Position numbers and translations under genes: made by a program | In this document: positions 1 through 64,000 of the stretch, in pieces | Numbering within the stretch: position 1 is the stretch's first letter | Layout: the number at the start of each line of letters is the position of its first letter | The notes under the pieces: generated by a model | The model's input: only the letters and a program-made list of their open reading frames with translations | Told to the model about the DNA's origin: nothing | Databases searched by the model: none | Assembly (NCBI GenBank): GCA_025355385.1 | Contig: JANXZS010000093.1 | Coordinates: 1-64,000, forward strand | Origin: Acidobacteriaceae bacterium | GTDB taxonomy: Bacteria > Acidobacteriota > Terriglobia > Terriglobales > Acidobacteriaceae | Length of the DNA: 64,000 bases | Direction: 5' to 3'

Positions 1-233
1 CTGATGCTGCAGATTGCTTCGCTGGAAGGGCCCTACGTGCTTGCAGATCCGCGAAGTGCCGGGCACCGTACAAGCTCTTCCATGGTCAAAACGAGTGTTC
101 TCGGGGAGACGGAGAGTGTGGCCAGGATGAGTGGCCCGGCACTACGTCGGTCTCCGAACGGGAGCATCCGGCAGGCAGGGATGAGCAACTGTAGCGGCCG
201 CAGCCCCGCGTATGAATCCCGGCGCGGAGCTAC
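1..233 (-). other. untranslated leader or small RNA region at the left edge
   Basis: No credible coding sequence covers this stretch. It lies downstream, on the minus strand, of a near-consensus promoter (240-268), so it should be transcribed leftwards out of the window. The sequence is rich in pairing. A 10-bp inverted repeat AGTGCCGGGC (55-64) / GCCCGGCACT (134-143) spans about 90 nt. Near the predicted 5' end TGTAGC pairs with GCTACA, and a short CTCC/GGAG hairpin lies between these. It could be a structured 5' leader of a gene beyond the edge, or a stand-alone RNA. I could not match it to 6S, SRP, RNase P, tmRNA or a riboswitch class I know. Confidence 0.3.
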
Positions 234-239
234 ACTGTA

Positions 240-268
240 ACTATAGCAATCACCCCTGGTGTAGTCAA
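240..268 (-). promoter_or_regulatory. strong sigma70-type promoter, minus strand
   Basis: On the minus strand TTGACT (-35, positions 263-268) is followed by exactly 17 nt and then TATAGT (-10, positions 240-245). Five of six bases match consensus in each box. Predicted transcription starts near position 233 and runs off the left edge of the window. The gene at 461 points the other way. Confidence 0.6.
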
Positions 269-460
269 CGAACGATTCGGCTTTTCGCTGGGAATTCAAT
301 GAGTCCTCAACAAACGTACGCCGTACACGGTTGCCCCCCCTGAGCCGCTGAGATTACGCCGTCCTTCTGTCAAGACACTGCTCGTAGCGCCGCTCGCATC
401 TTTTTGCACACTGCTCGAACCCGCTCGCATCGAACCATTGAAAAGAGAAACAGGTAGCAG

Positions 461-1465
461 ATGACAACGAAGTCACGAGAAATCCGGCTGGCGGCGCGCC
501 CCCACGGAGAACCCAAGCCCCAAGATTTTGCCCTTGCTCAGGTGGAGCTGGAGGAACCAGCTGCCGGAGAAGTCCTGGTAAAAAACCTCTGCTTCTCCGT
601 CGATCCCTACATGCGGGGCCGCATGAATGAAGGCAAGTCCTATGTGCCACCCTTTGTCATCGGCGCGGCTCTGGAGGGCGCCGCCGTGGGTAGAGTGGCC
701 GCCTCCAATCAATCCGCTCTTCCGGTTGGTGCGCTGGTATGCAGCACCTTCGGCTGGAGGGAGGCCTTTGTCGCACCGGCAGCGACTCTCAGGGTCCTCG
801 ATCCTACGCTGGCCCCGCCCAGCGCATTTCTTGGCCTGTTCGGCGTTACCGGCCTCACCGCTTGGGTAGGACTGTGGAAGGTGGCGCGGCTGCTGCCAGC
901 CGAGACCGTCTTCGTCTCCGGTGGCGCTGGAGCGGTCGGCTCCGCTGTATGCCAACTCGCCAGGCTACGTGGATCGAAGGTCATCGCGAGCGCGGGTTCC
1001 GACGCAAAGGTCGTCATGCTGCGCGATCAGTTTGGCGCAGACTACGCCTTCAACTACAACGATGGCGACCCCCTACAACACCTGCATGAAGCCGCGCCAG
1101 AGGGCATCGACGTCTACTTTGACAACACTGCGGGTCCGCAGCTTGAGGCCGCACTCTCCGCGCTCAAGCCCCGCGGGCGTATCGCCATGTGCGGAGCCAT
1201 TGCAGGCTACAACACACCCATTGCCGGACCTCGAAACCTGGCAATCGTTATCGGAAAGCGCCTCCGCATCGAGGGCTTTATCGTCTCCGATCACATTGGA
1301 GACTTTCCCGAGTTCTTCGCCGAAGTAGGGCCTGCCCTGAAGAGCGGCAAACTACAGAGCCACGAAACCGTCATCGAAGGAATCGAGAACGCACCCGCCG
1401 CCTTCAGCAGCCTGCTGCGCTCCGGCGATAGCCATACCGGCAAGATGGTGATCCACCTCTCTTAG
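461..1465 (+). CDS. NADP-dependent MDR-family oxidoreductase (alkenal/prostaglandin reductase type)
   Basis: A zinc-free medium-chain dehydrogenase/reductase of the CurA / leukotriene B4 12-hydroxydehydrogenase branch, which reduces the C=C bond of alpha,beta-unsaturated carbonyls with NADPH. At 334 residues it has the normal family length. Visible features are the N-terminal SVDPYMRGRM segment (about 47-55), the Rossmann glycine motif GGAGAVGS (154-161), and YFDNTAG (near 225), a segment conserved in this subfamily. It has no zinc-binding cysteine set. The ATG at 461 fits the family N-terminus. It appears monocistronic, with a HIT gene about 100 bp downstream. The natural substrate cannot be read from sequence. 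Confidence 0.88.
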   Translation: MTTKSREIRLAARPHGEPKPQDFALAQVELEEPAAGEVLVKNLCFSVDPYMRGRMNEGKSYVPPFVIGAALEGAAVGRVAASNQSALPVGALVCSTFGWREAFVAPAATLRVLDPTLAPPSAFLGLFGVTGLTAWVGLWKVARLLPAETVFVSGGAGAVGSAVCQLARLRGSKVIASAGSDAKVVMLRDQFGADYAFNYNDGDPLQHLHEAAPEGIDVYFDNTAGPQLEAALSALKPRGRIAMCGAIAGYNTPIAGPRNLAIVIGKRLRIEGFIVSDHIGDFPEFFAEVGPALKSGKLQSHETVIEGIENAPAAFSSLLRSGDSHTGKMVIHLS

Positions 1466-1568
1466 CCTCGACAAGGTGGGTCTCCCACATCTTGCTTCTG
1501 AGAGGTGGGTTGCGGGCGACACAGTGACCCCGCGCGGCAAGGCCCATCATGGCTTACACTTTTGAGAC

Positions 1569-2153
1569 ATGGACCAACTATGGACACCCTGGCGCTACAC
1601 CTACATCACTCAGGTCGATGCAGACAAACAGCGTCAGGGTGTTCCCCCTGAGCTTGCCGCCTGGCCGGGAGACAAACATTGCGTCTTTTGCAACCTGATC
1701 GCGTCGGCGGACTACGCCGTGGCTCACGGCATGCCGGCGGAGGAGGCAGAACGCGCCGCACACATCGTCCTGCGCGGCCAGAGCTGCTTCATCTGCCTCA
1801 ATGCATACCCCTACACCTCCGGCCATGTCATGGTGATTCCCTTCGCTCATGAGGCTTCGTTGTCGGCGCTTCCGCTTGAGACGGCGCGCGAAATCATGGA
1901 CCTGACCCAGCAGAGTGTGCGGATTCTCGAAAGCGCGTACTCCCCTCATGGCATTAATCTGGGGATGAACCTGGGTAAAGCCGCGGGCGCGGGCGTGGCC
2001 GGACACCTGCATCTGCACGCTCTGCCTCGCTGGCAGGGCGATACCAATTTCATGACCGTTATCGGCGAGACCCGCATCCTGCCGGAGACGCTCGACGTCA
2101 CTTGGGAAAAGATGCGCGCCGCCTTCCTCGCTTCCCGGACTGAAAGCATCTGA
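1569..2153 (+). CDS. HIT-domain nucleotide hydrolase/phosphorylase
   Basis: A histidine-triad protein of 194 residues. The catalytic motif HLHLHALPRW begins at residue 146, and its histidines form the nucleotidyl-transfer centre. A CVFC pair (Cys38, Cys41) near the N-terminus is typical of the zinc-containing branch related to bacterial Ap4A phosphorylase/hydrolase-like HIT proteins. Family knowledge points to cleavage of dinucleoside polyphosphates or AMP conjugates; the exact substrate is unknown. The start at 1569 gives the usual MDQLWTPWR opening seen in this group. Confidence 0.9.
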   Translation: MDQLWTPWRYTYITQVDADKQRQGVPPELAAWPGDKHCVFCNLIASADYAVAHGMPAEEAERAAHIVLRGQSCFICLNAYPYTSGHVMVIPFAHEASLSALPLETAREIMDLTQQSVRILESAYSPHGINLGMNLGKAAGAGVAGHLHLHALPRWQGDTNFMTVIGETRILPETLDVTWEKMRAAFLASRTESI

Positions 2154-2207
2154 ATACTTTGAAGGGCGGGAATGTCCGGAACGTAAGGCCGTATCCGCCG
2201 GTCGAAT

Positions 2208-2552
2208 TTGAGGAACCCTGTGTTAGACCATGAAGGACACAATGAAGGGGCCAGTAGCGCTGGGGCAGACCGGAGTCAGGTCGCCAAGGCCGACGCAGTT
2301 CCGGCGAAAGGGGAGGACTCGACCGAGCCCGCTGCTTCTGCGCAGCAGCCTCCAGCCGGGGTGCAGTCGGTGGAGCCGCAGGATGCCCACCTGATTGGAG
2401 CCAGCGGCTCGCTACAACGGAAGTTGCTGGCGCAGAACACAAGCGCCGACCGCAAGGACGGCCGCAAACCACAGGCGCAGCCTGAACCGGATCTCCCAGC
2501 CGGCCAGCATGCGACCGGCTCGTCAGATGTGGAGCCTAGCAGAAAAAAGTAG
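2208..2552 (+). CDS. possible small disordered hypothetical protein
   Basis: An open frame of 114 codons starting TTG, with GTG at 2220 as an alternative start preceded by AGGAA. The product would be hydrophilic and low in complexity (Ala, Gln, Asp, Pro, Lys), with no membrane segment and no recognised motif. It fills the gap between the HIT gene and the convergent rmuC gene, and its stop lies inside the rmuC terminator hairpin. Equally long frames exist on the other strand here, so coding status is doubtful. I report it only because no better explanation of the gap exists. Confidence 0.25.
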   Translation: MRNPVLDHEGHNEGASSAGADRSQVAKADAVPAKGEDSTEPAASAQQPPAGVQSVEPQDAHLIGASGSLQRKLLAQNTSADRKDGRKPQAQPEPDLPAGQHATGSSDVEPSRKK

Positions 2553-2579
2553 CAGCGCCTTCGAGCGGCGGCGCTACTT
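2543..2579 (-). terminator. Rho-independent terminator of rmuC
   Basis: On the minus strand the arm GTAGCGCC pairs with GGCGCTGCTAC (one bulged base) around a loop of about 10 nt, followed directly by six T residues (complement of 2543-2548). The rmuC stop codon (2574-2576) lies within the hairpin stem. Confidence 0.75.
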
Positions 2580-4118
2580 CTCGATGTCCCCCGCCGCCGC
2601 CAAGGACAGTTGTGATTCCCCGGTGTCGGATTCGATCTGCAGCGCTTCTTCAACCAGCAGCGGTTCCCCGTTCGCCAGACCCACGAGTTGTGAGGGGAGT
2701 GTCTTGCTTGGTTTCACACCGAGGTCTCTCAGCTTCTCCGCCTGCCAGATCAGATTCCCGGTGCCGCCCGATAGCTTTCTGAAGGCGTCTTCGTAGCACG
2801 ATCGCGCCCTGGTCAGCTTGTCTCCCACGCTGGTGAGATCGTTCACGAAGCCGCAAAGCTTGTCGTATAGCTGCGCTCCCCGGCTGACAATCTCCAGCAC
2901 GCTGCGATTCTGCTTCTCCTGGCGCCACAAATGCGAGACCGTGCGCACCACGAAGAGTAGCGTGCTGGGGCTTACCAGCAGCACATTCTTCTGCCAGGCT
3001 TCCTGCCAAAGCTTTGGATCCCGCGAGATCGCCAGCATGAATGCAGGCTCGATGGGAACAAACATGATAACGAAATCCAGCGTCTCCAGCCCGTAGAGAT
3101 CCTGATAGGTCTTCCCTGAAAGCCCTTTTATATGCGAGCGCATCGATTCAATGTGGCGAGCCAGCGCCGCCTCGCGCAACAAGTCGCTCTCCGCGTTGAC
3201 GTGCTCTTCGTATGCGGTCAGCGAAACCTTGGCGTCCACCACCAGGTGGCGCTGCTCCGGCAGGTTGATCACCACATCGGGCTGCCCGCGGGAGCCGTCT
3301 TCGCGCGCGTGACTGTCTTGGACGGAGTATTCTTCGCCCTTGCGCAGGCCACCCGCTTCGAGCACCCGATCCAGGATCAACTCTCCCCAATTTCCCTGGG
3401 CTTTCGAGGAGCCTTTAAGCGCCTTGGTCAGGTTATCCGCGTCCTCTGACAGTTGCTGGTTCAGCATCATCAACTGCTTCACCTGTTCCGTCAGCGCCGA
3501 ACGGTCCTTGCTCTCCTGCACGTACACGGCGTCCACGCGCCCGCGAAACTCCTGTAATTGCACCTTAAACGGGTCAAGCAACTGCCCCAGATTCGCTCGG
3601 TTCTGTTCCGTGAATCGCTTCGTCTTCTCTTCCAGAATGTCGTTCGCCAGCGCCTTGAACTGGTTGGAAAGCTGCTCCTTCGCGTTCTCGAGCAGTGCCA
3701 CCTTCTCCGCTGTCTGGCTGCGCTCGGCTTCAAGCGCCATCCGCGTTTCGGCCAGTTGCTGGCCCAGAATCCTTTGCTCAGCCATCGCCTGGTCGTATCT
3801 GTCCTTAATGTCTCCCAGTTCGCGGTCCAGGCGGGCAATTTGCTGCTGCTGGGCCAGTTTGCTGGATTCGTAGCTCCCCAGACTCTGGCGCAGTCCTCCC
3901 ACTTCCGTGTCCAGCCTGTCCTTATGCCCGCGAGCCTCATTAAGTTCCTGCTTCAGCTCCGGCAGACGCAGTACTTGCTCCTTGAGCTGGGCAAGTTCCG
4001 CACGCTGCTGGTACTCCTCGTTTCGTGCCCGGCTGGAAGCGACCAACCAGGCAAGCAGCGCACCCAACGCCAATCCCAACAACGCGGCGAAAATCACAAG
4101 TGGCAAGGTAACGATCAT
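2574..4118 (-). CDS. rmuC: DNA recombination protein RmuC
   Basis: A 514-residue RmuC homologue. It starts with one hydrophobic membrane anchor (about residues 5-28), followed by a long glutamine- and glutamate-rich coiled coil (about 35-220), then the conserved RmuC nuclease-fold domain, with segments such as GNWGELILDRVLEAGL-like, QPDVVINLP, DAKVSLTAYEEH and FVPIEPAF. RmuC family proteins limit inversions at inverted repeats and are thought to act in DNA repair. The start has a purine-rich AAGGAAGGA Shine-Dalgarno. It is transcribed away from acpP and ends at an intrinsic terminator. Confidence 0.93.
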   Translation of the reverse strand: MIVTLPLVIFAALLGLALGALLAWLVASSRARNEEYQQRAELAQLKEQVLRLPELKQELNEARGHKDRLDTEVGGLRQSLGSYESSKLAQQQQIARLDRELGDIKDRYDQAMAEQRILGQQLAETRMALEAERSQTAEKVALLENAKEQLSNQFKALANDILEEKTKRFTEQNRANLGQLLDPFKVQLQEFRGRVDAVYVQESKDRSALTEQVKQLMMLNQQLSEDADNLTKALKGSSKAQGNWGELILDRVLEAGGLRKGEEYSVQDSHAREDGSRGQPDVVINLPEQRHLVVDAKVSLTAYEEHVNAESDLLREAALARHIESMRSHIKGLSGKTYQDLYGLETLDFVIMFVPIEPAFMLAISRDPKLWQEAWQKNVLLVSPSTLLFVVRTVSHLWRQEKQNRSVLEIVSRGAQLYDKLCGFVNDLTSVGDKLTRARSCYEDAFRKLSGGTGNLIWQAEKLRDLGVKPSKTLPSQLVGLANGEPLLVEEALQIESDTGESQLSLAAAGDIEK

Positions 4119-4395
4119 GGCGGATTCCTTCCTTCAACTTTACTCGCTTTCGCCGGCAGCCGGGGCAAACAGGAACCTTGAGACGTACCTTTCCCGGTGC
4201 CTCGCTTTACACCGTCGTTAGGGCTCAGTAGACTTGAAGCTCCGGGTTAAACACTGCATCGAAAGCGGAGCGCTGGTCCAGGTGCGCTCCGGGTTGGACC
4301 TCGCCCGGTCTCAACAATTTGCACTCGCGCGTAGTGGAGCAAAAGCCCCTCTGCCCGTATGATGGTTTTGCCGTTTCACATGACAGGAGATACGC

Positions 4396-4641
4396 ATGGC
4401 CGCAGTGGAAGAAAAGGTTAAGCAGATTATTGTCGAGCAACTTCTGGTAGATGAGGCCGAAGTCACCCCCAGCGCGTCTTTTCAGGAAGATCTTGGCGCA
4501 GATTCGCTCGACGTAGTAGAGCTTGTGATGCAGTTCGAGGAAGCCTTTGACCTGGAAATTCCCGACGAAGACGCCGAGAAGATCAAGACCGTAAAAGATG
4601 CAGTCGAATACATCGAAAAGCATGCGAAGGGCGGCAAGTAA
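4396..4641 (+). CDS. acpP: acyl carrier protein
   Basis: An 81-residue acidic protein. The phosphopantetheine attachment motif DSL carries Ser37 inside [10 protein letters not shown], the hallmark of fatty-acid-synthesis ACP. The four-helix pattern and acidic helix II ([10 protein letters not shown]) are intact. AcpP carries growing acyl chains between the cytosolic FAS II enzymes. A clear AGGAGA Shine-Dalgarno precedes the ATG. fabF follows directly, an arrangement common across bacteria. Confidence 0.97.
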
Positions 4642-4642
4642 T

Positions 4643-5890
4643 TTGCCCAGGCGCGTCGTAGTCACCGGCATCGGGCTTCTTTGCGGAGTCGGCAATACCG
4701 CGCCCGAAGTCTGGAAAAATCTGCTGGCAGGCAAGAGCGGGATGGCCCCCATCACCGGCTTCGACGCCACCGACTTTCCCGTAACCTTTGCGGCGGAGGT
4801 GAAGAACTTCGACCCCCTCAACTTCGTGGACAAGAAGGAATCGCGCAAGATGGGGCGCTTTATTCACTTCGCCCTCGCTGCGGCATCTGAGGCGATGGAG
4901 AACTCCGGGTTAAAGATCACACCGGAGATCAGCGAGCGCGTCGGCGTTCACATCGGCTCCGGCATCGGTGGCTTCGACATCATCGAACGTGAGCACAGCG
5001 CCATGCTGGCTGGCGGCCCGCGCAAAATCTCGCCGTTCTTCATCCCGGCGGCCATCGTCAATCTTGCTGCCGGACAAGTAAGCATTCGCTATCACGCATG
5101 CGGACCCAACGAGGCTACCGCTACCGCCTGCACCAGCAGCGCCCACAGCGTGGGAGATGCCTATCGCACCATTGAGCGCGGCGACGCCGACGCCATGATC
5201 GCGGGCGGAGCGGAGGCGGCCATCACCCCCATGGGTGTCGGCGGATTCGCCGCCATGCGCGCCTTATCCACGCGCAACGACGACCCCGAACACGCCTGCC
5301 GCCCCTTTGACAAGGATCGTGACGGATTTGTGGTTGGAGAAGGCGCGGGAATACTCATCCTCGAAGAGTTGGAATTTGCCAGAGCCCGCGGCGCCAAGAT
5401 TCTCGCCGAAATCGTCGGATACGGCATGAGTTCCGATGCTTACCACATCACCGGAATGGCTCCGGAGGGAGAGGGCTGCTTCCGCGCCATGAGAAACGCG
5501 ATCAAGAGCGCGAACTTGACCCCCGACGATATTGAGTACGTCAATGCTCATGCCACCTCCACGCCGCTGGGGGATGCGCTTGAAACCGCAGCCATGAAGA
5601 AGCTTTTCGGCGAACGCGCCACCAACCATACTCTGCTCGTCAGCTCTACCAAATCCATGACCGGACACCTACTGGGTGGCGCCGGCGGTCTCGAGGCAGG
5701 TATTACCATCATGGCGCTGCAAAACCAGATGGTTCCACCTACGGCTAATCTGGAAGACCCCGATCCCGTCTGCGATCTGAACTACGTCCCTAACAAGCCG
5801 CAGGCTGCCAAACTCAATGTCGCGCTTTCAAATTCCTTCGGATTCGGTGGTACCAACGGCTCCCTCATGTTCCGCCGGTGGACCGAATAG
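4643..5890 (+). CDS. fabF: 3-oxoacyl-[acyl-carrier-protein] synthase II
   Basis: KAS II condensing enzyme of FAS II, elongating acyl-ACP with malonyl-ACP. The Cys-His-His triad is visible: cysteine in TACTSSAHSVGDA, histidine in NAHATSTPLGD, histidine in SMTGHLLGGAGG. The glycine-rich C-terminus NSFGFGGTN is also present. I chose the TTG at 4643, one base after the acpP stop, because it gives the typical PRRVVVTGIG opening and has a GAAGG upstream. An ATG at 4622, inside acpP, is the alternative start and adds seven residues. Co-transcribed with acpP. Confidence 0.95.
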   Translation: MPRRVVVTGIGLLCGVGNTAPEVWKNLLAGKSGMAPITGFDATDFPVTFAAEVKNFDPLNFVDKKESRKMGRFIHFALAAASEAMENSGLKITPEISERVGVHIGSGIGGFDIIEREHSAMLAGGPRKISPFFIPAAIVNLAAGQVSIRYHACGPNEATATACTSSAHSVGDAYRTIERGDADAMIAGGAEAAITPMGVGGFAAMRALSTRNDDPEHACRPFDKDRDGFVVGEGAGILILEELEFARARGAKILAEIVGYGMSSDAYHITGMAPEGEGCFRAMRNAIKSANLTPDDIEYVNAHATSTPLGDALETAAMKKLFGERATNHTLLVSSTKSMTGHLLGGAGGLEAGITIMALQNQMVPPTANLEDPDPVCDLNYVPNKPQAAKLNVALSNSFGFGGTNGSLMFRRWTE

Positions 5891-6002
5891 AGCAGATTTA
5901 CCTCCTGCTCGGCTGTGCGCCGAAGCCGCTCGGGCCCGCCCCGCATCCCGTCGAGAAAGCCGCACGGGACGGCGTCGGATGATACCTAGCAATAGGAAAT
6001 CG

Positions 6003-6120
6003 CTAGAGCAGAAGCAGGGTTACTGTAAGGTGAGCCATATATCTCTGCAGGCATTTTCATCAAGAAAATGCCTACATCCCTGACGCTGGATACTTCACAC
6101 TATCCCTGTTTTTGCTTTAG
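6003..6120 (+). repeat. dispersed 118-bp TIR element, copy 1
   Basis: Begins CTAGAGCAGAAGCAGGG and ends with an imperfect inverted copy (CCCTGTTTTTGCTTTAG). The internal hairpin AGGCATTTTC-atcaa-GAAAATGCCT lies at 6049-6073. It sits in the convergent gap between fabF and the Yip1-type gene. This is the most diverged copy (TATAT in place of ACAGA, TTTTTGC at the right end). A separate small GAGCAG/CTGCTC hairpin at 5890-5910, right at the fabF stop, may be the fabF terminator or a fragment of an element end. Confidence 0.9.
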
Positions 6121-6189
6121 AGGAAACAACTTCAGCTACAAATAGAAAAGGCCACCCTGACCGCGGCGGCCTCGTAGCTCTTGACTGCT

Positions 6190-6954
6190 TCAACCGCTGA
6201 TCGCTGCAAAACCCATGCGCACCAGCAGAACGATAGCCCACCAGCCAAAAATCGCGATCAGTCCCGAGGAACGTTTCACCTTGGCCACGATCGCTAGCCC
6301 GATTCCCACCAGGATCAACGACCAGATCCAGAAGATATCGATCGCTGATGCGAAGGTGCTCAGCCACTTCGGGACGTCAGGGCTTAGGTAGTAGCCAATA
6401 TTGCTGCCCACCGGATTCTGCGGATTGAATGTGTCCGCATCCACTCCCGCGAACATTGAGATGGCGCCAAATACTCCCAGTAGCACCAGCGGAAGCGTGC
6501 CGTAGATCCAAACGGCGAAGACCTGGCCGTAAGTGGCATGACCCTCGACGAGGAAGTTGATCGTGCCCCAAAGTACCAGAGCGCAGATGGCCGCGAAAAG
6601 GAGGGAGATAATCGGGATTGAGTAAGTAATGACTTTAGTGATCTTCTTGCTGATCTCCATCGCACCCGCGCGCTGGGCCGGGGGCATGCTGGCCATCTGC
6701 TCGGCAGCCTTGGGGTTTTGTTTCATGGTGTTTTCCGTGATCTTGTCCCAGCCCACACGCGACTGCATGAGAAAAACAAACGAGTAGCCGAGGATGACGC
6801 TCAACAGAAAGGGCACCCACCAACTGGTATTCCTCAGGATGTCTGTGAAGGTCTTCGCGGGTGACGTGAAGGTGCAGATGGTTCGCTGGACTTGCGTCAG
6901 TCCAGGACTATCGTGTTCAGCAGCGAGAGGATTTAACACAGCTCCATCCATCAT
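6190..6954 (-). CDS. Yip1-domain integral membrane protein
   Basis: A 254-residue membrane protein with an N-terminal cytoplasmic segment (QVQRTICTFTSPAKTF, the usual opening of bacterial Yip1 proteins) and about five hydrophobic helices, near residues 45-65, 110-135, 140-165, 200-222 and 228-250. Bacterial Yip1-domain proteins are frequent in Acidobacteriota, often near efflux genes, but none has a settled function. Here it stands alone between a repeat element and a secreted-protein gene. Fold call fairly sure; role unknown. Confidence 0.75.
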   Translation of the reverse strand: MMDGAVLNPLAAEHDSPGLTQVQRTICTFTSPAKTFTDILRNTSWWVPFLLSVILGYSFVFLMQSRVGWDKITENTMKQNPKAAEQMASMPPAQRAGAMEISKKITKVITYSIPIISLLFAAICALVLWGTINFLVEGHATYGQVFAVWIYGTLPLVLLGVFGAISMFAGVDADTFNPQNPVGSNIGYYLSPDVPKWLSTFASAIDIFWIWSLILVGIGLAIVAKVKRSSGLIAIFGWWAIVLLVRMGFAAISG

Positions 6955-7067
6955 TTTCAGCAGCCCTCAATCAAAAGAACAACCGTGCGTGATTCTATCC
7001 CGGTACATCATCAGGTGAATGAGATCCTGGAGAAATGTTGCATCCGATCCACCGGGAGTAGAACTAA

Positions 7068-8015
7068 TCAGCGCACGCGGGCCGCCAACATGGCATCAAC
7101 TGCACCATGCCCCGATGGCACCGCGCCGGGTAGAGGCCTCGAGGAATAGTTTTTGTAGACCGTGATGTGGAAACACGCCTGCTGGAACTCCTCCTCCACA
7201 TCGATTCTCCCGGTGGATTGCAGCGGCAGCAGATAGGCCCGCATCCAGCCGATCTGGGAGGTGGACCATCCCTTTTTGCCAATATCTATAGTTGCGCCGG
7301 TCAGGTGGGGAGAGGCGATGTCACCTTCTGAAGGAGCGGCATTGCCGTTGATGCCCTGCAGATGACGTTGATATGCCACCGTGCGTACGGCGGAGTTGAC
7401 CTGCAGCGGCACACCAAAACGGCTGTAGTGGGCGCGGGCCATGTCGCCAAGGAAGTTCGCCGTCCATTCGCGACAGTAGCGACGGCTCGCCGCAAGCCGG
7501 GAGTCGATGGTCAGCCCATTGTTCACCGGCAGTGAGACTAGTTGCCGCGAGCGGAGCATGCTGGCCAAATCCGCATCATCTTCTATTCGCTTCAGCCCAT
7601 CCTGATCGGCACGCACATTTTGCCGGAGCAGCGATTCGTGGGAGCCTTTCATCGGGGGTGGCAGCGCAAACTTCACATGCTGCAGCGGTATCGTGCGCAG
7701 GATAACTCTGGGCGTCCTATGCTGCGGCGTCAATGCAACCTCTCGCGAGGAGGAACAGTGCCGCCCACGCCGGCAGGGGCGGCTGGTTCGCGCGACTGCC
7801 TGGTGTCGAACCTCGGCGTGCACGGATTTTGCATTCCTGTGCTTCGTCGTTCTTGCATGCGCAGAACCACGCCGTGCCGACGCCACAGAGTGGGTCGACC
7901 TCACCTTGATGTTGTGGGCGTGGGAAGAAGCGAAGTTGTGACGCGGAACGTTCGCCTTTGCCGTAACAGAAAACATCGCACACATAAGTGCGAAAAACAG
8001 TGCAAAACGACACAT
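7068..8015 (-). CDS. secreted DUF5715-type protein with an M15-like (D-Ala-D-Ala peptidase) metal site
   Basis: A 315-residue protein with a short N-terminal signal segment (about 1-21), a basic low-complexity linker rich in His, Arg and Ser (22-110), and a conserved C-terminal domain. That domain carries the pattern of M15/VanY carboxypeptidases: SAVRTVAYQRHLQ (208-220), SPHLTGATIDIG with His237 and Asp244 as candidate zinc ligands, then acidic residues 274-276 and CFHITVY with His283 as third ligand. I infer a periplasmic peptidoglycan or peptide hydrolase; no substrate is shown. It is divergent from the gene at 8301. Confidence 0.65.
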   Translation of the reverse strand: MCRFALFFALMCAMFSVTAKANVPRHNFASSHAHNIKVRSTHSVASARRGSAHARTTKHRNAKSVHAEVRHQAVARTSRPCRRGRHCSSSREVALTPQHRTPRVILRTIPLQHVKFALPPPMKGSHESLLRQNVRADQDGLKRIEDDADLASMLRSRQLVSLPVNNGLTIDSRLAASRRYCREWTANFLGDMARAHYSRFGVPLQVNSAVRTVAYQRHLQGINGNAAPSEGDIASPHLTGATIDIGKKGWSTSQIGWMRAYLLPLQSTGRIDVEEEFQQACFHITVYKNYSSRPLPGAVPSGHGAVDAMLAARVR

Positions 8016-8300
8016 GGGCGGGACCGCGGAGAATGCCAGAGATCCTTATGCTAGGGCTTACTCTGGAAAGCGGGAAGTGCCCATCATGGTTCCCGGTTTG
8101 GCCGCGCTTGCCGGCTCCATGTAGCGCAATTTCGCTGCCTCCCTTTCGGTTACGAAATCGTCGGTCTGCGCAGTCTCGGAGCACGAGTGCCAGAAGAGTC
8201 ATGGCCGTCGCACATTTTTTTGGGCACCTCGGCAACATCCGAGGTAACGTCGCAGTCCAATGGATACCTCGCGGACATGTCGCTGAGGTAGTGGGTTTCG

Positions 8301-8861
8301 ATGGAGGCGGTGATGATTCCTGAAGAACATCCCTTGCGCATGCTCTTCCACGAACTGGTCACGGACACCTACGGGCACATCGGGATCTTCGATCATGAGC
8401 TTGCAAGCTACGTCTCGCGAATACTCACCGATTTCTGTAACAGCGACCGACTTTATCCAGTACGGGATGCCCAAGGCCGCCCGCTGAGGGAGGTGGGCGA
8501 GATGCTAGTTGCCTCCGATCCGGTCCACGGGACGGCCGCATCCTTTGATGCCGAGCGAGAAATTCGCAAACATATCGGCGATTACACGCTTTTTCTTACC
8601 GGTATGTATCCCCAGTCGATGCATCTGTGGAGATCGCGACAGAGCGAGAGCTTTGTGGAAATGGTCCGCGCAGGCAAGGAGAGCTACTACATCGTTTCCA
8701 AGTTTGACCTGTTTGAATACGCCGACGAAGCAGCGCTCTTTGCGCGTCTCTCCCGCCACTTCGAACGCTGCATCTACGGTCTTACGCTGGTCCGCGAAGA
8801 GTTGGCCCGGCGCAGCCCGGGAGCCCTGCCCCCGCCGCAGGAGCCCAACTACCTGATGTAA
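8301..8861 (+). CDS. conserved hypothetical protein
   Basis: A soluble 186-residue protein I do not recognise. It is mixed alpha-helical, with no signal peptide or membrane segment, and moderately acidic. Conserved-looking segments are HELVTDTYGHIGIFDHELASYVSRIL near the N-terminus, FLTGMYPQSM near the middle and YYIVSKFDLFEYADEAALFARLSRHFE. Codon use is like its neighbours, so it is likely a real gene. A second ATG at 8313 is preceded by a GGAGG box at ideal spacing and may be the true start. It stands alone, convergent with hslU. Confidence 0.7.
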   Translation: MEAVMIPEEHPLRMLFHELVTDTYGHIGIFDHELASYVSRILTDFCNSDRLYPVRDAQGRPLREVGEMLVASDPVHGTAASFDAEREIRKHIGDYTLFLTGMYPQSMHLWRSRQSESFVEMVRAGKESYYIVSKFDLFEYADEAALFARLSRHFERCIYGLTLVREELARRSPGALPPPQEPNYLM

Positions 8862-8875
8862 GGGTGTCAGTAGTT

Positions 8876-8918
8876 AGTTCAGTAGTCAGTTGCGAAGCAT
8901 TGCACTGACGACTGAACT
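8876..8918. terminator. long hairpin between convergent genes
   Basis: Arms AGTTCAGTAGTCAGT (8876-8890) and ACTGACGACTGAACT (8904-8918) pair over 15 bp with one mismatch around a 13-nt loop. It lies 15 bp after the stop of the unknown gene and 50 bp from the hslU stop. There is no clear T run, so a bidirectional terminator or mRNA 3'-end stabiliser is an inference. Confidence 0.5.
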
Positions 8919-8968
8919 CTGCCCGCGTCGGAGGCTCTTTACTGGGGTCTGAGAACTTCTCACTGTCG

Positions 8969-10513
8969 TTAGAGAATGTAGCGCGACAAATCCTGATCCT
9001 TCACGATCGAAGCCACCATCTGGCGCACATATTCAGGACTAATGACTACCACCATCTCCCGATCGCCAGTCGCATTCTCTCGCTCGCTTACCGGCAGGGC
9101 CACGGTCGCGCCATTTTCCCTGGCAGTTGCGGCCAAATCAATGGTGGAGTCGCCCTTGTGTGCCTTCGACAAGTCAGGAGCCAAGAAGCTGATTTCGTCC
9201 AGCACCCGCTCCATGATGGTGTGCAGGCGACGTGCCCCGATGTTTTCCGTTGCCTCGTTGACGCTGAAGGCGAACCGAGCCATCTCCGCCAGTGACTCAG
9301 CGGTAAATTCCAGCTTCAGCCCTTCCGTCTCCAGCAGCGCCGCGTACTGCTTGGTCAGCGATGACTTCGGCTCGGTTAGGATGCGGATGAAATCCTCGAC
9401 GGTGAGCGATTGCAGTTCAACTCGGATAGGGAAGCGCCCCTGCAATTCCGGGATAAGGTCGCTCGGCTTGGAAACGTGAAAGGCTCCCGCCGCGATGAAC
9501 AGGATGTGGTCAGTTCGCACCATGCCGTAGCGGGTGTTGACGGTCGTGCCTTCCACGATCGGTAGAATGTCGCGCTGTACCCCTTCACGGGAGATATCCG
9601 GCCCATGTCCACCTTCGCGCCCGGCTATTTTGTCGATCTCATCCAGAAAGATGATGCCCGAATTTTCCACCCGCTCCGTTGCCGTGCGCTGCACCTGGTC
9701 CATATCGATCAGGCGGCTCTCCTCTTCCTGCACCAGATATTCAAAGGCCTCGCCCACCTTCATCTTGCGCTTCTTGGTGCGCGCTCCAAAGATGCTGGGC
9801 AGAATGTCCTTGAGGTTGATGTCCATCTCTTCAACGCCCTGGTTGGAGATGATTTCAAACGAAGGCGCATTGCGTTCGCGCACGTCGATCTCGACTACGC
9901 GCTCATCCAGCCTTCCTTCGCGGAACTGCTGGCGCAGCTTTTCCCGGGTCCGGTTGTGCGACTCGTTGGCTGGTGCCGGAAAGCTGAGGGTCGTGGGCGC
10001 TCCGTCTATGTTCACAGGCGCCGGGGCGGGCACCGCAGTGGCAGCGCTGGTTGCGGGCGGCAGCAGCAGATCCAGCAGCCGCTCCTCCGCATTCAACTCT
10101 GCCTTGTCCTCCACCTCTTCCAGCTTCTCCTCTCGCACCATGTCGATTGCGATCTCCATCAGGTCGCGAATCATGGACTCAACATCTCGGCCCACATAAC
10201 CGACTTCGGTGAATTTCGAGGCTTCGACCTTCAGAAATGGCGAGTTGGTCAGCTTTGCCAGGCGCCGGGCAATCTCCGTCTTACCCACACCCGTTGGCCC
10301 GATCATGATGATGTTCTTTGGCATGATCTCTTCGGCTAAATCTGGCGCCAGCTTCTGGCGGCGCATGCGATTGCGCAAGGCCACGGCAACAGCCCGCTTG
10401 GCCGCGCTCTGTCCTACGACGTGCTTGTCCAGTTCCGCAACAATCTCGCGCGGTGTCAGGTCCTCCAGCGCGAGTTCCTGATCTTCCGCCGTTCCTGGTA
10501 AATAAATGGCCAT
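8969..10513 (-). CDS. hslU: ATP-dependent protease ATPase subunit HslU
   Basis: The AAA+ unfoldase that feeds substrates to the HslV peptidase. 514 residues. Walker A GPTGVGKT is at 72-79 and Walker B in [11 protein letters not shown]. The intermediate domain is longer than in E. coli and includes a Pro/Ala-rich stretch ([14 protein letters not shown]). The C-terminus ends RYIL, the tail known to insert into HslV and activate it. The ATG at 10513 has a GAAGGAG ribosome-binding site; the longer upstream open frame has no such support. It lies 43 bp downstream of hslV in the same operon. Confidence 0.95.
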
Positions 10514-10556
10514 AATGCTGGCTCCTTCTGTGGCCGGAGGCGCTACTCGGAGCCCT

Positions 10557-11222
10557 CTAAGCGTGCAGTTCTTCGATGGTGATTTGATCGTTGGTGTAAA
10601 TGCAGATCTGGCCGGCGATGCGCAGCGATTTCTCGGCAATATCCCGCGCCGGAAGCTCCGTGTTCTGCATCAGCGCCCGTGCCGAAGCCAGCGCATAGGA
10701 GCCGCCGCTGCCGATCGCAGCAATGCCCTCGTCTGGCTCGATCACGTCCCCGGCCCCGCTGATCAGATACGTCTGCTCCACATTGGCGACTACCAGCAGG
10801 GCTTCGAGGTTGCGCAGCATCTTGTCTGTGCGCCAATCCTTCGCCAGCTCCACCGCCGAGCGGCCAAGATTGCCGGCATATTGCTCCAGCTTGGATTCGA
10901 AGCGGCTGAATAGCGAAAAGGCGTCGGCCGTCGAACCGGCAAAGCCAGCCAGAATCTTGTCCTGGTAAAGCCGCCGGATCTTGCGCGCTGAGTGCTTTAT
11001 GACGCTTTCACCCAGGGTGACTTGTCCATCCGCCGCCATCACGACGCTGCCATTGCGGCGAACGCACAAAACAGTGGTGGAGCGAATCCTGATCCGGGAC
11101 GAGGCAGTCGTGGGAGCAGCGTGCTGAACCTCTGGTGGTTCAGAGGTCTCAAGACGCGAAGGGAAGTCGGAGAGATGAGAGGCGCCGGGCTGGGCCGCCA
11201 GTAGAGACGAACGGTTGAGCAT
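10557..11222 (-). CDS. hslV: ATP-dependent protease peptidase subunit HslV
   Basis: The proteasome-like threonine peptidase of the HslUV complex. The core matches the family: [10 protein letters not shown] at the mature N-terminus (Thr49-Thr50 in this reading), [37 protein letters not shown] and [10 protein letters not shown]. The only ATG gives 48 residues ahead of the catalytic threonine. No ATG, GTG or TTG lies nearer, though an ATT codon sits three codons upstream. Either a long propeptide is removed or translation starts at a rare codon. First gene of the hslVU operon. Confidence 0.9.
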
Positions 11223-11397
11223 ACTTTATCTAAGTATAACGCAGGGTGGAGGGACGTCGATGGTCGCATTGTCGCTCAAAAAGGGGCCCAACCACCAAGG
11301 GTGGACCGCCCGCTTGCGGTATCCTCAAGCTATGCTTGGTTGGCGCGCCGGGTATGGCCCGATATTGCGTCAACAGCCGGGAGCCGGAAGACTGAAC

Positions 11398-11889
11398 ATG
11401 AGCTTTTCCCTTCGCAATCCCGTAATGCTTGAAGCCCTGACGGCTACCGCAATCCTTGTGGGAAGCGCAGTCGCCGCCTGGACACTCAGGCGCAAGCGTA
11501 AGAGCGAAGAGGAGATTGAGCGGGAGCGTCGCCTTAGCCTGGTCAGGGCAGGGCGGATAGTAGACGGCACGGTGGTGGACATCGCCGATCTCAATCCCGG
11601 CGAAAGCGGCCGTCCCGAAGGCCTGAAGTTGATTCTCTATCGCTATGAGATTTCCGGAGTGGTCTACAACTGCTCCCAGGATGTGACCCACATGACTGGC
11701 CTTGTGGACATTTATCAGTGCCGACTCAGCTTTCCGGCTTCCATACGCTACGACGCCCACAACCCTGAAAACAGCATCATTGTGGCCGAGAATTGGACAG
11801 GATTGCGCAACTCAGCAGCCATCAACTTCGGCCCTCCTGACCAGCGCCTCGACCGCCACGGCTTCGTTTCGGGTAAAGCTACCAAGTAA
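11398..11889 (+). CDS. small membrane-anchored hypothetical protein
   Basis: With the ATG at 11398, which has a GGAAG box eight bases upstream, the product has 163 residues: one transmembrane helix (about 12-30), a basic and acidic juxtamembrane stretch RRKRKSEEEIERERR, then a beta-rich globular domain with GTVVDIADLNPG, LILYRYEISGVVYNCSQDVT and FPASIRYDAHNPENSIIVAENW. The pattern recalls DUF3592-type domains, but I cannot assign it firmly. The open frame extends upstream to 11215, overlapping hslV divergently; that extension is probably not translated. Confidence 0.6.
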   Translation: MSFSLRNPVMLEALTATAILVGSAVAAWTLRRKRKSEEEIERERRLSLVRAGRIVDGTVVDIADLNPGESGRPEGLKLILYRYEISGVVYNCSQDVTHMTGLVDIYQCRLSFPASIRYDAHNPENSIIVAENWTGLRNSAAINFGPPDQRLDRHGFVSGKATK

Positions 11890-12000
11890 GCCTCAGGGCG
11901 TCCTATGTACTTAGACGCGCGGCTTTGCGTCATCAAAAGATGGACATTGCTATTTCCCAGCGCGAAACAGCAGACGCGCAAATTGCACTAAACTAGGTAC

Positions 12001-12945
12001 ATGCATGTCCATAAGGCAACGACGCAAAGCATGCAACGCGTCCTGCGCTTCTCCCTGGTCGCCACGCTCGCCTACGTGCTGCTCACCTTCTTCGCTGGAG
12101 TTCGCGCTAACTCGCTCGCCCTTATTTCCGAGTCGGGACACAATGTCTCAGACTTCCTCGCGCTACTACTCTCCGCCATCGCAGTCTATTTCCATTCCCG
12201 TCCTGCTACCGATGAGAAGACCTTCGGCTACCAGCGCGCAGGCGTGCTTGCCGCCTTCCTGAACGCACTGGCCCTCATTGTCATCGCCGGCTGGATTGCG
12301 ATTGAAGCCGTCCATCGCCTCAGCGCGCCGGTTGCCGTGCAACCCAGATTGATGATGATCGTCGCTGCCGCAGGCCTGCTGATGAATGGCGTCATTGCCG
12401 CCCTGCTATGGCGCGTGGCGAACGACGTAAACATTCGTAGCGTCTTTCTGCACATGCTCGGAGACACGCTTTCGACCGCCGCTGTCATCGCGGGCGGTTT
12501 CGGCATCCTGCTCACCGGGCGAAACTGGATCGATCCCGCCCTCTCCATCGTCATCGCGGCGCTCATTCTGTGGACGTCCCTTGCCATCGTGAAGGAGACG
12601 CTCAACATTCTCCTCGAAGGGTCGCCACGCGGAGTCTCTATTCCGGAAATCCGGCTCAGTCTTCAGGATGTGCAAGGTGTCCTCGACGTTCATGATCTGC
12701 ATGTGTGGTGTCTCGGTTCGCAGACCAACGCACTTGCCTGTCACGTCACCATCGACGACATTCCGCCATCGGAAAGTGGCCGGATCCTGGCCGAGATCAA
12801 TACCACTTTGCGGGACCACTTCCGCATCCACCACACCACCATTCAGTTTGAAGATGCTGAATGCGAGATCGCCCACGGCTGCATTATCCCTGTCGATCTC
12901 TCCGGTGCTCACCCGCACCACCACGGCCACTCGCACTCTCACTAG
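12001..12945 (+). CDS. cation diffusion facilitator (zinc/cobalt/cadmium efflux)
   Basis: CDF/CzcD-ZitB family proton-coupled metal exporter of 314 residues. Six transmembrane helices occupy about residues 15-200. The metal site is visible in TM2 (SESGHNVSDF) and TM5 (HMLGDTLSTA). The C-terminal cytoplasmic ferredoxin-like domain has LQDVQGVLDVHDLHVWCLG, and the tail is histidine-rich (HPHHHGHSHSH). The last two bases of its TAG stop codon fall within the left end of repeat copy 2, whose first base is also in the last codons. Monocistronic; no metal regulator is next to it. Confidence 0.92.
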   Translation: MHVHKATTQSMQRVLRFSLVATLAYVLLTFFAGVRANSLALISESGHNVSDFLALLLSAIAVYFHSRPATDEKTFGYQRAGVLAAFLNALALIVIAGWIAIEAVHRLSAPVAVQPRLMMIVAAAGLLMNGVIAALLWRVANDVNIRSVFLHMLGDTLSTAAVIAGGFGILLTGRNWIDPALSIVIAALILWTSLAIVKETLNILLEGSPRGVSIPEIRLSLQDVQGVLDVHDLHVWCLGSQTNALACHVTIDDIPPSESGRILAEINTTLRDHFRIHHTTIQFEDAECEIAHGCIIPVDLSGAHPHHHGHSHSH

Positions 12946-13058
12946 AGCAGAAGCAGGGTTGCTGTAAGGTGAGCCACAGATCTCGGCAGGCATTTTCATC
13001 AAGAAAATGCCTACATCGCTGACGCTGGATACATCCCACCCTCCCTGCTTCTGCTTTA
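12942..13058 (+). repeat. dispersed 118-bp TIR element, copy 2
   Basis: Begins CTAGAGCAGAAGCAGGG, overlapping the stop codon of the CDF gene, and ends CCCTGCTTCTGCTTTAA. It carries the internal GGCATTTTC-atcaa-GAAAATGCC hairpin and the conserved TCGCTGACGCTGGATACATC block. Convergent gap between the CDF gene and the DNA ligase gene. Confidence 0.92.
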
Positions 13059-13141
13059 AATCGGGCTATGCCCGCCTTGTTTATCGCAGAGCAGCGCGAG
13101 TCGCGGAAGGCCGAGTCTTATGCGATGGCTTGGGCGTATAC

Positions 13142-15130
13142 CTATAGGTCCGATCTAGCCCCAGGGTCCTCCTCCTGCGGCTTGTCCGGTTGGCTGGCGT
13201 AGATCTCTTCCACCCGCTGCAAGGAATCGATCTCGTTCACTGGCTTGTCCGGGCGAACGCGAAGTATGCGCGGAAAACGCAGCGCAAATCCACTGTCGTG
13301 CCGCTCCGATCGCATCACGTTATTGAATGCCACCTCAAGCACGATCAGCGGTTCCACGCTGCGGATCCTGCCGTAATCTTCCACCGTATGCTCGCGGAAG
13401 AACGAGGTTAGCTCATCGATTTCCATGTCAGTCAATCCTGAGTACGCCTTGCCCACATTGCGAAGGCTCTCTCCATCGCGAACCGCGAAGGTATAGTCAC
13501 TCAGCACGCTCGCGCGTCTTCCGTGCCCGAATTCTGCTGCCGTTACCACCACATCCAGCGTTGCCAGCTCGCGCTTCATCTTCAGCCACGCCAGACCACG
13601 CCGTCCCGGTTGATACACGCTGTTGCGCGACTTGATCATGACCCCTTCATTGCCACGTCCTCGCGCGTCCATGTACGCTTGCTCTAGTTGTTCGGGGGAG
13701 TCAAGATTCACGGCTGGCGACAGCCGCAGGCGCGGAAACTCGCTCCCATCCCGCGGCGCGATAAACAAGAACGATTGATCGGGGGTCCCCTCATTTACAA
13801 CTCCTGTGATGGTCGATCGCTCATGCTCGCGGGCGAATTCCTCCAGCACCAGCTTCCGCTTCCACAAGGGCTTCTCCAACATCAGTTCCCCCTGCGCGTA
13901 AAGCACATCGAATGCCATAAAGACCACCGGAATTTCACGCTGCATCTCGAGTGAAACTTTCTTGCGGCCTATCCTCGATTGCAGCGATGCGAAGGGTCGA
14001 GCCCTCTGGTTGAGCGGATCCCACGCAAGAATTTCGCCGTCCAGAATCATCGGCTCGGGAATCGTAACAAAGGCTGTGACAAGTTCCGGAAAGCTGGCAG
14101 TCAGATCTTCCCGGGTCCGCGAGAACAGTGCGACGCGGCCCGGCCCCTCGCCGCAGTGGAGCTGGCAGCGGATACCGTCGTATTTATCCTCAATGATCGC
14201 CTGGGATAGCACTTGCGCGATCTCCGGGTCCGCAGATCCCACGCCAGTAGCCCCAAATTCCGCTGTCCAGTTTTCTCCGGTCACCCCTCCACTGGGCTCA
14301 CCCCCGGTCGGGTTGCCAAACGCTACGCTTCTTGTCATTCCGAGCGAAGTCGAGGGACCCGCCACTCCGACTCTTCCCGCGTTGTCCTCCCCTCCGCCCA
14401 GCGTGGCTTGCTCCTTCTCAACTTCCACGGCAAACCGCGCCATGGCCTCTTCGACACTGGCCACCGGACTCGCCAGCATGAAGCCAAGCGGATGAAACAA
14501 CTTCATGCGGGCATCCCGCAACCCACCAGCCGCAGCCATCAGGACAACTTCGCCAAGGTCGCCCACCAGCATCACGGCACATCGCACGTCAGCCGCCTCT
14601 GCGGCAAAAGCCGACGCAATTGCCTCCTCAATCAAGCTCTGGCGCACCCCAGTACGCATATCCCCAAGCGCCAGCTTGATCAGGTACTTCGCTTCCAGAG
14701 GAGTCGTCTTCGCCAGCAGCGGCAACAGGATGGCAAGCTTCGCCGCGCCCCCGCGGGCAGCCGCAATAGCCGTGAAGGCTGCCTCGATGTCGCCCAGCAG
14801 CAGCGTGGGTTGCGCCGCACTTTCCGGCTGCAACAACTCAAACGCCGCAGCGCCGAGATCGCCATGACGCAGGTAAGCCTCATGCAGGGCGTGCGTGTTG
14901 GCTCCAGTCTGCTGCATAACCGCTTTTGTCAGCAGCGATGAACCGAGATTCAGCGCTCTCCTGTCGGTTTCAGAAAACGGTTGTCCTGCCAGATACAGCG
15001 CTGCCAACGCCCCCTCTTCCGGCGCCAGCGTGCACAACCAGTCCGCGATCAGCGCCCGTTTCTGCAGCTTTTTGCTGGTTTGGGCCAGTGCTTCTGACAA
15101 GCGCGCTAACTCCAGAAATGCAGCAGCCAT
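13142..15130 (-). CDS. ATP-dependent DNA ligase
   Basis: A 662-residue ATP-dependent ligase with an N-terminal DNA-binding domain (about 1-230), adenylation domain with the active-site lysine K316 in EDKYDGIRC, and a C-terminal OB-fold (SDYTFAVRDGESLRNVGKAYSGL). Further nucleotidyltransferase motifs are seen in PMILDGEILAWD, VVFMAFDVLY and EGVMIKSRNSVYQPGRRG. This architecture is that of eukaryote/archaea-type LigB/Lig1 enzymes, an addition to the replicative NAD-dependent LigA. The linker at about 250-300 is low in complexity and contains an in-frame REP-like sequence. The usual partner genes of the lhr/exonuclease cluster are not next to it. Confidence 0.92.
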   Translation of the reverse strand: MAAAFLELARLSEALAQTSKKLQKRALIADWLCTLAPEEGALAALYLAGQPFSETDRRALNLGSSLLTKAVMQQTGANTHALHEAYLRHGDLGAAAFELLQPESAAQPTLLLGDIEAAFTAIAAARGGAAKLAILLPLLAKTTPLEAKYLIKLALGDMRTGVRQSLIEEAIASAFAAEAADVRCAVMLVGDLGEVVLMAAAGGLRDARMKLFHPLGFMLASPVASVEEAMARFAVEVEKEQATLGGGEDNAGRVGVAGPSTSLGMTRSVAFGNPTGGEPSGGVTGENWTAEFGATGVGSADPEIAQVLSQAIIEDKYDGIRCQLHCGEGPGRVALFSRTREDLTASFPELVTAFVTIPEPMILDGEILAWDPLNQRARPFASLQSRIGRKKVSLEMQREIPVVFMAFDVLYAQGELMLEKPLWKRKLVLEEFAREHERSTITGVVNEGTPDQSFLFIAPRDGSEFPRLRLSPAVNLDSPEQLEQAYMDARGRGNEGVMIKSRNSVYQPGRRGLAWLKMKRELATLDVVVTAAEFGHGRRASVLSDYTFAVRDGESLRNVGKAYSGLTDMEIDELTSFFREHTVEDYGRIRSVEPLIVLEVAFNNVMRSERHDSGFALRFPRILRVRPDKPVNEIDSLQRVEEIYASQPDKPQEEDPGARSDL
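14334..14363 (+). repeat. REP-like motif inside the DNA ligase linker
   Basis: The + strand reads TCATTCCGAGCGAAGTCGAG followed by GGACC. From family knowledge this resembles a high-copy extragenic sequence that is often mis-annotated in Acidobacteria as VIPSEVEGP-type peptides. In the ligase frame it encodes GPSTSLGMTR, flanked by Gly, Pro and Ala-rich sequence that looks like tolerated linker. Confidence 0.5.
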
Positions 15131-15224
15131 GTGAGTTATAGATGCACTGGCAATCCGTCAGGATCACGCCTGCCCTGGCGAAAGGAAATCGGGGCACTCT
15201 TTGCGTGCTCGTGATAAGGATGGT

Positions 15225-15269
15225 TTTAGCAGTTCGGATAAGATCCGCTTTAGCGTTTTCGGATAGGAT
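15225..15269 (+). repeat. tandem direct repeat upstream of prfA
   Basis: TTTAGCAGTTCGGATAAGAT (15225-15244) is repeated 24 bp on as TTTAGCGTTTTCGGATAGGAT. It lies in the divergent gap between the DNA ligase and prfA genes. It could be a paired operator; nothing else supports this. Confidence 0.4.
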
Positions 15270-15418
15270 GTAAGGGTGATGATTGGGCAGACATTCCGAA
15301 CATCCTGCCACGCGCTCCTCTAGCGGCCCCGCCGCCGACTCTATCTCTCTCTTCGCTTCTTCTCATTCCTCTCCAATCCATGCAGTCGCCCGGCCATTGG
15401 TCCCGGGGAAAGGCACTT

Positions 15419-16495
15419 ATGTTTGATCGTCTGGAGCAGATGGAAGCCCGTTACGAAGAGTTGGGTTCCCAGTTAGCCGATCCCGAACTCGTCAACGACC
15501 AGCAGAAATACCAGAAAATCGCGAAGCAGCACCGTGACCTTCAGAACGCGGTCGAAAAGTTCCGCGCGTACAAGCAGATCAAAAGTGGAGCGGACGATGC
15601 CAGAAACATGCTCAATGAGAGCGACCCTGAGATTCGCGCGATGGCTGCCGACGAACTCGCACAACTGGAGGCTCGCCTGCCCACAATTGAAGAGGCGCTC
15701 AAAGTCATGCTGCTGCCCAAGGATCCCAATGATGACAAAAACGTCATCATCGAGCTGCGAGCCGGCACGGGCGGCGATGAGGCGTCGCTTTTCGTCGCCG
15801 AAGTCTTCCGCATGTACTCCCGCTTTGCGGAGCAGCATCGGTGGAAGGTGGAAGTATTATCGTCTTCGGAATCCGGGATTGGCGGCCTGAAGGAAGTTAT
15901 CGCTATTATTGAAGGCGATCGCGTGTTCTCGCAGATGAAGTATGAGAGCGGCGTGCATCGCGTCCAGCGTGTGCCGGCAACGGAGACCCAGGGCCGCGTG
16001 CATACCTCCGCCATCACCGTGGCCGTGCTGCCAGAAGCTGAGGAGGTTGACGTCAAGGTCGAAGCCAAGGATCTCCGTATCGATACCTTCTGCTCCTCTG
16101 GACCCGGCGGCCAGTCCGTCAACACTACCTACTCCGCCGTACGCATCACCCACTTGCCTACGGGAACCGTGGTCAGTTGCCAGGACGAAAAATCGCAGAT
16201 CAAGAATCGTGAGAAAGGCATGCGGGTCTTGCGAGCGCGCCTGTATGAGCAGGAGATGGAGAAGCAGCATGCGGAGCTGGCCAAGGAACGCAAGCAGCAG
16301 GTAGGAAGCGGCGATCGTAGCGAAAAGATCCGGACCTACAACTTCCCCCAGAATCGCCTGACTGATCACCGCATCGGGCTTACTAACCATCAGCTTGCCG
16401 AGGTGATGGAAGGAAAGCTCCAGCCCACTATCGATGCTTTAAGCTCCCACTTTCAGGCAGAGCGGCTGAAGGCCGAGACCGCCGATATCGGCTGA
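15419..16495 (+). CDS. prfA: peptide chain release factor 1
   Basis: RF1, which reads UAA and UAG and triggers peptidyl-tRNA hydrolysis. From the ATG at 15419, which has a strong GGGGAAAGG box, it has 358 residues, the usual length. The GGQ motif is at 230-232 ([10 protein letters not shown]) and the codon-recognition PAT tripeptide is in [14 protein letters not shown]. An in-frame ATG at 15380 would add 13 non-conserved residues. prmC, which methylates the GGQ glutamine, follows after two bases, so the substrate and its modifying enzyme share a transcript. Confidence 0.96.
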
Positions 16496-16497
16496 CA

Positions 16498-17355
16498 ATG
16501 CCTTCGGATAATACCATTCGCCATAACCTTGCGGCATCAGCGGAACGCCTGGCGCAAACCCAGAACTCGGCTACCGCAAGTAAGGATGCGCAGATACTCA
16601 TGAGGCACGCGCTAGGCTGTGACCACGCCTTCCTTCTCGCCAATCCGGGGCGAAACCTAAGCGCGGAAGAACAGCGTACCTACCTCCAATATATCTCCCG
16701 GCGCGAGAACTTCGAGCCGGTGCAATACATCCTCGGCAGCGCGGAGTTTTATGGGTTACCACTGAAGGTGGATCGCAACGTTCTCATCCCGCGCCCCGAG
16801 ACGGAGCACCTTGTTGAATCACTCCTCTATCGCGTGCCGATAAACGAGCCACTCGCCATCGCCGATGTGGGAACGGGATCGGGCGCAATCGCCATCGCGC
16901 TGGCCTTTCACCTGCCGCATGCCAGCCTGACAGCCCTCGACATTTCCGCCACTGCTTTGCGACTCGCTCAAAGCAACGCCTTGCTGAATGGAGTCGCGGA
17001 TCGAGTGCGATTCCTGCAATCGGATCTTCTCCTCGCCGTAGGGGACGAGCGTTTTGATGCTGTTGTCTCCAATCCTCCCTACGTTGCCGAGCAGGATCGC
17101 GCCACCCTCAGCAGCCAAGTGCGCGATTTCGAACCAGCCACCGCGCTCTTCGCCGGGCCATCCGGACTTGAGTTTTACCAGCGCCTAATTCCCCAGGCGC
17201 ATGCCGTTCTCAAGCCCCTTGGCTGGCTCTTGATGGAGGTCGGTTACGGCCAACAGACTGCGATTAAAGCACTGCTCGCAGGCTGGATCGACGTTACGTT
17301 TGTGCCGGATCTGCAGGGCATTCCGCGAGTCGCCTGCGCCCGCTGGGCATCGTAA
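16498..17355 (+). CDS. prmC: release factor glutamine N5-methyltransferase
   Basis: PrmC/HemK, which methylates the GGQ glutamine of release factors with SAM. 285 residues: an N-terminal helical domain, the PVQYILGSAEFYG segment and IPRPETEHLVE, the SAM motif VGTGSGAIAIAL, and the catalytic NPPY at 192-195. It starts two bases after the prfA stop, so the two genes are very likely translationally coupled. No oddity seen. Confidence 0.95.
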   Translation: MPSDNTIRHNLAASAERLAQTQNSATASKDAQILMRHALGCDHAFLLANPGRNLSAEEQRTYLQYISRRENFEPVQYILGSAEFYGLPLKVDRNVLIPRPETEHLVESLLYRVPINEPLAIADVGTGSGAIAIALAFHLPHASLTALDISATALRLAQSNALLNGVADRVRFLQSDLLLAVGDERFDAVVSNPPYVAEQDRATLSSQVRDFEPATALFAGPSGLEFYQRLIPQAHAVLKPLGWLLMEVGYGQQTAIKALLAGWIDVTFVPDLQGIPRVACARWAS

Positions 17356-17387
17356 AATCTTGCTCAGACTGACTCAATTCCGCAGAC

Positions 17388-17426
17388 GCAAAAAAGAAAC
17401 GCCGCAGGACGGATTGCCCCCGCGGC
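17388..17426 (-). terminator. Rho-independent terminator of clpB
   Basis: On the minus strand GCCGCGGG pairs with CCTGCGGC (one G-T wobble) and is followed by GTTTCTTTTTTGCG. It lies between the convergent prmC and clpB genes, about 25 bp beyond the clpB stop. Confidence 0.7.
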
Positions 17427-17451
17427 CTCTTCCCTTCAATATTCAACCCGG

Positions 17452-20076
17452 TCACCCAGAAGCTTCCCGTCCTACCACTTCGAAGCGGAGTTGATTGGTC
17501 TGTCTATCCGCGTCCACACGAAGATGATCGCCGTTGCGTACCTCGCTATCGAGAATCTTCAATGCCAACGGATCCTGGATCAATCGTTGCACGGCGCGCT
17601 TCAGCGGCCGCGCGCCGTACGCGCGGTCGTACCCCACTACCAGCAGAACGTGGCGTGCCTCGTCCGTCAGCTCCAAAGTAATCTTTCGGTCGCTCAATAA
17701 TTTCTTCAAATCGGCCAGGCGCAGATCAATGATGTGAACCAGTTGCTCTTCTCCAAGCGGCCTGAAGATCACGATATCGTCAACCCGATTCAGAAACTCC
17801 GGCCGGAAGCTCTGTCGCAAGATGTCCATCACCTGTTCGCGCGCGAGTTCAAATGCTGCGTCGGTCTCGAGGGACTCTGCCTGCAAAACATGGGACCCCA
17901 GATTCGATGTCATGATCAGTACCGTGTTTTTGAAGTCCACAGTGCGGCCCTTGGAGTCGGTCAGGCGGCCATCATCCAGGACCTGTAGCAACACGTTGAA
18001 GACATCAGGATGTGCCTTCTCGATTTCGTCGAAGAGCACAACCGAATAGGGACGACGGCGCACTGCTTCAGTAAGTTGCCCGCCCTCGTCATAGCCCACA
18101 TAGCCCGGAGGCGCGCCAATCAGCCGTGATACAGCGTGCTTCTCCATGTACTCAGACATATCGATGCGTACCATTGCCTGCTCATCATCGAACAAATATT
18201 CAGCCAATGCCCGCGCCGTCTCGGTCTTGCCAACGCCCGTAGGCCCGAGAAATATGAACGAACCAATTGGGCGCTTGGGATCGCTAAGACCCGCGCGCGA
18301 GCGACGGATTGCGTTTGCAACCGTAACCAGCGCTTCGTCCTGACCGACCACACGTTCCCGCAGACGGCTCTCCATATGCACCAACTTCTGTACTTCGCCT
18401 TCCAGCATCTTGGCCACCGGAATGCCCGTCCACTTGCTGACTATTCGCGCAATGTCTTCTTCATCCACTTCTTCTTTGAGCATCCGCTCCGCACCCGCCA
18501 CTCCATCCTGTGCGGCGTTCAAGTGCGCCAGCTCGGATTCGAGCTTGGGCAATTCTCCGTATTGGATCTGCCCTGCGCGTTCCAGATTTCCGCGGCGCGT
18601 CTGTTCCTCCAACTCGAGCCTCAAAGCTTCAACCTGCTTCTTTAGCGTGCTAAGCCTGGTGATCGCTTCCCGCTCCTTCTGCCACCGAGCCCGCAATCCA
18701 CTTGATTTTTCCTTGAGCTCAGCCAGTTCCTTCTCTACTGCCTGCATCCGCTCTTTGGAGTTCTTGTCGGTCTCCCGCTTCAATGCCGTACGTTCAATTT
18801 CCAACGATGTTGACGCACGCTCAATCTGGTCGATTTCGGTCGGCACGGAGCCGATCTGGATGGCCAGCGAGGCCGCTGCCTCATCCATCAAGTCAATGGC
18901 CTTATCCGGAAGAAACCGGTCCGAGATATAACGATGCGACAGCACGGCGGCCGCGACAATTGCCGAATCCTTGATCCGAACGTTGTGGTGGGCCTCGTAG
19001 CGCTCCTTCAATCCGCGCAGGATAGCGATGGTATCCTCTACGTTCGGCTCGCCCACGTAAACGATCTGGAAGCGGCGCTCTAGCGCCGCATCCTTCTCGA
19101 TGTACTTGCGATACTCATTCAACGTGGTCGCGCCAATGGCCCGTAGCTCACCCCGCGCCAGTGAAGGCTTCAGCATATTGCTGGCGTCGATGGCCCCCTC
19201 CGCCGCGCCCGCTCCAACCAGCGTGTGCAACTCGTCGATGAATAGAATAATTTGGCCATTCGAATCTTCAATGTCCTTGAGCACCGCTTTCAGGCGGTCC
19301 TCAAACTCTCCTCGATACTTAGCCCCGGCGAGCATCGAGGCCAGATCAAGCGAGATCACGCGCTTGTTCTTCAGGCTCTCGGGCACATCACCTGAGACGA
19401 TGCGCCGGGCCAGTCCCTCAACGATCGCCGTCTTGCCCACACCCGGTTCTCCAATCAGCACGGGATTGTTCTTGGTGCGGCGCGAAAGCACCTGGATCAC
19501 GCGTCGAATTTCCTCATCGCGGCCAATCACCGGGTCCAGCTTGCCGCGACGGGCCAGTTGCGTCAGATCCTTGGCATAACGTTCCAGCGCCTGGTACTTC
19601 GCTTCGGGATTCTGATCGGTTACGCGCTGCGTTCCGCGAACCGAGGTCAACGCCCGCAGGATCCCGTCGTGGGTTCCGCCGTGCGCCGCCAGCGCCAACT
19701 GCGCCGGATCATTCTTCTGCCGGGTGAGCGCCAGCAACAAGTGCTCGGTTGATACGTATTCATCCTTGAAGTTTTCGGCTTCTTTAAAAGCCTGGTCGAG
19801 AACGTTTTGCATGGCATTCGACATTGTCGCCTGCGTCGCCCCCCCCGAGACTTTGGGCAGCTTCTCCACCGCACGGTTGACGTCGGTCCCCAACTGGTCG
19901 GTAGCCACTCCCACCTTCTGCAGAACGGGGACAATGATCCCTTCTTTGTCGCCGAGCAAAACCGCGAGCAAGTGCAACGGCAGAAACTCGGGGTTGCCGT
20001 TGTCCGTGGCCCGCCCGCCCGCGCTCTGGATAGCCTCCTGCGATTTGACCGTGAACTTATCCCAACGAATCGCCAT
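17452..20076 (-). CDS. clpB: ATP-dependent chaperone ClpB
   Basis: Hsp104-family disaggregase working with DnaK. 874 residues, close to the usual 857-880. Order: Clp N domain (1-145), NBD1 with GEPGVGKTA and a Walker B in [13 protein letters not shown], coiled-coil middle domain (about 410-530), NBD2 with [20 protein letters not shown] and the arginine finger in NRVDDIVIF. It carries no ClpP-binding loop. hsp20 lies 135 bp upstream on the same strand, which suggests joint heat-shock expression. No CIRCE element was found. Confidence 0.97.
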
Positions 20077-20211
20077 GTCGTTCGCCCAATTCCTTCATCG
20101 AAATCGAATTGCAATAACAAGCGGGGGAAGGCGATCACGTACCGCCTCCCCCCGCCTATAGGTCAATCTATATGGCCCATCCGAGGCTCTTTCAACTCCG
20201 CCCCGGCGACC

Positions 20212-20742
20212 TTACGCCGCAGGCTGGCTCTTGACCTGCGGATTATGTGTGCCCTCAACCTGCTTGGCCTGGGGCTGCTTTTCTGCGCTCCCCGATGGCC
20301 CAATCGATACTTTGATCTGCTTCGGCTTGGTCTCCGCACGCTTCAACAACTCCACCTTCAGAATTCCGGCTTCATAGCTCGCCTGGATATTCTCCGAATC
20401 CACCGTCGTCGGCAGCGTGAATGCACGATAGAAACTGCCATAGCGGCGCTCAATCCGCTGGAAGTTCTCTTCCTTCTCTTCCTGTTCGAATCTGCGCTCG
20501 CCTTTGATCGACAGAGTGTTGTTCTCCATCTGGATCGACAGATCTTCCTGCTTGATGCCGGGTACTTCCAGTTTCAAGACCACCTTGTGCTCATCTTCAT
20601 ACACATCGACGGGCGGCATAAAGTTTGCCGTCGTCATCGCGTCGCCTTCCCCTTGCGCGCGGGAATAATCCTGGAAAAGGGAGTTCATGCGGTTTTGCAA
20701 AGACATTACATCCCGGAAAGGATCCCAACGGGTAATCGCCAT
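20212..20742 (-). CDS. Hsp20-family small heat-shock protein
   Basis: A 176-residue alpha-crystallin protein that holds unfolding clients for ClpB/DnaK. The N-terminal ITRWDPFRDVMSLQNRMNSLF is typical of class-A bacterial sHsps. The alpha-crystallin domain spans about 45-145 (PPVDVYEDEHKVVLKLEVPGIKQEDL and a C-terminal GILKVELLKR strand). The IxI-type tail is weak (QIKVSIG); the rest of the tail is Gln/Pro-rich. A TTGGAGG box precedes the ATG. Directly upstream of clpB on the same strand. Confidence 0.93.
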   Translation of the reverse strand: MAITRWDPFRDVMSLQNRMNSLFQDYSRAQGEGDAMTTANFMPPVDVYEDEHKVVLKLEVPGIKQEDLSIQMENNTLSIKGERRFEQEEKEENFQRIERRYGSFYRAFTLPTTVDSENIQASYEAGILKVELLKRAETKPKQIKVSIGPSGSAEKQPQAKQVEGTHNPQVKSQPAA

Positions 20743-20897
20743 TTCTGTACCTCCAAGCTAAAAATGATTGGCTGGATTCAGACTTCAGTTCTATGGATGC
20801 GAGGTAGAGCGTAAGCGTTGCATAAAATATGCGCGTTCCTGTGTCATATTGAGCTAGGGATTTCTAAATGTAGCTATCGCATTGGAAATAAGGACTT

Positions 20898-20933
20898 CCG
20901 TCTGAGGGGTGCACCTCAGTCGGCACGTTTTTT
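20898..20933. terminator. GC-rich hairpin with a T run on the plus strand
   Basis: CCGTCTGAGG-ggtgca-CCTCAGTCGG forms a stem with a central T-T mismatch, and on the plus strand TTTTTT follows at 20928-20933. On the minus strand it lies about 30 bp beyond the stop of the methyltransferase gene, where it probably ends that transcript. The strong plus-strand T run fits no annotated plus-strand gene and leaves room for a small RNA between about 20760 and 20933. Confidence 0.5.
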
Positions 20934-20964
20934 GTATCACAGGCCTAAAATCGCCAGCCTAAAT

Positions 20965-22314
20965 TCACCCCACCTCGCAAATCAGGCACTTCAAGTATTC
21001 TGTCTCGGGAATCGTGAGTTGGACGGGGTGATCCCCGGATGCTCCCCGGCGCTCTAGCAGTCGCACCTGCCGCCCAGAATCCCCCGCCGCTGCTGCCACA
21101 ATCGCCGTAAACTCGTCTTGCGAAACGTGCTGCGAGCAGGAGCAGGTCACTAGCGTTCCACCCGGGCGGAGCATCTTCATGGCCCGCAGATTCAATTCCT
21201 TGTATCCCCGCACAGCACCTTCGACCGCGCGTTTAGATTTGGCGAAAGCAGGAGGGTCGAGCACGATCGTGTCGTAGGCTGAGCCGGAGCTGCTCCAGTC
21301 GCGGAGGAGATCAAAGGCGTTCGCCTCCATCCAATCGACGCTTCCCCCGCCTACATGCTTCTCGTTGAGTTGCAGATTCTCCTCTGCCACCTCCAGCGCG
21401 CTGCGCGATGCGTCGATCCCGGTCACCCGGCTACAAACCCGCGCCAGGTGCAGCGCGAATCCGCCCTGATAGCAGCAAACATCCAGTGCTTCCCCGTGCG
21501 CATAAGTGGCCGCTGCAACATAATTCTGCCGCTGATCGAGAAATGCTCCAGTCTTCTGCCCTGAATTGGAGTCGTAGTGAAACCGCAGGCCGTTCAGCTT
21601 GAAGATGGTAGCGGTCAGCGCATGTTCCGGGTCTTCTGCAAAGAGCGGGCCCGGAGCGGGCGCGCCAAGCTCTTCTAACTCGCGGATGCGCGCGTCTGGC
21701 CGCTCCACAATGGCCACCGGCGCAAGCTCTTCCCGCAGAACCTCCACAATCGCTCGACGCACTTCCGCACGATCCATCCCCTTGGTCAGCAACTGCAGAA
21801 TCACCAGGTCTCCGTATTTATCCGCAATCAGCCCGGGCAGCGCGTCCGCTTCGCTGAAGACAAGCCGGCAGGCATCCGTATCGTGCAGCGCAAGGATCCC
21901 CTTCCGGCGATCGATCGCCGCTTTTAACCGGCTGCGCAGCAGTACCAGCCATTCCGCATCCCCAATGACGTCTGTCGAAATCAGCCGCAGAGCGATCTGC
22001 GACGACGGACTATAAAGCGCCGTGCCCATAGGGATGCCGCGGTTGTCGAGCACCGGCAGTAGATTGGAGTCATCTTCCGGGGCCACCACCTGCTCGATAT
22101 CCGACTGGTATACCCACACGTGCCCAAGGCGCAGGCGGTCGCAGGCACGCCGCGAAATCACGGCTGCTGGAGCGCTCAGTTCCACTTCACGCGCCGATAC
22201 CGCCGCCGGCTTGGTCGCTCGACCGCTACTGGTCGCCTTAACTGAGCGCGGCCGGGAGGTGGTCCTGCCCGCTGGCTCGCTTGCCGCTGTCTTCTCTTTT
22301 TCACGCTTTGGCAT
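20965..22314 (-). CDS. rlmI: class I SAM-dependent rRNA (cytosine-C5) methyltransferase, RlmI type
   Basis: A 449-residue enzyme with a Lys/Ser/Arg-rich tail of about 50 residues at the N-terminus, a PUA-like RNA-binding domain (about 52-125, RLRLGHVWVYQSDIE), an EEHAD-like middle section, and a C-terminal Rossmann methyltransferase domain with DVCCYQGGFALHLA, DPPAFAKSK and the catalytic cysteines of TCSCSQHVS. RlmI makes m5C1962 in 23S rRNA of E. coli; the same target here is inferred. The N-terminal extension is absent from E. coli RlmI. Divergent from relA. Confidence 0.82.
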   Translation of the reverse strand: MPKREKEKTAASEPAGRTTSRPRSVKATSSGRATKPAAVSAREVELSAPAAVISRRACDRLRLGHVWVYQSDIEQVVAPEDDSNLLPVLDNRGIPMGTALYSPSSQIALRLISTDVIGDAEWLVLLRSRLKAAIDRRKGILALHDTDACRLVFSEADALPGLIADKYGDLVILQLLTKGMDRAEVRRAIVEVLREELAPVAIVERPDARIRELEELGAPAPGPLFAEDPEHALTATIFKLNGLRFHYDSNSGQKTGAFLDQRQNYVAAATYAHGEALDVCCYQGGFALHLARVCSRVTGIDASRSALEVAEENLQLNEKHVGGGSVDWMEANAFDLLRDWSSSGSAYDTIVLDPPAFAKSKRAVEGAVRGYKELNLRAMKMLRPGGTLVTCSCSQHVSQDEFTAIVAAAAGDSGRQVRLLERRGASGDHPVQLTIPETEYLKCLICEVG

Positions 22315-22571
22315 AGCACTGAGACTATCGGTTCAAACCCATCTTTGCACGTGGGCTCGGGCTTACCTTCTCAGCCCCCGCAAAGTTCCGAGCCTTCCAG
22401 GGCGAGTCCGTCATTTCTGAAATGAATCGACCAGCTACCGCCCGTTGCCCAAGGCGAAACATAGCCGAGGTCTACCAGCGCAGTACGATTGCATCGACGT
22501 TGGAGTTTTGGCGGGCGATCAGCTTGGGATAAGGTAACGGACTTCAATCGCGTCCCAGCCTATAATCAGGT

Positions 22572-24827
22572 ATGGCGACGTTGCACCCATCCCCTGTGGG
22601 TTCCGACCAGGTCCCTGACCCGACAACGGCAAAATTCCGCACGCTGTTGGAAACGGTGCACGCCCATCGCCCCAACGACGACCCTGAAATCATCTGCAAG
22701 GCTTGGGAATTTTGCGTCCATCACCACCAGGGCCAACTGCGCGCTTCCGGCGAGCCCTACATTATCCATCCCCTCGAAGTGGCCCAGGTTCTGGCCGAGA
22801 TGAAGCTCGACTCGACCGCCATCGCAGCCGGGCTGTTGCACGACGCCGTCGAAGATACGACGGTCACTACCGAAGACATCGTGGAGAACTTTGGCGAGCA
22901 GGTCGCTCACATCGTCGAAGGTCTCACCAAGATCGATAAGATCGAGTTCGCCAACCGCGAAGATCGCCAGGCCGAAAACGTTCGCAAAATGTTATTGGCT
23001 ATGGTCACCGATGTTCGCGTCGTCATTATCAAGCTGGCCGACCGCCTGCACAACATGCGCACCCTTGAGCACCTTCCGCAGGAGCGGCAGGAGTCTATCG
23101 CCCGCGAGACTCTCGACATCTATGCTCCCCTCGCCCACCGCCTCGGGATGGGCAAGGTGCGCGGTGAGCTGGAGGATCTCGCCTTCCGCTACGTCGACGC
23201 CATCGGCTATGAGCAGGTGCATGAGTCGGTGGAAGAGCGCCGCATCGAGGGCGAACAATTTTTGAAGGGCGTCGAGGAGACGCTCAAGGAAAAGCTGCGC
23301 GAAAGCGACGTCAAGGCGCGCGTCGAGTGGCGCATTAAACGCCTCTACAGCATCCACCAGAAGTTACAGAAGGCACAGTCCTCGGTCGATCAGGTCTACG
23401 ATCTGCTCGCCATCCGCGTCATCACCGCCAGCGTGCAGGATTGTTATGCGGTCTTCGGCCTCATACACAGCATCTGGCGTCCCGTGCCCGGCCGCATCAA
23501 GGATTTCATCGCCATGCCGCGGCCCAATTTGTATCAGTCACTGCACACAACAGTAATGGGAGAAGGTGGGCATCAATTCGAGGTGCAGATCCGCACCGAA
23601 GAAATGCACCGCATCGCCGAAGAGGGAATCGCGGCGCACTGGAAATACAAGGCGGGTAACTCCCCCATCAGTGCCCGCGATGAGCAGCGGCTGGCATGGG
23701 TAAGGCAGCTCGTCGAGTGGCAGCGGGAGATGACCGATCCCAACGAGTTCCTTTCGATGCTCAAGATCGATCTCTATCCTGAGGAGGTCTATACCTTCAC
23801 CCCCAAGGGCAAGGTCCTCGTGCTGCCCAAGGACTCCACACCTATCGACTTTGCGTATTCCATCCACACCGAGGTGGGCAACACCTGTGTAGGTGCGAAG
23901 GTAAATGGTCGCATGGTGCAACTGCGCACCCGTCTGCGCAACGGCGACATCGTTGAGGTGGTAACCCAGAACGGCCACACCCCCAGCCGCGACTGGCTCA
24001 CCTTTGCCAAGAGTCCTCGCGCCCGCAACAAGATCAAGCACTGGCTCAACGAACATCAACGAGTCCGCGCCATTGAAATCGGCAAGAAGCTGCTGGAGCG
24101 CGAAGGCCGCAGGTACAAGATCGCTCTAAGTCGCTTCAACGATGCGGATTATGCTCGCATCGCGGGTGAGTCCGGCGTAGCCACCGCCGCCGACCTGATG
24201 GCGGCCATCGGCTTCGGAAAGTTCTCCGCCCGCCAGGTGCTCAACAAGCTTTCTCCCGGCATCACTGCTGCGCAGAATGCTGAAGCGGACGCGGCCCCCG
24301 GTGTGGAGGCCAACCCCGGTGGCATGTCCGACGCCGTCAAGCGCCTGCACCTCAACGCCCGGTCGGACTCACTCGAAGTCGAAGGGCAGAATGATCTGCT
24401 CGTCTATCGGGCGCGCTGTTGCAATCCCATTCGGGGCGAAGAAATTGTCGGCTACGTCACCCGGGGCAAGGGAGTAGCCGTGCACGCGCGCAGTTGTCCC
24501 AATGTGCAGAATTTGCTTTACGAAGCCGATCGTCGCATCGCGGTCGAGTGGGCGCGCAGTTCCGCCGACAAGAACGACCGCCTCACCTATCCCGTCAAGC
24601 TGACCGTCTTTTGCGACGACCGCGCCGGGATGCTCAAGGAAATGACCGCCATTATCAGCGACGACAGCACCAACATCCGCGGCGTCGATTCCAAATCGCA
24701 GGAGACCGGCGAGGCCATCGTCGAGTTCGTGATCGATGCTGAAGACGTCCGCCACCTCAACCGCCTCGTCACCGCCCTCCGCCGCATCCCCGGCGTAAGA
24801 GAAGTGCAGCGCACGCAAAAGCTCTAA
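22572..24827 (+). CDS. relA: bifunctional (p)ppGpp synthetase/hydrolase (RelA/SpoT)
   Basis: Stringent-response enzyme of 751 residues. The HD hydrolase domain has an intact HDAVEDT site (His90-Asp91, Glu94-Asp95). The synthetase domain has RIKD at 308-311, the signature of bifunctional rather than RelA-only enzymes, followed by PNLYQSLHTTV. Next are a TGS domain (about 405-470, FTPKGKVLVLPKDSTPIDFAY), a helical and zinc-finger region (RCCNPIRGEEIVGYVTRGKGVAVH), and a C-terminal ACT domain (about 675-751). All parts are complete, so it should both make and degrade (p)ppGpp. Probably the only long RSH protein needed. Confidence 0.96.
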   Translation: MATLHPSPVGSDQVPDPTTAKFRTLLETVHAHRPNDDPEIICKAWEFCVHHHQGQLRASGEPYIIHPLEVAQVLAEMKLDSTAIAAGLLHDAVEDTTVTTEDIVENFGEQVAHIVEGLTKIDKIEFANREDRQAENVRKMLLAMVTDVRVVIIKLADRLHNMRTLEHLPQERQESIARETLDIYAPLAHRLGMGKVRGELEDLAFRYVDAIGYEQVHESVEERRIEGEQFLKGVEETLKEKLRESDVKARVEWRIKRLYSIHQKLQKAQSSVDQVYDLLAIRVITASVQDCYAVFGLIHSIWRPVPGRIKDFIAMPRPNLYQSLHTTVMGEGGHQFEVQIRTEEMHRIAEEGIAAHWKYKAGNSPISARDEQRLAWVRQLVEWQREMTDPNEFLSMLKIDLYPEEVYTFTPKGKVLVLPKDSTPIDFAYSIHTEVGNTCVGAKVNGRMVQLRTRLRNGDIVEVVTQNGHTPSRDWLTFAKSPRARNKIKHWLNEHQRVRAIEIGKKLLEREGRRYKIALSRFNDADYARIAGESGVATAADLMAAIGFGKFSARQVLNKLSPGITAAQNAEADAAPGVEANPGGMSDAVKRLHLNARSDSLEVEGQNDLLVYRARCCNPIRGEEIVGYVTRGKGVAVHARSCPNVQNLLYEADRRIAVEWARSSADKNDRLTYPVKLTVFCDDRAGMLKEMTAIISDDSTNIRGVDSKSQETGEAIVEFVIDAEDVRHLNRLVTALRRIPGVREVQRTQKL

Positions 24828-25042
24828 GTGCGGAACAGTCACTAGACAATTAAGAGTGGCGCAAGCTCCTGAGTCGCTGAATTCGGTTCAACCGTTGCTA
24901 TTGGGAAGAAGCAGAAGATGATTGACGACGTTGAGCTGAAGGGAGATTGCCGCTAAACATCCTGCCCACTGTTGCCAATGGTAAGTGATGTTCCGGTAAG
25001 GCGGAGGTAAGAAATTGTCGAACACCGCCGGGTGCCGGGTGC

Positions 25043-25072
25043 CCCAGGTCTCGATTCTGCGACCTGGGTTTC
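25043..25072. terminator. hairpin between convergent relA and GH42 genes
   Basis: CCCAGGTC (25043-25050) pairs with GACCTGGG (25061-25068) around a 10-nt loop, then TTTC. It is preceded by a direct repeat of CGGGTGC. It may end relA transcripts, although it lies about 215 bp beyond the stop. The rest of the gap holds nothing I can name. Confidence 0.45.
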
Positions 25073-25098
25073 AGCGATGCACGATCTTGCAGCCAATC

Positions 25099-27273
25099 TT
25101 ACTTTTCCTCCACAATCGCCAAATCCCAAGGCTCCAGCGTCACCTCTTGCGCCGAGGCTACTGCCTTACCCGTAAGCAGATCCGTCCCCGCGCCGCGCCC
25201 ATACGCAAAGCTCTGCTTTTCACTGGAGTAGTTCAAATAGAAATGCAGTTGCTTGCCGAAGTCATTCACCCCATGCTTCACTCGCACCGCGGAAGGCAAC
25301 TGCTGATCCGCCCCAGCTAGTCCAGCCGTTCCTAATTCCTCCAGCAGCAGATTCTTCTGCAACGCGTCACTCAAAAATGTGCCTTCGTACGCCAGCGTGC
25401 CCGTGCCATAGGTGTTGCGCGTAATCGCCGGCCATTTACCGAAGAAGGGATGCTCGTACCACGCGACCCCCTGCGCATGCTCCGGGATCAGGAACTCCGC
25501 CCAGTAGGAGACTTTGTTCCCGTCTCCAGCCTTCAGCGGATCGCCCTTCAATGCCAGCGGTTTTTCCAGATTCGAAAACTCCTGGTAGCTGAACCCCGCA
25601 GCCTCTCGCAGCGGTCCCGGTTGCCGCACCCATCGCACCGCGGAGTTCTCATTGGCAAAGCCACTCTTGAAGGTCATCACCACATGTCCACCCTGCTTCA
25701 CGTAGTCGGAGATCTTCGTCAACAGCGCATCGTCCGCAATGTAGAGCGCCGGTACGATCAGCATTTTATAGTCGGAGAAGTTGGTGGAATCAGGAAAAAC
25801 GAAATCCACGCCAACGTTGTTGTTGTAGAGCACGTGGTGAAACTGATGAATCAAGCTGCTGTAATCTACTGGCGCTGTACCCGGACTCCATTGCGCGCCA
25901 GTATGCGTGAAAGGCATAAAGTCGATGGCGTTGGCCGAGTCCACGCTGTACAGTATCGCCACCTGATTCTTGATCTTCATGTTGACCAGTCGCGGACCTA
26001 CCTTCTGCAGCTCATGTGCGGTGCGCGTCACCTCTGCATACACACGATTCGGCTCCAGATCATGCGATAGCACGCCCTTCCAGTAGGTCTCCTGCCCCGC
26101 GTGGATGGAGTGCCAGTGCCAATACTCCACCATGTTTGCCCCGCTCGAAACATGCGTGTAAACGTCGAGCCGTATCTGTCCATCGTAGGGAGGGTATTGA
26201 TTCGCTGAAGTCCAGTCGGTCGTCTGCGCGTTGGTCTCCGTCACCAGGTAATTGCTGTGCTTCAGCGAGCGTGTGTAGTCGCCCGCCTCCGCCTGTGAGG
26301 CGCCATCCATATGTTCCTGTGTGCCGTGATAAGGATTCTGTGCCGCAATATCCAGCACCTTTCCCACTGCGAATTCATTCACATCGCGACGCATCGCCCC
26401 GCCAAAGTCCTGCGTCACAAATTGCTTAGGCCCGCGATACTCGCGCACCAGCGCTGCCTGCCACGATATAAAATCCGTCACGCGCATCTGCTGCCAGCGG
26501 CTCCACTCCAGCTTGTAGCTGGTGCTGGTGGCGCTGTCCCGCGTCGGCATGTTCTCCCAGCCGTTCACGTCCTGGCCCCAGTAGTTCAAAAACCAAGCCT
26601 TGTTCAGGTTGTCGGTGGTGCCGAATTTCTTTTTGAGGTGATTTACGAATCCCGCAAAGACGTCGGGATTGCTGGCTCCGTATGACGAAGTCTCGTTGTC
26701 TACCTGCCAGCCGATCACGGTGGAGTTGTTGCGGTAGTGCTCCACCAGGCTGCGGATCAGTCTCTGCGCGTAGAAACGATACGCCGGACTATCCGTGTCC
26801 ATGTTCTGCCGCATGCCGTAGAACGCCTCTCCGCCGCCCAGCGGCCGCGCCAGTACCTCGGGGTGCGCTTTATACATCCACGTCGGAATCGAGTAGGTAG
26901 GCGTCCCCATGATCACTTTGATCCCGGCCTTCCCCATGGCATCCACCACGCGGTCCATCCACGCGTAGTCGAAGTGACCATCCTCCGGTTCCCAAAGGCT
27001 CCACGTGGATTCGCCCATGCGGACCACGGAAATTCCCGCCTGCTTCATCAGCGCTACATCTTTATCAAGGCGCTCGTACGGCATGTACTCGTGGTAGTAG
27101 GCCGCCCCGTAGAGTATGTTGTCGAAGCGCACCGAGGCAGGCCACTCCGTCTGCGCCCCGCTCGTGGCGGGCGCACTATCCCTCGTCGCCGCGTAAGACA
27201 GTGGGACAGCGCAAGCTAACGTCGCGACGAAAGTCGCGAGGATCAATAACAGGACGACACGAATAGATTTCAC
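25099..27273 (-). CDS. secreted GH42 beta-galactosidase
   Basis: From the GTG at 27273 the product has 724 residues with a clear N-terminal signal peptide (VKSIRVVLLLILATFVATLACAVPLSYA), so it is exported. The GH42 barrel shows LYGAAYYHEYMPYERLDKDV, the acid/base Glu194 in WQVDNETSSYG and the nucleophile Glu346 in VTETNAQTTDW. A trimerisation-like domain and a small C-terminal beta domain follow. GH42 enzymes release galactose from beta-galactosides; most are cytoplasmic, so export is notable. The longer open frame to 27513 overlaps ridA divergently and lacks a plausible leader. Confidence 0.88.
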   Translation of the reverse strand: MKSIRVVLLLILATFVATLACAVPLSYAATRDSAPATSGAQTEWPASVRFDNILYGAAYYHEYMPYERLDKDVALMKQAGISVVRMGESTWSLWEPEDGHFDYAWMDRVVDAMGKAGIKVIMGTPTYSIPTWMYKAHPEVLARPLGGGEAFYGMRQNMDTDSPAYRFYAQRLIRSLVEHYRNNSTVIGWQVDNETSSYGASNPDVFAGFVNHLKKKFGTTDNLNKAWFLNYWGQDVNGWENMPTRDSATSTSYKLEWSRWQQMRVTDFISWQAALVREYRGPKQFVTQDFGGAMRRDVNEFAVGKVLDIAAQNPYHGTQEHMDGASQAEAGDYTRSLKHSNYLVTETNAQTTDWTSANQYPPYDGQIRLDVYTHVSSGANMVEYWHWHSIHAGQETYWKGVLSHDLEPNRVYAEVTRTAHELQKVGPRLVNMKIKNQVAILYSVDSANAIDFMPFTHTGAQWSPGTAPVDYSSLIHQFHHVLYNNNVGVDFVFPDSTNFSDYKMLIVPALYIADDALLTKISDYVKQGGHVVMTFKSGFANENSAVRWVRQPGPLREAAGFSYQEFSNLEKPLALKGDPLKAGDGNKVSYWAEFLIPEHAQGVAWYEHPFFGKWPAITRNTYGTGTLAYEGTFLSDALQKNLLLEELGTAGLAGADQQLPSAVRVKHGVNDFGKQLHFYLNYSSEKQSFAYGRGAGTDLLTGKAVASAQEVTLEPWDLAIVEEK

Positions 27274-27463
27274 GATGAGCGCGATCCTTGAAAGAGGGTT
27301 TGTGGGAACCCGCGATGGTACCAACAACCAGCAACGAATGACAACGCAATCGCCCGAACCGTCGAAGCGCCTCGAATAGTAAGCATCATGGTTAAGCGCG
27401 GCTCTCTGTTTAGGGGATTGAGATCGAGCTGCGAGAGACCGACACAGCTTAGAATAAGGCTGT

Positions 27464-27859
27464 ATGAGCCAGACAAAGATCGCAATGTCCACCAAGGATG
27501 CCCCCGCCGCCATCGGTCCTTACTCACAGGCAGTTCGCGTGGGCGACCTGCTCTTCACCTCGGGACAGGTAGCCCTCGATCCCGCTACCGGCCAGATCGT
27601 CACTGGTGGCATCCGCGAGCAGACGACGCGCGTGCTTGAAAATCTGAAGGCTGTGCTTATCGCTGCAGGGTCAGACCTGAACAACGCCGTCAAGACGGTA
27701 GTCTTCCTCAAAGACATGGGCGATTTCGCCGCGATGAACGAAATCTACGGCAGGTATTTGGCGCCGGAGGGCACCGTCGCACCCGCGCGCTCAACCGTCG
27801 AGGTAGCGCGCCTGCCCAAGGATGCTTTGGTCGAAATTGAAGTGATTGCGACGGTATAG
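27464..27859 (+). CDS. ridA: RidA family reactive intermediate deaminase
   Basis: A 131-residue YjgF/YER057c/UK114 protein. The RidA signature is complete: APAAIGPYSQAV near the N-terminus, FTSGQVALDP, and PARSTVEVARLPKDALVEIEVIA with the conserved arginine that binds the imine carboxylate. RidA hydrolyses 2-aminoacrylate and related enamines and protects PLP enzymes. ATG 27464 has an AAGG box; ATG 27485 is a second option. msrB follows after 60 bp on the same strand. Confidence 0.92.
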   Translation: MSQTKIAMSTKDAPAAIGPYSQAVRVGDLLFTSGQVALDPATGQIVTGGIREQTTRVLENLKAVLIAAGSDLNNAVKTVVFLKDMGDFAAMNEIYGRYLAPEGTVAPARSTVEVARLPKDALVEIEVIATV

Positions 27860-27918
27860 CCAACCGAATCTGGACCAAAAGACGCGCTCGCTCATCCAAT
27901 AAACATTAGGAGTGTGTC

Positions 27919-28329
27919 ATGGCCGAGACCAGCAAGATTCAGAAGACCGAAGAAGAGTGGCGCCACGAGCTGACGCCGGAGCAGTATGCCATCCTGCGCC
28001 AGAAGGGCACGGAACCCGCCTTCTCCGGTGCGCTCTACCAGAACCACGCCGATGGCGCCTACCACTGCGCCGCCTGTGGAGCCGAACTTTTCAAGTCCGA
28101 TGCCAAGTTTGAATCTGGTAGTGGATGGCCGAGCTTTTTTCTGCCAGCCGACAAAAGCGCGATTGAAACCCACGACGACCTCAGCTATGGCATGCGTCGT
28201 GTCGAGGTAACCTGCGCCCGTTGCGGCGGCCATCTCGGGCATCTCTTCCCCGACGGACCCAAGCCCACCGGCCAGCGCTACTGCATCAACTCCGCGTCCT
28301 TGAAGTTTGAGAATAAGGACAAAAAGTGA
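27919..28329 (+). CDS. msrB: peptide-methionine (R)-S-oxide reductase MsrB
   Basis: Reduces methionine-R-sulfoxide in proteins. 136 residues with two structural zinc CxxC pairs ([10 protein letters not shown] and [11 protein letters not shown]), the catalytic cysteine in [11 protein letters not shown], and the SGSGWPSF active-site segment. No MsrA fusion is present. The AGGAGTG box before the ATG is strong. It follows ridA, and the pair may be one transcript. Repeat copy 3 lies 70 bp downstream. Confidence 0.96.
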
Positions 28330-28399
28330 CCTCGTCACACACCCTTGGTCCGCGCTGCACGTCTCCAAGGCTGATCAGCAAATTGCCTGCCGCTTATGG

Positions 28400-28516
28400 C
28401 TAGAACAGAAGCAGGGTCACTTTAACGTGAGCCACAGACCACTGCAGGCATTTTTATCAAGAAAATGCCTAGATCGCTGACGCTGGATACATCACGCTTT
28501 CCCTGCTTCTGCTCTA
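28400..28516 (+). repeat. dispersed 118-bp TIR element, copy 3
   Basis: Begins CTAGAACAGAAGCAGGG and ends CCCTGCTTCTGCTCTAA. The internal hairpin has one G-T type change (GGCATTTTT). This copy alone has CGTGA on the left and TCACG on the right of the internal region, an apparent matched change that keeps a second stem. It lies between msrB and the convergent secreted-protein gene. Confidence 0.92.
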
Positions 28517-28558
28517 AGCCCCCGCATGGCGCGGGGGCTTAGAGTTGAGACGTGGGAA

Positions 28559-29338
28559 TTACTTTTTTTCCCACATTATGGTCGAAGGTTCTTTCCCCAT
28601 CGCATCCGTATCCTTCTCCGTCATTGTTTTGCCATCGGCGGACACTTCATATTGACCGAGGAAGATGATCTTGCCGCGCATCTTCTCCACCATCTTGAAG
28701 CTTCGTGGTCCCGTCTTGGTCAACGCCAGCGTGATTCCCTCAGGAACGGTCGGGCCCTTCGCCGGATAATCCTTGCCATCGAACTTCGTTCCCACGGTCG
28801 CCTTCATTTCGGAGAGTTCCAGCATCAACCCATCGTCTCCATTCGGTTTCAGGTCGAGAGTGTTCGGCGCGCTGAGTTTGATTTCCTTATTGACCCAGGA
28901 GCCGGTGATTCCCTTCGCGCCTGCTGTTCGGGAATACACGGCTGTATCACTGAAGTTTTCTCCATTGGGCTTTGTCCCCTTGGAATCAACCGTCAGGGTC
29001 TTTTCGTTGTCGGATAGCTTCCAAGTGTTGGTAACCATCAACATCCCGTTCCGCGTGGAAGTGTTCTCCCACGTCTTGTCGCCGCTCTGCTTCCACGCGA
29101 CGGTGCTGCCCATGGGGGTGGTAGCTTTCTTTCCGTCGGTGGTAAAGGTATAGCTCTGGGTGGAGTCTGTGTAGCGCAGGCCACCGGCTCCCGCGGATGC
29201 AAAACTCATGGTGTGCCCGGCAAGCTTGCTCTTCTCCTGGTTCATCTTCCAGGTGCCCGTGAAGGGACTATCGCCAGCGGCATTGCCGATGCTGACGGCC
29301 GCGGAAAGAAGCGCTATTGCAACCAAATGTGATTTCAA
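28559..29338 (-). CDS. secreted hypothetical protein, lipocalin-like repeats
   Basis: A 259-residue protein with a signal peptide (about 1-20, cleavage after SIGNAAG). The mature part is beta-rich and built of two similar halves that each begin with a G-T/S-W motif (FTGTWKMNQEKSKL and ITGSWVNKEIKL) and contain strands such as SYTFTTDGKKATTP and QYEVSADGKTMTEK. This is the look of small lipocalin-like or DUF-type periplasmic proteins abundant in Acidobacteria. I do not assign a function. Monocistronic, convergent with msrB. Confidence 0.7.
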   Translation of the reverse strand: MKSHLVAIALLSAAVSIGNAAGDSPFTGTWKMNQEKSKLAGHTMSFASAGAGGLRYTDSTQSYTFTTDGKKATTPMGSTVAWKQSGDKTWENTSTRNGMLMVTNTWKLSDNEKTLTVDSKGTKPNGENFSDTAVYSRTAGAKGITGSWVNKEIKLSAPNTLDLKPNGDDGLMLELSEMKATVGTKFDGKDYPAKGPTVPEGITLALTKTGPRSFKMVEKMRGKIIFLGQYEVSADGKTMTEKDTDAMGKEPSTIMWEKK

Positions 29339-29520
29339 GACAGGATCCTCCTCGGGAACGATCTAGAAGCGGACAGGCAAAAACCAGAGGGTTGGCCGCC
29401 GGACTTTGACTATGGCAGGATGCTCCATAGAGCATTGGATTTTCAATAGGAATGAATGAGCCGGGAGAAAAATTCGGCGGTTTTAGTGGTTCCCCATAAC
29501 AGGGAACGCGGTCCGAACAC

Positions 29521-29556
29521 ACTAAAAGCCCCGCATGCTGTACGGGCAGCGGGGCT
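29521..29556 (-). terminator. Rho-independent terminator of rpmB
   Basis: AGCCCCGC (29527-29534) and GCGGGGCT (29549-29556) pair perfectly. On the minus strand the stem is followed by TTTTAGT. It lies about 45 bp beyond the rpmB stop. Confidence 0.75.
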
Positions 29557-29599
29557 CTTGAGTTTAGAAAATGATTGTAGCGACGGGGAGAGGGGACTT

Positions 29600-29788
29600 C
29601 TAGGCCTTTACGACCTTGCCGCCCTTAATGCAGCTCGTGCATACGCGAATGCGCTTTGTGCCACCCTCAACCTTTGCCTTGACCGGGCGCAAATTCACGC
29701 TCCATTTCCGGCGGCTGACGTTGTGCGCATGCGAAACGTTATTGCCGAACTGCGGTCCCTTGCCACAGATATTGCAGACCTGAGCCAT
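29600..29788 (-). CDS. rpmB: 50S ribosomal protein L28
   Basis: A 62-residue L28 of the zinc-binding (C+) type: CNICGK near the N-terminus and CTSCIKGGKV near the C-terminus give four cysteine ligands. The core SHAHNVSRRKWSVNLR is diagnostic. Single gene, not next to rpmG. It ends at a strong intrinsic terminator. Confidence 0.97.
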   Translation of the reverse strand: MAQVCNICGKGPQFGNNVSHAHNVSRRKWSVNLRPVKAKVEGGTKRIRVCTSCIKGGKVVKA

Positions 29789-30028
29789 GACTTACTCCAA
29801 TTTTTAAACTTTTCGCCAGACAGGACTGTGGGGCGATATGCCTCGACCAGGTCCTGAACGCTGTATCGTGTGCGATGGAAGGCGGGAGAGATAGTCACCC
29901 ACCTGACTGCCGAAACTTTAGTGTAGCCGAAGTCGTCCCCTCTCGGCAAGATGAACGCGCTCCGGCTTCGCCTCATTCGGAGATTAGAATCAAAGCCGAA
30001 GCGGCAAAACCACGCACCAGGAGAATCC

Positions 30029-31366
30029 GTGCCGGCCACCCAGCAAGACCGTAAGAGTGCCCCGGCATCCGCTCCGTGGAAGATCGTCTGGGTCGCGTTT
30101 CTGCTGCGCATTGCGTATATGACGCTGGCCCACACCTGGCGAATTCGCCCCTATGGCGATCATTTCCAGTTTGGATGGGAGATGGGCCGCATCGGCCGCG
30201 CACTCGCCACCGGCTATGGATTTGCTGATCCATTCGGCAGCCACACCGGTCCCACTGCCTGGGTCACGCCGCTCTATCCCCTTCTCATCGGAGGCGTCTT
30301 CAAAGTCCTGGGTGTGTACACGGCGCCATCCGCCTGGTTGTTGCTGGCCATCAACTGCGTCTTTTCCGCATTGATGGTGAGCACAACGTGGGAACTGGGT
30401 GCTCGCTGCTTCAACCCCAGCGTCGCCAGATGGTCAGCCTGGATATGGGCGCTCTATCCCGCGGCCCTGCAATACGCGGTGCGCTGGGTGTGGGAGATGA
30501 GCATTACCGCCTTCCTCTTCTCCTGGGTGCTGGTGCTGGCGTTACGGATGCGAAACATTGGTGGCCCGCCCGAACAGGCGGCCGCCGCGATGACTCGCGG
30601 CCGTTGGGCATGGTTCGGCCTGCTCTGGGGACTCATCGCACTCAGTAACCCCTCCCTGCTGCTCTTCCTTCCCTTCTGCGGCCTCTGGATACTAGCCGGC
30701 GCCGCGGACTGGAAGCGACAGACCTCCAATGTGGTCCTTGCCTCCTGCCTGTGCCTCGCTTCGATCGCGCCTTGGTCTTATCGAAATTGGTGTGTCTTCC
30801 ACCATTTCGTTCCCATGCGGGCGAACTTTGGAGCGGAGTTCGCCATGGGCAACAGTCCCGGCGCAAACGGATTGCTCATTGGCGCCCCCGTCGCGCTCCC
30901 CAGCCAGATGCACTTTTATCAGGAGGTGGGCGAAATTGCCTACGCCAAGACTCGCGGGCGAGAGGCTATTGCCTACATCAGCCGCAATCGCGGTCATTTC
31001 CTCGCCCTTTCCCTGCGGCGCGTCTACTACTACTGGGCCGGAGTTCCGCACAGCGCATTCGACGCCCCCTGGATCGAGTATGGCCGCAATCTCAATTTCT
31101 GCTTTGCCAGCGTTGCCGGACTGCTCGGACTGGCGCTAGCAGTGCACCGCCGCGTGCCTGCCTCCGCGCTCTTTGCCATGGCATTGCTGGTGGTGCCTCT
31201 GGTCTACTACTTCGTTTTTGTGCAGGCACGTCAACGTCACCCGATTGAACCGCTCCTCGTCGTTTTGGGCGTTTACCTGTTTCAGTCCGCAACCCGTCGC
31301 GGTCGCAAGCCGGACGGGTCGCTCCACCGTCTATCCAGCTTGCGCCATGGTTCTCGTGGTCGTTAA
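30029..31366 (+). CDS. multi-pass membrane glycosyltransferase (GT-C / GT39-like)
   Basis: From the GTG at 30029, which has an AGGAG box five bases upstream, the product has 445 residues and about ten hydrophobic helices. The early extracytoplasmic loop after helix 1 has the acidic and aromatic segment RPYGDHFQFGWEMGRIGRALATGYGFADPFG, which resembles the catalytic loop of lipid-linked GT-C/PMT enzymes. Such proteins transfer sugars from polyprenyl-phosphate donors on the outer face of the inner membrane. The upstream ATG at 29951 lacks a ribosome-binding site. An epimerase gene follows after nine bases, suggesting one sugar-related operon. Confidence 0.72.
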   Translation: MPATQQDRKSAPASAPWKIVWVAFLLRIAYMTLAHTWRIRPYGDHFQFGWEMGRIGRALATGYGFADPFGSHTGPTAWVTPLYPLLIGGVFKVLGVYTAPSAWLLLAINCVFSALMVSTTWELGARCFNPSVARWSAWIWALYPAALQYAVRWVWEMSITAFLFSWVLVLALRMRNIGGPPEQAAAAMTRGRWAWFGLLWGLIALSNPSLLLFLPFCGLWILAGAADWKRQTSNVVLASCLCLASIAPWSYRNWCVFHHFVPMRANFGAEFAMGNSPGANGLLIGAPVALPSQMHFYQEVGEIAYAKTRGREAIAYISRNRGHFLALSLRRVYYYWAGVPHSAFDAPWIEYGRNLNFCFASVAGLLGLALAVHRRVPASALFAMALLVVPLVYYFVFVQARQRHPIEPLLVVLGVYLFQSATRRGRKPDGSLHRLSSLRHGSRGR

Positions 31367-31375
31367 ACTTCTCCC

Positions 31376-32413
31376 GTGCCTCACATCCTTGTCACTGGCG
31401 GGTCAGGTTTCTTCGGTGGAATCCTCAAGCAACGGCTCCTCTCCGAAGGTTTCTCTTGCACCAACATTGATCTCGTGCCAGACCGGGACCAGCATCCCGC
31501 CTTACGCAGCGTTCAAGGCGACATCCGCGATCAGGAACTGATCAACCGACTCTTCGGCGAAACCGGATTCTCCGCCGTCATGCACTGCGCGGCGATGCTG
31601 GCGCACGAATCCATCGATGACAATTTGTTGTGGACGTCGAACGTAGATGGAACCCGCATCCTCGCCGAAGCATGCCGCCAGTTCTCGGTACCCAAGCTCA
31701 TTTTTATCTCGACAAATTGCCTCTGGGCCAGCAATTTGCGCCATCCTGTCAAGGAGGAAGAGCCACCCCAACCGGTCGAACTGTATGGGCGCTCAAAGCT
31801 TGCGGCTGAGCAGCTTCTGGGCGGATACAGCAAAGACTTAAGCATAGTCATTCTCCGCTGTCCAACCATCATCGACAGCGGCCGCCTGGGACTTCTCGCC
31901 ATACTCTACGAATTCATTCAGGACGGGAAGAGAGTGTGGGTCGTTGGAGACGGCTCCAATCGCTATCAGTTCATCTATGCGCAGGATCTGGCTGCGGCCT
32001 GCCTGAAGGCGCTGGATTATGACGGCTCCGATGTCTTCAACGTGGGGTCGGATGACGTAAAGCCATTGCGGGAAGTGTACGAGGCCGTGATCCGCGAGGC
32101 CGGCAGCGCCTCCCGCGTGTGCTCGCTGCCCAAGGGCCCAACCATCGCGGCGATGAAGCTGGCTCACAGGCTGAAACTTTCTCCACTCGGCCCCTACCAC
32201 TACCGGATGATTGCCGAAGACTTCATTTTCGATACCACCAGGATTCGTGAGCGGTTAGGCTGGTGGCCCACGCTCAATAATCAGGAGATGCTGGTGCGGG
32301 GATACCGCTACTACGCCAGCCAGAGGAAAGAAATTCATGCGCGGACAAACGTCTCTGCCCACTCCCGTCCCGCCGCCATGGGCGCTATCCGCCTGCTCAA
32401 GTGGATCTCCTAG
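31376..32413 (+). CDS. NAD-dependent epimerase/dehydratase (extended SDR)
   Basis: A 345-residue nucleotide-sugar-type SDR. The NAD-binding motif TGGSGFFGG lies at residues 7-15, and the catalytic YGRSK (Tyr-x-x-x-Lys) follows EEPPQPVEL. Downstream are the usual DVFNVGSDD segment and a C-terminal substrate domain. Start GTG at 31376, nine bases after the glycosyltransferase stop, so the two are almost surely co-transcribed. The substrate sugar is not evident; a role in making or tailoring the transferred sugar is inferred. Confidence 0.85.
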   Translation: MPHILVTGGSGFFGGILKQRLLSEGFSCTNIDLVPDRDQHPALRSVQGDIRDQELINRLFGETGFSAVMHCAAMLAHESIDDNLLWTSNVDGTRILAEACRQFSVPKLIFISTNCLWASNLRHPVKEEEPPQPVELYGRSKLAAEQLLGGYSKDLSIVILRCPTIIDSGRLGLLAILYEFIQDGKRVWVVGDGSNRYQFIYAQDLAAACLKALDYDGSDVFNVGSDDVKPLREVYEAVIREAGSASRVCSLPKGPTIAAMKLAHRLKLSPLGPYHYRMIAEDFIFDTTRIRERLGWWPTLNNQEMLVRGYRYYASQRKEIHARTNVSAHSRPAAMGAIRLLKWIS

Positions 32414-32466
32414 ACGCCCGAAACCAGTGCTCTGACCCGTCTTCGCCGTGCCCGAGGCTTGCGGCA

Positions 32467-32495
32467 TTGACCCGGAACGCGAACACCTTTACACT
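32467..32495 (+). promoter_or_regulatory. promoter of rplU-rpmA
   Basis: TTGACC (32467-32472), a 17-nt spacer and TACACT (32490-32495). Transcription from about 32502 gives a leader of about 145 nt before rplU. The leader contains the hairpin GGTTGTG/CGCAACC (32550-32556 with 32572-32578), a possible autoregulatory site of L21; that role is inference. Confidence 0.6.
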
Positions 32496-32646
32496 TACTA
32501 AGTTGGCGATCCTGTCCGTACCTCCGGTGCGATCGGCTCACCCGCAGAAGGTTGTGTGGGTTCGAGCGATTCGCAACCGGGCAAGCATGTATCTGCCCAG
32601 CCAAGACATTGCATCGCGCCCTTACCCAGGACGTTTTGGAGGATTT

Positions 32647-32973
32647 ATGTACGCGGTCATCCGTACCGGTGGTAAACAGTATCGGGTCGCTCCCGGCGAC
32701 GTTCTGAAAATCGAGAAGGCTGAGGCTGAAGGCGAAACCATCGTGTTCAGCGACGTGCTCGCTTTCTCTAGTGACTCGGGTTCCGTCATAAAGCCAGCTT
32801 CTGCCAAAGTCATTGGCTCGGTTCTCGGCGAGGGCCGCGGCAACAAAATTCTTGTCTTCCATTTCAAGCGGAAGAAGCAGTACAAAAAGCTGCAAGGGCA
32901 TCGCCAGTCCTTCACCGAGGTTCGCATCAACGAAATTCAGGTCGATGGCACCACCTACGGCGCCCAGAAGTAG
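32647..32973 (+). CDS. rplU: 50S ribosomal protein L21
   Basis: A 108-residue L21. [14 protein letters not shown] at the N-terminus and [18 protein letters not shown] with FTEVRINEI in the C-terminal RNA-binding part are diagnostic. The ATG at 32647 follows a perfect GGAGG box; the open frame upstream of it is leader. rpmA follows 50 bp downstream, the near-universal rplU-rpmA pair. Confidence 0.97.
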
Positions 32974-33023
32974 GCTCCGAATATTCTGTCGGGAGCCCTG
33001 CTCCCTCTTGCGCGAGGTTTGAA

Positions 33024-33314
33024 ATGGCACATAAAAAAGGTTTAGGAAGTTCGAAAAACGGCCGCGACTCCAACGCACAGCGGCTCGGAGTCAAGAAGTT
33101 TGCCGGAGAAATAGTCACGGGCGGCTCCATCATCGTGCGGCAGCGCGGGACCAAGCACAAGCCTGGCCTCAACGTCGGCCGTGGCAGCGACGACACCCTC
33201 TTTGCCAAAATCACCGGCAAGGTAGAGTTCATTGACCGCGGAAAGACTGGCCGCTTTATAGCTGTGCATCCCGTGATCGTCGCGCAAACCGCGGGAGAAC
33301 CCATCGCCAAATAG
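33024..33314 (+). CDS. rpmA: 50S ribosomal protein L27
   Basis: A 96-residue L27. [25 protein letters not shown] is the flexible N-terminal tail that reaches the peptidyl-transferase centre. It begins directly with MAHKKG, so no Firmicutes-type cleaved leader is present. [18 protein letters not shown] is the conserved core. Second gene of the rplU operon, which ends at a strong terminator. Confidence 0.98.
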
Positions 33315-33335
33315 CTCTACTCGAATCCCAACGTC

Positions 33336-33373
33336 GAAAGGGCCAGTCCATCGCGGGCTGGCCCTTTCTCTTG
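33336..33373 (+). terminator. Rho-independent terminator of rplU-rpmA
   Basis: GAAAGGGCCAG (33336-33346) pairs perfectly with CTGGCCCTTTC (33358-33368) around an 11-nt loop and continues into TCTTG. It lies 22 bp after the rpmA stop. Confidence 0.82.
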
Positions 33374-33444
33374 CCCACGCCTTCGCTGCAAGTAAAAAGC
33401 CGAATCTCAGTGAGATCCGGCCATGATCCGATGTGGATTGTCTT

Positions 33445-34317
33445 TTAGGAATTGGTCCCTTTGAGCGCGTTCTTGATCAAAACCCTGTCCACTGCCTTCT
33501 CGACATCGGAAAGGAAGAAGGAAGGTGATTCGACCGGAACCGCCTGGGCACCAGTTGCGCCAAGCGCCAGCGCCACTTCGTTCCAACGCAGCAGCGAAGC
33601 GGTAGCCGCCATCACGACAGGCCTGCGGACTGGTTCGGGTTGCCAGAAGTAATAGGCGCAAATGCCAATTGAAAAAATGTCGCACATCTGCACGACGATG
33701 TTGGATGTCAGGAATACGGAGTGGCTGCGGAAGGCGAACGCTGTAGCAACGTATTCGACTGCGGCCATCATTCCGAATCCCAGCGCAATGCCAAAGGGAC
33801 GGGACTGGTAGGACAGTCCGAGCCTCTGCGCGACCAGTGTTACAAAAGCCAGTAAGCAAAGTTCCATGATACTGACGCACCGCATCAACTCCATGGCAAC
33901 CATCACCAGGGGATGCCTGCTCTCTTCGATAGGTATGTAGCTCGAAGTGACCGCTACGATAATGGAGATGACAACAACCCATCGAAACACCAGCACGCCA
34001 AGTCGGCTCAGGCCAGGCAGCGGCGCCATGACTTCGCGGAAAATATGTTGGATGGTGAAAAACAGCAACACGCCACAGGCCAGGTAGGTGGTCCAATAGC
34101 CCCAGAAATAGAGGACGTAGCGCTGTGCAGCGCGAATAGATAGTGGTCCGTAGGGAAGGATCCCGAACGAAATGCCAAATAAAAAGCACAGGGCAAGATA
34201 GCCAACCAACGCTGGATACCGCTTATATGCCTTGCCACGCACCGTGGCATATAACGCCACCGCTGTCACGCAGGTTCCGACGACGGAAATTCCTTCAGCG
34301 ATGTAACTAGAATCCAT
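33445..34317 (-). CDS. seven-helix membrane protein of unknown function
   Basis: A 290-residue protein with about seven transmembrane helices between residues 8 and 225, an outside N-terminus and a cytoplasmic tail of about 60 residues (ending DVEKAVDRVLIKNALKGTNS). It has no signature residues of rhodopsins (no retinal lysine in helix 7) and no transporter motif I recognise. Similar lone seven-helix proteins occur in Acidobacteria genomes. Convergent with rpmA; upstream lies an AT-rich gap with a small peptide gene on the same strand. Confidence 0.72.
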   Translation of the reverse strand: MDSSYIAEGISVVGTCVTAVALYATVRGKAYKRYPALVGYLALCFLFGISFGILPYGPLSIRAAQRYVLYFWGYWTTYLACGVLLFFTIQHIFREVMAPLPGLSRLGVLVFRWVVVISIIVAVTSSYIPIEESRHPLVMVAMELMRCVSIMELCLLAFVTLVAQRLGLSYQSRPFGIALGFGMMAAVEYVATAFAFRSHSVFLTSNIVVQMCDIFSIGICAYYFWQPEPVRRPVVMAATASLLRWNEVALALGATGAQAVPVESPSFFLSDVEKAVDRVLIKNALKGTNS

Positions 34318-34409
34318 GAGACCAACCTGTCCGAAGCATTAGAGTATCGCGATTCGCAGGGGTTCTCAAGTATAGTTTTATCTATCTCTTGGCACATTTG
34401 TGCTACAAA

Positions 34410-34438
34410 CTTTAGAGTGTTACTCCCACACTTTAAAG
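34410..34438 (-). terminator. hairpin 3' of the small secreted-peptide gene
   Basis: CTTTAGAGTGT and ACACTTTAAAG pair over 11 bp with one mismatch around a 7-nt loop. On the minus strand it follows the small gene's stop after 7 bp and is followed by TTTG. Confidence 0.5.
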
Positions 34439-34444
34439 ATATTA

Positions 34445-34612
34445 CTACCGGAACCCACAGGTATTACTGCCGTCCGGATTGCACACTGGCCGAGGCGCAC
34501 TCGCCGACGATGCCTGGTGGCTGGCGAATGGGATATTCTTCGGAATAGAGTTAGCGGCGGCAGCGCCGGCCAAAACAACCCCCAACGCAAAACCACGAAT
34601 AGCGATTTTCAT
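34445..34612 (-). CDS. small secreted peptide, 55 residues
   Basis: A short gene below the usual length cut-off. The ATG at 34612 is preceded by GAGGAG at proper spacing. The product opens with a complete signal peptide MKIAIRGFALGVVLAGAAAA (1-20), cleaved probably after AAA, leaving about 35 residues with two cysteines (44 and 52) in VCNPDGSNTCGFR that could form one disulfide. The stop is followed after 7 bp by a hairpin. Set in AT-richer DNA than its surroundings. No homologue is known to me; a peptide signal, toxin-like or envelope factor is only a guess. Confidence 0.55.
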   Translation of the reverse strand: MKIAIRGFALGVVLAGAAAANSIPKNIPFASHQASSASAPRPVCNPDGSNTCGFR

Positions 34613-37612
<3,000 letters not shown>

Positions 37613-37648
37613 GGCAATTTGTCAGAATTAGTGGGATCTGGTGCAGAG

Positions 37649-37895
37649 TCAGTACATGGTGCGCAAACTTGACCCTGGCAACCGTACGTTGGGCGTGAGT
37701 TCTGGCAGGCGTTGGATGGGATGTGCTGGCGCTCCCGGGCAGCACGGCGGCCACATGTTGACGGACGTGGATGTTGAGTCGGCGGCAGGTTTCTACGATA
37801 GACAGGATCGCGGCAACGCATGGTCCGGCTTTCACATGTCCGGCGTGCGTCCAGTTACGACGGCCAATGAGGTTATGGAACATATCCCGGCCCAC
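37649..37895 (-). pseudogene. IS66-family transposase C-terminal remnant
   Basis: The minus strand encodes IGRRNW, GPCVAAILSIVETCRRLNI and HVAAVLPG, the order seen at the C-terminus of IS66 TnpC. A one-base frame change then leads to PIQRLPELTPNV and a stop at 37649, again matching the IS66 end. Only this tail remains; no terminal inverted repeats or tnpA/tnpB genes are present. It abuts the end of a decayed D-aminoacylase gene and suggests an old insertion and deletion. Confidence 0.55.
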
Positions 37896-38753
37896 GCAGA
37901 ACCCTGCCCGCGAGTGCGCTAGTCATCTTACCGGCCGAGATCACAGGGACGCCGTTGACCAGTACATAGTCCATTCCTTCGAAGAACTGGTTGGGATGTT
38001 CGAATGTGGCCAAATCGCGAATTTTCAACGGATCGAAAACTACTCCATCAGCAGCCATCCCCTGCTTTAGCACTCCACGGTCGGTTAATCGCATGCGTTG
38101 AGCCGGAAATGCACTGAACTTGCGTATGGCATCGGGTAAGGTCAACTGGTTCTCCTCTCGAACATACTTGCTCAGAATTCGGGAGAAGGTGCCGTATGCG
38201 CGTGGGTGGGGATGCTCCTGGCCGAGTAGACCATCGGGCGAGGTGCCTTGTGAGTCGTTGTCGATAGAGACCCAGGTCTGCTTGAGCGCCAGTAGTACAT
38301 CGGACTCCTGCATGCCGACAACGGCAACATTGGTGAAAGCTTTGTCATTAATGAGAATGTCGCAGAGTGTGTCGATGGGATCTTCCTTCCATAGACTGGC
38401 CACTTCGGAGAGACGCTTACCGTGTATAGAAAGTAAATCGGGGTTCTGAACCACGGCAATCTGGATGGCTGCGGGCCGGCAGCCTTGAGATGCCAAATTT
38501 CAACCGGAATCTGCGCCTTACGGCCAATGCGCGCGGCCTCATCGATCGATTCGAGCACTTTATCGCCCTCACTGCGCATATGCGTGGCGTAGATGCCGCC
38601 GGATTTTGCCGCTTCGACAGCCAGCGCGATCAGTTCCTCCGTTTTCGCGTAGGGTGCGGGGGTGTGTCGTCGTAGAATCAGAATATTACCGTCAGGCATC
38701 GCATTGATGGGCTTACGCCCCGCCGGTGATCCGGTATCTCCGAAGGGCTTCAT
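37873..38753 (-). pseudogene. N-acyl-D-amino-acid deacylase (D-aminoacylase), decayed
   Basis: Two frames on the minus strand carry parts of one amidohydrolase. The upstream frame has YAKTEELIALA, GGIYATHMRSEGDKVLE and IPVEIWHLKAAG. At about 38477 the frame shifts, and the next frame resumes at IQIAVVQNPDLLS and runs through HPRAYGTFSRIL and KDRGVL-like RLTDRGVLKQGMAADGVVFDP to the natural end GRVLRGPGYVP. About 100 residues between these parts (the DADMYPYTAG region) are missing, as is the whole N-terminus with its metal ligands. It cannot be functional. Confidence 0.8.
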
Positions 38754-39070
38754 TGCCTTCGCGTTTGCCGTGCTTCGTAGAGTTGGCGCACCTCCGCGTC
38801 CTCAGAACAGAGTATTCTGGACAAGTTTAAAAGGATGAATTCCTAATGGGGAAATAGCCCGGCGCGTTCCCTGCTCGCCAGCAGTACCCCCATTCCAACA
38901 AAGTTCGTGTACATTTTGCGCAGACGGATCAGTCACTCATTCTCGCTATTGACTGATCGGCGATAACGGTGCCAGGGTAGCCAGTTCTGCACCGCATGAC
39001 TTTACTCCGTGCAATCTGTGTTGCAAGGACTAATCGCTCGCCTGGCGCCTAATGCAGAAAGAACTTCAAG
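38754..39070. other. intergenic region upstream of bphO
   Basis: No gene seen. It probably includes degraded remains of the D-aminoacylase N-terminal region on the left and the promoter of the heme oxygenase operon on the right. I found no convincing -35/-10 pair. Confidence 0.3.
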
Positions 39071-39667
39071 ATGAATTTTGCGCGATTGAAGCACGCCACT
39101 GCCGCCGAACACACTCGCATGGAAAGCCTCGTGCCGCTCATGAGCGCTACGCTCCACCAGGATCAGTACCGTGTTGTACTGCGACGCTTTTACGAGTTCG
39201 TACACAGTTGGGAAGTCTGGTCAGCGGCCAACGCGCCCGAGGATCTGCGTCCTATGCTCCTCGAGAGGAGGCGGAGTCGTTTACTCGAGGCTGATCTCCG
39301 CTACTTCGGGGAGCAGCTACCGGAGTTCCACTACACCCCTCCCATTCAAGGCACCCCGTCTCGGGCTGTCTTCCTGGGTGCGATGTATGTGATTGAAGGG
39401 TCGACGCTCGGTGGCCAATACATTGCCGGCCATGTTGAGAAAGCACTCGGCCTCTTGCCGGGTCAGGGAGACTCCTACTTTAGAGGGCACGGCGACCGGA
39501 CTGGATCCATGTGGCGGCAGTTCCGAATGGTCATTGAGGAAGCGCACGACGATGAGGCTGAGGATGTGATCGCTGGTGCGAGGGAGATGTTTGCGGCATT
39601 CGGAGAATGGATGCGCCAGTTAAAACCCGCTGACAGCTTGGAAAACGAGACCATGGGAGCGAAATAG
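39071..39667 (+). CDS. bphO: biliverdin-producing heme oxygenase
   Basis: A 198-residue bacterial HO-1-fold enzyme that opens heme to biliverdin, CO and iron. The proximal heme ligand should be His14 in HATAAEHTRMES, and the distal-helix glycine motif is in YVIEGSTLGGQYI. It ends four bases before the bacteriophytochrome gene. This BphO-BphP pairing is well known: the enzyme makes the chromophore of the neighbouring photoreceptor. The ribosome-binding site is weak. The reductant partner is not nearby. Confidence 0.9.
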   Translation: MNFARLKHATAAEHTRMESLVPLMSATLHQDQYRVVLRRFYEFVHSWEVWSAANAPEDLRPMLLERRRSRLLEADLRYFGEQLPEFHYTPPIQGTPSRAVFLGAMYVIEGSTLGGQYIAGHVEKALGLLPGQGDSYFRGHGDRTGSMWRQFRMVIEEAHDDEAEDVIAGAREMFAAFGEWMRQLKPADSLENETMGAK

Positions 39668-39671
39668 ACAT

Positions 39672-42308
39672 ATGCATGAGGAAGCGAGTGGCATGGTCGA
39701 TCCCGGCAACACGACATGGATTCAGAAACCCGCGAATGCCACATTGGCAGGAGAAGTGCCGTGTGCAGATGAGCCTATACATATGCCGGGTAGCGTGCAG
39801 CCCCACGGATTTCTTCTGGGGCTGGACCCCGAGAGTGAGCGGGTGATCTTTGCCAGTGAGAATGCGGAAGACTTCCTCGGCATTCCACTGAAGCTCCTGC
39901 TCGGCGCAACCCTCGACCTATTTCTCGAGCGAGAGCTTCTGGCCTCTGTACGCATTCTGAGATGTGCAATTGATCCGGATGGACTCGTCAGTTATCTCGG
40001 CACCTTCCCCGTGCGAGGGGAGCTCTGTAGCGTTATCACCCACTGTGTTGGCGGCCGCCGTGTCCTTGAATTTGAACGACAGGATCGTCTTGTCGGCCCG
40101 GAGACGATGAATGCGGTCATCACGAATTTCGTAGGAGCTCTTAGCACGCTGGAAACAGAGGCAGATCTGTGCCAGGCAATCACAAAGCAGATCCAGGGTC
40201 TCACCGGCTTTGATCGAGTGCTGCTTTACTGCTTCGACTCTGCCGGACACGGCACAGTACTTGCGGAGGAAAATAACGGGGTCCTGCCCAGCTACCTGGA
40301 TCTGCGTTTTCCGGCTAGTGATATTCCTGCCCAGGCACGGGCTCTCTACGTCTCGAATACTGTCAGAATCATCCCCAACGCCAACTATGCCGCCGTTCCC
40401 ATCCGCGGGCTAACCGGGGAGGCGCCGGAGCGGTTGGACATGTCACTCTGCGTTCTGCGCAGCGTCTCCCCGGTTCATCTTGAGTACATGCGGAACATGG
40501 GAACCAGCTCGTCCATGTCCGTCTCCATCATTTCCGAGGGGCGGCTTTGGGGATTGATCAGCGCCCATCACGCCCAGGCCTGCGTGGTGCCATATCTCGT
40601 GCGCAGCGCGTGCGACATGCTCACGAAGATGGTGGCTGCGCACCTTACTGCGTTTCGAAGTGCCTCGAAGTTCCGCACCATGGTGCACTTTCACGAAGTC
40701 CAGAGGAGAATGCTGACTCAGATCGCGGCCGAGAACAACTACAGGTCTGCTATCGCCACGCAGATGGCTTCTCTGATGGAAGTTACGGCCGCCGAGGGCG
40801 CTGTGCTTGCGGTCGATGGCCACTTCGACCGCATCGGCGAGACGCCGGAGGTAGACGTACTGCGGCCGCTTATCGAGTGGCTCGACAGCCGTTCCGGTCT
40901 CGATCTCTACGAGACGAATCACCTCAGTTCGGAGTTGCCCTGGACAGCCGGCCTCGCCGCCGTTGCCAGCGGCCTGCTCGCGATCCGCATCTCGGATGTC
41001 CGACGCCAGTATGTGTTGTGGTTCCGGCCTGAGGTGGTCCGCACCGTGCGCTGGGCGGGCGAACCACTCAAGCAGGTAGACGAGACGATGAATCTGCATC
41101 CCCGAACCTCGTTTGAGGTATGGAAAGAGACGCTGCGGGGCCAGAGCACGCCGTGGAGTTCCGTGGAAATCGAATCCGCGCGTGACTTCCGGGGAGCGCT
41201 TACAACCATCACCCTGCGGCGCGCAGAAGAAGAAGCGGCGTTGAGCGAGGCTCGCTTCAACAAGCTTACACATGCACTCCCCATGAAGATCTTTGCGGTA
41301 ACCGACGATGGACAGCTCTCCTACGTCAATGACCGTTGGAAGGATGAGGGCCATGGAGAGCAAGGTCTATGGTATGAGCGCGCAGGACTGATTGCCGACG
41401 ATACCGCGCGCAGTGCGGCTTCATGGAAGCGCGCTGTAGAAGCGGAGACGGAATTTGAAGAAGAGGTTCGCCTGGTCACTCCAAGGTCCGGCGCGGAATG
41501 CTGGAACCTGGTGCGGCTCGTCCCCTTCCGTCGAGAGGGAGCCGAAGTAGCTGGTTGGATTGGATCCTGCATCGACCTGACAGAGCGCAAACAGCGAGAG
41601 GCTGCTCTGCGTATCGCTGAAAAGTTGACTCTTACCGGCAGGATGACAAGCTTCCTTGCCCATGAAATTAACAATCCGCTCGAAGCCATCGTGAATATTT
41701 TATATTTACTTAGGAAGGGCCTTCCTCAGGATGCTGCCACCGACAAGTATTTTGAGACCGTAGACGATGAGCTTGAGAGGATCTCCGGCATCGTCAAGCA
41801 GACTCTGCGCTGGGGCTCAGAGAATTCCGATAAGAAGAGCTGGACCACGGCCGGGTCACTCTTCGATGACGTCCTTCGACTCTTCGTGGCTAAGATCCGG
41901 AATCGTGGCATACACGTTAGCATTGAGGGTGGAATGGAGGTTCCGCTCTGCGGAATAGTAGGTCAGTTACGGCAGATCGTCGCCCATCTCGTCTCCAATG
42001 CACTCGATGCGGTCCCCGTTGGGGGCAAAGTGTGGCTGAAAGCAGAGCAACTGCAGAACGAAGTTGAGCTTCTGGTTAGAGATGATGGAGTCGGAATGAG
42101 TACTGTGGAACAGCACTCCCTCTTCCGGCCGTTCTATAGCACCAAGGGGGACCTGGGAAACGGCCTCGGCCTGTATATCTCGCACGAGATTGCGGAGCGG
42201 CACCAAGGCCGAATCCTCATCGAGTCCGTGGGAGGGCATGGGACGACAGTGCGCCTCCGACTGCCGATAGGGCTGAACCCATTATTGATGTCGCCAGAGT
42301 CAAAGTAA
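39672..42308 (+). CDS. bphP: bacteriophytochrome histidine kinase
   Basis: Red/far-red photoreceptor of 878 residues. N-terminal PAS with the biliverdin-binding Cys31 in PCADEPIHMPGSVQPHG; GAF domain with PASDIP (214-219) and SPVHLEYMRNMG (266-277); PHY domain with the tongue PRTSF (477-481). An extra PAS domain follows (about 525-640), then HisKA with the phosphorylated His664 in AHEINNPLEAI, and a HATPase with DDGVGM and GNGLGLYIS. All key chromophore residues are present, so it should photoconvert. No response regulator gene is next to it. Co-transcribed with bphO. Confidence 0.95.
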   Translation: MHEEASGMVDPGNTTWIQKPANATLAGEVPCADEPIHMPGSVQPHGFLLGLDPESERVIFASENAEDFLGIPLKLLLGATLDLFLERELLASVRILRCAIDPDGLVSYLGTFPVRGELCSVITHCVGGRRVLEFERQDRLVGPETMNAVITNFVGALSTLETEADLCQAITKQIQGLTGFDRVLLYCFDSAGHGTVLAEENNGVLPSYLDLRFPASDIPAQARALYVSNTVRIIPNANYAAVPIRGLTGEAPERLDMSLCVLRSVSPVHLEYMRNMGTSSSMSVSIISEGRLWGLISAHHAQACVVPYLVRSACDMLTKMVAAHLTAFRSASKFRTMVHFHEVQRRMLTQIAAENNYRSAIATQMASLMEVTAAEGAVLAVDGHFDRIGETPEVDVLRPLIEWLDSRSGLDLYETNHLSSELPWTAGLAAVASGLLAIRISDVRRQYVLWFRPEVVRTVRWAGEPLKQVDETMNLHPRTSFEVWKETLRGQSTPWSSVEIESARDFRGALTTITLRRAEEEAALSEARFNKLTHALPMKIFAVTDDGQLSYVNDRWKDEGHGEQGLWYERAGLIADDTARSAASWKRAVEAETEFEEEVRLVTPRSGAECWNLVRLVPFRREGAEVAGWIGSCIDLTERKQREAALRIAEKLTLTGRMTSFLAHEINNPLEAIVNILYLLRKGLPQDAATDKYFETVDDELERISGIVKQTLRWGSENSDKKSWTTAGSLFDDVLRLFVAKIRNRGIHVSIEGGMEVPLCGIVGQLRQIVAHLVSNALDAVPVGGKVWLKAEQLQNEVELLVRDDGVGMSTVEQHSLFRPFYSTKGDLGNGLGLYISHEIAERHQGRILIESVGGHGTTVRLRLPIGLNPLLMSPESK

Positions 42309-42358
42309 CGCGTCACCCTCAATGTGGGCATCTCATGGTTCAAAAGGGGGGGTTACAG

Positions 42359-43180
42359 ATGCCGTTTTTGCAGGCGAAGGATAAAACCGAGATCTACTAT
42401 TACGACTGGGGCGCGGGCGCGCCCGTGGTACTGATTCATGGCTGGCCGCTGACCTCAGCGAGTTGGGAGTATCAGGCGGGTGTACTGGCGGAGAGTGGAT
42501 TTCGCGCGATCGCCTATGATCGTCGTGGATTTGGCCGCAGCGGATGGCCTTCGGGCGGTTACGACTATGACACGCTAACTGCCGATCTTAACTCGCTGAT
42601 GGAAACCTTGGACTTGCGCGGCGCTACGCTGGTCGGGTTTTCGATGGGTGGCGGCGAAGTGGCTCGCTATCTCGGGAAATGCGGGGCGAAGAGGGTATCG
42701 AAGGCAGTGCTGATTTCGGCGGTGACGCCGTACTTATTAAAGAACAGCGACAATCACGAAGGTGTCGACAAAAAAGTCTTTGACGACATAATTGAAAACT
42801 TGAAGAAAGACCGGCCGGCATTTCTGCGGCAGTTCGGCCAGAAGTTTTATGGCCGGACCATGGTAAATCACACCGTCTCCGAAGCGTTTCTTGACTTTTC
42901 GCATTCCATGGCAATGACTGGGTCGCCGAAGGCCACGATCGACCTAGTTCGGGCATGGAGCGAGACCGACTTCCGCGACGACCTCAAACATATCACGGTG
43001 CCAACCCTGGTCATCCACGGGACCGCCGACGCAACGGTTCCAATCGAGGTTTCGGGGCGGCGCGCGGCCGCAATGATTCCCCACGCCGAGCTGATTGAAT
43101 ATGATGGCCAGCCCCATGGCTTGAACGCAACCGTACCCGACAGGCTGAACGCGGATCTACTCGGATTTCTGCGGCGTTGA
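42359..43180 (+). CDS. alpha/beta hydrolase, non-heme chloroperoxidase type
   Basis: A 273-residue alpha/beta hydrolase starting at the ATG 42359, which has a G-rich ribosome-binding site. Catalytic triad: Ser in GFSMGGGE, Asp in HGTADATVP, His in DGQPHGLN. The oxyanion region is LIHGWPLTSASW and the conserved DRRGFGRS follows. This set defines the bacterial non-heme haloperoxidase/esterase group, whose physiological reaction is usually ester or perhydrolysis. Located 50 bp after bphP on the same strand; a shared role is not shown. Confidence 0.88.
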   Translation: MPFLQAKDKTEIYYYDWGAGAPVVLIHGWPLTSASWEYQAGVLAESGFRAIAYDRRGFGRSGWPSGGYDYDTLTADLNSLMETLDLRGATLVGFSMGGGEVARYLGKCGAKRVSKAVLISAVTPYLLKNSDNHEGVDKKVFDDIIENLKKDRPAFLRQFGQKFYGRTMVNHTVSEAFLDFSHSMAMTGSPKATIDLVRAWSETDFRDDLKHITVPTLVIHGTADATVPIEVSGRRAAAMIPHAELIEYDGQPHGLNATVPDRLNADLLGFLRR

Positions 43181-43278
43181 ACACCCCGCTGTAAATCCGT
43201 CGGTAAAGCAGCGCTGCGGAAGGCGCAGCTTTATTGGCTTCGCTGCGCCTGCAGGAACAGCTTTGCGGATGCGATCCG

Positions 43279-43396
43279 CTAGGGCAGAAGCAGGGTTACT
43301 GCAAGGTGAGCCACAGACCGCTGCAGGCATTTTCATCAAGAAAATGCCTACATCGCTGACGCTGGATACATCACACGATCCCTGCTTCTGCTCTAA
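43279..43396 (+). repeat. dispersed 118-bp TIR element, copy 4
   Basis: Begins CTAGGGCAGAAGCAGGG and ends CCCTGCTTCTGCTCTAA, with the internal GGCATTTTC-atcaa-GAAAATGCC hairpin. It lies 98 bp after the hydrolase gene and about 95 bp before the YagU-like gene, both on the plus strand, in a gap of 310 bp that holds no other feature I can name. Confidence 0.92.
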
Positions 43397-43490
43397 GCCT
43401 CCGATCTCAACAAAGAGTGGCATCAATAACATTTTCTAGGCCTGCAAATGGCACAGCGCGCACTTACATTCGATAGGGGAGGAGAGATAC

Positions 43491-44039
43491 ATGGCACAGG
43501 AGGATAAACATTTGGTTCGGGGAATTTTGGCCGGTGCGGCCGGAGGTCTGGTGGCCGCCTGGGTAATGAACCAGTTCATTGCGGGTCCCGGCCAGAAACT
43601 TCAACAAGCTGTACAAATTGACCATGAGAACCAGCCGCAGCAGGCACATGAGAAAGACGGCGAGCAGAGCGGCCAACCCAAGGACGACGCTACCATGAAG
43701 GTGGCGGATGCCCTGGTCAATGCGGCAACCGGCGGTCGGCACCTCTCGCTGGACCAGAAAGAGAAAGCCGGTCCGGTTGTTCACTATACCTTCGGTGCGC
43801 TGATGGGGGGCTTGTATGGAGGTCTGGCGGAATACACCAGCCTGGCCACCACGGGCTTCGGAACAGCCTTTGGCAGCGTCCTGTTTTCCGGCGCAGATCT
43901 GATTGCTGTGCCTGCCCTCAACCTCTCGGAGTCTCCCACTGAACAACGTCCGTCTGCGCTGGCCACCCCGTTTGCGGCGCACCTGGTTTATGGCGCGACG
44001 ACGGAGCTGGTTCGACGTGTCATTCGGGCAGTTCTGTAA
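43491..44039 (+). CDS. YagU-like (DUF1440) inner-membrane protein
   Basis: A 182-residue protein with an N-terminal glycine-rich hydrophobic segment (LVRGILAGAAGGLVAAWVMNQF), a charged Gln/Asp/Glu-rich loop (about 38-70), and further small-residue-rich helices (YTFGALMGGLYGGLAEY, FGTAFGSVLFSGADL, FAAHLVYGATTELVRR). This matches DUF1440, whose E. coli member YagU is linked to acid resistance. The AGGGGAGG ribosome-binding site is strong. Its neighbours do not suggest a pathway. Confidence 0.75.
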   Translation: MAQEDKHLVRGILAGAAGGLVAAWVMNQFIAGPGQKLQQAVQIDHENQPQQAHEKDGEQSGQPKDDATMKVADALVNAATGGRHLSLDQKEKAGPVVHYTFGALMGGLYGGLAEYTSLATTGFGTAFGSVLFSGADLIAVPALNLSESPTEQRPSALATPFAAHLVYGATTELVRRVIRAVL

Positions 44040-44138
44040 GCGTGAAGCGTCTTGTGATCGTTGGATCGGTGCAGTAGGACAGGGCTTGACAAAGCACGAT
44101 GGTGGACGCAACTGCATGGCAACGTAAGCCCGCCCGCT

Positions 44139-45086
44139 CTACGTGGCCCTCGCCAGTTCAACAACGGGGGCATAGCGCGTCCCCGTTGCCATCAGCTCTT
44201 CAATGCGCTCCATTGGCTGAATCCCACCCCGTGCGCCGATTCCCCTGCAGTTAAGGGCCGCGGCAGCGCATGCGAAGTCGAGCTGGCGCTGCACCGGCCA
44301 GCCTTGCAGCAGTCCGTAGATAAATCCCGCGTGGAAGATATCTCCAGCCCCGGTGGTGTCCACCGCCTGAACGCGGTAGGCGGGTGCGTGGTAAAGCTGC
44401 TCGCCATCGCACGCCAGAACACCGTCCTCGCCCAGCGTCGCCGCAGTAAAGCGGCAGCCATACCTGCGCTGTAGCGCCGGAAGAGACCGCTTCAGGTCGG
44501 GCTCGCCCAATAGCCGCTCCGGCATATCTCGGCTCACAATCAGGTAGTCGATCTTCTCCAGCAATCGCTCCACACCCGGGTAGCATTCGTCCAGATCGGC
44601 AATCACCGGGATACCCGCAGCCCGGGCCCAGCCCGCCGCCGCCGTTGCCGCAGCCGTGTCATGCCCATCTACGTGCAGAGCGCGCGCGTCCACAATCCAT
44701 TCGCGCTTAAGCTCCTCCAGCCGAAGCGTCAGCCGGTCATCCCGTTTCCACAAGACGGTTCGCTCGCCAAAATCATCGACCAGAATGAATGCCTGCTGGC
44801 TGGCACATCCCGGAGCAGTAAGGATCCTGGTCTCCACTCCCAGCCTGGCAAACTCCGATCGATGCAGATCCGCAGCGCCGTCGTCGCCCAGCTTTCCAAC
44901 GTATCGCGTGCGCAGCCCCCACTGCTGACAAGCAACCATCGCGCTGGCGACCTGGCCGCCCGGCATCACGCTCGCCGAGCGAAACTCTACCTTCGAACCG
45001 GACGCGGGATACCGTGACACAGGTATCAGTGTGTCCGTGGCATTCAATCCCACACCAACAACGTCAATCCCAGGCGTTTTCGTCAT
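44139..45086 (-). CDS. PfkB-family carbohydrate kinase
   Basis: A 315-residue ribokinase-fold sugar or nucleoside kinase from the ATG at 45086. The N-terminal PGGQVASAMVACQQWG glycine motif binds sugar, and the C-terminal signature DTTGAGDIFHAGFI has the catalytic aspartate and anion hole. Substrate is not evident from sequence: ribokinase, fructokinase and nucleoside kinases share these motifs. The open frame continues upstream to 45158 without support. Stands alone. Confidence 0.88.
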   Translation of the reverse strand: MTKTPGIDVVGVGLNATDTLIPVSRYPASGSKVEFRSASVMPGGQVASAMVACQQWGLRTRYVGKLGDDGAADLHRSEFARLGVETRILTAPGCASQQAFILVDDFGERTVLWKRDDRLTLRLEELKREWIVDARALHVDGHDTAAATAAAGWARAAGIPVIADLDECYPGVERLLEKIDYLIVSRDMPERLLGEPDLKRSLPALQRRYGCRFTAATLGEDGVLACDGEQLYHAPAYRVQAVDTTGAGDIFHAGFIYGLLQGWPVQRQLDFACAAAALNCRGIGARGGIQPMERIEELMATGTRYAPVVELARAT

Positions 45087-45276
45087 TCTTATCAAGGTAA
45101 CTGTAAACGAAGCGCACCGGCCCGGAAAGGCATAATCCATTCTTGTCGATTGAGGCAAACCTACACAGCCCTAATAGCACCACCGAACTGTCGAGGGAGT
45201 TCACGTTAAGTCAAGTCAGGAATGCAGTTACTAAGCGGCAGACGGTGCTATCGTGCGCATCAAGAAACATTCGGTC

Positions 45277-46122
45277 TTAATCGCTGTCCGCCAGGCTCCC
45301 GGTCAACCATTTTCCGAGTTTCTCTACCGGTAACCTCACACCCACATAAAATGGTCCAAAAGCCGCGTAGAGTGCGCTGGATTCGTCGAAGCGCATCTCG
45401 TAAATCAGTCTCTTGAAGACCACCGGGTCCTCCGCGAAGAGATCCACACCCCATTCCCAGTCATCCAGTCCAATCGAACCGCTGATCACCTGGCGCACTC
45501 TATCCCCGTAGCTTCTCCCGATCAGCATGTGATCGTGCATCATGCGTTGCCGCTCCGCTATGGGAATGGTGTACCAGTTCACGTGCTCGCCGCGTTTGCG
45601 GTCCATGGGATAGAAGCAAAGGTAGCTCGCAGGCGGGATAGGCGGATACAGCCGCTCCGTCATGGCCGCGCTTTGCCGCTTGAGTACTTCGCTGATAGCA
45701 GTGTCCCACTCTGCTGTGTGCTCCTGAGTTCCATCGGCAATCAGTGCCCCGTAGGTCTTCATTGAGGATTCGTATAGCCCCAACTCCACCACTGAGAGAT
45801 ACGAATACTTCAACGTAAGGAAATTATAGAACTCACACTGGGCAAGCTTCAGCTCCGCTTGATTCAGGGATCGAATCGTATCGCGGAAGTGAATCAACAT
45901 CAAATCTCCCTTGTGTCCGAGCAAGGAATACATGGCAGAACGCGCTGGGCCACCACTACTCGTTCCGCGTTCGATCTCTTGAAGCGTCCGTACCGACTCC
46001 TCGACGATGCGATGACGCTCGGGAGGGGAAATACTCCGCCATGCTTTCCAATCAAAACTAAACATCTGGTGGAGGACGCTGGAACCCTCAATAGTTAGCG
46101 GGACAGGTGGAAACTCAGCCAA
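45277..46122 (-). CDS. hemQ: coproheme decarboxylase HemQ (chlorite dismutase family)
   Basis: Last enzyme of the coproporphyrin-dependent heme pathway: peroxide-driven removal of two propionates of coproheme. 281 residues. The proximal heme ligand should be His198 in MMHDHMLIGRSYGD. The catalytic tyrosine is Tyr171 in CFYPMDRKR, as in Firmicutes HemQ. WEWGVDLFAEDP and EMRFDESSALYAAFGPF are strongly conserved. It lacks the distal arginine context of true chlorite dismutases. Downstream of the suf operon on the same strand, separated by repeat copy 5. Confidence 0.9.
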   Translation of the reverse strand: MAEFPPVPLTIEGSSVLHQMFSFDWKAWRSISPPERHRIVEESVRTLQEIERGTSSGGPARSAMYSLLGHKGDLMLIHFRDTIRSLNQAELKLAQCEFYNFLTLKYSYLSVVELGLYESSMKTYGALIADGTQEHTAEWDTAISEVLKRQSAAMTERLYPPIPPASYLCFYPMDRKRGEHVNWYTIPIAERQRMMHDHMLIGRSYGDRVRQVISGSIGLDDWEWGVDLFAEDPVVFKRLIYEMRFDESSALYAAFGPFYVGVRLPVEKLGKWLTGSLADSD

Positions 46123-46224
46123 TTGATACCTACCTTCTTCAACCTATTGTTCCATATCAACGCGGTCGCAGGAACCCCATCCTCCGCATCGCTTTCCACC
46201 CCCTACAGCAATTGGATTGAAGCG

Positions 46225-46342
46225 TTATAGCAGAAGCAGGGTTACTGTAACGTGAGCCACAGATCTCTGCAGGCATTTTCATCAAGAAAATGCCTACATC
46301 GCTGACGCTGGATACATCACACTATCTCTGCTTCTGCTCTAG
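46225..46342 (+). repeat. dispersed 118-bp TIR element, copy 5
   Basis: Begins TTATAGCAGAAGCAGGG (the only copy without a left CTAG) and ends CTCTGCTTCTGCTCTAG. The internal hairpin is identical to copies 1, 2 and 4. It lies 42 bp beyond the sufT stop and about 100 bp before hemQ, both minus-strand genes, so it is the only copy antisense to its upstream gene. Confidence 0.92.
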
Positions 46343-46383
46343 TATGCAGGACAGGAGAGGACGACAGGTTAGCAGGAGTTTCA

Positions 46384-46914
46384 CTAGTCCAATCCCAGTT
46401 GCAGCCTTGCCGCTTCCGACATTAGGCCAGGATTCCAAGCCGGATCGAAGACAACCTCTACATGGACACTCTGCACCGTCGGCAGGCTGGAAAGCTTTCT
46501 CTCAATATCGGATCGCAGCACATCGCCCATCCCACAGCCCGGAGCAGTCATCGACATTTTGATAGCAATCTGGTGCTCGCCGTCTACGTCACTCACTTCG
46601 CAGGAATAAATCAGGCCGAGATCAACCAGGTTTACTGGAATCTCAGGATCGTAAACAGTCCGTAACTGATCCCACACCAATTGCTCGCTAAAGTGCTCTG
46701 AAGACTCGCTTCGTTCCTGGACCGTCATCCCCAGCGCATCCGCATCCTTGGCATCGATTCGCACCAATTGACCAAATTCGTCTGAAACAGTGTGGCTGCC
46801 GCCCAGGCTTTGCGTGATCGCCACTCGCGTCCCTTTCGCCAATACACGTGGATACCCGCTGGGTATCTCTGTCGCCGGACAAGCTCGATTCAGTGCGATT
46901 CTCTCGGTGCTCAT
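46384..46914 (-). CDS. sufT: Fe-S assembly protein SufT (MIP18/DUF59)
   Basis: A 176-residue protein with an N-terminal extension of about 80 residues before the DUF59 domain, as in SufT proteins of SUF operons. The domain has VYDPEIPVNLVDLGLIY and MSMTAPGCGMGDVL with the reactive cysteine. Proteins of this family help mature or transfer Fe-S clusters to targets such as aconitase or lipoyl synthase. Last gene of the suf operon, 39 bp after sufU. Followed by repeat copy 5, which may act as the 3' end. Confidence 0.9.
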   Translation of the reverse strand: MSTERIALNRACPATEIPSGYPRVLAKGTRVAITQSLGGSHTVSDEFGQLVRIDAKDADALGMTVQERSESSEHFSEQLVWDQLRTVYDPEIPVNLVDLGLIYSCEVSDVDGEHQIAIKMSMTAPGCGMGDVLRSDIERKLSSLPTVQSVHVEVVFDPAWNPGLMSEAARLQLGLD

Positions 46915-46953
46915 TCCTCTCCTTGGCAGTAGGCAGGCGCGGCCGCCAGAAAT

Positions 46954-47409
46954 CTATTCTGTCGACGCCATCTGCTTTTCCCGCAATGCTGCTTGCAGAG
47001 TGTGCCAAGCCAGCGTGGCGCACTTAACCCTCGCAGGAAACTCCGCAACACCTGCGAAGGCCGCCAACTTGCCCAGACCATCAACATTATTCTTATCGCG
47101 CCCCGTCACCACGCCATGAAATTTGTTGAACAGGTCTCCGGCCTGTTCCGTGGTTTTGCTCTTGAGCGCCTGGCTCATGATGGATGCCGAGGCCTTCGAA
47201 ATGGCGCATCCGGAGCCCTGAAAAGAGATGTCGCAAATAGTATCGTCGTCCACTTCAACGAAGACTGTATAGTGATCGCCGCAGAGGGGATTGTAACCCT
47301 CAGCCTTACGGTTTGCCGCCTCCATTACGCGAAAATTCCGCGGGTGCTTGCTGTGCTCCAGAATTACTTCCTGATACAGATCTCCCAGGTCCGACATCAT
47401 GTCCGACAT
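46954..47409 (-). CDS. sufU: SufU-type sulfur-transfer / scaffold protein
   Basis: A 151-residue SufU. Zinc and sulfur ligands Cys43, Asp45, Cys68 and Cys130 match the B. subtilis set (NPLCGDHY, GSGCAISKASAS, RVKCATLAWHTL), and the SufU-specific insertion between the second and third ligand is present (KTTEQAGDLFNKFHGVVTG). In this family the protein accepts persulfide sulfur from SufS. Its start codon shares a base with the sufS stop codon. No sufE is in the cluster, consistent with the SufU-type system. Confidence 0.94.
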   Translation of the reverse strand: MSDMMSDLGDLYQEVILEHSKHPRNFRVMEAANRKAEGYNPLCGDHYTVFVEVDDDTICDISFQGSGCAISKASASIMSQALKSKTTEQAGDLFNKFHGVVTGRDKNNVDGLGKLAAFAGVAEFPARVKCATLAWHTLQAALREKQMASTE

Positions 47410-48671
47410 CAGTCAAAGACCTCCTTCACCTTGTAGATGCCTGTTACCAATGCATCGATTTCCGCGCGCGTGTTGTAAACCGCAAGCGAAGCACGGGCCG
47501 TCGCCGGAATGCCTAAGCGCTGCATCAGCGGCTGCGTACAATGATGCCCAGTGCGAATCGCAATGCCTTGCCGATCGAGGATGGTGCCGATATCGTGCGG
47601 ATGAATGCCCTCCATCACAAACGAGAGCACGCTTGCCTTCTCCTTTGCAGTGCCAATCAAGCGCAGACCTGGCACTGACTGTAGGGCCTCGGTGCCGTAA
47701 AACAGTAACTCATCTTCGTGGGCGGCAATTTCTTCCAGACCGATTGCATTGACGTAATCGATCGCGCTGCCAAGTCCGACAGCGCCGGCCACGTGTGGTG
47801 TGCCCGCTTCAAACTTGTATGGCAAGTCGTTGTAGGTGGTCTTGGCAAACGTGACCGACCGGATCATATCGCCGCCCCCCTGGTAAGGAGGCATGGCATC
47901 CAGCAACTCATGTTTCCCGTATAGAACTCCAATGCCGGTCGGTCCATATAGCTTGTGACCAGAAAAGACGTAGAAGTCGCAATCGAGCGCGCGAACATCC
48001 ACTTTGCCGTGGACGACAGCCTGGGAACCATCCACCAGGATGGGTACGTTCCAGCCATGGGCCATCTCCACCAGCTTGCCAATCGGATTCACCGTGCCCA
48101 AAGCATTGGATACATGAATCATCGAAACGAATTTTGTTCGCGAATTCAGCAGCTTCTCGAATTGGTCCAGTATCAACTCGCCGTCGTCATTGATCGGCGC
48201 GATCCGTAGGCGCGCTCCCTTTTCTTCGCACAACATCTGCCACGGCACGATGTTGGAGTGGTGCTCCATCTCCGAAAGAATGATCTCGTCCCCAGCCCCG
48301 ATATGCTTGCGCCCATACGATTGCGCGACAAGATTAATAGCTTCCGTGGCGCCGCGAACAAAAACAATCTCACTCGGATCGGCAGCATGCAAGAAGCGCT
48401 GCACCGTTCTGCGCGAAGCTTCATAAGCTTCGGTAGCAGACTGAGAGAGTAGATGCACGCCACGGTGGATATTGGCATTGTTCGAGGCGTAGTGCTGCTT
48501 GATAGCATCGATTACCACCTGGGGCTTTTGCGCGGTGGCAGCATTGTCTAAATACACCAGCGGCTGACCGTGCACTTTACGACTCAGGATTGGAAAATCC
48601 TCTCGTATCTTGCGCAGGTTAGTGTCCGATATACCTTCGTCGTGGTGAATGCGGCTTGCAATAATGCTCAT
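47409..48671 (-). CDS. sufS: cysteine desulfurase SufS
   Basis: Type II PLP-dependent cysteine desulfurase giving persulfide sulfur for cluster assembly. 420 residues from the ATG at 48671, which overlaps the sufD stop as ATGA. The PLP lysine is in SGHKLYGPTGIGVLYGK, the cofactor-binding EMEHHSNIVPWQ and the active-site cysteine in RTGHHCTQPLM are present. The TTG further upstream would remove the normal coupling and the GGAAG box from use. Coupled on both sides, to sufD and sufU. Confidence 0.96.
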   Translation of the reverse strand: MSIIASRIHHDEGISDTNLRKIREDFPILSRKVHGQPLVYLDNAATAQKPQVVIDAIKQHYASNNANIHRGVHLLSQSATEAYEASRRTVQRFLHAADPSEIVFVRGATEAINLVAQSYGRKHIGAGDEIILSEMEHHSNIVPWQMLCEEKGARLRIAPINDDGELILDQFEKLLNSRTKFVSMIHVSNALGTVNPIGKLVEMAHGWNVPILVDGSQAVVHGKVDVRALDCDFYVFSGHKLYGPTGIGVLYGKHELLDAMPPYQGGGDMIRSVTFAKTTYNDLPYKFEAGTPHVAGAVGLGSAIDYVNAIGLEEIAAHEDELLFYGTEALQSVPGLRLIGTAKEKASVLSFVMEGIHPHDIGTILDRQGIAIRTGHHCTQPLMQRLGIPATARASLAVYNTRAEIDALVTGIYKVKEVFD

Positions 48672-50047
48672 CCCACTTCCTCCCAATGCCTGTCCATCTC
48701 CAAGCCCCCGCCGGAGAACGGCCTGACTCGCGAGGGCAAGGACTGATGAATGATCCTCTCAATGTATGTACGCGCTGCTCCGGGGGCTATGCGCTCCAGG
48801 CATTCTCCCGCAAATGCGAATAGCAACAGCTGTCGCGCAGAGCCTTCCTTTAGTCCGCGCGTGCGCAGGTAAAATAGAGCTTCCTCGTCTATCTGGCCAA
48901 TGGTCGCACCGTGTGTGCACTTGACGTCATCGGCGTAGATCTCCAATTGCGGCTTGGTGTCAATCTGTGCCGAATCAGAAAGTAGAAGATTGCGATTCGT
49001 CTGCTTGGCGTCTGTCTTTTGTGCATCCTTGTGGACGATGATGCGGCCATGGAAAACACCGTGCGCCTCTCCATCAAGAATGCCGTTGTAAAACTGCCTG
49101 CTGCTGCAGTGCGGACTCGCGTGCTCCAGCAGCATGTAGTTATCCATGTGCTGATGGCCATCGCCTATAAACAGGCCATTGATCAGGCACTCTGCTCCCT
49201 CGCCTGATAGCACGGGATGAATGTTGTTGCGCACCAGCGCGCCGCCCGTCAATACGGAATGGGATCTCACATTGGCGTTGCGCGCCGCTTGAATGCGCAG
49301 AGTCGAAACATGAAACGCCTCCCGGTTCTCCCGCTCGATCATGTGATGCGAAAGCACCGCATTTTCCTGGGCTACCAACTCGGTCACGACATTCGAGAAG
49401 AAGATCCCCTCGGCCAGCGAGACATGTTCTTCTACGATGTCCACCTGCGTGTCCGGTTCGGCGATTAGTAAATTTCGCGGATGAGCCATCAATGGTTCGC
49501 CTGCACCGATGAATACAAACAGCAAGTGGAGAGGCGCTTCCACCACGGTACCCTTGGCGATGCGAACGTACGCGCCGTCCTCGAGGAACGCAGTGTTCAG
49601 GCAGCAGAAGGAATCCCGCTGCGTGTTGAGATAGCGGCCCAGGTGTGGGTTTAGTGTTTCTGGATTGCGCGCCAGCGCACCGGCCAGGCTGCCCGCTTCG
49701 ACCGCTGGCGGGCAGGACGCTTTGTCTGAAAGCTCCGGCTCGAAATGTCCATTCACAAACACTAACCTGCACGCCGCCCCGGGTATGCGGAAAGGTTGAA
49801 GCTCTTCCATTGTCAACCGGGAATTGCCAGCGGCCGCCGCAGCGAAGGATCCGCGAGCGATGGCTGCCACATTCGTAAACCGCCAGTCCTCATCCTTGGT
49901 CGTAGGAAAGCCTGCATCGCAAAAGCGTGCAAATGCGTCTCGCCGCATCGAGCGCAGCCAGTCAGGCTGCCGGATAGTGCGCTGCTCGAGCTCGCGAAAC
50001 GCTTCGACGTAGCTGCCCAGCTCTGCGACCTGTGTAACTGCAGCCAT
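48668..50047 (-). CDS. sufD: Fe-S cluster assembly protein SufD
   Basis: A 459-residue partner of SufB in the SufBC2D scaffold. The right-handed beta-helix core and the C-terminal helix bundle are recognised by the order TKDEDWRFTNVAAI, GEAHGVFHGRIIVHKDAQKTDAKQTNRNLLLSD, KPQLEIYADDVKCTHGATIGQIDEEALFYLRTRG. The conserved His in KCTHGAT is present. A GGAGG box precedes the ATG. It lies ten bases after sufC and overlaps sufS by four bases. Confidence 0.95.
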   Translation of the reverse strand: MAAVTQVAELGSYVEAFRELEQRTIRQPDWLRSMRRDAFARFCDAGFPTTKDEDWRFTNVAAIARGSFAAAAAGNSRLTMEELQPFRIPGAACRLVFVNGHFEPELSDKASCPPAVEAGSLAGALARNPETLNPHLGRYLNTQRDSFCCLNTAFLEDGAYVRIAKGTVVEAPLHLLFVFIGAGEPLMAHPRNLLIAEPDTQVDIVEEHVSLAEGIFFSNVVTELVAQENAVLSHHMIERENREAFHVSTLRIQAARNANVRSHSVLTGGALVRNNIHPVLSGEGAECLINGLFIGDGHQHMDNYMLLEHASPHCSSRQFYNGILDGEAHGVFHGRIIVHKDAQKTDAKQTNRNLLLSDSAQIDTKPQLEIYADDVKCTHGATIGQIDEEALFYLRTRGLKEGSARQLLLFAFAGECLERIAPGAARTYIERIIHQSLPSRVRPFSGGGLEMDRHWEEVG

Positions 50048-50057
50048 GCATTTCCTC

Positions 50058-50822
50058 CTACAGTGCTCCGGTCGTAACCGGTTCTATCCAGCCGTAACCC
50101 TTGTTCTCGAGTTCCAACGCCAGTTCCGGCCCACCAGATCGAATCATCCGGCCGTTTGCCAGCACGTGTACAAAGTCCGGGACAATATAATCCAGCAGCC
50201 TCTGATAATGAGTTACAAGCACAATCGCGCGATCCGGGCTGCGCATCGCGTTCACTCCCGCGGCCACAACCTTGAGCGCATCGATATCCAGGCCGGAGTC
50301 GGTTTCATCCAGAATTGCAAGCTTAGGTTCGAGCACCGCCATCTGCACAATCTCGTTCCGCTTCTTCTCACCACCGGAAAACCCTTCGTTCACCGAGCGA
50401 CTCTGGAAGCGCTCCTCCATCCCCAACAGGCGCATCTTCTCGCGCAGCACAGGAAGAAAGTCGATAGCGTCCAGCTCCTCTTCGCCTCGGTACTTACGCT
50501 GAGCATTCAGCGCCGCCCTTAGAAAATACGCATTGCTGATTCCCGCAACTTCAATCGGGTATTGAAAGGCCATGAAGAGACCCTCGCAGGCTGCTTCCTC
50601 CGCCTTCATCGCCAACAAGTCTTTCCCGTTGAACTGCACCTCACCCTGGGTAACCTCATAAGTCTCACGCCGTGCCAGCACTTGCGCCAGCGTGCTCTTG
50701 CCCGATCCATTCGGTCCCATGATCGCGTGTATCTCGCCAACGCCGACCGTCAGGTCAATCCCCTTCAGAATCTCCTGATGATTGATACTCGCGTGTAGAT
50801 TGCGGATTTCCAGCATGCCCAT
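50058..50822 (-). CDS. sufC: Fe-S cluster assembly ATPase SufC
   Basis: ABC-type ATPase of the SufBC2D complex, 254 residues. Walker [10 protein letters not shown], the [11 protein letters not shown] signature and Walker [13 protein letters not shown] followed by the switch histidine in [10 protein letters not shown] are all present. It has no membrane domain, as expected. ATG 50822 follows GGGGTAAAG; a second ATG lies two codons on. The sufB frame, as read here, runs 68 bp into sufC. Confidence 0.96.
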
Positions 50823-52278
50823 CTTTACCCCACGCTCCCTTCAGGCTGACGCTCAGCAGCTTTTGTGCCTCTACTGCAAACTCCATCGGCAACTCGCGGA
50901 AGACCTGCTTGCAGAACCCGTTGATAATCATCGAGACTGCTTCCTCAGCGGAAAGACCTCGCTGCCGCAGGTAGAAAATCTGGTCCTCGCCAACCTTTGA
51001 CGTGGATGCCTCATGCTCCATCTGCGCGCTGCCATTCCTTACTTCGATGTAAGGGAAGGTGTGCGCACCACATTTGTCGCCGATCAACAATGAGTCGCAT
51101 TGGGTATAGTTCCGCGCTCCCGTTGCACCCTTCATGATCTTGACCTGTCCGCGATAAGTATTCTGCCCAAACCCGGCGGAGATACCCTTGGCTACCACCG
51201 TGCTGCGGGTGTTCTTCCCGATGTGAATCATCTTTGTCCCGGTATCGGCCTGCTGATAATTGTTAGTCAGCGCAACCGAGTAGAACTCGCCTATCGAGTT
51301 ATCCCCTATTAATATGCAGCTGGGATACTTCCATGTGATCGCGGATCCCGTCTCCACTTGCGTCCATGAGATCTTCGAATTCTTCCCCAGGCATTTACCG
51401 CGCTTCGTAACGAAGTTGTAAATGCCGCCCTTACCCTGCTTGTCACCTGGATACCAGTTCTGCACTGTCGAATACTTGATCTGGGCATAGTCGAGCGCAA
51501 CCAGTTCCACAACCGCCGCGTGCAACTGGTTCTCATCCCTTACCGGCGCGGTACAGCCTTCCAGGTAACTCACAGATGCGCCTTCTTCCGCGATAATCAG
51601 GGTTCGCTCGAACTGCCCCGTGTCCGCCGCGTTGATGCGGAAGTAGGTCGATAGTTCCATCGGGCAGCGCACACCCTTAGGCACATACACAAAGGATCCG
51701 TCGCTGAATACCGCGGCGTTCAATGTGGCGAAAAAGTTATCGGTATAGGGAACAACCGATCCGAGATACTTTTCGATCAGCGCCGGATGCTTGCGCACGG
51801 CTTCTGAAAACGAGCAGAAGATAACGCCCTTCTCCGCCAGCTTTTCCTTGAAGGTCGTCGCTACCGAGACGCTGTCGAATACCGCATCCACTGCCACACC
51901 CGATAGCCGCTTCTGCTCTCCGAGTGAGATACCCAGTTTTTCGTAGGCCTTCAAGATCTCCGGGTCAACTTCGTCCAGGCTCGTGCGACCCGGCTTCTGC
52001 TTCGGCGCCGAGTAGTAAACAATATTCTGATAATCAATGGGGGGGTACTTGATGTGCGCCCACTTCGGCTCAGACTGTGACCGTTCGAGCGAGACCCAGT
52101 GGCGATACGCTTTTAGCCGCCACTGCAGCATGAATTCCGGCTCTTCTTTCTTGGATGAGATTAGCCGGACAACATCCTCGTTCAACCCCTTCGGGATCCT
52201 GTCCTCGTCAACCTCGGTAATAAAGCCCCACTTATATTCCTGATCGGTAAAATCCTGGATAGTGTTTGCAGTAGTCAT
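50755..52278 (-). CDS. sufB: Fe-S cluster assembly scaffold SufB, probable 3' frameshift
   Basis: Main scaffold of the SUF system. The core is complete: [55 protein letters not shown], the cysteine in [22 protein letters not shown], and [12 protein letters not shown]. The ATG at 52278 overlaps the rrf2 stop as ATGA. After SVSL the frame reads [14 protein letters not shown] and runs 68 bp into sufC. Adding one base there gives EGSVG and a TAA at 50825-50827, the normal SufB ending. So either a one-base deletion or a sequencing error is likely; the protein core is unaffected. Confidence 0.93.
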
Positions 52279-52754
52279 TGAAGCCTTCCTGATCCGAGGG
52301 TTATTGCGGTAAGCACGTTTGCGTGGCTGGGCGCCCGGGTCCCCAGCCGCAACGAAGTTGTGAGATCGGAAAGAGTGATGCCCTCCAGCGTCTGCTGCAG
52401 GGCTCGACTGATTACGTGGGAGTTGTGCTGCACCCCGCAGATGCCTTCGAGTCCGCAATAGCCGGGCGCAGTCGCGCACTCAGTGAAACCAATCGGACCT
52501 TCAAGCGATTCGACAATCTCTGCCACGGAAATCTGCGACGGGGCACGTGCTAGCGTGTAACCACCCTTGACGCCGCGGTACGAAATTAGAAGCTTTTGGT
52601 CGAGCAGCGCTTTCAGAATCTTAACCACCGTCGCCGCGGGAAGCTGCGTGGCCACGACCAGTTCACGCGTTGTATGCAGCGCGGCCTTTGGATGGCTGCC
52701 AACATACTGCATGACAACTAGGCCGTAATCAGTCAGTTTATTCAGTCTGAACAT
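52275..52754 (-). CDS. sufR: Rrf2-family Fe-S regulator of the suf operon
   Basis: A 159-residue winged-helix repressor from the ATG at 52754. The helix-turn-helix is in [23 protein letters not shown], the wing in [12 protein letters not shown], and three cysteines at 93, 100 and 106 ([14 protein letters not shown]) form a likely Fe-S ligand set as in IscR/SufR. It is the first gene of the operon and overlaps sufB by four bases, so it probably represses its own operon when Fe-S supply is adequate. A palindromic candidate operator lies just upstream. Confidence 0.88.
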
Positions 52755-52763
52755 AGTGGCTCG

Positions 52764-52824
52764 GCTCACAACTCGAAATCTATACTAGACAAGTATAGGT
52801 TTAAAGGTACCATGGGTTGTGAGC
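52764..52824 (-). promoter_or_regulatory. nested inverted repeats, candidate operator of the suf operon
   Basis: The inner palindrome CTATACT-agaca-AGTATAG (52780-52798) is a perfect 7-bp dyad, of the size Rrf2 proteins bind. It lies inside an outer perfect 9-bp inverted repeat GCTCACAAC (52764-52772) / GTTGTGAGC (52816-52824). The inner repeat on the minus strand contains TATACT, a plausible -10 box, so a bound regulator would block the promoter. Located 10-70 bp upstream of the rrf2 start. Confidence 0.62.
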
Positions 52825-53228
52825 AAAAATCAAACGCCGTTGCCAGCCGACCGGCGAAGGGTACTCTTAATGACGACTTTGGCGAACGATAGCGCGAATT
52901 TGCGAAGTTTATAGCCCTCATTAGAAATAGTGATGGGCAGGGAATAGGGCCACGGTGGGTGCGGTCTCCTCCCGAAATATCCCATTGTTGATTGGCTCAA
53001 AAGCTGGCGTCGTAGGCAAGCACTTAAATCTTCCATAAGCACTTGATCCAGCGACGACATCCCTTCATAATGTTGATAATCAAGTAAGAGATGTTTGTCC
53101 TCCTGCAACTGCAGCATTGCTAGATACGCTCTCAGCACCTTGACGCATACATCTGCAACAGTCCGGAATTACGAATACTTGCTCGCGTGAAGAAACGCCG
53201 TCTTCACCGGAATTTGGAGACCATACGC
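52825..53228. other. intergenic region between suf operon and TonB receptor gene
   Basis: A gap of about 400 bp. A minus-strand open frame of 102 codons (52830-53138) has no recognisable domain and lies across the expected upstream region of the suf promoter, so I do not call it a gene. The right end should hold the receptor promoter; GGAG at 53216 is its ribosome-binding site. Confidence 0.3.
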
Positions 53229-56200
53229 ATGCAGTCACCCCGCAAACTTCTTGTCTTCGTGTTAGGTCTTGCCTCGTGCAGCCTCGGATGGTCGCAGACC
53301 TCCCTGACCTCCCTTCGGGGAACAGTTACAGATCCATCGGGTGCGGTCGTATCCAACGGTGAAGTATCCCTGGAAAACCCCTCAAACGGTTTCAAGGTGT
53401 CAAAGGTCGCCAATGCTGAAGGTGAATACCAGTTTCAGCAGATAGTGCCCGGCACCTACACAATCACGGCCAAGGCCGTCGGCTTTGGAGAGCAATCCAA
53501 GAAGGCGGAGCTCCTCGTAAATCAGCCTGCCACCGTAAACTTCCACTTATCCGTCCAGTCCGCTTCCACCACGGTGGATGTAAGCGCAGAAGCGCAAACC
53601 TTGAATACCACGGATGCCACCATCGGCAACTCGATGAACAATGCGATGATTCAGGCGCTCCCCGCGGAGGGTAGAAATGTGCCCGATCTGCTCAGCCTTC
53701 AGCCCGGCGTCCTCTACCTGGGACGAGGCATTGACCAGGGGTCCGATAGCCGCACCGGCTCTGTAGCGGGTGCCCGCTCGGATCAAACCAATGTGACCCT
53801 CGACGGCCTTGACGATAACGATCAGGAAGCAGGCTTCGCGTTCACCGGCGTTCTTCGCTCCACGCTGGATTCTATCCAGGAGTTCCGTGTAACCACCACA
53901 GGCGCAAATGCGGATGCCGGCCGTTCTTCGGGCGGACAGGTGAGCATGGTAACCAAGAGCGGTACAAACCAATTTCACGGTAGCGTCTACGAATACAATC
54001 GCAACACCTTCACCGTCGCCAACGACTGGTTTAATAAAGGTGCTCAGAAAAGCAGTGGCCAGGCAAATGTTCCCGGCAAGCTCATCCGCAACACATTCGG
54101 CGGCGCGGTCGGTGGACCAATCAAGAAGGATAAAGTCTTCTTCTTCGCAAACTATGAAGGCCAGCGAACAGCAGAAAATAAGCAGGTGAGCCAAATTGCT
54201 CCCACTGCGTCCTTCAAGGCGGGGAACATCAGTTACCCCAGCGGTGGCTCGAACGTCACTTTAAGCCCTGATCAAATCGCCGCGATGGATACCGAGCCGA
54301 ACGGGCAAAACTGCACCTTCTACGCAACCTGCGCGAATCCCGGCGTGAACCCCGCCGTGCTCGCCTATCTCAACCAGTATCCAACCGCCAACGGCTCCGC
54401 CCTCGGTGACGGCCTCAACCTCGGCTCCTATAGCTTCTCCTCGCCACACCCGGGATCCCTCAACACCTCAATCGTCAAGTTCGACTACCAGATCAAGCCG
54501 GGCAATCAGATCTTCGTCCGCGGCAACCTGCAGAAGGATAGGCAGGCCGGGGCCCTGCAATTTCCAGGGCAGCCAGCATCGACGTCGCTCATCGATAACA
54601 CCAAGGGGGTTGCCGTCGGGGACACCTGGGCCATCACCCCGAATCTCATCAACGATATCCGTTACGGTTATACTCGCCAGGGGTTCAGTGACCGCGGAAC
54701 CGGAAAAGGCGCCTATGTGATTTTCCGCTTCTTGAGCCAGTTCGATGCAGAAACCCGAAGCAGCGTCGTCCATGTACCGGTGCAGAACGTGATCGACAAC
54801 GTCAGCTACACCAAGGGGAAACATACCGTTGCCGGGGGCGGCAACTGGCGTCTCATTAATAACAATCGTGGCTCGGATACGAACTCGTTCAGTTCGGGCA
54901 ATACAAACATTTATTGGATCAATACCGGCGGCTCGATAGCCGGACAGGGAACCGCGCTCGATCCAGCTACTCAGGGTTTTCCTACGGTGGACGATGGCTT
55001 CTCTACGTCGTACAGCGTCGCCATCGGAGCTCTCGTTGGCCTCGTTCCGCAGACCAGCGGTCAGTACAATTTCTCTGTCTCCAAAGACGGCAAGACCGGC
55101 GACACCCTGTCCCAGGGTGCCTTCGTTAATAGAAACTTCAAGGCCAACGAGCTTGAATACTTTCTACAGGATTCGTGGCGCGTGCGCCCCAATTTAACCG
55201 TCACCTACGGTCTACGCCAAACCATTCTCCAGGCTCCGTACGAAACTAACGGCCAGCAGATCGCGCCTACTATCAACATGCGCAAATGGTTTGAAACCCG
55301 CGCCGCGGGCGCACTGAAGGGCGTCACCACGCAGCCCGACATCAACTTCGCCGCTTCCGGACAGGCTCGAGGATTGAAGCCTTACTGGGACACGCAGAAG
55401 AATGCCATCGCACCCCGCATCGCGGTTGCGTATTCCCCCACCCCGCTTACCTCGATCCGTGCCGGATTCGGGATGAATTACGACCACTTCGGCCAGGGTA
55501 TCGTAAACACCTTTGACCAGAATGGATCCTTCGGCCTGAGCACTAGCCTCTCCAATCCGGCCGGAGCATATTCGGTGGACAGCTCTCCACGCTTTACCGG
55601 CATTCACGACGTCCCCACGCTGCAAGGCGTCAACATCCCTTCCGTCATCACCTACCCCTACACGCCACCCAATGATGTCAACACGGGCTTCGCAATTACC
55701 TGGGGAATCGACGACCACCTCAAGACGCCTTATGCCGAGACGGTAGACTTTTCCGTCCAACAGCAACTGCCTAGCGGCTTCATCATGGAAACGGCCTATG
55801 TCGGCCGCTTCGGCCACCATCTGATGCAACAGCTCGATCTGGCCCAGCCGCTCAACCTGGTTGACCCCCAATCCGGCTTGAGCTACTTTCAGGCAGCCAC
55901 CCTGCTCTCGAAGGCCGTAGACGCAAATGGCGGAGACTCAACCGCCAGCGTCGCAGCCATCCCGTACTTCGAAAACCTGTTCCCCTGGTGGGCATCGGGT
56001 GGTATGAGCGCCACCCAAAACATCTATAGCCAGGTCTGGGCGAATAACCGCGGCAACGAGACTACGGGCCTTGCGGATCTTGACGCATTTTGCGAATTCT
56101 ACAACGCAGGGTGCGGACCGAACATCGACGGGAACGGTGTACCCCAGCCACGCTTCTACCACCGCCAGTTCTCATCTCTTTACGCCTGGTCGTCCATCGG

Positions 56201-57011
56201 CAACAGCAACTACCACGCGCTTCAGTTCACCTTGCGCCACGCCATGAGCCATGGCCTGCAACTGGATGCAAGCTATACCTTCTCTAAGTCGATTGACTTG
56301 GGTTCGGACACAGAGCGTACCGGCGAACTCAATGGTGGCGTAGGACGATCGAGCAATAGCGAAATCCTTAACGCGTTTAGTCCAAAGTTGAACCGTGGAA
56401 TCTCCGACTTCGATATTCGTAGCCTGGTTACCTTCAACTGGGTGTACCAACTACCCGTTGGCCATGGTCAAGCTCACCTGGCCTATGCAAACTTCCTCGT
56501 CAATGGCCTCCTTGGCGGATGGCAGTCGTCAGGACTGGGACGCTGGAGCAGCGGCCTGCCGTTCAGCATCGCGCAGAGCGGTTGGACCACAGACTGGCAG
56601 ATTGGATCGAACATGGTGCAGACGGGAAACATCAAGATGCGTAAGCACATCGACGCCGGCGGAAGTCCACAGGTCTTCGACAACCCCGATGCGATCAACA
56701 ATGGAATTTCCTCGGGAACACCCATACGCTTTCCGTATCCGGGGGAAGCGGGTCCGCGCAACAACTTCCGTGGCGATGGCTTCTTCGGCATCGACTCCGG
56801 CCTTGCTAAAAACTGGAACATTACCGAGCGGCAAGTCATCAAGTTTACGTGGGAAGTATTCAACGTCACTAACTCCGTTCGCTTTGATACCAACCCGCAA
56901 AGTGCAAACGGTGGTCTCACCACCCAGGCGCAAAACGGAGGCTTGGGCAAGTACGCCTCAACCCTGACTTCCCCGCGCGTTCAGCAATTCTCCTTGCGCT
57001 ACAGCTTCTAG
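53229..57011 (+). CDS. Oar-like TonB-dependent receptor with carboxypeptidase-regulatory domain
   Basis: A 1260-residue outer-membrane protein. Signal peptide (about 1-23, ending GWSQ), CarboxypepD_reg beta-sandwich (about 28-110; LRGTVTDPSGAVVSNGEVSLEN, GEYQFQQIVPGTYTITAKAVGF), plug domain (about 125-250) and a 22-strand-type barrel ending RVQQFSLRYSF with the C-terminal aromatic needed for Bam insertion. This large family is expanded in Acidobacteria and is thought to import oligosaccharides or peptides or to act in adhesion. The ATG at 53229 has a GGAGA box and gives a proper leader. The S9 peptidase follows on the same strand. Confidence 0.92.
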   Translation: MQSPRKLLVFVLGLASCSLGWSQTSLTSLRGTVTDPSGAVVSNGEVSLENPSNGFKVSKVANAEGEYQFQQIVPGTYTITAKAVGFGEQSKKAELLVNQPATVNFHLSVQSASTTVDVSAEAQTLNTTDATIGNSMNNAMIQALPAEGRNVPDLLSLQPGVLYLGRGIDQGSDSRTGSVAGARSDQTNVTLDGLDDNDQEAGFAFTGVLRSTLDSIQEFRVTTTGANADAGRSSGGQVSMVTKSGTNQFHGSVYEYNRNTFTVANDWFNKGAQKSSGQANVPGKLIRNTFGGAVGGPIKKDKVFFFANYEGQRTAENKQVSQIAPTASFKAGNISYPSGGSNVTLSPDQIAAMDTEPNGQNCTFYATCANPGVNPAVLAYLNQYPTANGSALGDGLNLGSYSFSSPHPGSLNTSIVKFDYQIKPGNQIFVRGNLQKDRQAGALQFPGQPASTSLIDNTKGVAVGDTWAITPNLINDIRYGYTRQGFSDRGTGKGAYVIFRFLSQFDAETRSSVVHVPVQNVIDNVSYTKGKHTVAGGGNWRLINNNRGSDTNSFSSGNTNIYWINTGGSIAGQGTALDPATQGFPTVDDGFSTSYSVAIGALVGLVPQTSGQYNFSVSKDGKTGDTLSQGAFVNRNFKANELEYFLQDSWRVRPNLTVTYGLRQTILQAPYETNGQQIAPTINMRKWFETRAAGALKGVTTQPDINFAASGQARGLKPYWDTQKNAIAPRIAVAYSPTPLTSIRAGFGMNYDHFGQGIVNTFDQNGSFGLSTSLSNPAGAYSVDSSPRFTGIHDVPTLQGVNIPSVITYPYTPPNDVNTGFAITWGIDDHLKTPYAETVDFSVQQQLPSGFIMETAYVGRFGHHLMQQLDLAQPLNLVDPQSGLSYFQAATLLSKAVDANGGDSTASVAAIPYFENLFPWWASGGMSATQNIYSQVWANNRGNETTGLADLDAFCEFYNAGCGPNIDGNGVPQPRFYHRQFSSLYAWSSIGNSNYHALQFTLRHAMSHGLQLDASYTFSKSIDLGSDTERTGELNGGVGRSSNSEILNAFSPKLNRGISDFDIRSLVTFNWVYQLPVGHGQAHLAYANFLVNGLLGGWQSSGLGRWSSGLPFSIAQSGWTTDWQIGSNMVQTGNIKMRKHIDAGGSPQVFDNPDAINNGISSGTPIRFPYPGEAGPRNNFRGDGFFGIDSGLAKNWNITERQVIKFTWEVFNVTNSVRFDTNPQSANGGLTTQAQNGGLGKYASTLTSPRVQQFSLRYSF

Positions 57012-57135
57012 ATCGATCCCTACTCGTCTGTCAACGCTACCGGAGGCTGGCAGACAAGTCTGTCTCGATCCAAGGGCTCTTCATCCCTGGCATCTTGATC
57101 TATCTTCTCTCGCAACTGGACTATCCGGCTCAACC

Positions 57136-59295
57136 ATGACAATCGTTTCGCACGTCTCACTCTCTCATGCCTTCTTGTCCCGTGCCTGCTCCGCCCTGGC
57201 ACTCGCAGCCTGCTGCACCGTGCCTGCTTATCCGCAAGCCGTCACTCTTCCCCCTATCACCCTTGATGAGTTCTTCAGCGCGACGCAATTGCGTGGGGCG
57301 CGTCTGGCCGCCGACGGTACAGCAGCCGTCATTCCAACCGTCACGCCAGACTGGAAGCATGATCGCTTTCGCCACGATTTATGGCTCTGGCGCGAGAAGA
57401 CGGGCGCGCCTACTTTGCTCACCAGTTCAGGGCACGACAGCGCGCCGGAGTGGTCTCCCGATGGCCGCTACATCGCCTTCGTCTCCGATCGCACACTGCC
57501 AGTGGACGAGGAGACTGCCACTGACAAGCACGATTCGGATAAGCACGATGAAGATAACCGCACCGATCGAGTGTGGCTGATCGATCCCAACGGCGGAGAG
57601 GCGTTCCCCCTCTATCGCGAAAAACTTGCCGTCCATGGATTTGCCTGGGCTCCCCAGGGTGCCGACATCTACTTCTCCATCACCGAGCCGCTTGCCAAAG
57701 ATCGGCAGGACGCCGACAAAAGCCAGTGGAAGGATGTCACTCGCTGGCGAGAGCAGGAGCACGGCGATGTCCTCCTACGCATCCCTCTCGCCACTGCGCT
57801 TGCGGGGAATGTGGTGGTCCCTCTCGCCAGCCATAAGGATGTGGAGGTAGCCCCTAACGTAGTAGCGTATCCCAAAGGCGCGACCGTCCTCGTCCATAGC
57901 AACGACGAAATTGAACAGATCGCTCCCGCTCCGGTGGGACCATCGCTCGCCTTCAACACGCGGCCAGTTTCCCATCGCGTGGAGAGCATGCCAAATTATG
58001 AAATCTTTCTGTGGAGCGGCGATGGTTCCACGGCAAAACAGGTGACCCATAACGACGCGATCGAGAGCGATCTCGCCTGGAGTCCCGACGCTAAGACACT
58101 TTACTTCCAAGTCCACGCGGCGGGCGGAGCGCTCGATGCCAAATACCACGATGTCCAGGGCCGCATCTATCAACTAGACCCAGCCAGCGGTGCTGTCGAT
58201 CGTCTCGGCGCAGATTTTGAGGGATCGTGGGAGGGCTACACCATCCAGGCCAACGGCAGAATGATCGCCCAAGGTCTGGCGGGTACTGAAGTGCAGCTTT
58301 ACAGCATCGATGGAAAGAGTTCTCATCGGCTGGTCGGAGTGCCGGGGACCTACGGGGACATCGATGCGGCAAAGCATGGCAATCGCATATTGTTTAGCCA
58401 TTCTGCAATCTCACAGCCGACGGAACTCTACGCTTCCGACGATGTCGAGCATCTCGCCGCAGCGAAGCCCGTCACAAACTTCAACGTGCTCTTTACCCAG
58501 CGCGCTCCTCTGCAGTGGCAGACCTATAAGTGGACCACGGACGACGGCGCTGCCGCTGAAGGCGTGCTGATCTATCCGCCGGGAAAATTTGGTGCAAGAA
58601 ATCTCCGCATGCTGACTCTCATTCACGGAGGCCCGGCGGATGCCGATGGCAATCGCTTCGGGGCCGACTGGTATGACTGGGCGGGTCTCGCCGCGGCCAA
58701 CGGATGGCTGGTATTCCGGCCGAACTATCGCGGCTCCAGTGGTTATGGAGACAAGTTCATGGCGCAGATTGAACCCCACCTCGTCTCCCGGCCCGGCAAA
58801 GACATCCTTGAAGGTGTGGATGCGCTGGTGAAGGATGGCATTGCCGATGCCCAGCACCTCACCATCGGCGGCTATAGCTACGGTGGCTATATGACCAACT
58901 GGCTCATCACTCAGACTACCCGCTTCAAGGCAGCCGTCACTGGAGCAGGCGCAGTGGAGCACGCCGCCAACTGGGGCAATGACGACTTGACTGCCGATGA
59001 TGCCTGGTACCTCGGTGGAACTCCATGGGAGAAGCCGGACATGTATCAATCGGAAGCAGCTCTCTTCCAGTTCAATAAAGTTAAAACCCCCACGCACCTC
59101 GTCGCTGGCAATGCGGATGTACGCGTCAGCTACTTTGAGGGGATAGTCATGGAGCGCGCACTACAGAACCTCGGCATACCCCACACCTTCCTCGTTTTTC
59201 CCGGCGAAGGTCATCCCCTCGCTAAGAATCCCTGGCATGGCTACATCAAAGTTCGAGAAGAACTGAAGTGGCTTGAGAAGTTTTCAACGCAATAG
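57136..59295 (+). CDS. S9-family serine peptidase (prolyl oligopeptidase-like), secreted
   Basis: A 719-residue peptidase with a signal peptide (about 1-35), a seven-blade beta-propeller that screens substrates (SAPEWSPDGRYIAFVSD and similar TolB-type blades), and an alpha/beta-hydrolase domain. Catalytic triad: Ser581 in GGYSYGGYM, Asp661 in GNADVRV, His693 in GEGHPL. Such enzymes cleave short peptides in the periplasm, as dipeptidyl or acylaminoacyl peptidases. It lies 124 bp after the TonB receptor gene; uptake and cleavage of peptides by the pair is a fair inference. Confidence 0.92.
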   Translation: MTIVSHVSLSHAFLSRACSALALAACCTVPAYPQAVTLPPITLDEFFSATQLRGARLAADGTAAVIPTVTPDWKHDRFRHDLWLWREKTGAPTLLTSSGHDSAPEWSPDGRYIAFVSDRTLPVDEETATDKHDSDKHDEDNRTDRVWLIDPNGGEAFPLYREKLAVHGFAWAPQGADIYFSITEPLAKDRQDADKSQWKDVTRWREQEHGDVLLRIPLATALAGNVVVPLASHKDVEVAPNVVAYPKGATVLVHSNDEIEQIAPAPVGPSLAFNTRPVSHRVESMPNYEIFLWSGDGSTAKQVTHNDAIESDLAWSPDAKTLYFQVHAAGGALDAKYHDVQGRIYQLDPASGAVDRLGADFEGSWEGYTIQANGRMIAQGLAGTEVQLYSIDGKSSHRLVGVPGTYGDIDAAKHGNRILFSHSAISQPTELYASDDVEHLAAAKPVTNFNVLFTQRAPLQWQTYKWTTDDGAAAEGVLIYPPGKFGARNLRMLTLIHGGPADADGNRFGADWYDWAGLAAANGWLVFRPNYRGSSGYGDKFMAQIEPHLVSRPGKDILEGVDALVKDGIADAQHLTIGGYSYGGYMTNWLITQTTRFKAAVTGAGAVEHAANWGNDDLTADDAWYLGGTPWEKPDMYQSEAALFQFNKVKTPTHLVAGNADVRVSYFEGIVMERALQNLGIPHTFLVFPGEGHPLAKNPWHGYIKVREELKWLEKFSTQ

Positions 59296-59390
59296 CCCGT
59301 GATAGTAGCTCCGTCTCAAAATCATCACGAGACGTGCTAACTGCAGCGCTCCTGAGCCCGGCTAATTCGGTTGTTTTGGTAGCGGCACTG

Positions 59391-60518
59391 TCACGAGGCG
59401 TGCATCAGCGCTCGAATCGTGACTACAGCTTCTTCCAGTTCACGGATCGGCACGCATTCTCGATCGCTATGTGCTGTGCGCATATCTCCCGGCCCGAACA
59501 CCACTACTTCCTCAGCGATCGTTGCCAGCAGGCTCGCCTCGGAAGCAAACGGAATTGAGGTCGCCGCCCTGCCCGTCAGTCTCTCCAGCGCATGCACAAG
59601 CGGCGCGTCGGCATCCGTCTCAAATCCTGCTTGTCGCCGCACCACCTTCATCTCATACCTGCAGCAACCATCGCCCAGATTCCTCTGCTCAGCAGTCTTC
59701 TTGATGATTTCCAGAACCACATCCGTTGGAAGCCCCGGCAGAGGCCTCCACTCCAGCAGAAAGTTGCACTGCGCCGCCACGATATTCTTGGCTGTTCCTC
59801 CCTGGATAGTTCCCACATTCAGAGTGGTAAATCCCGGATTGAAAAATTCGTCCTGCTCCTCCATCAGCCGTGTAGCGTACTCCTCAATCGCCGTCAGCAG
59901 ACGAGCAGCACCGTAGATAGCCGACTGGCCTTGTTCGGGATGCGCACTGTGCGCTTCGTGCCCCAGCACCGTGATCTCCGCCAGGCAATAGCCCTTGCCT
60001 GCGCGCGCCACATGCAGCGAGGTAGGCTCGCCAATTACTACTCGTCGAGGCTCGATCTTCCCCGCAGCGAGCAAGTGCGTAGCTCCAACGCACCCCACCT
60101 CCTCGTCTGCGGTCAGCACCAATCTCAGTCCATCGACGAATCCCGCTCCTTCGCTGCCGCTCGCCGCCGTCAGTAAACACGCCAAGAATCCCTTAACATC
60201 GCAGGCGCCGCATCCGAATAGCTGCCCATCCCGTTCGAAAAGATCGAGTGCTCTCGTCCACTCCGCCGCATGTGGAACGGTATCCGTGTGACACATGAAG
60301 GCTAAGTCGACCAAGGTGTCTTCCACCTGTTGGCCGGGAGGCGCGGCGATAAGATTCACTTTGTCTATCCCGGCCGCATCCCGATAGGTTAGCGGTTGCA
60401 TTTGCCAACGGGCTTCGCGCAGCACCTCCGTTGCATAGTCCACCACCGGGCGGTTCGAAATAGACGAGACCGAATCAATCCGAACTAAGTCTGAAAGATG
60501 TTCGACCACTGTCTTCAT
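59391..60518 (-). CDS. M20-family deacylase (ArgE-like) in the hut operon
   Basis: A 375-residue dizinc M20/ArgE-fold enzyme. Metal and catalytic residues are visible in CHTDTVP (His, Asp), GCGACDVKG (Asp), TADEEVGCVGA (catalytic Glu and metal Glu), and a late histidine in RTAHSDRE. ArgE itself deacetylates N-acetylornithine. Here the ATG overlaps the hutF stop as ATGA and no arginine gene is near, while no hutG is seen. I infer that it may hydrolyse N-formyl-L-glutamate, the HutF product. It could instead be ArgE carried in the operon. Confidence 0.8.
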   Translation of the reverse strand: MKTVVEHLSDLVRIDSVSSISNRPVVDYATEVLREARWQMQPLTYRDAAGIDKVNLIAAPPGQQVEDTLVDLAFMCHTDTVPHAAEWTRALDLFERDGQLFGCGACDVKGFLACLLTAASGSEGAGFVDGLRLVLTADEEVGCVGATHLLAAGKIEPRRVVIGEPTSLHVARAGKGYCLAEITVLGHEAHSAHPEQGQSAIYGAARLLTAIEEYATRLMEEQDEFFNPGFTTLNVGTIQGGTAKNIVAAQCNFLLEWRPLPGLPTDVVLEIIKKTAEQRNLGDGCCRYEMKVVRRQAGFETDADAPLVHALERLTGRAATSIPFASEASLLATIAEEVVVFGPGDMRTAHSDRECVPIRELEEAVVTIRALMHAS

Positions 60519-61921
60519 CGCCTATGGCTCCCAGCCTGGTTGTCATACCACACCTTCTGGTGAACCTCTTTGTAGCGAGCGACAATCTCTGCCTCGAGCG
60601 CATGCCGCTGCTCCGTCACCACGAACCTACCATTGATCACTACATCGCGAATCGCCGACCGGCCCAAGGAGAAGACCATCATTGGCAGCAGATCCTCGGC
60701 AGTGTGGCCCGCAATCGATACATCCTTCAGATCGACCGTGAAAAAGTCAGCATAGGAATCCGCCCGCAACGTACCCCCCGGAATATTTAGCGCGCGAGCA
60801 CCGTTGACCGTCGCACAGTCAAATAGCCTTGTGGCCAACGCCCGTCCTTCTATCTGGTCCAGCACCGCACGCTTTTGATAGCTGAGACGAAGGTGATAGT
60901 CCAGTTCGCGTGCATCTTCGAGCGGATCGATCTGCGCTTGGCTATCCGAACCCAGTGCCACTTGAATTCCCGCCTTCATGCCTTCATCGGCAGCGAAGAT
61001 GCCGTCCCCAAGGTTTCGCTCGGTCGTTGGACAGCAACATATCCTCGCACCGGATTGCGCCAGCGCATCGATTTCTCCCACGCTGATATGGATCGCGTGC
61101 ACCGCGGTGAAATCCGGTCCCAGAAGCCCTTCTTCGTTCAGCAACTCCACCGGCGTCATGCCATACTCCCGCTCACACGCTGCATTCTCCGCTACCTGTT
61201 CCGCCACATGCATATGGATTGGTAGCTGACGGCTCCGGCTCCATGCCGAAATTTCCTTGAGCTCGTTCAGCGGCACGGCACGAATGCTATGGGGAGCAAC
61301 CCCAAATCGCACTTCGGCGGAGTCAGCCGGATACTCTCCCACAAGCCCATCCAAATTGTCCAGAAACTGACGCGTCGATTCAAAAAAGCGGATCTGGCGC
61401 TTGTCGTCTGCCATTTCGAACCCTGATCGCAAATACGCTGTCCGCAGCAGAACGATCCGTACGCCGACAGATTGCGCCGCCGCAATTACCTGCTTGCTCA
61501 ACAGATTCGGGTCCTCGTAAGCACGCCCATCCTGCGCATTGTGCAGGTAGTGGAATTCACCCACCGTCGTCGTTCCTGCTAGAACCATTTCCAGAAACGC
61601 CATGCGTGCCACATCGTAAACGTCCTTGGGATCTAGCCGGGCTGCCCCGTGGTACATAGTCCCGCGCCATGACCAGAAATCTGTACCACTCACCGTGCGC
61701 GATTCTGACTTGCCCCGGATCAGCCGCTGAAAGGAATGAGAATGTGCATTTACAAAGCCCGGCATAAGCGCCTTGCCGGGAAGATCGACGATCTCATCAG
61801 CGGACGTATCTGCACTGGAGGTCACGCCGACAACCTCGCCGCGTTCGCTGACGAGCACTGCGGCATGCGCTACGAACCGGCCGTCCGCGTACAACAACTC
61901 AGGACGATAGAGTGTCTTCAT
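60515..61921 (-). CDS. hutF: formimidoylglutamate deiminase HutF
   Basis: Amidohydrolase that converts N-formimino-L-glutamate to N-formyl-L-glutamate and ammonia in the HutF branch of histidine breakdown. 468 residues from the ATG at 61921 (AAAGG box). The metal site is seen in GFVNAHSHSFQR, HMHVAEQ, AVHAIH and LGSDSQAQIDPLEDAR, and GTDFWSWRGTMY is characteristic of HutF. It lies 31 bp after hutI and overlaps the M20 gene by four bases. The longer frame to 61972 intrudes into hutI and lacks support. Confidence 0.93.
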   Translation of the reverse strand: MKTLYRPELLYADGRFVAHAAVLVSERGEVVGVTSSADTSADEIVDLPGKALMPGFVNAHSHSFQRLIRGKSESRTVSGTDFWSWRGTMYHGAARLDPKDVYDVARMAFLEMVLAGTTTVGEFHYLHNAQDGRAYEDPNLLSKQVIAAAQSVGVRIVLLRTAYLRSGFEMADDKRQIRFFESTRQFLDNLDGLVGEYPADSAEVRFGVAPHSIRAVPLNELKEISAWSRSRQLPIHMHVAEQVAENAACEREYGMTPVELLNEEGLLGPDFTAVHAIHISVGEIDALAQSGARICCCPTTERNLGDGIFAADEGMKAGIQVALGSDSQAQIDPLEDARELDYHLRLSYQKRAVLDQIEGRALATRLFDCATVNGARALNIPGGTLRADSYADFFTVDLKDVSIAGHTAEDLLPMMVFSLGRSAIRDVVINGRFVVTEQRHALEAEIVARYKEVHQKVWYDNQAGSHRR

Positions 61922-61952
61922 CGTTCGCCTTTGTGACGATGGAGACTTTGAT

Positions 61953-63179
61953 TCATGCCACAATCCTCTCACCCTTCACCCACACTTCGCGCACCGCATT
62001 CGTTCCCAGCACGTAAACTAGTTCGCGCCAATCGCTCCCTGGCAACACCAGAAAGTCAGCCTGCAATCCGGCTTCAATTCGTCCCGATTCTACCAGGCCC
62101 AAAGCACTGGCGGCGTTCACTGTCCCCGCAACCAGGGCCTCCTGCGCAGTCAGTCCATTCAAACGAACAGCCAGTGCCAACGCGACAGAGATCGAAAACA
62201 ATGGACTCGACCCGGGATTTAGATCCGTCCCCACCGCCACAGCGGCACCCGCATCGATGAGGCGCCGCCCCGGTGCCGCCGGTATTCCGAGGTGCAGCGA
62301 CACCCCTGGAAGAATTGTCGCGATTGTCGCGGTCCCAGCTAGCGCGGCATATTGCTCTGGCCCGCATGCCTCCAGGTGATCTACGCTCAAAGCCCCCACG
62401 CGTAGCCCCAACTCCAATCCGCCAATGCGGTGGAACTGCTCGCTGTGCAGCTTCGTTCGCAGGCCATTCTCCTGGGCGGCCCGCAACATGACCTCGGCTT
62501 CCTCGGCGTTCCACGCTTCTTTTTCGACGAACACATCCACTGCCGTCGCCAGCTTGCGCCTGGCTACTTCAGGAATCAGCTCATCCCGCATCAGCGAAAC
62601 ATATGCCGGGCGATCGGTGGGGTCCGAAGGAGGAATATGAATCAGCAAGGTGGGAACAATCCGAGCAGGCGTAAGTCCGGCCAGTTCCTCGATTGCCTCG
62701 AGCATCGCAATCTCTCCGGCGGCGGTGAACCCGTAACCGGATTTCACTTCGATAACCGTGGCGCCGGATCGAACCAGCGCGTCAATCCGTGACTTTGCAA
62801 GAGCAACAAGTTCTTCCCGCGAAGCCTTCGTGGTCGCACGGATCGTGCTCCGTATGCCGCCCCCTGCAGTCAGAATCGACTCATAGGTTGCGCCCGATGT
62901 GCGCGCCTCAAAGTCCGCAAGGCGGTCTCCTGCCCACACCGCGTGCGTGTGAGGATCGATGAGCCCCGGAACAACGGCGCAGTTGCCAACATCGATTCTT
63001 CGTACCGCTTCACCTGCCCATTCGTGTTCTTTCCCTGTCCACAGAAGTCGGCCACCCGAAATCCCCATCGCAGCCCGCTCAATTATCTTGAGCTCGCCCA
63101 TGGTGCGTCCATGCTTCGGCCCTGGCCCTTCCGCTGTCACCAGCTGCGAGATTCCTGTTATCAGCAGGTCTGCCTTCAT
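61953..63179 (-). CDS. hutI: imidazolonepropionase HutI
   Basis: Third enzyme of histidine degradation, opening imidazolone-5-propionate to N-formimino-L-glutamate. 408 residues. Metal ligands are in [27 protein letters not shown] and SVDHLEACG, with [10 protein letters not shown] near the C-terminus. The substrate-binding [19 protein letters not shown] is typical. It overlaps the hutU stop by four bases (ATGA). Confidence 0.95.
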
Positions 63180-64000
63180 CGCACGCTCGGCAGATCCAGG
63201 CCGCGTTGTTTCGCCGTTGCCTTGGCTATCTCATAACCCGCATCGGCATGGCGAACTACACCCAGCGCTGGATCGTTGGTCAGGCACATGCGCAGTCGTT
63301 CCTCGGCCTCATCGCTGCCATCTGCTACCGCCACCAGCCCCGCGTGCTGGCTATATCCCATGCCAACGCCGCCACCATGGTGGAAGCTCATCCACGCCGC
63401 ACCACTCGCGATTCCCGTCGCAAAATTCAGCAGGGCCCAGTCCGAAACTGCATCCGATCCATCCAGCATAGCTTCCGTCTCGCGGAACGGACTCGCCACT
63501 GAACCCGCGTCCAGATGATCCCGGCCAATTACGATCGGAGCCTTCAGCCGTCCGTCGCGCACCATCTGGTTGAACAGCAGACCGGCCCGATCCCGCTCGC
63601 GGTATCCCAGCCAGCAGATGCGCGCCGGCAACCCCTGAAAGGCAATCTGGCTGGATGCAAACCCAATCCACTCGTTCAACCGCTTGTCCTCCGGGAAGAG
63701 ATCAAGCATCGCCCGATCCGTCGCAGCAATGTCGGCAGCGTCTCCCGAAAGCGCCACCCAGCGAAATGGTCCGCGTCCTTCGCAGAATGAATCGCGGATA
63801 AACGCCGGCACAAATCCGGGATACGAAAACGCGTCGCTCACACCAGCAAGTTTTGCCTGCGTGCGTAGATTGTTGCCGTAGTCGAACGCTACTGCCCCGC
63901 GCCTCTGCATTTCTAAAATCGCCTGCACGTGTGCAGCGATAGATGTCTGCACGCGCTCGGTGTACTTTTCAGGATGTTGCGCGCGTAGCGTGTTGAGATC
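63176..64000 (-). CDS. hutU: urocanate hydratase HutU, C-terminal part (cut by window edge)
   Basis: About 274 codons of the C-terminal half of urocanase, open to the right edge. The NAD-dependent enzyme turns urocanate into imidazolonepropionate. Conserved pieces include [49 protein letters not shown] and [16 protein letters not shown]. The stop overlaps the hutI start (ATGA), which fixes the operon order hutU-hutI-hutF-M20. The family is normally about 550 residues, so roughly half lies beyond the window. Confidence 0.96.

Follow-up and report, generated by a model that had tools for sequence, protein, structure and literature searches.

An M20-family hydrolase gene (hut-M20) stands at the end of a histidine-utilisation operon in an Acidobacteriaceae bacterium, and its product is predicted, with a probability of about 0.8 judged from sequence and genomic context, to be a deformylase of N-formyl-L-glutamate that arose within the acetylornithine deacetylase (ArgE) branch. 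The product of HutF is N-formylglutamate, so the pathway needs an onward step. In place of HutG, hut-M20 would act as a di-metal amidohydrolase on the N-formyl-L-glutamate made by HutF and hydrolyse it to formate and L-glutamate, completing the last step of histidine utilisation. This reading draws together gene order and overlap, the lack of a HutG match, the presence of ArgJ, an intact active-site motif, co-occurrence with HutF, the M20 clade with its matching HutF fork, and the exchange of position with HutG among relatives.

The hut locus and the genome around it

The minus strand of the window (the whole 64,000-nucleotide stretch of DNA analysed) and of the contig beyond it carries the end of the operon in the order hutH-hutU-hutI-hutF, followed by the M20 gene, whose neighbours are thus hut genes (Table 1). 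The sequence-only reading had placed an M20 gene directly against hutF, with an ATGA overlap, at the site where HutG would be expected, and the open reading frames and the junction agree with it. On the coding strand the junction reads ...CGATGAAG..., the ATGA being common to the hutF stop (TGA) and the M20 start (ATG). The start of hutF was taken as the ATG at 61921; the longest hutF open reading frame begins at 61972. With TIGR02022 the HutF protein scores 463 bits and with NF006681 500 bits, each above the cut-off of the model, and most of its length can be aligned to the N-formimino-L-glutamate iminohydrolase structure 3mdu. Past the window, the contig holds the rest of hutU and then two genes named by eye, hutH and a divergent gene of the Lrp/AsnC type. 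The neighbour after the M20 gene is a convergent gene at 57136-59295 on the plus strand, S9 peptidase-like by eye. A promoter and terminator scan of positions 59200-62100 gave nothing above shuffled sequences.

Table 1. Features of the hut locus, in positions of the window.
Feature	Position	Strand	Basis and remarks
hut-M20, M20 (ArgE-like) hydrolase gene	59391..60518	-	375 aa; open reading frame with Pfam and NCBIfam profiles, clade and context; predicted N-formyl-L-glutamate deformylase
R294 codon	59637..59639	-	R in 73/73 filled hut-M20 rows, 0/21 outgroup rows, 0/5 B-group rows
K244 codon, GGTAKN motif	59787..59789	-	K in 70/73 filled hut-M20 rows, 0/21 outgroup rows, 0/5 B-group rows
ATGA overlap, M20 start and hutF stop	60515..60518	-	junction read on the coding strand
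hutF, formimidoylglutamate deiminase	60515..61921	-	468 aa; TIGR02022, NF006681; closest solved relative 3mdu
hutI, imidazolonepropionase	61953..63179	-	TIGR01224, 405 bits
hutU, urocanate hydratase, C-terminal part	63176..64000	-	TIGR01228; gene extends past the window

The genome assembly comprises 321 contigs and has a completeness rating of 100%. It was searched for a hutG elsewhere, a finding that would have spoken against the earlier proposal, and none emerged: the HutG family PF05013 had no match anywhere, the sole PF00491 protein was an arginase by TIGR01229, and ArgJ was present (contig C191). With ArgJ in the genome, ArgE is not required for arginine. A formiminoglutamase of the arginase family taking the place of HutF and HutG was ruled out, the only PF00491 match being that arginase. 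Loss of HutG through incomplete assembly was also ruled out, given the completeness rating and the absence of PF05013 from all 16 M20-bearing genomes of the phylum. A search with the M20 protein itself (E<=0.01) returned three more M20 genes at other places in the genome. The genome also encodes a single-domain FTCD (glutamate formimidoyltransferase, TIGR02024), on contig C301 and unlinked to the hut operon. This enzyme, a folate-dependent transferase, offers an alternative path from formimino- or formylglutamate to glutamate.

Family, fold and clade-specific residues of hut-M20

Matches to Peptidase_M20 (95.3 bits) and M20_dimer (74.9 bits), both above the Pfam gathering scores, place the protein in the M20 peptidase/deacylase family, and the FGase domain PF05013 was absent from it in the Pfam search. 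The acetylornithine deacetylase equivalog TIGR01892 scores it at 321 bits against a cut-off of 297.7, and also takes in all three of the other hutF-linked M20 members tried. An AlphaFold model was obtained with a pLDDT of 91.9. Structure comparison of this model, performed as a second look at Foldseek's hits, suggested E. coli ArgE (7rsf, 8uw6) as the closest solved structure (Z 42.3, rmsd 2.6, 365 residues aligned, 27% identity), with carnosinases also among the matches. No signal peptide was seen by eye in the window protein.

Residues His77, Asp107, Glu139, Glu140, Glu164 and His350 are invariant among close M20 homologues wherever the alignment column is filled, and are presumably the usual metal-binding and catalytic residues of M20 enzymes. 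In common with ArgE, hut-M20 possesses the M20 fold, the dimerisation domain and these residues, with an N-acyl-alpha-amino acid as the type of substrate. It differs from ArgE in sharing an operon with hutF, in belonging to a bacterial family that has ArgJ, and in the clade-specific residues Tyr177, Lys244, Glu256-Trp257 and Arg294. HutG (PF05013) and hut-M20 come from unrelated families and are alike in their predicted reaction and in their place beside hutF.

Residues were counted over 74 rows, consisting of 14 of the 16 phylum members and 60 further loci. Tyr177 is present in 74 of 74, Glu256-Trp257 is likewise fixed in the clade, and the outgroup is without them. The counts for Lys244 and Arg294 are given in Table 1; three loci (L118, L139 and L155) look like duplicates of genomes among the 14, and Lys244 stands at 67/70 without them. 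Lys244 adjoins Asn245, which in M20 dimers reaches the active site of the partner chain, as in DapE structures. Lys244 and Arg294, both basic and both peculiar to the clade, may help to bind the side-chain carboxylate of glutamate where ArgE binds ornithine.

Association with HutF and alternation with HutG

The phylum sample consisted of 396 Acidobacteriota genomes, with at most four candidates scored per genome and 'not found' meaning not found at E<=1e-60. At this threshold HutF (TIGR02022) was present in 51 genomes, 40 of them over the cut-off, and a close M20 homologue in 16, every one of which falls among the 51. In each of the 16 the M20 gene adjoins hutF with a gap of at most 380 nt; four loci with overlapping frames that showed no hutF in the gene calls, which are rough in GC-rich DNA, were placed by search coordinates. 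The hypergeometric P for this co-occurrence, with relatedness ignored, is ~6e-16, and no close M20 (E<=1e-60) was detected in the 345 genomes where HutF was not found. Twelve of the 16 genomes belong to the family of the window genome (f1) and four to a second family (f22). A separate B group, in which an ArgE-like gene lies beside a HutF-like gene, was seen in seven genomes.

ArgJ was found in all 13 HutF-bearing f1 genomes and in none of the seven HutF-bearing f22 genomes, three of which are also without M20, and the ArgJ argument against an ArgE role therefore holds only for f1. An ordinary N-acetylornithine deacetylase sitting by chance in the hut operon is what the TIGR01892 score above cut-off, the closeness to the E. 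coli ArgE structure and the seven ArgJ-less f22 genomes would suggest. That explanation sits poorly with ArgJ in the window genome and throughout the HutF-bearing f1 genomes, with clade-specific residues where ArgE-like outgroups have others, and with the 345 genomes in which HutF was not found, none of which gave a match at E<=1e-60, a pattern unexpected for an arginine enzyme. Since ArgJ is present and the M20 gene is tied to HutF, this explanation was dropped as the best reading and is considered very improbable.

A scan of genome_contigs extended the comparison to the best 80 of 559 relatives, comprising the 60 closest loci (L097-L156, from Acidobacteriota and Myxococcota) and 20 more distant ones (L157-L176). 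Among these best 80, the 60 closest loci include 53 that carry hutF, in every case on the strand of the M20 gene; no hutF was detected in the 20 more distant ones. The gene lies within 400 nt of M20 in 39 of the 53, in a hutF-hutU-hutI-M20 run in seven, and at 0.7-4.7 kb in the remaining seven. HutG was not detected in any of the 60 closest loci (phmmer, one HutG query). The sequence around 26 of the 39 immediate hutF-M20 pairs yielded no match to hutH, hutU or hutI, which argues that the link of M20 is to HutF itself.

Phylogenetic trees gave a consistent picture. The M20 rows linked to hutF group in a single clade of 70 rows (support 100/99), which stands apart from other ArgE/DapE-like rows, from E. 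coli ArgE and from the B group; this tree was built without the partial rows L104, L152, L153 and L156 and the paralogue on C203. In the HutF tree, made by a quick method without seven short rows and eight loci that had no HutF row, one fork (SH-aLRT 98) unites 62 M20-partnered rows with genome G086, and the ten HutG-partnered rows all fall in the opposite half of the tree (support of 89 for the fork, rooting at the midpoint). G086 has an M20-type HutF, yet no such M20. The single M20 clade and the single fork of HutF partners together indicate that the M20 protein evolves with a particular HutF. Such a special HutF clade could, conceivably, supply some other N-formyl or N-formimino amino acid, HutF and M20 then forming a separate salvage module, and the partners' own fork and the 26 immediate pairs with no other hut gene detected nearby would fit this. 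The pair, however, lies inside the hutHUIF operon in f1 and at some other loci, where HutF would handle formiminoglutamate, and the window HutF passes both curated cut-offs and aligns to 3mdu over most of its length, so that a different substrate is regarded as extremely unlikely.

The prediction that hut-M20 deformylates N-formyl-L-glutamate can be set beside the distribution of HutG. Of the 51 HutF genomes, 14 have a PF05013 match, strong in nine (at least 190 bits) and weak in five (30-114 bits). All nine strong matches lie no more than about 2 kb from hutF or inside its operon, and all five weak ones are on contigs other than that of hutF. The M20 gene (E<=1e-60) occurs in none of the nine strong-HutG genomes, and in none of the full 14. 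For the nine, Fisher's exact test, with relatedness ignored, gives P of 0.006 among the 40 over-cut-off HutF genomes and 0.04 among all 51. More telling than these values is the switch within families: the HutF genomes of f1 comprise 12 with M20 and one with HutG (G139, where HutG lies between hutU and hutI), and those of f22 comprise four with M20, two with HutG beside hutF (G307 and G360) and one with neither (G086).

Fourteen over-cut-off HutF genomes have neither a strong HutG nor an ArgE-like gene adjacent to hutF, ten of them with FTCD, and the absence of HutG alone thus does not indicate M20. At least three of these 14 (G214, G089 and G110) have a different M20 gene near hutI or hutF, secreted by eye and scoring 46-52 bits to a paralogue; an M20 enzyme in a hut locus can therefore serve otherwise, for example in dipeptide cleavage. 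FTCD occurs in 40 of the 51 HutF genomes, including that of the window, and in seven of the nine strong-HutG genomes, and so does not follow the loss of HutG. Carnosinases and N-acyl amino acid hydrolases belong to the M20 family, and a role of hut-M20 in freeing histidine from N-acylhistidine or histidine dipeptides, with single-domain FTCD using the N-formylglutamate by transfer of the formyl group to tetrahydrofolate, would accord with that membership, with the secreted-looking genes of the three genomes and with the spread of FTCD. The steady partner of hut-M20 is nevertheless hutF rather than hutH, 26 of the 39 immediate pairs being without detected hutH, hutU or hutI; the window protein has no signal peptide by eye; FTCD accompanies HutG as well; and the mutual avoidance of HutG and M20 would be left unexplained. 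A histidine-releasing role is thus given little credence.

Seven of the 60 closest loci are without hutF (L113, L122, L126, L128, L152, L153 and L156). Three of them (L122, L152 and L153) are either short or located at the edge of a contig; hutU and hutI are present in L156. PF05013 was searched in 50 of the 60 genomes (all except L103, L106, L109, L118, L121, L139, L140, L142, L148 and L155), and strong matches were found in two, L113 and L128, both Archangium; the rest were two weak matches that pass the cut-off, at 44.5 and 29 bits, and one that falls below it. Each of the two Archangium genomes has its HutG gene next to a hutF, with the M20 gene at a separate place; the contig in L128 holds only the end of hutF, and the HutF of the L113 genome is placed among the HutG-partnered rows of the HutF tree. 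These genomes look like cases in which the HutF-M20 pair has been replaced by a HutF-HutG pair, with M20 nonetheless kept.

Lys244 is absent only in L113 and L128, which have HutG in the genome, and in L152, which has a neighbouring FTCD, bifunctional by eye. Where Lys244 has been lost, HutG (L113, L128) or FTCD (L152) could carry out the step. L113 and L128 are sisters in the M20 tree, so the losses amount to two events, in a pattern noticed after the fact. L126 has an FTCD-like match nearby and keeps Lys244.

Several observations count against a deformylase: TIGR01892 names the protein ArgE, Archangium keeps M20 despite HutG, and G086 is without M20. FTCD, where present with HutF (40/51), could consume formyl- or formiminoglutamate and counts on the same side.

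Precedents and implications

The sequence-only reading had proposed a non-homologous replacement of HutG, and the comparative evidence supports this, in that the M20 clade tracks hutF and holds the position of HutG in relatives, with the activity itself predicted from sequence. A broader proposal is favoured, with somewhat less confidence than the substrate assignment. Across Acidobacteriota and Myxococcota the clade would be a dedicated N-formyl-L-glutamate deformylase from the ArgE branch, labelled acetylornithine deacetylase by curated models and forming with its own HutF clade a two-gene module interchangeable with HutF-HutG. Lys244 and Arg294 would set the switch from ornithine to glutamate, and the B group would have arisen by a second such recruitment.

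The Arabidopsis gene At5g43600 presumably encodes ureidoglycolate amidohydrolase, and the AtUAH structure (4pxe) appears considerably further from the hut-M20 model than ArgE does (Z 28.4 and 15% identity, against 42.3 and 27%). Under At5g43600, case 20 of Table 3 in PMC3223725 lists a SEED-predicted 'alternative form of N-formylglutamate deformylase' from Streptomyces, assigned to COG0624, and the Streptomyces avermitilis protein of that case is given there as having no deformylase activity when tested (PMC3223725). No other published test of a COG0624 enzyme in this role was found. As far as that entry goes, the SEED case and hut-M20 have in common the idea that an M20-type enzyme replaces HutG, the SEED protein being the one that tested inactive. 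Judging from the Arabidopsis gene in the table, the Streptomyces protein seems to belong to another M20 subfamily; the AtUAH type is far from hut-M20, and the negative Streptomyces test therefore need not carry over. Non-homologous replacement is already known as a kind, and a COG0624 deformylase was proposed in print in that table (PMC3223725). Among search results from the open-licence literature, no link between an ArgE-type enzyme and N-formylglutamate was found, nor were the ArgE-type clade, its module with HutF or its swap with HutG.

If the prediction is true, the last step of histidine breakdown would be filled in for many soil Acidobacteriota and myxobacteria, and the argE name given to members of this clade by a curated equivalog model would be corrected. 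A prediction abandoned after the negative test reported in 2011 would be taken up again, this time with another subfamily. The clade would also exemplify cleanly how one enzyme is replaced by a non-homologous one, the partner enzymes switching as a module.

Regulators and neighbours of hut loci

All 12 loci with hut-M20 (the ArgE-like M20 clade paired with hutF) in f1, the family of the window's organism, contain an Lrp/AsnC-type gene, and at 11 of these loci it and hutH are transcribed divergently. Another gene, which by eye resembles GntR/HutC in the one sequence read, was common to the hut loci of five other Acidobacteriota genomes (G139, G041, G253, G277 and G152). In two Archangium genomes HutG and hutF stand together, and hut-M20 is an orphan that has lost K244, a basic residue peculiar to the clade. 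At L112 the hutF-M20 pair is preceded by a large, secreted-looking peptidase-like gene and followed by a gene for a secreted protein, and genes matching both in approximate length and place were present in several related loci. In the window, the longest reading of a SufB-like ORF overlaps a same-strand Rrf2-like regulator ORF, and the true SufB start probably lies further in.

Coordinates of features in the hut loci and related regions
Feature	Locus	Position
Lrp/AsnC-type gene	L001	11489-11953
Genes flanking hutF-M20 pair	L112	2324-4165 and 7156-8265
Archangium hut-M20 / hutF-HutG entry	L113	5968-7131
Same	L128	5965-7119
Same	L181	7388-9631
Single-domain glutamate formimidoyltransferase (TIGR02024)	L013, contig C301 of the window's genome	6256-7200
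HutF of G086, M20-partnered fork	L059	7620-9122
SufB-like ORF (by eye)	window	50755-52769
Different M20 gene near hutI/hutF (G214/G089/G110 set)	L073	5242-6474
Same	L076	8898-11729 (frame)
Same	L077	4561-5934
B group pair	L083	6273-8740
Same	L084	7904-10410
Same	L085	
Same	L086	6310-8900
Same	L087	
Same	L088	7604-10029
Same	L089	7668-10069

Other M20 genes near hutF or hutI

In seven Acidobacteriota genomes a HutF-like gene is adjoined by an ArgE-like M20 gene, forming a separate 'B group' whose pairs mostly overlap, as judged from called frames. Six of the seven HutF-like proteins fall under the TIGR02022 cut-off, no hutH, hutU or hutI was detected near the pairs in these genomes, and K244 and R294, the clade's other peculiar basic residue, are both absent from the five M20 rows aligned. 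A different type of M20 gene lies close to hutI or hutF in G214, G089 and G110, scoring only 46-52 bits against a paralogue from the window's genome; these proteins look secreted by eye, and are perhaps dipeptidases supplying histidine.

FTCD and possible routes onward from HutF

FTCD_N was found in all 13 HutF-bearing f1 genomes. The single-domain FTCD of the window's genome lies far from the hut operon, and FTCD in the f1 genomes perhaps serves to recycle 5-formyltetrahydrofolate. Fourteen genomes encode an over-cut-off HutF, yet neither a strong HutG (PF05013, at least 190 bits) nor an ArgE-like gene adjoining hutF (loci L059, L064, L065, L066, L067, L068, L071, L073, L074, L075, L076, L077, L081 and L082). 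In the G086 genome neither hut-M20 nor HutG was found, despite a HutF of the M20-partnered fork; FTCD is present there in a 515-aa frame. FTCD occurs in 10 of the 14 genomes and is absent from G110, G334, G372 and G386, and therefore a further route onward from HutF may exist.
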